This document shows positions 1 to 27,218 of a stretch of DNA of 27,218 nucleotides, one piece after another. The notes under the pieces were generated by a model. That model searched no databases and was not told the DNA's origin. It worked only from the letters and a program-made list of their open reading frames with translations. The position numbers and the translations under genes are program-made. Numbering within the stretch: position 1 is the first letter of the stretch; the number at the start of each line of letters is the position of its first letter. The stretch is taken from IMG/VR virus record IMGVR_UViG_3300042291_001104, positions 1 through 27,218 of that record; one strand, written 5' to 3'. Source of the stretch: a virus.

Positions 1-3000
1 CCAGTTTCAATTTCAGACAACTCATAAGGACTACCAATCACTGCTGAATAAATTTTGAATTTGTCATAAGTGCTGTCGGCCCAGTCTACATAATTCCAAT
101 ACAACTGAGTGTTGAAACTTTGTGTGCGAGCCCGTGTCCATGACTTAGCAGAGTAATCAAATTCAAATCTGGTCCATTTTCCGTCGTATGTTTCATCGCT
201 TTCAACAATTACAGTATGAGGACGAGATATTAATTTAAAACCGTACTTGTATCCTTTGCCACCGTGTAATACGCTTGCAGAGATTATGCTTCCTTGACTG
301 TTAACAACTGTAGTAATTTCTAAATTTCTACCATAAGGACTTGGCTGACCTTCTAAAAAGTCAGTGCTAGCTAGATCAAATGTTGTGGTTCCGCTGTCAA
401 ACAAAGTGTCATAATCTACATCTGTGAACACAGGTCCTTGATATCCAATCATAGATCCAGTTGAACTGTATACAGGATTCAATGTACCATACCCTGCTCC
501 AGGATTTGCAATTGATATATCATCAATTGTGCCCGATCCATCAATACTACAGTTGATAATTGCTCTAACAAATGTAGATGTATTGACATCTTCCAATATA
601 CTAATGTCTTCTACAATCTCGTCATATTGATTAGTAAACTGATCAGGAATAATTTCCTGAGCATTTAAATTTGCAAAGTTGTAATTTCCAGTTATAGGAG
701 TATTAATTAACACACTATTTGAAAATTCTACAATGTTTCTCAATGCTTCGTATCTGTTTTTAAACAAGGTCTGTTGTGGACGAACTCCTGTTCCATATCT
801 TGTTCTGTCAGTTAACATTACATCAGGCACCACAATACCATTCTTGTCATAGCCTAATAAACTATCAATCAATTTCTTTTCTAACAACGCAGGAGGCATA
901 CTTGCAGCAGAGTTTTCTTGCAACAAAACCCACTCTGTGTGTTTGGGCGGAACAGTTGACATTGTTTGAGAATTCTGTGCAATGCTAAGACTAATCTTGT
1001 CTCCTACCAACATGGAACCAATGTTACTCAATGTCACAGCATCTTTGGCAATTACAGAAATAAATTTTAATCCTGATGCTGAAGGATCTGCAATAATTGA
1101 AGCAACTTCATATCCGCTAATTCTTCTGTCAGCAGAGTCAGGAACAACAACTTTATTTTTGACCCAATAGTAATAGACATTACTAAAACTGTTTGTAACT
1201 GTGTCATACACCTGCTTAACAGATATAATACTGTTGTCTGAAAACTTAGGCTGACCACTTACATTGGTTGCCAATCCAGCCGGGGTATCTGCAATAGAAG
1301 ACCATTCAGTAGGTAACAAAGTTGTTCTTACCCACTCATACACATCTATGCTGGCGCCCGGGAACAACTTACCCCAGGTGTTTCTACGATATTCTAAAGA
1401 ACTTTGTTCATACCAGGTATACTTGGCAGTGCTCAAATCCCACCATAGTTCACCCACGTGATCATCTAACCAATTTTTGCTGGTGTCTACATTGACTCCT
1501 GCAAGACCAATTGAATATATTGCAGGATCACTGATTAATTTGTATTTCAATTCTTGTTCTGCAATACCTGCAATTTTTCCTTTTAGAGGATCTATGATAT
1601 CCAAGTATTCAACTACTTGTTCTTTTTCTGTATCAATCAGTGTAATCTTTTGTATAGTGGATATATCAACTTGATCTTCTTGATATCTAATTTTAGAAAG
1701 ACTATATGTTTGTGGATTGATTTTGTCAAATTTAAAGAATCCAGCATTGATAGCAGTATTGTCAACCGCAGGTGATCCAACCAGCACAGCATTATCATCA
1801 ACTGCCAAACTGATGCCGTAATTTGTTCCTGGATTTTGAGCAACAAAATTGTTAGTCAATTCTTGACTCAACACAAATCTATTATCTTGTTTGTAGTAAA
1901 CATACACAGCGCCAGAATTGGCTGCGGTACCTGTAAACTCAGTGACGCCACCGTCAAAAATTGTTTTTTCTTTATCAAAGGTGGTAGGAAATGTGTAGTT
2001 TATTCCCAGTGCAGAAACCACTAATGTGTCAACTCCGCTGGTAACATCAATCACTCTACCAAAATTCATTCCAGCACCCTGTACTGGATTTTCTAGTGTT
2101 TGATTATAAACAAATTTTCCATTTACTTTCTTGTATACATCTACCTGTCCCAATGAGTCATCAACATTGACCACTTGTGGTATACCAACAAACAGATAGT
2201 CTCCGTTGGGTGACACTGCCAAAGTTTTTCCAAAACTTGCATGAGTAGATGTTAATACTTCGGTGTTACGCAACAACTTATCAAACACAAAAACTTTTTG
2301 TTCACTGCCAACTGCAATGCATGATGCATCGTCGGCACCTGCAATAGCATAGGTAGTAGTTGACAACAATTTCACCGGTGTTGATACTGCAATAGTTCCT
2401 CCAACGTCAGATACTGTGTAAGCATATGCCGCAGAATCTGCACCAATTAATACTGTTTTTGTTGAAGTATTTCTTTCAACAAATATAGAAGATCCAAATT
2501 GTGTTGCAACAGCGTCAGGATTGGTAATAAAAGTACTAGTTCCTTCTGACAATATGCGAGAATTGATAGAACTGATTTTAACAACTCCGCTAGAAGAATC
2601 TACCAGCGGGGCGCTGGCAAATATCAATCCATATGTGGAGTCTGTGAATTTAATATCATCATATACAACTACACTACCAAATCCTGTAAGTTGACCATTT
2701 GGATAACTTCCACCAAGTCGGTATTTGACCAATGGTTTTAATTCCCCAGATTCTTGTTTGTCATAGAACCATACTATTCCGTATTGGGCTCCTCTGTAGT
2801 TGCGAGGAGCACCGGCTACAACAATGTCACTGCCTTTTCTTTTGCTGATGCTGAATCCCAGCGTAGGGGCTTGCGGTTCTGCTGCATTGAAATACGGAAC
2901 AGAAGCATAATTGTTAGTTTTTTCGTAAACTTCCCAGCCACGATTATCAGTTTCATCTACCCAAAATTTTGTACCATATGCAAGTCGATTAATAATCTTG

Positions 3001-6000
3001 TCAGAAGGAAGAGAATCAAAATTAGCAAATCTTGCAGATGAAAATATATACAATTGTCCAGGAGATTCCAACGGAGCATTTTCAATTGATGCAAGAGTAC
3101 TTGCTACCGTAAATTGACGAGCACCAGTGGTGTCTTGAACTATGTAGATTCCGTTAACCTGATCGTTGAATTGTTTGATTCCAATTATGTCTCCTTTAGA
3201 AAGACCATGCGGAAATTGTGTTGTAAAAGTTATAGTACTAACCGGAGCACTAATATATACTCCAATTATAGCTGCTGGAATGTAGGTGTATCTGTACACA
3301 TCCCAATTGCCGTCTTGTTTAAATCCTAACCACAGTGTATCACCGTCAACTAGTTGGTTGCTGTTGGCAATATCTAGAAAACTGTTTTCATTATAGGCCG
3401 TGGCAGTAACATCGTCTAATCTAACATATCCAGCACTTAGCAACAATCTTAAATCTGTAGATGTTGTTGAAAATACAGATTCAGGATTATAATCCTTGGG
3501 AGTAATTGACAAATCTGCAGGAACAATGTAACTCAATAAATCATTTTCTGATGCCTCGGGCAGTTGATTTACAAAGTTAACAATTTGTGGACTTTCCAAG
3601 AAAGTACCTTCAACTAAAGGAACTTCTAATTCGCTGTAAGTAGGGAAAGATCCAAAATTACCAACTCTAAATGCCCACTCTTCATTAAAGCTAATTACAC
3701 TCTTTGATGTCTCAACTCCAACTTTAGACAATGCTGTTATTGCAGCACGAGTTCCTTTGTCCTTTATAAAGCCTTGATAGAACTTGAATTGAGATACTTG
3801 ATCGCTAAAAATGTTGTTCAGATAAACTCGTGGTGTATATCCAACCAAATGCTGAGCCAGCTGTTGTTGTGTTTCATCAAAGTTGTCAGAATCCACGCTG
3901 TAAAAATCTTCAAACTGATTGATTTTATAATCAAAGTTTGGAAGTAACCCAGGGGTGGGTTTTTTTCTTAACAAACTCCACTCATCAAAGTTAAAGTTTT
4001 CTGCACTGCTTACATTCTTTAGCGCCGAATAATAGTTTCCACCAAATCGTACAACGCTGCCGGCTACGTATCCTTGATATTGTTCCCAGTTGACCACAAC
4101 TGCGGTATCATACACAAATCCAGGACTAAAGTAATCTCCGTTCCAGCCTGCTGTTCTAAATCCAACCAGTTTGATTCGACGTTGGCGTGATCCAGTTTCA
4201 ACATTGTATATGGTGTCGCCAAAGATTGTTTCATTGTCAAACACCATAGCGTGTTCTTTTCTGACCAATTTCAATCTAGCAAAATAAATGCCGTCGGTAT
4301 TGGGCAGAGTAGAAATTGTGCAAATATCATCTACCCTAGAAATTGACAAACTTTCTTTAGCAAATGGTGTTCCGTCGGCTCGTAGTATGCTGTAATCATA
4401 AAAACTGTCAAAAATATTGTTGACAATAGAATCAGTTGCACGATAAACTAATCTGTCGGCAAACGGACTCAATGTAATGATACTGCCGTTGTTCCAGTTT
4501 TGTGTAGTCCAGAATAAAAATTCTTTTGCAGTCAATGACCAATCCATTACAGATTCAAGATCAGCATTGTAATCGTCAAATACAAATCCTTGTTTGACCA
4601 ACCATTGACCGTATCCAACGATCAGATCATATACATCTTGAATGTTTGTATAAGATACTCCATATGGAATTGTTGTTTCATTTTTACTAAAACTAGATGC
4701 TGACTGTACAGTCACACCACCCACGGTAGGAATTCTAGGAACAAGTTGAAAATATTCTGGATTAAACACAGACCCAGATCTATGCGCAACTTTTACCTTG
4801 TAGAAATTGTTTCCATAAAAAACATATTGTCCTGTTTGATAGAAGTTTCCAACAGGAGCAGCATTGGCAGTTATGGTATCCTGTGCAGATAGCCCTGTAA
4901 CTCCAGATGTTCCGCTTTCTTCCCACACCACATAAGATTCTGTAATGCCACCTACATTGATTGCAGGTGTATTCAAATTTCTAATTGGTGTTAGACATGT
5001 GAAATATGGATTTTGAGTGTCGTATCCTTTGATAACATATGTGTTATCTACTTTTTGTATAACTAGTCCAGTGACTGCAACAGATTTTATAGGGTTTCCT
5101 ACATTCAATTGCAATTGATAATTCTGTACAGGCAGTATAGATCCAGGAGTTACACTGTTGGGTTCGATAGCATCTATGATAATTTGCAGTGTGTCTTTAT
5201 CAACAAATCCGCCTACCTTAAAAAACAAGTTGTAAGAAGCGTATGTTAAATCTTCTCTCAAAGAATTAATATAATCCACTGTGCGCTGTTGACCAATTTC
5301 AGAAACAAATACACTGTATCCGCTGGTTAGGCTACCATTTTCTCCACTAACAGGTAAGTTTTTAAATTTTAAAAATGTTTTATCGTCACCGTACACCCAT
5401 TGATCAGATATATTTTTTTGTAGGCGGCTGACATCATACATCAATGATGAATATGTTGCAGGAATTGTTAGTGCAAGCAAACGCTGAATTGCAAATGGAT
5501 AATAGCTACTGCGTCTCCACGAAATTTCTTCCGCGCCTTGATCTCCAACTTGCCACGGTTTTCTCTTGTTGGCTTCTGTAATACCTGATAAAATTTCAGT
5601 AGGATCAATCAATTGTCCAGATGAATTTACAGGAAGTATGCTGGACAACAAAGGTCTAGCATACTTGACATCAACCGCAGTTGAAGGTGGTTGTTGAGTT
5701 AACCCCAATGTTAATGCATTTATTAGAGCAGTTCTTTTTGTACCAGGAGTCCAACTGTAATAGGTATCCCACCACAATGGTTTGACACTAAGTCCTAGCA
5801 TTTCCCACGGATGGGTATGAGGGCGATCAGTATCGTACAACTGTTTGAAGATTGCATTCCAAGATCCATAAAATGTCTGGTCAAGAGAACTGTTAAAACT
5901 TTCTGCAAAATTCCATGTACGAGATTCGTTGGCATCAAAATACCGTTGACCTGAAAAATCAATATTATATTCCGCTGCCCATTTTACAAAATCTCCTTGT

Positions 6001-8921
6001 ATGATACTGTTGATTTCGTTTAGGCTGTAATTTGTTGTTCTAAATTGTCCAGGTATCACGCTGTTTATATCCAGCAACTCTGATCTGTAATTGGATTTGA
6101 TGTTGTTGTAGATTCTTTTTTCTAATTCAAGAATAATTGAATCTCTATAATCGTTATAGGCAACAACTGTGCTGCCGTCGTGACATTGTATTACCTTTAT
6201 AGAACCGTTGGCATAGGTGTCATCATAATATATACTCGGAACATACTTTGGATATAAACCCAGTTTAGTAGGAGTCGGCGGTATGTAACATCCTTCGGTG
6301 TTTGTAAAATCTTTGATCAATAAAACATCATCAATTGACAATGTTACCAACAAGTCAACGCTTGCATTGTCTTTGTTAAAAACATAATCATTGCCGTATA
6401 TCAACTGTTGACCGTTTAGATAAACCAACACAGATCTCATGCTCAATGTATCTAAATCAAATTCAGCTGTCAACGGATAAGATAAATTGCTAGGATTTTT
6501 AACTATCCAAGATTTATTAATTTCAGCAGTTCCGTAAGGAACCATATCAGAATAATAATATGGTGCTTTTCCTGTTGTGGTTTGGTTCAGTGTCATCAAC
6601 ACCTGATCAACTGCATCAGACGGAGAAAGTTGTTCTGTAACAGAACTCAAGCCATTCAAAAACGACAATTTAAATTTGTTGTATTTGTTTGCAGACTTGG
6701 TAATAGCATCAATGACACTGTGTTCTTTCTTGCCAATAAACATTTGTGCAAATGAAATTGGGTTTATGTTAGAAATCAGTTTGATACCATGATTGCTGTA
6801 GTCTGCAAGATCTCTTAGATTGTTAGTTATTTCAGGCTCTGAAATCTCCTCTAGTAGAAGACTGTTCCATGGACATAATTGTAATCCTGGCAAAAATGCG
6901 CCGCCAGCATCTGCTAAATTATCTTCAGTATACTTAAAAGTTGCATCGCATACTTCTACAGCAACTTCAAAAAAGTCGATTGTATCAGGGTCAAAATGGT
7001 AACTGTAATTTGGATTATAATCTACTGTGCTTTTTATAATCAAACCAAGAATGGATAGTTTAGGAACAATACCGTTTAGTTGATCTCTGGCATTTTGAAT
7101 TTTTGCTGGGTCTGTTAATTTAATTACAAAATCGTTACGCCCGACGCCGTCAGTTACTTTAAAATAAGCTACGCTAGATGATTTAATACGTTTAACCATA
7201 GTATTAACGTGCTCAGTTAGATCACTGATAGTAAGTTTAGCAACTATTCCGTTCAAAGGATTGTTTGTTAAACTCAATGGCTCTTCGTAATAACTGCTGA
7301 TGCCAGTGGCAGTAGATGACAGCACTGGCATGGTATAATCAACTGTAGAAACCCATGCGTTTTCAAATTTATTATCAATTTTAACATATCCAACATTGGA
7401 CAACACTGTAAAACTAGTTGCCCCTAATTGAGATATAATGATTTCGTCTGTTGACAAATTGTTTTCAAACACAATGCTGCCAATTGCTTGTGTGTTTTTA
7501 TATACAATAGGAAATCTCAGGTACTGATCAATTTCTCCAGTGCCTGTTGCGTAACTAAAAATTTTGTTACCAGTAAAATTGCTAAGGAAAACTTCTTTAT
7601 CACCGTAGCTGTTTTCGTTGACATCAAACAAATCAAACAACGGAGATTGATTTACTGTTGTTTTTTGCTGACCATATTTCCACTCAGTTCCTGTAAACCA
7701 CCATTCAGTTCCGTTGCGCTCTGTTCCTAACAAGACAGCAATTGTTGCTCCTAGCACAGGAACATGATCATATGCTGGAATAAAATTCAATGTTCTAGTT
7801 GAACCAGCATTGGTAAACTTTGCTTGATATATCTTACCTGCTACGGCTTGATTTGTGGCAGACGCAAATATAACTCGATGTCCTTCTTCTACTTCTATTC
7901 CATCAAGGTATACCGGAGTAGTTGAGTTATTCAACGTAGAGATGTCTTCAATTTCTTGATCAAAAATATCAATTGGTTCTAGTCCAATTGTGCCATAGTC
8001 AAATAGTTTAATGTCTGGCAAAAATTCAATGATGGGACGCTGTGCTCTAGCAGTTGTAGAATACTTAGGATTATATCCGTTAAGTTCAGCACTGACTTTG
8101 ATAACATCTTTGTGTACCCATCTGTTGTATCTAGACCAAGAGTTTTTATCTTTACTGGCACGATTGATAGTTACATATTCAGGAATAATTGGAATTTCTC
8201 TATCATTATCAAACGGGAAATTATCAAATTCATGAGAATCCCATCCGTTGGGAAACGGATTTAAGAAGTTCTCCGAAACCAGCAACCATTTGAACGGTAC
8301 TAATTTAATTGATTTGCCAACACCTTCAACAAAAAATGTTTGATCTTGATACTGCTCGGCTATATCAATGCCAGTAAAAGACACCAACATACCGTTTGAT
8401 AGAGTTGCTGTAGTTGTCTGCCCAGTTGGTGTTTGAACAGCTACAACAGCAGATACAGAACCCAGTATGTCATCAATGCCAGCATTGTTAATTGAGATGT
8501 CAAGTAAATCTGGACCTTCAGGAATCCAGTAATAATTTTGATAATTTACTAACTTGTCCCAATCAATGTGAGGATTATAGGAAACGACTTCGGATCTAAA
8601 CAATCTGTCTAAGTTATTTGTGTAACCACCGTTGGAAGAAATTTCATTGATAAGATCATCGTATCCTTGTGAATTTTTGATATTGTCAAGATTGTCTCGT
8701 GTGATTAGTGCAGGATCCAATTGATATGGACGACCATTTGAAATATAAATGTCTGCGGTAGAGTTGTAGGTAGGGGTCTTTGTAGATCCTACATACGCAT
8801 CTATTCTTTCCAACTGCGGAGGTTGTATGAGTTGATCAATTGTGCTTGAAAGGAATTTAGAGTTTCTTTCAGTACGAAGAAACTCTGGTAACAAATTAAC
8901 TGAACTGATTTTTTTTGCCAT
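1..8921 (-). CDS. Giant tail/baseplate structural protein with FG-GAP beta-propeller, partial (C-terminus beyond left edge)
   Basis: An open frame starts at the ATG at 8921-8919 and runs to the window edge: at least 2,973 codons. I found no stop in the segments I translated codon by codon (N-terminus, 1680-2940, single lines near 3500, 4500 and 5800, left edge). The N-terminus begins MAKKISSVNLLPEFLRTERN. Around residue 1035 there is a THPWEMLG motif followed by a Trp-rich stretch. Residues about 1990-2415 (bases about 2940-1680) hold repeated FG-GAP-like units such as NYGISLAVDDNAVLVGSPA and FGKTLAVSPNGDYLFVGIPQ, each followed by a G-x-V-x-V-Y-type strand, as in integrin-like beta-propellers. 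The start lies 5 bases after the gp6 stop, with GGATAAG just upstream as a possible ribosome site. Its position after gp6 is that of T4 gp7, but it is about three times longer and I see no clear gp7 homology. The likely role is a virion structural protein of the baseplate periphery or tail fibre; that role is inferred from context. Confidence 0.85.
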   Translation of the reverse strand, partial: MAKKISSVNLLPEFLRTERNSKFLSSTIDQLIQPPQLERIDAYVGSTKTPTYNSTADIYISNGRPYQLDPALITRDNLDNIKNSQGYDDLINEISSNGGYTNNLDRLFRSEVVSYNPHIDWDKLVNYQNYYWIPEGPDLLDISINNAGIDDILGSVSAVVAVQTPTGQTTTATLSNGMLVSFTGIDIAEQYQDQTFFVEGVGKSIKLVPFKWLLVSENFLNPFPNGWDSHEFDNFPFDNDREIPIIPEYVTINRASKDKNSWSRYNRWVHKDVIKVSAELNGYNPKYSTTARAQRPIIEFLPDIKLFDYGTIGLEPIDIFDQEIEDISTLNNSTTPVYLDGIEVEEGHRVIFASATNQAVAGKIYQAKFTNAGSTRTLNFIPAYDHVPVLGATIAVLLGTERNGTEWWFTGTEWKYGQQKTTVNQSPLFDLFDVNENSYGDKEVFLSNFTGNKIFSYATGTGEIDQYLRFPIVYKNTQAIGSIVFENNLSTDEIIISQLGATSFTVLSNVGYVKIDNKFENAWVSTVDYTMPVLSSTATGISSYYEEPLSLTNNPLNGIVAKLTISDLTEHVNTMVKRIKSSSVAYFKVTDGVGRNDFVIKLTDPAKIQNARDQLNGIVPKLSILGLIIKSTVDYNPNYSYHFDPDTIDFFEVAVEVCDATFKYTEDNLADAGGAFLPGLQLCPWNSLLLEEISEPEITNNLRDLADYSNHGIKLISNINPISFAQMFIGKKEHSVIDAITKSANKYNKFKLSFLNGLSSVTEQLSPSDAVDQVLMTLNQTTTGKAPYYYSDMVPYGTAEINKSWIVKNPSNLSYPLTAEFDLDTLSMRSVLVYLNGQQLIYGNDYVFNKDNASVDLLVTLSIDDVLLIKDFTNTEGCYIPPTPTKLGLYPKYVPSIYYDDTYANGSIKVIQCHDGSTVVAYNDYRDSIILELEKRIYNNIKSNYRSELLDINSVIPGQFRTTNYSLNEINSIIQGDFVKWAAEYNIDFSGQRYFDANESRTWNFAESFNSSLDQTFYGSWNAIFKQLYDTDRPHTHPWEMLGLSVKPLWWDTYYSWTPGTKRTALINALTLGLTQQPPSTAVDVKYARPLLSSILPVNSSGQLIDPTEILSGITEANKRKPWQVGDQGAEEISWRRSSYYPFAIQRLLALTIPATYSSLMYDVSRLQKNISDQWVYGDDKTFLKFKNLPVSGENGSLTSGYSVFVSEIGQQRTVDYINSLREDLTYASYNLFFKVGGFVDKDTLQIIIDAIEPNSVTPGSILPVQNYQLQLNVGNPIKSVAVTGLVIQKVDNTYVIKGYDTQNPYFTCLTPIRNLNTPAINVGGITESYVVWEESGTSGVTGLSAQDTITANAAPVGNFYQTGQYVFYGNNFYKVKVAHRSGSVFNPEYFQLVPRIPTVGGVTVQSASSFSKNETTIPYGVSYTNIQDVYDLIVGYGQWLVKQGFVFDDYNADLESVMDWSLTAKEFLFWTTQNWNNGSIITLSPFADRLVYRATDSIVNNIFDSFYDYSILRADGTPFAKESLSISRVDDICTISTLPNTDGIYFARLKLVRKEHAMVFDNETIFGDTIYNVETGSRQRRIKLVGFRTAGWNGDYFSPGFVYDTAVVVNWEQYQGYVAGSVVRFGGNYYSALKNVSSAENFNFDEWSLLRKKPTPGLLPNFDYKINQFEDFYSVDSDNFDETQQQLAQHLVGYTPRVYLNNIFSDQVSQFKFYQGFIKDKGTRAAITALSKVGVETSKSVISFNEEWAFRVGNFGSFPTYSELEVPLVEGTFLESPQIVNFVNQLPEASENDLLSYIVPADLSITPKDYNPESVFSTTSTDLRLLLSAGYVRLDDVTATAYNENSFLDIANSNQLVDGDTLWLGFKQDGNWDVYRYTYIPAAIIGVYISAPVSTITFTTQFPHGLSKGDIIGIKQFNDQVNGIYIVQDTTGARQFTVASTLASIENAPLESPGQLYIFSSARFANFDSLPSDKIINRLAYGTKFWVDETDNRGWEVYEKTNNYASVPYFNAAEPQAPTLGFSISKRKGSDIVVAGAPRNYRGAQYGIVWFYDKQESGELKPLVKYRLGGSYPNGQLTGFGSVVVYDDIKFTDSTYGLIFASAPLVDSSSGVVKISSINSRILSEGTSTFITNPDAVATQFGSSIFVERNTSTKTVLIGADSAAYAYTVSDVGGTIAVSTPVKLLSTTTYAIAGADDASCIAVGSEQKVFVFDKLLRNTEVLTSTHASFGKTLAVSPNGDYLFVGIPQVVNVDDSLGQVDVYKKVNGKFVYNQTLENPVQGAGMNFGRVIDVTSGVDTLVVSALGINYTFPTTFDKEKTIFDGGVTEFTGTAANSGAVYVYYKQDNRFVLSQELTNNFVAQNPGTNYGISLAVDDNAVLVGSPAVDNTAINAGFFKFDKINPQTYSLSKIRYQEDQVDISTIQKITLIDTEKEQVVEYLDIIDPLKGKIAGIAEQELKYKLISDPAIYSIGLAGVNVDTSKNWLDDHVGELWWDLSTAKYTWYEQSSLEYRRNTWGKLFPGASIDVYEWVRTTLLPTEWSSIADTPAGLATNVSGQPKFSDNSIISVKQVYDTVTNSFSNVYYYWVKNKVVVPDSADRRISGYEVASIIADPSASGLKFISVIAKDAVTLSNIGSMLVGDKISLSIAQNSQTMSTVPPKHTEWVLLQENSAASMPPALLEKKLIDSLLGYDKNGIVVPDVMLTDRTRYGTGVRPQQTLFKNRYEALRNIVEFSNSVLINTPITGNYNFANLNAQEIIPDQFTNQYDEIVEDISILEDVNTSTFVRAIINCSIDGSGTIDDISIANPGAGYGTLNPVYSSTGSMIGYQGPVFTDVDYDTLFDSGTTTFDLASTDFLEGQPSPYGRNLEITTVVNSQGSIISASVLHGGKGYKYGFKLISRPHTVIVESDETYDGKWTRFEFDYSAKSWTRARTQSFNTQLYWNYVDWADSTYDKFKIYSAVIGSPYELSEIET

Positions 8922-8926
8922 GTTTC

Positions 8927-11900
8927 TTATCCAATACCTATAAGTTTGGTATTCAACTGTACTGCTGTAATTGAATCAATTACTTCAATGTCAATAGATT
9001 GTGCGCCACTAATAAAAATCTCATTTGACTGGCACGATACTTCGTATAAACTTCCAAAATTATTCACTGTTGGAACAATTACAAAATTGGTAATATCAGG
9101 AGTCAACAGATTCATTATATAAGTTGACAGTTCACTAAAATAAAAACTTTTTCCAAAGTCCCAATTTTCAAGTGCAAAAAAATCATTAATTCCCGTTAAA
9201 ATTCTTGATCTTATATCATTTTCACTAGCGGTGCTAGATGAATTTTTTACTGCTTTGAATCTTGCTCTTAAGTTTATGTCTGCCGATGCGCCAAACAACA
9301 CTTTATATTTTACAGGTTGAAAAACAATTTCATCACTAATGGCTTTGATAGGATCAAGTACACTGTCATAACTGTTTTCAAGCGCCTGACTTGACATTGG
9401 TTTTGGAGGTGTACCGGATCCAGTTAACAACCAATTTCTAAATTCAGCATCGTAGTCAGCTGTCAACATATAGATATCAATGATATTGCTTTTGCTAGGA
9501 TCTATTCTTCGTGTTTCACCGCTGTTGTGCAAATAATGAAAACTCAAATCTTTTCTTCCTGGATAAGCAACATAGCCAGGTTCATAAACAAATTCGTTAG
9601 AAGCATTTACACTTTTTACAGAATCAGTATCAATAAAATAATACAAATACTCAGTATCCAACACATTTGAAAAATATTGTCTTGCAGAATTTTCTGTATC
9701 AAATATCAAGTATAAATCACTACTAATCGGTTCAACACCCATGCCGTCATCAATGAACCTGAACATGACATATGCATCAGTGGTGCCATTGGTTTGATTT
9801 CCAACAATGTTTTCAAAAGAATCTGGGTCAGTAATTTTTCCAATAGTTCCAGAATCCTGGTGAGAATAAAAACTAACATCAACCCTTGATGGATCAACAT
9901 ATCCATCAAGTTCAGTAATTGGACCATCAACTTGCCATGAATATTCTACTCCAAGTGGCTCACTGGTGCCGGTTCGAGTGTTGATAGCAAGCACATTGAT
10001 CTTGTCTTTGATCACTGTGTTGTTTGTGTAGTCAAAATTGGTATCGCTTTTGTCAATAAAAAATCCTGTTTGTTTTTCGCTTTGAAAAACATAATTTGCT
10101 AGCCTGTATCTGACCTTGTATTCAGATCCAGTCCAAGTGAATGCCACCATCCAACTAGAATCTTTGTTGGTGTCTGATACATCACCTTCAAACTCCAAGC
10201 TAAAAGGATTGATCAAATTGATGTTGGTATCTTCGATCACTGCCCACTTTCGCAATTCAGAATCATATCTTATACCAAAATTTCTTTGTGTAAGACACAG
10301 ATTAACAAGGTCATTTTCAAATGTATAAGTTAGTGTTTTGCTAAATGTAGGAATAACTTCTATAGGAATTGATCCATCGCTGATTCGATTTCCTAAAATT
10401 ACTGGACCAGTATTATCACTAAGATTACCTGTGCCAAAATTTGATCCATCTGCAACAATCTGCATAACTGTTGCCCAAACATAGTCAACAGTCTTGTTTG
10501 TTTTCACAGGTACAATTTTTCCGTTGGGTAAAAAATATTGCGGTGCGCCAGTAGAAGTCAAAGGCGGAACAAACTTAATCATAGATCCTGCGGTTATATA
10601 TTGTAGTATACCACTGGTATATGTTGAACCTATGCTTTGCGGAATTTCAACATCCAATGCCAAGTTGTTACTATAAAAATATCCGCGGGCTTGCCCTGCA
10701 ACTATATTTGTCAAGTTCCACTGGTATAAAGGATTCGAAGTTTGAATATTTCCAGTTTCGTCAATATTCAAACGAATTGGTGCCGCTGCTCGATATTTGT
10801 CAACATAGAAAGTTTGAAAAGCAGTTGATGCAACAACTGGTTCTAGTTGTTGTTTAATAACTGAAAATATATCATTTCTGCTTGCATAGTTAAAACTAAA
10901 ATTCTGTTCTACAACGTTTTTGTACAGCAACCCATCAGTAGCAAAAATATTAGTAGAACTGTATTTTGAACTCACATCGCTCAATTCAAAATACTTGCTA
11001 ACACCACTGCTGACTCGATTTATACTTTTAACTTTGAGTACATTGGTGGTAAGGGTAAGTGGAGAGATATTATAATCTTCTCCAGTTATCATACGGTTTT
11101 GTGTGTAGTAAGCCTGCGGTGCATTTCTTTGTATACTGGCATTTGTTTCTGATCCTGCACTATTGTTAATGGTATATTGCAGACCCAGTGTGATAGTTAA
11201 TGTGTGATTTTGTCCAGACTTACTGATATAAGGAATGTTTATTACTACTCCAGACAACTGTTCCGGCTTGATTGAATATACCAAGCCGTTGCTTTGTCTG
11301 TAAAATAATGAAAAGTTACCCCGTGGAAGATTACCAAACTTGCCATCGGAGAAATTTAAATCAATTTGATCACTGTCTCTAGATGTTACACTGTAAATGT
11401 TTCTAATATCTTTATCAAGACTGTTATAGATAACATTGTTACCAATCAGTGCAGGAACTTTTGTCCACGGTTCAGAAGGATATGCGCCGTTAACTCCTAG
11501 TTGCCATAGCCACACATCTGAGTTGTTGATGTTTCCGATATTGATTCCTAGAATTTCGTTTGGCACAGGTGCTGTGATTGAAAAATCAGACAAGCCCATG
11601 GTACCTTGTTTGAACATTGCAAAGAATCCAGTATTGGCACTGCTAGATCCTTTGTTGTCGTTTTGATACAGGAAACTCACTGGCGATGCAGGTCTAGGAG
11701 GTGCTTCATAAATGTTAGATTGCCCAGAGAATGCTGCTGGAACAATTTCAAATGACATAGATGTACCATTGATATTCTTTGAAAAACTGTATATAGGTAG
11801 ATCAGTGTTTGAACTGTTGATTTTATATTGTTCTGTTAATACACCGTTTATGGTTGAACGATCAGAAGGTTTGCCAAAAATTGTAGCGCCGGGCATGGCT

Positions 11901-12385
11901 GAATTTAGTATACCGGTAAATTGCTCGTACCAATTTACATTGGTAGGATCATTCCAGGCAATGGTAGTGTTGGCCAAATTATTACCAGTATTGTCAAATA
12001 CATTTTCTGTAGTAGACAATGCTGTCATTTTCAACAGACCTTGTGCTGGTACATTTCGCTTGGGAATATAACTGATTAATTGTGCCAGACGTAAAATACT
12101 GTCACGGCGTTGCGCAGTTTCTAAAAAGTTCTCACGGGCATTTAAGTCAATACGGAAACTTAAATTTTGTCCTAGAAATGCTATCAAGTCAACTAGTGCA
12201 ATATACTCGCTGCTATCAATGAAATCGTTGAAATCTTCGGGATAATTTTCCTGCAGATACGAAATCAAAATTCGTCGAATAGTATCAAAGTCATAGCTTT
12301 GAAAATCTGCATTACGAAAAGATTGGTATATTTTCGTCCAATCTTCAGTGACGAGCAATTTGGTGTTGGTTGATGGAATAGTCAT
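8927..12385 (-). CDS. 6: Baseplate wedge protein, gp6-like
   Basis: The 1,152-residue protein matches the T4 gp6 family, which forms the inner ring of baseplate wedges and belongs to the broader gpJ/gp6 group. The N-terminal part (about residues 10-110) has the conserved helical layout with LISYLQENYPEDFNDFIDS, then a FLGQNLSFRIDLNARENFL segment and YIPKRNVPAQG. The C-terminal part has FYFSELSTYIMNLLTPDI followed by a segment with FGSLYEVSCQSNEIFISGA, the usual end of gp6 in marine T4-like phages. It is much longer than T4 gp6 (660 residues); the middle (about 200-950) is beta-rich and presumably carries inserted surface domains. It lies 46 bases after gp25, the widest gap in the operon, and that gap holds a late-promoter-like box. 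The Shine-Dalgarno site is weak. Family assignment is from remembered sequence patterns, not a search. Confidence 0.9.
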   Translation of the reverse strand: MTIPSTNTKLLVTEDWTKIYQSFRNADFQSYDFDTIRRILISYLQENYPEDFNDFIDSSEYIALVDLIAFLGQNLSFRIDLNARENFLETAQRRDSILRLAQLISYIPKRNVPAQGLLKMTALSTTENVFDNTGNNLANTTIAWNDPTNVNWYEQFTGILNSAMPGATIFGKPSDRSTINGVLTEQYKINSSNTDLPIYSFSKNINGTSMSFEIVPAAFSGQSNIYEAPPRPASPVSFLYQNDNKGSSSANTGFFAMFKQGTMGLSDFSITAPVPNEILGINIGNINNSDVWLWQLGVNGAYPSEPWTKVPALIGNNVIYNSLDKDIRNIYSVTSRDSDQIDLNFSDGKFGNLPRGNFSLFYRQSNGLVYSIKPEQLSGVVINIPYISKSGQNHTLTITLGLQYTINNSAGSETNASIQRNAPQAYYTQNRMITGEDYNISPLTLTTNVLKVKSINRVSSGVSKYFELSDVSSKYSSTNIFATDGLLYKNVVEQNFSFNYASRNDIFSVIKQQLEPVVASTAFQTFYVDKYRAAAPIRLNIDETGNIQTSNPLYQWNLTNIVAGQARGYFYSNNLALDVEIPQSIGSTYTSGILQYITAGSMIKFVPPLTSTGAPQYFLPNGKIVPVKTNKTVDYVWATVMQIVADGSNFGTGNLSDNTGPVILGNRISDGSIPIEVIPTFSKTLTYTFENDLVNLCLTQRNFGIRYDSELRKWAVIEDTNINLINPFSLEFEGDVSDTNKDSSWMVAFTWTGSEYKVRYRLANYVFQSEKQTGFFIDKSDTNFDYTNNTVIKDKINVLAINTRTGTSEPLGVEYSWQVDGPITELDGYVDPSRVDVSFYSHQDSGTIGKITDPDSFENIVGNQTNGTTDAYVMFRFIDDGMGVEPISSDLYLIFDTENSARQYFSNVLDTEYLYYFIDTDSVKSVNASNEFVYEPGYVAYPGRKDLSFHYLHNSGETRRIDPSKSNIIDIYMLTADYDAEFRNWLLTGSGTPPKPMSSQALENSYDSVLDPIKAISDEIVFQPVKYKVLFGASADINLRARFKAVKNSSSTASENDIRSRILTGINDFFALENWDFGKSFYFSELSTYIMNLLTPDITNFVIVPTVNNFGSLYEVSCQSNEIFISGAQSIDIEVIDSITAVQLNTKLIGIG

Positions 12386-12403
12386 ATTGTTATTGTATAC
12401 CAG

Positions 12404-12411
12404 TATTTATT
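12404..12411 (-). promoter_or_regulatory. Possible late promoter box upstream of gp6
   Basis: On the minus strand the gap between gp25 and gp6 contains AATAAATACTGG. T4-type late promoters use TATAAATA, often continuing with ACT, at about -10. This box matches 7 of 8 and continues with the same ACT. Predicted start is near 12398, leaving a leader of about 13 bases before the gp6 ATG. The leader lacks a strong ribosome site, which weakens the case. Confidence 0.4.
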
Positions 12412-12431
12412 TCTTGTATAAACCGAGTATA

Positions 12432-12869
12432 TTATTGCACACTGAGTCCTATATTCTGATCAAATCTCAGAGACATGTTTGTTGACTGATCTGTTCCATT
12501 CAACACCAGTGTTGCTTCAACAATATATCCAGTTGGATATTCTGTAAGACTAATTGAAGTTGGAGTGACCCTAGGATCACTTTTGCAAATTGCAGTTATG
12601 TCATTATCTAATGCTTCTCGAACATCGGGTGTCAACGGTTCCATCAATAGGTCCCATATGATACTGCCAAACGTAGGATTCATCACACGCTCGCCCTTGC
12701 GAGTATTAAATTGATTCAGTATGTCTTGTTTAATCAATTCCAAATCATAAAGTTTAGAAGTGGTGTTTGCAGAATCTAAGCTGCTGAATCCTACATAAAA
12801 GTGACTGACTTTTTTAGGTTGTTCAACTACTGCATTTGCATTTGTGATTTGGAGTGACTTGTACGGCAT
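12432..12869 (-). CDS. 25: Baseplate wedge protein, gp25-like (GPW/gp25 family)
   Basis: The 145-residue protein has the GPW/gp25 fold signature: LYDLELIKQDILNQFNTRKG near residues 41-60, then GERVMNPTFGSIIWDLLMEP, where R-x-M-x-P-x-F-G-S is the family core. The family was named for a lysozyme-like similarity, but its established role is structural: gp25 is part of the wedge core and starts sheath assembly together with gp6 and gp53. Length is close to T4 gp25 (132 residues). It begins 7 bases after the gp5-like stop codon. Upstream of the ATG an AGGA lies rather far away (about 13 bases), so translation may be coupled to the preceding gene. The gene order 5-25-6 places it with its known partners. 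Confidence 0.93.
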   Translation of the reverse strand: MPYKSLQITNANAVVEQPKKVSHFYVGFSSLDSANTTSKLYDLELIKQDILNQFNTRKGERVMNPTFGSIIWDLLMEPLTPDVREALDNDITAICKSDPRVTPTSISLTEYPTGYIVEATLVLNGTDQSTNMSLRFDQNIGLSVQ

Positions 12870-12876
12870 AGTGTAT

Positions 12877-15174
12877 TTATTGTCCTGTTCTAACTGGATT
12901 TCCTTGACTATCGGTCAATATGCCTCCGGTGCCAGTCTGTACGGTTTTTGCTGTCAACTGTCCTAGGAAACATTCATAATAACCTTGCTTCCTTGCCTTA
13001 ACATTAGAAACGTTATTAGCACCAACTGCTCGCATAGCGGCTTCAAAGTATCCAGGATCGTTTGGATCAACTTTGCATCTACGAAGCATGTATTTGACAC
13101 TAACTTCAGCTGCAATTTCTGGTTGATTCAATAGCTGAGGATTACCAATTAAATCTCGTCCTGTTAAATCTGAATATACTTTATAATTTCCTCTACCTGT
13201 AATTTGAATATATCCCCTGCCAATAAATTTGGCACCATCACCTGGTTGTGTATTTCCTAAACCTCTACCCTTAGCAGTGGCGGATCCATACAAAAACTCA
13301 GGCAACGAGTTATTAGGATTTCCAGCATATTGTTGTGCTAGTGCTCGATCGCCCTTGAATACTCCAGGAAAAACTTCTAATAATCTATCAGCTGAATAAT
13401 TGAAATTTTCTTCAACTACTTTCCATCTGGTTTCGCCGCCGGCAATACCCAATAAGGATGCAATAGCATTAGGATTGGTTAATCCATATTTGGCACAGGC
13501 TGCTTTGAGTGCAGCAATTCCTTCTTGAGACGAAGGTGCATTGATATCTTTAGCAAACTCAGGAGAACAAGTACCTGGTTGTATTTCAGGTTGATTTGGA
13601 GACTCTTGCACGCCAGCATTAGGATTTGGAGGAACGCCTCCAGCAGCACGATCAGACCCAGGTGCAGTTTGTAATGTTACATCAGTTGCCTGCGGAGTAA
13701 ACTTTGAAGGATTGACGTTTTCGTGTTGTGGCCATGGCTCGTGTGTTGGCACACGTTGCATGATAGTTTTGATAGTTCCCGTGTTGTAAAATTTATCAGG
13801 TCCCCATCCGTAAGAAACGTCACGATTAGGCAATGAATAAATTGTCAATAACGGAGGAGTCTCTGCATTGGCAGCAGCAGTGGGTGCCGGTGCAGCAGGA
13901 CCATTTAAGTCAATCCGAGATCCTACCATAATAACTTGTCCGTTGGCATCAACACCAAACACTCCACCAGATCCAATTTTAAAACTGCTGCCACCAATTA
14001 AATTCATGCCACTTGCAGCAGATGCTAATATATTCTGACCAACGTTCAAGTGGAAATCACTTTGTGAGGTAATTTTTGTTGTGTCGCCAATTGCAAGATC
14101 AAAATCGTTTCTAACCGATATTTTGCTGTAATCTTCGATAGCAAGCAAATGATATCCTCCAATATTGGTTTCCATATTTTTTACAGAACGCATATGAATA
14201 TTGCGACCAGCTTCTAAGTTAATATCTCTATCTGCTCTAAAATTAAAATCTTGCTCAGTGTGAATACTAACACTGTCTGTGGCATATATGTCAATCTTTC
14301 CATTGCTGGTCATTTCTAACCAAGCAGTGCCTTTGCTGTTGCCTATGTAAATTAGATCCTGACTGTTATGCAGTAATATTTGATGACCTGTACGAGTTCT
14401 AATACGCACTAATTCGTTTTGCCCATTGATGTCACCGTCGTCCATTACAAATGTGCTGCCACCTAATCTGCTCACAGGAACTTGTCTTTTTTGTTCATAT
14501 CCAATCTGTCCTGTTTTTGCGCCCGGACTAGTATCTAACGGCCCAGGTGTACTAATTCCAAACACACCACTTGGCACCTCTCTTCTAGCACTGCTAGATG
14601 TTATTCCCCGTACAGTGTCTAACAATAGCCCTTGCTGTACCAAGCGATCAGCAAAAGGATGCACTGGCTTGGGCAGTTTATCAACATTGGGTACATTTAA
14701 ATTTTGTGTGCTTTTTAAAAATTCTGCAACAGGTAGATTTGTAGTACCATATCTCAGTCTCTGCTCTTGTGTCATTGCCACTACCTGGCTAGATGCAATG
14801 CCTGGCACCATGTGATTTTGAAACTGGTCTGGCACACAGCCCATCCAATATCCTTGATTTGGGTCGCCATCAATAAAGATAACCATTACAGTTGTTCCTA
14901 CATCAGGAGGAACTGCCCACCAACCGTATGATTTTTGAACATCGTTAAAATTACTGCTGTTGTTGCCTTCGTATCTTACAGATGTGACTCCATAAAATGG
15001 ACTTAGATATCGTACAATATAAGAATCTGACTGATTGTCAATTCCGTTTGATAGATTCTTTCGTAACGATACTTCCAATGCTCCCATGTATGTAGGATCT
15101 AAATGGTTTGTAATTTCAGCTAAGAAAGGACCCGGGCTGGGCAACTTTCCTTTTTGTCTAGTTTCAACTGCCAT
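12877..15174 (-). CDS. 5: Baseplate central spike protein, gp5-like, with C-terminal GH19 chitinase-type lysozyme domain
   Basis: The 765-residue protein has three visible parts. Residues about 10-130 form the gp5/VgrG OB-fold domain (PGPFLAEITNHLDPTYMGAL; YGWWAVPPDVGTTVMVIFID). Residues about 245-425 are a repetitive beta-helix-like spike region (RTRTGHQILLHNSQDLIYIG; then alternating hydrophobic strands such as DFNFRADRDINLEAGRNIHM). Residues about 540-750 resemble GH19 chitinase/endolysin domains: GGETRW with Glu581 in the position of the general acid, ENFNYSADRLLEVFP just after it, and GRGYIQITGRGNY around 651-663. T4 gp5 carries its lysozyme between OB fold and spike, so the order here is different. 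The GH19 domain presumably cuts peptidoglycan as the tail penetrates. Residues about 425-540 are a Pro/Asn/Ala-rich linker. A ribosome site AAGGTAA precedes the ATG, and the hub gene ends 5 bases before it. Confidence 0.92.
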   Translation of the reverse strand: MAVETRQKGKLPSPGPFLAEITNHLDPTYMGALEVSLRKNLSNGIDNQSDSYIVRYLSPFYGVTSVRYEGNNSSNFNDVQKSYGWWAVPPDVGTTVMVIFIDGDPNQGYWMGCVPDQFQNHMVPGIASSQVVAMTQEQRLRYGTTNLPVAEFLKSTQNLNVPNVDKLPKPVHPFADRLVQQGLLLDTVRGITSSSARREVPSGVFGISTPGPLDTSPGAKTGQIGYEQKRQVPVSRLGGSTFVMDDGDINGQNELVRIRTRTGHQILLHNSQDLIYIGNSKGTAWLEMTSNGKIDIYATDSVSIHTEQDFNFRADRDINLEAGRNIHMRSVKNMETNIGGYHLLAIEDYSKISVRNDFDLAIGDTTKITSQSDFHLNVGQNILASAASGMNLIGGSSFKIGSGGVFGVDANGQVIMVGSRIDLNGPAAPAPTAAANAETPPLLTIYSLPNRDVSYGWGPDKFYNTGTIKTIMQRVPTHEPWPQHENVNPSKFTPQATDVTLQTAPGSDRAAGGVPPNPNAGVQESPNQPEIQPGTCSPEFAKDINAPSSQEGIAALKAACAKYGLTNPNAIASLLGIAGGETRWKVVEENFNYSADRLLEVFPGVFKGDRALAQQYAGNPNNSLPEFLYGSATAKGRGLGNTQPGDGAKFIGRGYIQITGRGNYKVYSDLTGRDLIGNPQLLNQPEIAAEVSVKYMLRRCKVDPNDPGYFEAAMRAVGANNVSNVKARKQGYYECFLGQLTAKTVQTGTGGILTDSQGNPVRTGQ

Positions 15175-15179
15175 TCTAA

Positions 15180-18100
15180 TTACCTTATCATTATTTTATC
15201 AAGAGGACTGTTACCAGAAGTTTTGCTTCCAAACTTTGAGGCCGCCGAACTGCCTAGGTTACCAACTACATTTATTGGGCTACCAGGATATCTATTTTGT
15301 AGGGCCAACAACTGACCTTCTTTAGTGCCTGCCAATCCAGTTAGGCCTGCCAATTGACTGTTGGCTGTGAGATATTTAAGCCCCTTGGCAACACTGTCTA
15401 CAATGTTAGGATTACCGTTGGTAGTTTGTAAAGGATTATTGTACTGAGTAGGTGCTGCCGCTGCTGCGGTCTGTGCATCTTGCGATGTCAATTGATTTTG
15501 AGAAACTTCTGAAATATTGTTGACACCAAATGCTCTTGCAAGGGCACGGGCGCCGCCTGCGGCAGAAATGCCACTTAAGAAACTGCTGTCTGGAGCAGGT
15601 GCAGGTGCAGTAGAATAAGGTGCAGTTGCTGGTAGATTTTTTAACCCATTAGGACCAAAGCCCTGAAGATTTACACCGTTAGCTGTTGCGATACCAAGAT
15701 CCGTGTCAGCAGGCACTTGGCTTGCAAGTGCGCTGGTTTGATCAATAATTTTACTTTGTAGATTAGGAGATAATCCTGCCAATTGACTTTGATTAATTCC
15801 AAACTGTCCAGCAATTGCAAAAGGATCAACCGCAGTTCCTTGTGTTGCTGCAAGACTTTTGTCTGCAATGTTGTTGACAAATCCCGCGCCGCCGCCCTGA
15901 TTGGCAACAGTTGATAACGAGTTAGTATCTAGTCCTGTTGCAATACCAGTTGTTGGTATTGCAGTAACAGGGCTAGGTAAAAATTGATTTTTTAAATCAA
16001 AAGTTGTTCCGTTGTTAACAGCATTGGTAACAAATTGAACTGTTGCACCTGCACCAATACCAGATCCTAATACACTAGATCTTCTAATTTTTGTAGTTGC
16101 AATGCCAACAATCTGACTTGCTAGAGATCCTGCAACTCCTGTCAATCCAAGAGATCTTACAGCAGACTGTCCTATTTCTGTTATTAGTCCTGCAGGACTT
16201 AGCACTCGGTTTCTTAATCCAACTGCGGCTCGGGCCTGCAATGGAATGCCTCCTGCAGATTGATTTATGCCCCCTGGCACAACTCCGCCAAAGACTTGAG
16301 TGTTCAATCTTGTCACTCCTGCAAGAGGATTGGTAGTTGCACCACTTACTGATGCCACAGAAATTACTCCACCGAGGCCGCCGGTGGCTGCTGTAAAGTT
16401 ACTCAATTGTCCAGGCAATCCTGGGCTTGGTAATACACGCTGTTGCTGGTTACGCAGATTTATTTCGTCTGGACGCTGACCCGGTGCTGCCGGTGCTGCT
16501 GGAGTATAATCAGAATTGACAGAATCTCGCATACTAGGCTTTTGATCCATTCTGGTGCTAGGGTCACTAGGGGCGTTGGTTCCTTTGCTGTTGGGAGTAT
16601 CCTCGGGTGCAGGTTGTCCCGGCTGTCTAATAACTTCGAGAGACTGCAGGAACACTCCGTCTTTGAATGACGATTTAACTTTTGTAACTCTATAAACTCC
16701 GCTGAAAGGAACAAGTTTAGGATCAAAAAACATTGTGCCTCCATCTTCCAAGGGTTGAATGTCGATGGGATTTCTAAAATTAATTCTTACTAACACTTCT
16801 CCGTAGTTGAACGTTGCTTCACCGTCTTTTGTTGTTCTGTTATTTTGTTTGCTTTCTGGTTCAGGATTGTAATTTCCAATTCCGCCAGTTACTAGATAGA
16901 AGGGATCACCAAGAATATCTACTTCTCCAGTGAGCATACTACCTCTGGAATCTGTGATTGCACTATGCATAGATTTGGCCATGGCATAGTAAGGATCCTG
17001 TTGAGTTTGATTTCCTGAATCAGTATCAACCGATGTGTGTCTAGATGTAGACTGTGTTGGAGCCAAGGGCAACCCTCTGTTTTCAATATCTTCTAATTTA
17101 GTAGGGTTTCGCTGGGCAACAATTTTATTGCCAGGGCCTGCGGCGTCTCTAGCCGGTGGCGCTTGAAAATTTCCCAAAGAATTAGGCAATGCTTCAAAGA
17201 ATAATGTGTTGAAGTTTAATTTGAAATTTTTTATATCTAAATTGTTTCCAGTGTAGATATAATTGTATTCTCGTTGACACAACTTTGTTAATTTTTCAAT
17301 ATCAATTTGCTCATTTCCATAATTGGGAATTCTTGTATATAAAATTTTGTAAGGAGTTACAACATAGGTAAAAATTTGATAAGGACGCTTTTTATCTTTG
17401 TCAATTGCTTCTTGATTTTCTGTTTCTAGCTTGACTATAAAATAATCAACCATGTCGTTGTCATCAACTACCTGTCTCCATTCTGACGGAGAACTTAATT
17501 TTTCAATTATTTCTCTAACATATTTGCTGTCTTTGATAATAGCAGTGATACATTCATGAATGTTTTTTCCTTCAGAAAAGTGAACAACAGGGCTGCTTGG
17601 CTCCAGTTTAAACGATTCTGGTCGTTTGGCATTTTGCGACGGCGATGGATTTGTTTGATCCTTGGGTTGGTTTGCCGTGGGCTTGGTTTCAGTTCCTGGA
17701 TCTGGAAATTTGTACAATGCATTGTCTTTGAGCAATTCTGTTACTTTGGCTTGCCCAAGTTTATTAACTGTATCAGTTGTCCATCCAACTCCTTCTGTCC
17801 ATACAGGAAATTTGATTCGATATATGTCGTGCTGGGTTGCATCCGCCTTGCCTTTTTTTATTTCTGCATTTTCGTCTTTTGCTTGCTTTGTGATACTTTC
17901 AACAAGATTGTTCAAAATTCCTTGAACTGTTCCTCCTGATATTTTTACAGCTTTTTTTATCTCGCTAGGGTTTCCAAACCCTCGTTCGTTGGCTGCAATA
18001 GCTTTTACTTGATATTTGGTTCCTGCTTGATCTATAGTAACATCTAGTCCAGTGAGTGTAATTGGAAAATATCTTGTGCCTTTGGGCTCTATCACAGGAT

Positions 18101-18746
18101 TGGGCATTCCTTCGCCATCGGGATATCCCCAAAAATCCATCTTTAATACAAACACTGCCTGTGTGTAGGAAGGATATCCAGCAGCAATAGATGCAACATG
18201 CAAGGCCTCAACAAACCCATTGATACTGTATGGTTCAATTACATCAAACGACAGTGAAGTAGGCTGTGCAACGCCCTGAGGACCACCGGCACTCATCAAT
18301 GTTTCAATGTCAATGTTATCTAAAAACATGTCAAATCTGCCAGGACTATTTTTATTAAATTGTTCTACCAATTTAGATCCAGAATAGTCTTTGTAAGAAA
18401 CAGTAGTGCTTGAGGTAGTAACTTGTGTAGTTTTCTTTCTTAAAAAGCCGCCGGTGGTGGTAACTTTTTCTTGTTTTTCTTCTCTCTCCCTTTCAACAGG
18501 AGTAACATTAGGAGTAATACTAGCTGGACCTTTGCCTCCAGATCTTAAAACAACTAATTCAAGAGTGCTGTCTCTATAAGTTTTTGGATCAAATGCTTGT
18601 TCTTTTCGTAGAGCCGCTAGAGTAAAACTATAGGTGAAAGATCTATATTTGTGAAGTACGTTAACTGATGGACCCGACTGTTGTCGAGATGTTGGATTAT
18701 TTTCGGTACTAAGACCAGCAGTTCTTCTGTCAGGAGTGACCGTCAT
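15180..18746 (-). CDS. Large baseplate hub protein, gp27-like, with long low-complexity C-terminal extension
   Basis: The protein has 1,188 residues. The N-terminal half is a folded, beta-rich region (VNVLHKYRSFTYSFTLAALR near 28-47; FDVIEPYSINGFVEALHVAS; MDFWGYPDGEGMPNP). Residues about 605-712 end in a pattern typical of gp27/gpD-type hub domains: GDPFYLVTGG, a later PFSGVYRVTKVKSSF, then GVFLQSLEVIRQPGQ. From about 713 to 1188 the sequence is Gln/Ala/Gly/Pro/Asn-rich and looks largely disordered or repetitive. It lies directly upstream of the gp5 spike gene, as expected for the hub that holds the spike. T4 gp27 has 391 residues, so this is about three times longer. A good ribosome site (AGGA 9 bases before ATG) supports the start; the gp53 stop is 1 base away. 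The hub role is inferred from position and the C-terminal hub motif; annotation as gp27 would need a profile search. Confidence 0.7.
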   Translation of the reverse strand: MTVTPDRRTAGLSTENNPTSRQQSGPSVNVLHKYRSFTYSFTLAALRKEQAFDPKTYRDSTLELVVLRSGGKGPASITPNVTPVEREREEKQEKVTTTGGFLRKKTTQVTTSSTTVSYKDYSGSKLVEQFNKNSPGRFDMFLDNIDIETLMSAGGPQGVAQPTSLSFDVIEPYSINGFVEALHVASIAAGYPSYTQAVFVLKMDFWGYPDGEGMPNPVIEPKGTRYFPITLTGLDVTIDQAGTKYQVKAIAANERGFGNPSEIKKAVKISGGTVQGILNNLVESITKQAKDENAEIKKGKADATQHDIYRIKFPVWTEGVGWTTDTVNKLGQAKVTELLKDNALYKFPDPGTETKPTANQPKDQTNPSPSQNAKRPESFKLEPSSPVVHFSEGKNIHECITAIIKDSKYVREIIEKLSSPSEWRQVVDDNDMVDYFIVKLETENQEAIDKDKKRPYQIFTYVVTPYKILYTRIPNYGNEQIDIEKLTKLCQREYNYIYTGNNLDIKNFKLNFNTLFFEALPNSLGNFQAPPARDAAGPGNKIVAQRNPTKLEDIENRGLPLAPTQSTSRHTSVDTDSGNQTQQDPYYAMAKSMHSAITDSRGSMLTGEVDILGDPFYLVTGGIGNYNPEPESKQNNRTTKDGEATFNYGEVLVRINFRNPIDIQPLEDGGTMFFDPKLVPFSGVYRVTKVKSSFKDGVFLQSLEVIRQPGQPAPEDTPNSKGTNAPSDPSTRMDQKPSMRDSVNSDYTPAAPAAPGQRPDEINLRNQQQRVLPSPGLPGQLSNFTAATGGLGGVISVASVSGATTNPLAGVTRLNTQVFGGVVPGGINQSAGGIPLQARAAVGLRNRVLSPAGLITEIGQSAVRSLGLTGVAGSLASQIVGIATTKIRRSSVLGSGIGAGATVQFVTNAVNNGTTFDLKNQFLPSPVTAIPTTGIATGLDTNSLSTVANQGGGAGFVNNIADKSLAATQGTAVDPFAIAGQFGINQSQLAGLSPNLQSKIIDQTSALASQVPADTDLGIATANGVNLQGFGPNGLKNLPATAPYSTAPAPAPDSSFLSGISAAGGARALARAFGVNNISEVSQNQLTSQDAQTAAAAAPTQYNNPLQTTNGNPNIVDSVAKGLKYLTANSQLAGLTGLAGTKEGQLLALQNRYPGSPINVVGNLGSSAASKFGSKTSGNSPLDKIMIR

Positions 18747-18747
18747 A

Positions 18748-19047
18748 TTATATTCCTAAAGTCTTTTTCATTGAGCTCAATTTAGGAAGATAGATCTTGA
18801 TTCCTGCCAACAGATCAAACACAGGATCCTTTAGCATAGACGGATTTCTTGCTGAAAATACCCACCATAAACGAACATCATTGTAAAGGTCGTACGCCAA
18901 CAGATCTGGTCTGTTTTCATAACTTTTTGTAACTGTGAATAATATGTCGTCGCTTTCAGCAGGAACTTCTCGGGGTGTCATTACATCCAGATATCCATTG
19001 TTGCTTGCAGTTAGATAATACGGACTTGTTTTTGTGTATTCAGCCAT
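18748..19047 (-). CDS. 53: Baseplate wedge protein, gp53-like
   Basis: The 99-residue protein has the gp53 core: RPDLLAYDLYNDVRLWWVFS near residues 47-66, then ARNPSMLKDPVFDLLAGIKI and a final YLP. This LysM-like region of T4 gp53 packs in the wedge core and joins neighbouring wedges. T4 gp53 has about 196 residues, so this version keeps essentially one domain. A longer frame opens upstream at 19140, but the start at 19047 is chosen because it yields MAEYTKTSPYY directly before the conserved core and forms a TAATG stop/start overlap with the upstream gene, suggesting translational coupling. Confidence 0.85.
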   Translation of the reverse strand: MAEYTKTSPYYLTASNNGYLDVMTPREVPAESDDILFTVTKSYENRPDLLAYDLYNDVRLWWVFSARNPSMLKDPVFDLLAGIKIYLPKLSSMKKTLGI

Positions 19048-19991
19048 TATAGATAACCCTTTCCTCTTAACGATCCAATATCTAAATATTTGGTAACAGA
19101 AATTTGTTGCATCTCTGCTCTGCTGTAAGCAACTCTGCAAGTAACCGACAATGTTGATCTTGTTGGAACACTGGTCATGCTAATTGGGCCGCCGTTTTTG
19201 CCAACTGTGAAATAATCCACATCATCCGGCAAGTCATGCTTAAAATTTGTAATAATTATTGGAACATTCTTTAAAGAGTATTCTCCGTAGCCATCCAATC
19301 TGCAAACCGGCGGTGGTGCACCGCTGTCGGAATCTCCCACACGACCTCCAAATCTCATTTTTGTCAATGCGCTGAGTAGTCGTACAGTTGACAAATATAT
19401 CAACGCTTCAGTTTCGTTTTGTACTGTGAATTTTCCAGTTATTGTTATGTCTGAAATACCACTACTTTTATAAAAATTTATTGCATAGTTACTGTGCAAG
19501 GGTTGTTGAGATGAATAGTCTGCCTTGTGTTCCAAAGAAATTGTAGGAGTGTAGGGAAAAATTACTCCGCCGAACCCCTGAGAAGACAATTCACCATTGG
19601 CAGATCCTTGGGTCAGTGTTGTAAGATAGTTTGACGGTACACGAATTTTTACACGCATATCTTTGCTATTATCACTTTTGCTATCTCCAGGTAAACTTTG
19701 TATTGTTGTCTGTGTAGCAGGCGCTGGCAATTGACGTTCTGCGCCAGGCTTGACATTGCCTAGATCTCTAATAGCGCCAGCCGACACTGGAGAAATATTT
19801 TGACGATTGCCTGCAGATATCAGAGCATCAGCTGTGGCACCAAGAATTGACGGATTGTTCAATCGTGCAACATATTGTTGTGTAGATTTTGATAAGCTGG
19901 GTAACGTAGATTTGTTTTCCGTAAATAGATCATACTCTGCTTTTGAAACAGGTTTACCATTTACCTCGTAAATATTTGTACCTTGTGCCAT
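19047..19991 (-). CDS. Tail tube cap/initiator-like baseplate protein (gp48/gp54 type, tentative)
   Basis: The protein has 314 residues. The first 105 or so are Ser/Ala/Asn/Pro-rich and probably flexible. The folded part contains VIFPYTPTISLEHKADYSSQ (about 145-165), ISDITITGKFTVQNETEALI (about 180-205), PPPVCRLDGYGEYSLKNVPI (about 230-250) and LSVTCRVAYSRAEMQ near the end. These features fit tube-like baseplate proteins that cap the hub and start tail tube growth; the final VTCRVAY strand resembles the end of T4 gp54 (FDVTFAYRV). It is the first gene of the minus-strand operon, preceded by a good ribosome site (AAAGGA, 8 bases before ATG). Whether it corresponds to gp48 or gp54 cannot be decided by eye. 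Confidence 0.6.
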   Translation of the reverse strand: MAQGTNIYEVNGKPVSKAEYDLFTENKSTLPSLSKSTQQYVARLNNPSILGATADALISAGNRQNISPVSAGAIRDLGNVKPGAERQLPAPATQTTIQSLPGDSKSDNSKDMRVKIRVPSNYLTTLTQGSANGELSSQGFGGVIFPYTPTISLEHKADYSSQQPLHSNYAINFYKSSGISDITITGKFTVQNETEALIYLSTVRLLSALTKMRFGGRVGDSDSGAPPPVCRLDGYGEYSLKNVPIIITNFKHDLPDDVDYFTVGKNGGPISMTSVPTRSTLSVTCRVAYSRAEMQQISVTKYLDIGSLRGKGYL

Positions 19992-20010
19992 TCTTTTTTT
20001 CCTTTGTATG

Positions 20011-20029
20011 TTATTTAACCAATAAATAA
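20011..20029. repeat. Inverted repeat with divergent late-promoter-like boxes
   Basis: TTATTTA (20011-20017) and TAAATAA (20023-20029) are perfect inverted arms around ACCAA. Read leftward the arm gives GTTAAATA, and read rightward AATAAATA; both resemble the phage late box TATAAATA (6/8 and 7/8). The leftward box would start transcription near 20006, just before the ribosome site of the tail tube cap gene. The rightward box would start near 20034, upstream of gp55. Confidence 0.4.
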
Positions 20030-20052
20030 TCTGCTAACTTAATAACCTGTGG

Positions 20053-20080
20053 TTGACACGCCACACTATTGTGTTATACT
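20053..20080 (+). promoter_or_regulatory. Strong sigma70-type promoter for gp55
   Basis: TTGACA at 20053-20058 is a perfect -35 box. TATACT at 20075-20080 is a 5/6 match to TATAAT, with a 16-base spacer and a TG one base upstream (extended -10). It faces gp55, whose ATG is 27 bases downstream. It is the kind of promoter used by unmodified host RNA polymerase, consistent with early or middle expression of the late sigma factor. Confidence 0.8.
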
Positions 20081-20106
20081 AGTAAAATAAGGATAACAAT
20101 AATAAG

Positions 20107-21021
20107 ATGACTCTTTTTCCCACCATAAGAAAAACAAAATACCTAAACAACCGAGACCTGTTAGCAGAAATACATCAAAGCAAATGTTCATTTTCCAGTT
20201 TTGAACTGCCTGACTATTCTCAATACGATATTATCTTGCCCAGCTTAGACAAAGTCAATCGACTGACTATTACCGAAGCAAAACGGAATCGAGCAAAACG
20301 TATGGGATTAAGAGCGTTTGCTGTAGCAAGAAACGGTGGGGACAAAAAGATCAAACTTGCTGAGTGTACTCCTGCATACACTACCTTTGCAAAAGAAGAT
20401 GTTATTATTAGAATAATGACATTTGATCATATACCACTTGCACCCGGACGTAAAAAGACTGTAAAAAATACTGCCGACAGTCATGACAAGGTAAACTTTC
20501 CTCCGTTCCAGCACTGGAAATACAATGACAACGATGAACTAGTTTGCGTGGGAAAAAGTCACTGGAAAGGTGATATAACAACTGGTACATTTAGCAAAGA
20601 TCACGGTAGGATCACAGAAAATCTCGGACGTATGTTTATCAAACTCAGTGAACGGTATGCACAACGCAGCAACTGGCGTGGTTATACCTACATTGAAGAA
20701 ATGAAGGGTCAAGCAATTTTACAACTGAGCCAAATTGGTCTACAGTTTGACGAATCAAAATCAGAAAATCCGTTTGCTTATTATACCGCAGCAGTTACCA
20801 ATTCATTTACACGTATATTGAACATTGAAAAGAAGAGTCAAAACATTCGTGATGATCTGCTTGAAGAAGCAGGATTAACTCCAAGTCTTACTCGACAAAA
20901 CAGTCAAGGATACGCAGAAGAAATTGCCCGACAAGCCGAATTGTACAAAAACATGCGTATGCCAAAAAGCGAAGAGATTACCATTGAAGAAGAATACGAC
21001 GACGAAGATAAAACAGCTTGA
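20107..21021 (+). CDS. 55: Late-transcription sigma factor, gp55-like, with about 120-residue insertion
   Basis: The protein has 304 residues; T4 gp55 has 185. The start KTKYLNNRDLLAEIHQSK (residues 9-26) matches the gp55 N-terminus (YVNNKELLQAI in T4). Residues 172-245 match the sigma region 2-like core: LGRMFIKLSERYAQRSNWRG, YTYIEEMKGQAILQL, FDESKSENPFAYYTAAVTNS and FTRILNIEKK, corresponding to T4 FDETKYKNPHAYITQ. Between them lies an insertion of about 120 residues (roughly 30-165) rich in Lys, Asp and aromatic residues. gp55 directs host RNA polymerase to TATAAATA promoters. The C-terminus ends in an acidic EEEYDDEDKTA and I do not see the hydrophobic LDFLYE-like clamp-binding motif of T4. 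The ATG lies 13 bases after an AAGGA; no other ATG lies upstream of the conserved N-terminus. Assignment is confident from the two conserved blocks. Confidence 0.9.
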   Translation: MTLFPTIRKTKYLNNRDLLAEIHQSKCSFSSFELPDYSQYDIILPSLDKVNRLTITEAKRNRAKRMGLRAFAVARNGGDKKIKLAECTPAYTTFAKEDVIIRIMTFDHIPLAPGRKKTVKNTADSHDKVNFPPFQHWKYNDNDELVCVGKSHWKGDITTGTFSKDHGRITENLGRMFIKLSERYAQRSNWRGYTYIEEMKGQAILQLSQIGLQFDESKSENPFAYYTAAVTNSFTRILNIEKKSQNIRDDLLEEAGLTPSLTRQNSQGYAEEIARQAELYKNMRMPKSEEITIEEEYDDEDKTA

Positions 21022-21046
21022 CATTGCCCATTGCAATCTCTATACT
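21018..21046 (+). promoter_or_regulatory. Strong sigma70-type promoter for gp47-gp46
   Basis: TTGACA at 21018-21023 overlaps the gp55 stop codon. TATACT lies at 21041-21046 with the optimal 17-base spacer. The hexamers are identical to those of the gp55 promoter. The gp47 ATG is 21 bases further on, with an AGGAG ribosome site at 21053-21057. Confidence 0.8.
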
Positions 21047-21067
21047 ATAAAATAGGAGAATTATACA

Positions 21068-22081
21068 ATGGAGTTATTTAAAAAAGTAGCCTGCTTTACA
21101 GATATTCACTTTGGTTTGAAATCAAACAGCACATCACATCTGCGTGATTGTGAAGAATTTGTAGACTGGTTTATTGCAGAAGCCAAAAAACAAGGAGCAG
21201 AAACTTGTATCTTCCTAGGCGACTGGAGTCATAATCGTAACAGTCTCAACTTGTATACACTCGATACCAGCATCAGATGTTTAGAAAAATTAGGTGCTGC
21301 ATTCGAACAGTTCTTTTGGTTTCCTGGTAATCACGATCTGTTCTACAAAGATAAACGAGACATTCATAGTTCAGCATTTGGCAGACATATCCCCGGCGTC
21401 ACTGTGGTTGAAACAGTAACCACCATAGGTGATGTGACCTTGGTGCCGTGGTTGGTGGGTGACGAGTGGAAGTCTATGAAGGATCTCAAAAGCAAATATG
21501 TTTTTGGACACTTTGAATTGCCTAAGTTTTTTATGAATGCCATGGTACAAATGCCAGATCACGGTGAACTTAAAGCCGAAGACTTCGACGGTCCTGAATA
21601 TATTTTCAGTGGACACTTTCACAAACGACAAAACAACAGCAAAGTTGTGTATATCGGCAACGCATTTCCGCACAACTTTGCAGATGCGTGGGACGATGAT
21701 CGTGGAATGATGACTCTAGAATGGGGAGGGGAACCAGAATTCACTAACTGGCCCGACTGTCCCAAGTACCGAACTATCAAATTATCAGAGTTAATTGATA
21801 AAAAAGATTCAATTATGAAAAGCAAGATGCATTTCAAAGTTAATCTAGACATTGATATTAGCTTTGAAGAAGCTAACTTCGTTAAAGAAACGTTTATTAA
21901 CGATTTTGACATACGAGAAATAAGTCTAATCCAAGACAAAACAAATCTTGACGGCACTGTTGATGATAACCCCGATGGAAGATTTGAGAGTGTGGATCAA
22001 ATCGTAACAGAACAACTGGTCAATATCGACAGTGAACAGTTTGACAAGGCAACTTTGCTGGAAATTTATAATAATCTCTAA
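21068..22081 (+). CDS. 47: Recombination endonuclease subunit gp47 (Mre11/SbcD-like)
   Basis: The 337-residue protein shows the metallophosphoesterase motifs of Mre11/SbcD nucleases in order: DIHFG with Asp12 and His14, GDWSH with Asp52, PGNHD at 86-90 with the catalytic Asn/His, GHFE with His148, and SGHFHKR with His183 and His185. These residues bind the two metal ions. Length matches T4 gp47 (339). With gp46 it forms the nuclease complex that resects DNA ends for recombination-dependent replication. It has its own promoter and an AGGAG ribosome site 10 bases before the ATG. Its stop overlaps the gp46 start in TAATG, so the two partners are translationally coupled. Confidence 0.97.
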   Translation: MELFKKVACFTDIHFGLKSNSTSHLRDCEEFVDWFIAEAKKQGAETCIFLGDWSHNRNSLNLYTLDTSIRCLEKLGAAFEQFFWFPGNHDLFYKDKRDIHSSAFGRHIPGVTVVETVTTIGDVTLVPWLVGDEWKSMKDLKSKYVFGHFELPKFFMNAMVQMPDHGELKAEDFDGPEYIFSGHFHKRQNNSKVVYIGNAFPHNFADAWDDDRGMMTLEWGGEPEFTNWPDCPKYRTIKLSELIDKKDSIMKSKMHFKVNLDIDISFEEANFVKETFINDFDIREISLIQDKTNLDGTVDDNPDGRFESVDQIVTEQLVNIDSEQFDKATLLEIYNNL

Positions 22082-23859
22082 TGTTTCGACTTAAAAATAT
22101 AACCGTAAAAAACTTCATGAGCGTGGGTGCTCAGACACAGGCTGTGGACTTTGACAAAGAACACCTAACATTGGTGTTGGGATCCAATTTGGATCTTGGC
22201 GGAGACGACACTGGATCTAGAAATGGAACAGGAAAAACTACCATTATCAATGCATTGAGTTATGCATTGTATGGACAAGCACTAACAAACATCCGCAAAG
22301 AAAATTTAATCAACAAAATCAACAGCAAAGCCATGTTGGTCACTGTTGAGTTTGAGAAGAGCGGCAACAAATACCGCATAGAACGAGGACGCAAGCCCAA
22401 TATTCTCAAGTTGTATGTCAATGACAGCCAGATAAAGACAGACGAAAACGAAGATGACAGTCAGGGAGACAGCAGAGAGACACAAAAAAGCATTGAACAA
22501 ATGCTGGAAATGTCTCATACCATGTTCAAACATCTAGTTGCGCTAAACACTTATACAGAGCCGTTTCTCAGCATGAAGTCTGCGGAGCAAAGAGAAATAA
22601 TTGAACAACTGTTGGGCATTACTTTATTAAGTGAAAAAGCAGAAGCACTTAAATTAGCAATCAAAGAAACCAAAGATTCTATACAAACAGAAGAACTTAA
22701 AATTGCTGCAACCAAAACTGCCAACGAAAATGTTCAAAAAAGTATCGACAGTTTGCATTTGAAAAGCAGTGCGTGGGTTTCCAAACAACAAACAGAATTA
22801 GAGAACTTGGGACGGGCTATTGTTAACTTAGAAGCAGTGGATATAGAAGCAGAACTTGCAGCACATCTTGCACTAAAAGCCTGGGATGAAGAAAATGCTC
22901 GCATCCGTAACTTAAACAAACAAAAAGCCACATTAGAGTCTGCTGTTACCCAAGCAGAAAGAACACTAAAAAAGTATATTAAAGAAATTGAGTCGCTTGC
23001 AGATAAAAAATGTCCTGCTTGTGAACAAGATTTACATGATCACAAGCACGATGAAATGCAAAAGACAGCAGAAGATAACCTGCTGGATGCACAAAAGTAC
23101 TTTGATAAGGTAAACGGAGACCTAGAAAAGATTGTTACAGAGTTAGGAACAGGCGAGCAAGTTCGTAGACCTACAACTTTTTACGAAACAGAAGCCGAAG
23201 CATTGGGTCACAAGAACAATCTTGCCAGTCTCGAAAAAGCATTGGAAGAAAAAGCAGTTGAAAATAATCCGTATGCTGAACAAATTGAAGAATTAAAGAA
23301 AACTGCTATTCAGATTATTGAATGGAACACTATCAACTCGTTGACCAAGTTAAAAGATCATCAAGAATTTTTACACAAACTGCTAACCAACAAAGACAGT
23401 TTTATTCGTAAAAAGATAATTGATCAAAATTTAACGTATCTAAACAAACGACTAACTTATTATATCGACAAACTTGGACTGCCACATCGTGTGGTTTTTC
23501 AAAATGATCTAACAGTTGAAATTACTCAACTGGGTCAAGAGTTGGATTTTGACAACTTGAGTCGAGGAGAACGAAATAGACTGATTCTTTCCATGAGTTT
23601 TGCATTCCGAGATGTTTGGGAAGGACTGTATCAACACATCAACCTGTTGTTTATCGACGAATTAGTAGATGCTGGCATGGATAGTGCAGGTGTTGAAAGT
23701 GCATTGGCTGTGTTGAAAAAGATGGCACGTGAAAGAAACAAAAACATTTATCTAATATCTCACAAGGACGAGCTGGTAGGACGTGTGAACAGTGTGCTTC
23801 GTGTGATCAAAGAAAATGGATTTACCAGTTACAGCAACAACGCCGACTATGTTGAATAA
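22081..23859 (+). CDS. 46: Recombination endonuclease subunit gp46 (Rad50/SbcC-like ATPase)
   Basis: The 592-residue protein is an SMC/Rad50-type ATPase. It has Walker A GSRNGTGKTT at 45-54, then a coiled-coil-prone region (about 180-440) with a zinc-hook CPAC at 311-314, ABC signature LSRGERNR at 493-500, and Walker B LLFIDE at 522-527 followed by the D-loop-like stretch ELVDAGMD. The predicted coils are short, as in T4 gp46 (560 residues). It works with gp47, whose stop codon overlaps its ATG. A His-Asp pattern near 524-565, ending ISHKDE, corresponds to the H-loop. All catalytic motifs look intact. Confidence 0.97.
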   Translation: MFRLKNITVKNFMSVGAQTQAVDFDKEHLTLVLGSNLDLGGDDTGSRNGTGKTTIINALSYALYGQALTNIRKENLINKINSKAMLVTVEFEKSGNKYRIERGRKPNILKLYVNDSQIKTDENEDDSQGDSRETQKSIEQMLEMSHTMFKHLVALNTYTEPFLSMKSAEQREIIEQLLGITLLSEKAEALKLAIKETKDSIQTEELKIAATKTANENVQKSIDSLHLKSSAWVSKQQTELENLGRAIVNLEAVDIEAELAAHLALKAWDEENARIRNLNKQKATLESAVTQAERTLKKYIKEIESLADKKCPACEQDLHDHKHDEMQKTAEDNLLDAQKYFDKVNGDLEKIVTELGTGEQVRRPTTFYETEAEALGHKNNLASLEKALEEKAVENNPYAEQIEELKKTAIQIIEWNTINSLTKLKDHQEFLHKLLTNKDSFIRKKIIDQNLTYLNKRLTYYIDKLGLPHRVVFQNDLTVEITQLGQELDFDNLSRGERNRLILSMSFAFRDVWEGLYQHINLLFIDELVDAGMDSAGVESALAVLKKMARERNKNIYLISHKDELVGRVNSVLRVIKENGFTSYSNNADYVE

Positions 23860-24163
23860 GAGTCTTGAACATTACAAAGCACTGTATTCAAAATATGTAG
23901 ATGCTCATGTAAGTCTACATAACTACCATACAGTCTTTGTTAAACACTTAGGTTTAGATTCGTCTATTGGACTTCGTAAGTCCATAAGAGAATTGGCATT
24001 ACTTGAAACTGAACTTAAAAAAGCTGTACGAGCTGCATTTGAAGAAGACAAAGCAATCAAAAAGGCTGCTGGTATTAAAATAAAAAAACAAAAATACAGA
24101 AATACCAGTGGACTTGGAAAAAATTTAATAAAAAAACCCAAAAATGTGGACTTACCAGAATGA
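23849..24163 (+). CDS. Small basic protein of unknown function
   Basis: The 104-residue protein (from the ATG at 23849) begins MLNKSLEHYKALYSKYVDAH. It looks all-helical up to about residue 75 and ends in a Lys-rich tail (IKIKKQKYRNTSG and KKPKN), which suggests nucleic-acid binding but does not prove it. It overlaps the end of gp46 by 11 bases and the following GIY-YIG gene by 20 bases. An earlier in-frame ATG at 23816 would add 11 residues and has a weak AAAG upstream; neither start has a good ribosome site. Position after gp46 might suggest a recombination accessory such as UvsY, but I see no UvsY signature, so no function is assigned. Confidence 0.7.
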   Translation: MLNKSLEHYKALYSKYVDAHVSLHNYHTVFVKHLGLDSSIGLRKSIRELALLETELKKAVRAAFEEDKAIKKAAGIKIKKQKYRNTSGLGKNLIKKPKNVDLPE

Positions 24164-24569
24164 AGAAATTTTAGAATTGCCCGAAGATTGTGTGGGGTTT
24201 GTATATCTTATAACCAACACTACCAATCATAAAAAATACATTGGTAAAAAATTAGCAAAATTTAGTAAAACGACCTACAAGACTGTGAAGTTGAAGAACG
24301 GCACCAAGAAGAAAAAGAAAATTAGAAGTAAAATTGACAGCGACTGGCAGGAATACTACGGGTCCAGCGTTGAACTATCCAAAGACATTGAAACTTTGGG
24401 CCGAGACAAATTCACCCGCGAAATATTATACTATTGTAAAAGCAAAGCAGAAACATCTTACATTGAGGCCCGCGAACAATTCGACCGCAAAGTATTAGAA
24501 TCCAATGACTACTACAATGGACAGATTTCTGTCCGTGTACATGGCTCCCATATAAAAAACAAAATTTAG
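24144..24569 (+). CDS. GIY-YIG endonuclease (Seg-like)
   Basis: The 141-residue protein has the GIY-YIG layout: VYLIT at 20-24 replaces the GIY strand and KYIGKK at 31-36 is the YIG strand. A Lys-rich insert (50-63) follows, then WQEYYGSS (69-75), ELSKDIETLGRDKFTREILY, and EAREQF with Glu108 in the place of the catalytic Glu, ending in DYYNG (122-126). This pattern is common in small free-standing phage enzymes of the Seg group, which cut DNA and promote their own spread. No separate DNA-binding domain is visible beyond the core. It overlaps the preceding gene by 20 bases and abuts the structured noncoding region, whose first helix includes its stop codon. It could alternatively be a domesticated nuclease with a phage role. 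Confidence 0.85.
   Translation: MWTYQNEEILELPEDCVGFVYLITNTTNHKKYIGKKLAKFSKTTYKTVKLKNGTKKKKKIRSKIDSDWQEYYGSSVELSKDIETLGRDKFTREILYYCKSKAETSYIEAREQFDRKVLESNDYYNGQISVRVHGSHIKNKI
24551..24558 (+). promoter_or_regulatory. Possible late promoter for the structured RNA
   Basis: TATAAAAA differs in one base from the late box TATAAATA. It lies inside the last codons of the GIY-YIG gene. If the box covers -13 to -6, transcription would start near 24564, one base before the first helix of the structured region. Confidence 0.45.
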
Positions 24570-25015
24570 GCTCAGTTAGACAGTAAAGGCAAGCGCAAGC
24601 CAACATCGTGCGCCCTAAACCTGGATCTCGGATCACAGGGACGGAAATCTCTTGCTGTCAAGAGTGCTCAATCAGTATCCTTTACAGGACCACGATCGCA
24701 AAATGCCTGCGGTTTGATTGTTTGAATAGAGTGAATATAGGCCCAATGAAGGGAGAAAAACCCTGCGTTTATGTATGTGTTAGCGTATATACATAAGCTG
24801 CCGTCGAATGAAGACGCAACTCGAGGTACCGTGCGACCGCCTCTGTAATTGTTGTAACGCTAAGTGACTTGTCGAACTCAGATAATGTCTTTTTTGCCCG
24901 TAGCAGGGCGAAATGTGACCATTGAATCTAGATAATATTTAAAACTACTTCGTAGTATCAATGTGAAACAATTGCTCTGAGCGCGAGCGAAAGAGCAAAC
25001 GAACGCAGTTCGTTT
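24565..25015 (+). ncRNA. Candidate large structured noncoding RNA, family not recognised
   Basis: This 451-base stretch has no credible gene and is locally GC-rich (25 of 40 bases at 24801-24840). Helices seen, with 5' and 3' arms: TTTAGG 24565 / CCTAAA 24614; CCTGGATC 24620 / GATC-A-CAGG 24631; CTCTTG 24649 / CAAGAG 24659; a three-way junction closed by CAATCA 24669 / TGATTG 24715 with arms TCCT/AGGA and CGCA/TGCG; TTATGTAT 24769 / ATACATAA 24789, whose loop pairs as a 7-bp pseudoknot with 24857-24863; CGTC 24802 / GACG 24813; GAGG 24823 / CCTC 24840; TTTTGCCC 24892 / GGGCGAAA 24906; CATTGA 24920 / TCAATG 24958 enclosing ACTAC/GTAGT; TTGCTCT 24972 / AGAGCAA 24992 with a GCGA tetraloop; AAACGAAC 24997 / GTTCGTTT 25008. 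A G-T pair and the GNRA loop favour the plus strand. I find no tRNA, tmRNA, RNase P or group I intron core. It could instead be a long leader of the next gene. Confidence 0.6.
24997..25015 (+). terminator. Perfect 8-bp hairpin at the end of the structured region (possible terminator)
   Basis: AAACGAAC and GTTCGTTT pair perfectly around GCA. Only a short TTTAT tract follows, so it is a weak intrinsic terminator at best. It may mark the 3' end of the RNA or insulate it from the late promoter that begins on its last base. Confidence 0.35.
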
Positions 25016-25022
25016 ATAAATA
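25015..25022 (+). promoter_or_regulatory. Late promoter, perfect TATAAATA
   Basis: TATAAATA is identical to the T4 late promoter box recognised by gp55-bound RNA polymerase. The expected start is near 25028, 18 bases before the ATG at 25046. A modest ribosome site (CGGAA, 25035-25039) lies in the leader. The box begins on the last base of the preceding hairpin. Confidence 0.8.
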
Positions 25023-25045
25023 ACGGATACTTTTCGGAATATACA

Positions 25046-27205
25046 ATGGATATTAGAACCTTATTAACCCGAGTAGATGTGATTGAAAACAATCAACTAT
25101 CTCTTAAAAAATACCTATCAGAGAGTTTATACAATACTCCTGAGATGCAATTGCATTGGAAACGTATCGACGAAGGATTTGTAAGAGGATATGAAAAGTA
25201 TCTTGCAGAAGTTGCTCTAACTCCTGATCAAATTCAAAGTATCTTCAAACAAGCATCGGGTGGTGCTGCGGCAGGTGAAGCACCCAAGGATCCTGGAAAG
25301 TTAGCTGCACTTGTAGATAAAGTGCTGCCTGCAGATCAAGCAGGTGCTTTAGAAAAGACATTGCCTGCTCCAGATGCAGGTCCAGTTCAAGGTTTTGAAC
25401 AAAAAGCCGCAGCAGCGGTACAGAACATTCAAGGTGCAGACCCAGCAACTAAACAGAGTTTGATGCAGTGGATCAAGCAAGGTGTTTCCAAACCTGAAAC
25501 ACAACAGTTGATTTTGGCCGCAGTAGGTGCTGGTGTTGGTAGTTTGATCAGCAAAGTTGGTCCTATACTGAGCATGATTCCAGGTGGTGGCCCAGTTGCT
25601 GCTGCTGTAACAGGTGCAGTCATTGCTGGTGCTGTGTCAGTTGCCAGTGCTAAAATGCAAGGTAAAGATTGGAAGACAGCATTTAAAGGTGCCATCAAGC
25701 CGGCATTGATGGGCGGCGCCAGTGCTGTTATTGGTAACTTGGCCACTACTGCTATCAGTGCAATGACTGGTGGCAATAGCACGCCTGATCAAGCACAACC
25801 GCCCGGAGCATCAGTAAGCATGGGTGATAAGATGCCCGATGGTTCAACAGTTACTGGACTAGAAGGTGGACAAGTTACTGTAACTCGTCCTGACGGTACA
25901 TCAGAAACCATGTCAAATCAAGATTATTACGGCAGAACAGGACAACAAGGTATTGCAGATCCAAATGCCGCTCCTGCAGATTCTGACAAGCCAAAAAGAC
26001 AACTGCCTCAGTGGGCACAAGACCTACAAGATAAACAAAAGACAATTGACGATTTTGCAAACAGAATGGGATTACCTCCTGGTAAGCATGATGTGCAAAT
26101 GCAAGGTGGTGTACCTGTAAGCATTGACGGACAACCTGTTCCGCAAGAGTTATACAATCCACAGCAACAAAGAAACATACAAGCCGCACAACAGATGTCG
26201 GCTATGAATGCCAATAGTGCAGCGATACAGAGCGGTGAAAATCCTAATGCTGATACTTTTAGAAAACAAGCACAAGATCAAGTTGCACTAAATCAACGTA
26301 TGCAGACACAAACAGATGCAGGTGGCATTGGTAAAAACTTTGATGCAGGCATTGCACCCATTGGTGCAAATGGACAACCAATGCGAGCAGTCCCAATGGA
26401 TGAACCGACAATAGGTAGCAATTTTAATGCCGGCATTGCACCTATTGGTGCAAATGGACAACCGATGCGAGCAGTTCCAATGGATGAACCTGCAACTGGA
26501 AGAATGCCCGGTGAAACACCACCTGGAATTAATCGCTTAACAGGTAAACCTTTTGAACCTGCTCCTGCATGGGATCAAATGACTCCTGATCAACAAGCCG
26601 CAGTCACAGCAAGACAACAACAGCAAGCCGCTGATGCTGCCGCAGGAGCACAGAATGCTAAAGACTACTGGGCTAATAAAAATCCCAACACTCGTGGACT
26701 AAAAGAAAGTTTTGCAGAGTCTAAGTATGTTGACAAGCAAGCAACTCTACGCAAGTGGTTGGTTCAAGAATCAAAAGGTCAGCGTATACATGGCCTACAG
26801 TTAAAAGCAACTGTTAAAGAAGGCATCATGGATTCTATCAAAGGAATGTTTGGTGGAGGGAAGAAAGGTGTTGCTCCAGCCGCAGGTGGCGTTACTGCTG
26901 ATGCATTAAACAAAGCATGGGCCACAGCCGGCAGTCCAACCGACAGCGAAGAAGTTGCCAAAGTATTACAAAGTGCAGGCGTTCCTGCAGAAACAGTTAC
27001 TAAAGTATTTGCAGATTTAAAACTTCCACCTCCGGGGTCTCCTGAAACATCCGCAGAAGAACCTGCTAAACCGGGCGAAACACCAGCACCGACTGAACCA
27101 GAAGCACCAGCTGCTGGTAAGGTAAATATCGATGAATTGGTTGCACAAATTAATAAACTTGCACCAGCCGACAAACAAAAAATTATAGCCGCGTTACAAG
27201 GATAA
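25046..27205 (+). CDS. Late-expressed protein of unknown function, probably virion-associated
   Basis: The 719-residue protein is not recognised. The N-terminus (MDIRTLLTRVDVIENNQLSL, to about residue 60) looks helical and charged. Residues about 154-250 are a Gly/Ala-rich hydrophobic region (LILAAVGAGVGSLISKVGPI; VAAAVTGAVIAGAVSVASA; SAVIGNLATTAISAMTGG) that resembles glycine-zipper or membrane-inserting segments. Residues about 250-430 and 490-570 are Gln/Pro/Asn-rich. Two tandem 28-residue repeats occupy 431-486. A charged helical segment (RGLKESFAESKYVDKQATLR) follows near 552-571, and the C-terminus ends with a short helix (VNIDELVAQINKLAPADKQK). A perfect late promoter and a start 24 bases after it indicate late expression, so a virion, internal or ejected protein is plausible. 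No enzyme motif is seen. Confidence 0.85.
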   Translation: MDIRTLLTRVDVIENNQLSLKKYLSESLYNTPEMQLHWKRIDEGFVRGYEKYLAEVALTPDQIQSIFKQASGGAAAGEAPKDPGKLAALVDKVLPADQAGALEKTLPAPDAGPVQGFEQKAAAAVQNIQGADPATKQSLMQWIKQGVSKPETQQLILAAVGAGVGSLISKVGPILSMIPGGGPVAAAVTGAVIAGAVSVASAKMQGKDWKTAFKGAIKPALMGGASAVIGNLATTAISAMTGGNSTPDQAQPPGASVSMGDKMPDGSTVTGLEGGQVTVTRPDGTSETMSNQDYYGRTGQQGIADPNAAPADSDKPKRQLPQWAQDLQDKQKTIDDFANRMGLPPGKHDVQMQGGVPVSIDGQPVPQELYNPQQQRNIQAAQQMSAMNANSAAIQSGENPNADTFRKQAQDQVALNQRMQTQTDAGGIGKNFDAGIAPIGANGQPMRAVPMDEPTIGSNFNAGIAPIGANGQPMRAVPMDEPATGRMPGETPPGINRLTGKPFEPAPAWDQMTPDQQAAVTARQQQQAADAAAGAQNAKDYWANKNPNTRGLKESFAESKYVDKQATLRKWLVQESKGQRIHGLQLKATVKEGIMDSIKGMFGGGKKGVAPAAGGVTADALNKAWATAGSPTDSEEVAKVLQSAGVPAETVTKVFADLKLPPPGSPETSAEEPAKPGETPAPTEPEAPAAGKVNIDELVAQINKLAPADKQKIIAALQG
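26336..26503 (+). repeat. Two tandem 84-base repeats (28 residues each)
   Basis: The units begin at 26336 and 26420. Each encodes N-F-(D/N)-A-G-IAPIGANGQPMRAVPMDEP plus four further residues. The proteins are nearly identical while several third-codon positions differ (for example accc/acct, ccaatg/ccgatg), so the duplication is not brand new. Confidence 0.9.
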
Positions 27206-27218
27206 ACAGGAATAGCAT
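27206..27218 (+). other. Possible ribosome site of a next gene beyond the edge
   Basis: AGGA at 27208-27211 is followed by AT as the last two bases of the window. If the next base is G, an ATG would sit 5 bases after the AGGA. This cannot be confirmed here. Confidence 0.3.

Follow-up and report, generated by a model that had tools for sequence, protein, structure and literature searches.

A large structured RNA beside the SegE gene of freshwater T4-type phages, with relatives in candidate chromosomal satellites

Large RNAs are known in phages, and their functions are not. In the lytic phage ICP1 and its parasitic satellite PLE, a noncoding RNA is the most abundant transcript of each (PMC7567579). 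Polynucleobacter-1 (RF01718) is an uncharacterized candidate of 2010, graded in a table of Weinberg et al. (PMC2864571) as 'probably RNA, probably cis-regulatory, switch unclear' and listed for Burkholderiales and for fresh water or estuary, with the entry 'cis-reg: y'. That report is the only paper we found that names the accession, and its text mentions neither a phage context, nor a linkage to SegE, nor an element context.

The window, i.e., the whole stretch of 27,218 nucleotides that was analyzed, is a 27-kb virus record of a T4-type phage, carrying a gp55-like late sigma factor, gp47/gp46 and baseplate genes; the phage is a freshwater T4-type virus of bacteria. The original prediction placed in it a large structured noncoding RNA, located between a nuclease gene and a late gene. 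The locus is composed of the following features:

20107..21021, plus strand: gp55-like late sigma factor gene (phrog_12791, E 5e-80)
21068..23859, plus strand: gp47/gp46-like recombination nuclease genes (phrog_100, phrog_77), in the same gene row, upstream of the RNA
24144..24569, plus strand: SegE-type GIY-YIG endonuclease gene, 141 aa, directly 5' of the RNA (Pfam PF19835 SegE_GIY-YIG, 113 bits, cut-off 25)
24575..25015, plus strand: full-length structured noncoding RNA of about 440 nt, 5' end approximate (covariation; nhmmer full-length profile at 24580-25017, 402 bits, the source window itself being among the profile's own sequences)
24588..24723, plus strand: 5' domain of the RNA, Rfam RF01718 Polynucleobacter-1 (113.1 bits, gathering cut-off 37, E 4e-24)
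25015..25022, plus strand: T4-late-type box TATAAATA (motif TAAATA/TATAAATA) after the terminal hairpin, probable promoter of the next gene
25046..27205, plus strand: variable downstream gene, 719 aa in the source phage (open reading frame)

The predicted chain of helices is present in the interval bounded by the stop codon of the GIY-YIG gene (24569) and the next ATG (25046), and the observation as a whole is partly confirmed. A conserved protein reading through the region, named at the outset as evidence against an RNA, was not found: positions 24570-25045 hold no conserved protein frame, and insertions in homologues are not multiples of three. The 719-aa product of the downstream gene matched none of the Pfam and PHROG families searched.

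Folding energy alone was rejected as evidence for structure, as it is not significant (z = -0.92 on the plus strand, with 17 of 100 shuffles folding as well). Covariation was assessed in 47 non-redundant homologues, i.e., sequences below about 90% identity; the column-pair analysis picked nested complementary runs, and the pairs were counted on a separate alignment of the same 47 sequences. Changes on both sides were found in 68 of 96 pairs, compared with 44 ± 3 in shuffles that ignore relatedness, none of 500 being as high, and the number of cells with such changes was 573 versus a shuffled mean of 168. The covariation score was 0.387 versus 0.165. Paired cells amounted to 89.9%, versus 33-46% with partners slid by 1-3 columns, a control that keeps relatedness but tends to favor a structure derived from these very sequences. 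Many distinct compensatory types occur (e.g., GC/CG/UA/AU at 24817-24854), and descent alone is therefore an unlikely cause. Positions 24575-25015 are thus a conserved folded noncoding RNA, in which about 18 helices and three pseudoknots (24579-83/24655-59, 24780-85/24858-63 and 24803-06/24834-37) are supported:

24579..24664, plus strand: P1 (24579-83/24655-59), a pseudoknot into the loop of P4 (24649-52/24661-64); covariation, 24580-24658 AU18/UA11/GC9
within 24579..24664, plus strand: P2 (24593-97/24609-13) and P3 (24621-27/24631-38), inside P1; covariation, 24597-24609 CG23/AU20/UA3
24669..24720, plus strand: P5 (24669-73/24716-20; 100% paired, two-sided changes in 4/5 pairs), enclosing P6 (24678-80/24687-89) and P7 (24694-99/24709-14)
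24750..24798, plus strand: P8 (24750-53/24761-64) and P9 (24767-78/24787-98; two-sided changes in 11/12 pairs)
24780..24863, plus strand: pseudoknot PK1, P9 loop 24780-85 with 24858-63; 98.2% paired, two-sided changes in 5/6 pairs, CG28/UA19
24803..24854, plus strand: pseudoknot PK2 (24803-06/24834-37; 95.2% paired), P11 (24817-20/24851-54; 98.4% paired, GC32/CG8/UA6) and P12 (24823-26/24840-43)
24892..24913, plus strand: P13, hairpin between the twin heptamers described below, inner CC/GG near-invariant, outer pairs variable; 63-79% paired
24944..24997, plus strand: P14 (24944-47/24953-56) and P15 (24973-78/24992-97, inner pairs 24981-82/24987-88); P15 96-100% paired, all pairs with two-sided changes
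24998..25014, plus strand: P16, terminal hairpin and probable RNA 3' end; covariation, 14 sequences out of register there

This exceeds the at least ten helices and one pseudoknot that had been claimed; the proposed check by homologue alignment and compensating changes came out in favor of a large structured phage RNA, and the interpretation is, overall, partly supported.

The RNA had at first been assigned to no known consensus; its 5' domain proved to have one. Positions 1-141 of the RF01718 model are complete at 24588-24723, the score lies above the curated cut-off, and the consensus helices are kept by compensatory change, with P2, P3, P5 and P7 covarying in the 47 homologues. The ends of the 141-nt model are not the ends of the RNA, as conservation and covariation run about 290 nt further 3', and membership stands because the Rfam model is a fragment of a longer RNA. 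The model covers about a third of the real molecule and the remaining part is absent from Rfam; since the 5' third is RF01718, the proposal of a novel class holds only for the rest. RF01718 is the sole gathering-level Rfam match in the whole window. As the prediction had advised, GOLLD, ROOL, tmRNA, group I/II introns and RNase P were considered as well; none matched, and all were rejected, with only RF01718 above chance in Rfam over the region. The GOLLD and ROOL models gave no match on 24400-25200 even at E up to 5, and ARAGORN detected no tRNA or tmRNA in the window.

Homologues were collected with a conserved-core pattern, which yielded 34 and later 72 IMG/VR contigs; the samples are metagenome and IMG/VR contigs, and pattern-based collection favors close relatives. 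In the aligned IMG/VR homologues conservation extends to the terminal hairpin at 25014. The full-length profile gave matches spanning most of the profile, or all of it, at about 100 loci, many of them collected via the neighboring protein and not via the RNA, and a model from 24797-24940 alone independently recovered the outlying phage variants L103, L140 and L029. Ten phage records each hold one copy. A nucleotide search of INPHARED gave no match for this RNA (type 1), for its chromosomal relatives or for the type 2 RNA introduced below, and no RNA-bearing isolate was found; a search of PLSDB gave none for the chromosomal or type 2 RNA. Isolated SegE phages of marine Methylophilales, Variovorax, Acidovorax, Sinorhizobium and Synechococcus showed no RF01718 match near SegE.

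Among 68 phage contigs found by RNA sequence alone and holding enough upstream DNA, SegE ends at most 150 nt before the RNA core motif in 62; the RNA is usually a neighbor of SegE within one group of T4-type phages. Such tight adjacency, together with SegE at most 2.6 kb upstream of the type 2 RNA in 64 of 70 contigs, would suit an RNA that works with or guides the SegE GIY-YIG nuclease, much as omega RNAs do for IscB/TnpB. Neither partner is obligatory, however, because sister phages have SegE without the RNA (no RNA was detected at 22 of 65 distinct SegE loci, in most of which the next gene overlaps the SegE stop) and Polynucleobacter-like chromosomes have the RNA without SegE. SegE was rejected as an obligate partner on these grounds, and the obligate nuclease pairing of omega-type guide RNAs is not seen here. 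In addition, no variable guide segment was seen at the two ends of the RNA, and the matched variable segment, an internal twin heptamer, is not enriched in five phage genomes. A partner or guide of this kind appears very unlikely.

On the 3' side, a TAAATA/TATAAATA box follows the RNA in 65 of 74 distinct copies, and a co-directional gene comes next wherever the contig extends far enough; in 9 of 74 the next gene is convergent and the box is absent. The kind of downstream gene varies between phages. Because the next gene varies, usually owns its box and can be convergent, the phage RNA forms a unit of its own, whichever gene comes next and on whichever strand. Late-type boxes had been predicted on both sides of the RNA. 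The downstream box exists and most likely serves the following gene as its promoter, whereas the upstream 'atataaaa' falls inside SegE codons, and TAAATA was found within 120 nt upstream in none of 97 phage copies. In phages the RNA ends the gp47-gp46-SegE row without an upstream late box, and the simplest view is that it is made by read-through from the gp46-SegE genes; the predicted late transcript is not supported there and is plausible for the chromosomal elements considered below, where TAAATA lies upstream of every copy.

The RNA might alternatively regulate a neighboring gene in cis, as its leader or as an element of its 3' UTR, as guessed for Polynucleobacter-1 in the 2010 table (PMC2864571), and in most phages it does sit just after SegE and just before a gene. 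A leader requires a conserved co-directional downstream gene, and this was not observed: different phages have different genes there, usually served by a late box of their own beyond the RNA and sometimes convergent, and in the elements the RNA is followed by a different open frame or by one on the opposite strand. On the 5' side, SegE also occurs without the RNA and was not found in three element-bearing genomes, a result that is provisional because no control genome matched in that search. We consider cis-regulation quite unlikely.

The genes 3' of the RNA form a hypervariable cargo slot; unrelated ones often share the N terminus M[KR]IxEL..E / M[KR]IxEL(I/L)xE, whose resemblance, by eye, suggests a capsid-targeting leader cut by the prohead protease.

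Burkholderiales-type genomes also contain RF01718, and within one Polynucleobacter-like genus (that of G470) it occurs in 13 of 151 genomes, some of them with two copies. In the integrated elements of these lake bacteria, the gene order around the copies (L182-L194, L211-L226) is conserved and comprises a divergent DUF6641 gene, the RNA, a variable cargo slot, a 188-aa tyrosine recombinase, two unknown genes, an AAA ATPase and a 424-aa integrase. A T4-late-type TAAATA box lies 25-84 nt upstream of the RNA in 23 of 23 chromosomal copies, which are not all independent; the background frequency, counted over both strands, is about 0.7 per kb. The box forms GCTAAATA, ACTAAATA and TATAAATA agree with late promoters of the T4 family, among them the published Aeh1 variant with a/gC at -13/-12 (PMC2988020). 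The AAA ATPase is related to T4-type clamp loaders (phrog_168, E 5e-20). When it was compared with a set of phage proteins, it matched a single one in each of two RNA-bearing phages, which we take to be the clamp loaders of these phages. The T4-late-type boxes, the two tyrosine recombinases and the clamp-loader relative make these elements candidate satellites of T4-type phages. As the phage copies have no upstream late box, the timing of expression may differ between phages and elements. The phage 3'-domain covariance model gave no significant match at the right place in the chromosomal copies; putative homology of their 3' domain to that of the phage is based on collinearity, on the RF01718 match in the 5' part and on the twin motif. 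DUF6641 was found neither in INPHARED nor in IMG/VR.

Among the cargo genes, one (L214) is AbiEi-like according to PADLOC and lies on the opposite strand, 541-1092 nt after the start of the RNA match; the other element cargo genes tested matched no Pfam family. The palindromes TGTCGTTTTAAACGACA and TGTCCTTTTAAAGGACA recur between genes (L191, L213-L225 and their flanks), also outside the element, and are perhaps host uptake, operator or terminator signals; TGTCGTTTTAAACGACA was rejected as an element end, being present in host flanks too.

In sister phages the place after SegE that the type 1 RNA takes holds a different large structured RNA of about 430 nt, type 2 (L114 4424-4860; also L064, L087, L088, L057 and L263-L342), for which no Rfam match was obtained at E up to 1. 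A pattern search located it in 108 IMG/VR contigs, and it has covarying helices of its own. A third variant, L103:4420-4830, has a 3' domain that matches type 1 (65 bits) and a different 5' domain without an RF01718 match.

The 3' domain of the type 1 RNA contains two identical heptamers on either side of P13:

24880..24886, plus strand: twin heptamer copy 1, AGATAAT, in the context ACTC-N7-G; equals copy 2 at three variable positions in 47/47
24930..24936, plus strand: twin heptamer copy 2, AGATAAT, in the context ATCT-N7-A; parsimony counts about 20 changes, all of them matched in copy 1

The variable positions hold G/A, G/C/A and A/G, and at each of them both copies are the same in all 47 phage RNAs; L120 is exceptional in differing at the otherwise fixed position 24886 and at 24887. 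On a parsimony tree built from the remaining alignment columns, each copy underwent 11+3+6 changes and the two jointly the same number, i.e., each change was mirrored; recombination may inflate this count, but no fewer than five changes are required to produce the six matched N7 types. The flanks are fixed but different (ACTC versus ATCT before, G versus A after the heptamer), which makes gene conversion an unlikely cause of the identity. The RNA contains no consistent complement of the heptamer. Chromosomal RNAs keep the twin rule with other letters (AGCGAAA, AACAAAA, ATCAAAA, AGAGAAA); the two copies clearly disagree in L222 and L226 and differ by one or two letters in L182, L183 and L217, and the second copy in L184 is AGCAAAA. 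Type 2 RNAs keep twin heptamers in 30 of 34, mostly as ACATGAA. We know of no mechanism that explains two identical heptamers changing in step, and homo-paired, like-to-like intramolecular coupling has, to our knowledge, not been described for natural RNAs. Two readings remain: either the heptamers are in contact with one another, or both bind a single partner, which is not the same in every phage.

Such strict equality of two segments would also suit a symmetric contact within an RNA-only oligomer, similar to GOLLD and ROOL, which form nanocages, and OLE, which forms a dimer (PMC12286853). An assembly of this type is one form of the scaffold explanation given below and overlaps it; the large size, the pseudoknots and the single copy in phages are consistent with it. 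On the other hand, neither its sequence nor the Rfam models relate the RNA to GOLLD, ROOL or OLE, it is smaller than the former two, and it is accompanied by no tRNA in the window, so we hold oligomerization to be rather unlikely. The direct repeats, 50 nt apart, could instead be twin protein sites on DNA, with the locus acting mainly as a DNA signal (for instance an origin of replication, or an anchor for recombination or insertion) and transcription being incidental. The variable cargo slot starts just 3' of the RNA in both phages and elements, and nuclease genes are reported to border exchange regions, with SegE driving non-reciprocal exchange (PMC10448857). Watson-Crick covariation in about 18 helices and three pseudoknots, however, marks a folded RNA and not protein sites on duplex DNA, which leaves a DNA signal as an unlikely explanation.

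Our preferred explanation, which we regard as reasonably probable, is a stand-alone, trans-acting structured RNA of about 440 nt that serves as a scaffold during infection and is common to phage and candidate satellite; the function is inferred. In the phage, the RNA would be made by read-through of the gp46-SegE row and would end at hairpin P16, while in the element it would start from a box read by the RNA polymerase carrying the helper's gp55. Acting in trans, its pseudoknotted core may present the heptamers to each other by homo-pairing or to a single two-fold partner, and if this partner differs between phages, each substitution would be needed in both heptamers. Helper and satellite would each carry their own version, either as both need the RNA or as the satellite competes for the partner. 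SegE would act apart from this function: as a homing nuclease, it would move the RNA and the neighboring cargo slot from phage to phage, in line with the exchange activity cited above. More tentatively, and with less than even confidence, we hypothesize that the RNAs of the SegE locus, type 1 including RF01718 as well as type 2, could constitute one trans-acting superfamily of T4-type phages and chromosomal satellites, whose core would be co-evolving heptamers that are homo-paired (in parallel or otherwise) or dock one symmetric partner.

The occurrence of one RNA family in lytic T4-type phages and in apparently phage-dependent integrated elements provides a natural genetic test of the role of the RNA, and the identity-coupled heptamers are an unusually sharp experimental handle. 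New here are the placement of RF01718 in phages, as about a third of the real molecule, and a second RNA type, without an Rfam match, at the same locus in over 100 contigs.

Compared with Polynucleobacter-1, the phage RNA is alike in the sequence and structure of 24588-24723 and in its freshwater, Burkholderiales distribution, including a Polynucleobacter-like genus; it is unlike in being about three times longer than the 141-nt model and in having P1, two pseudoknots towards its 3' end, the twin heptamer and terminal hairpins, none of which the Rfam pairing covers. With GOLLD and ROOL it shares the character of a large ornate RNA of phages and prophages, but it is about 440 nt long versus 600-800 or more, lies outside a tRNA island at a single locus beside SegE and matches neither model. 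The omega RNAs of IscB/TnpB (HEARO) likewise are structured RNAs adjoining a nuclease gene, whereas SegE and the present RNA each occur without the other and no gene for an RNA-guided nuclease was recognized nearby. In ICP1 and PLE, noncoding RNAs are carried by a lytic phage and by its parasitic satellite, as they are here by phages and candidate satellites; the two RNAs of that pair were described as different transcripts, whereas here phage and element share one family.
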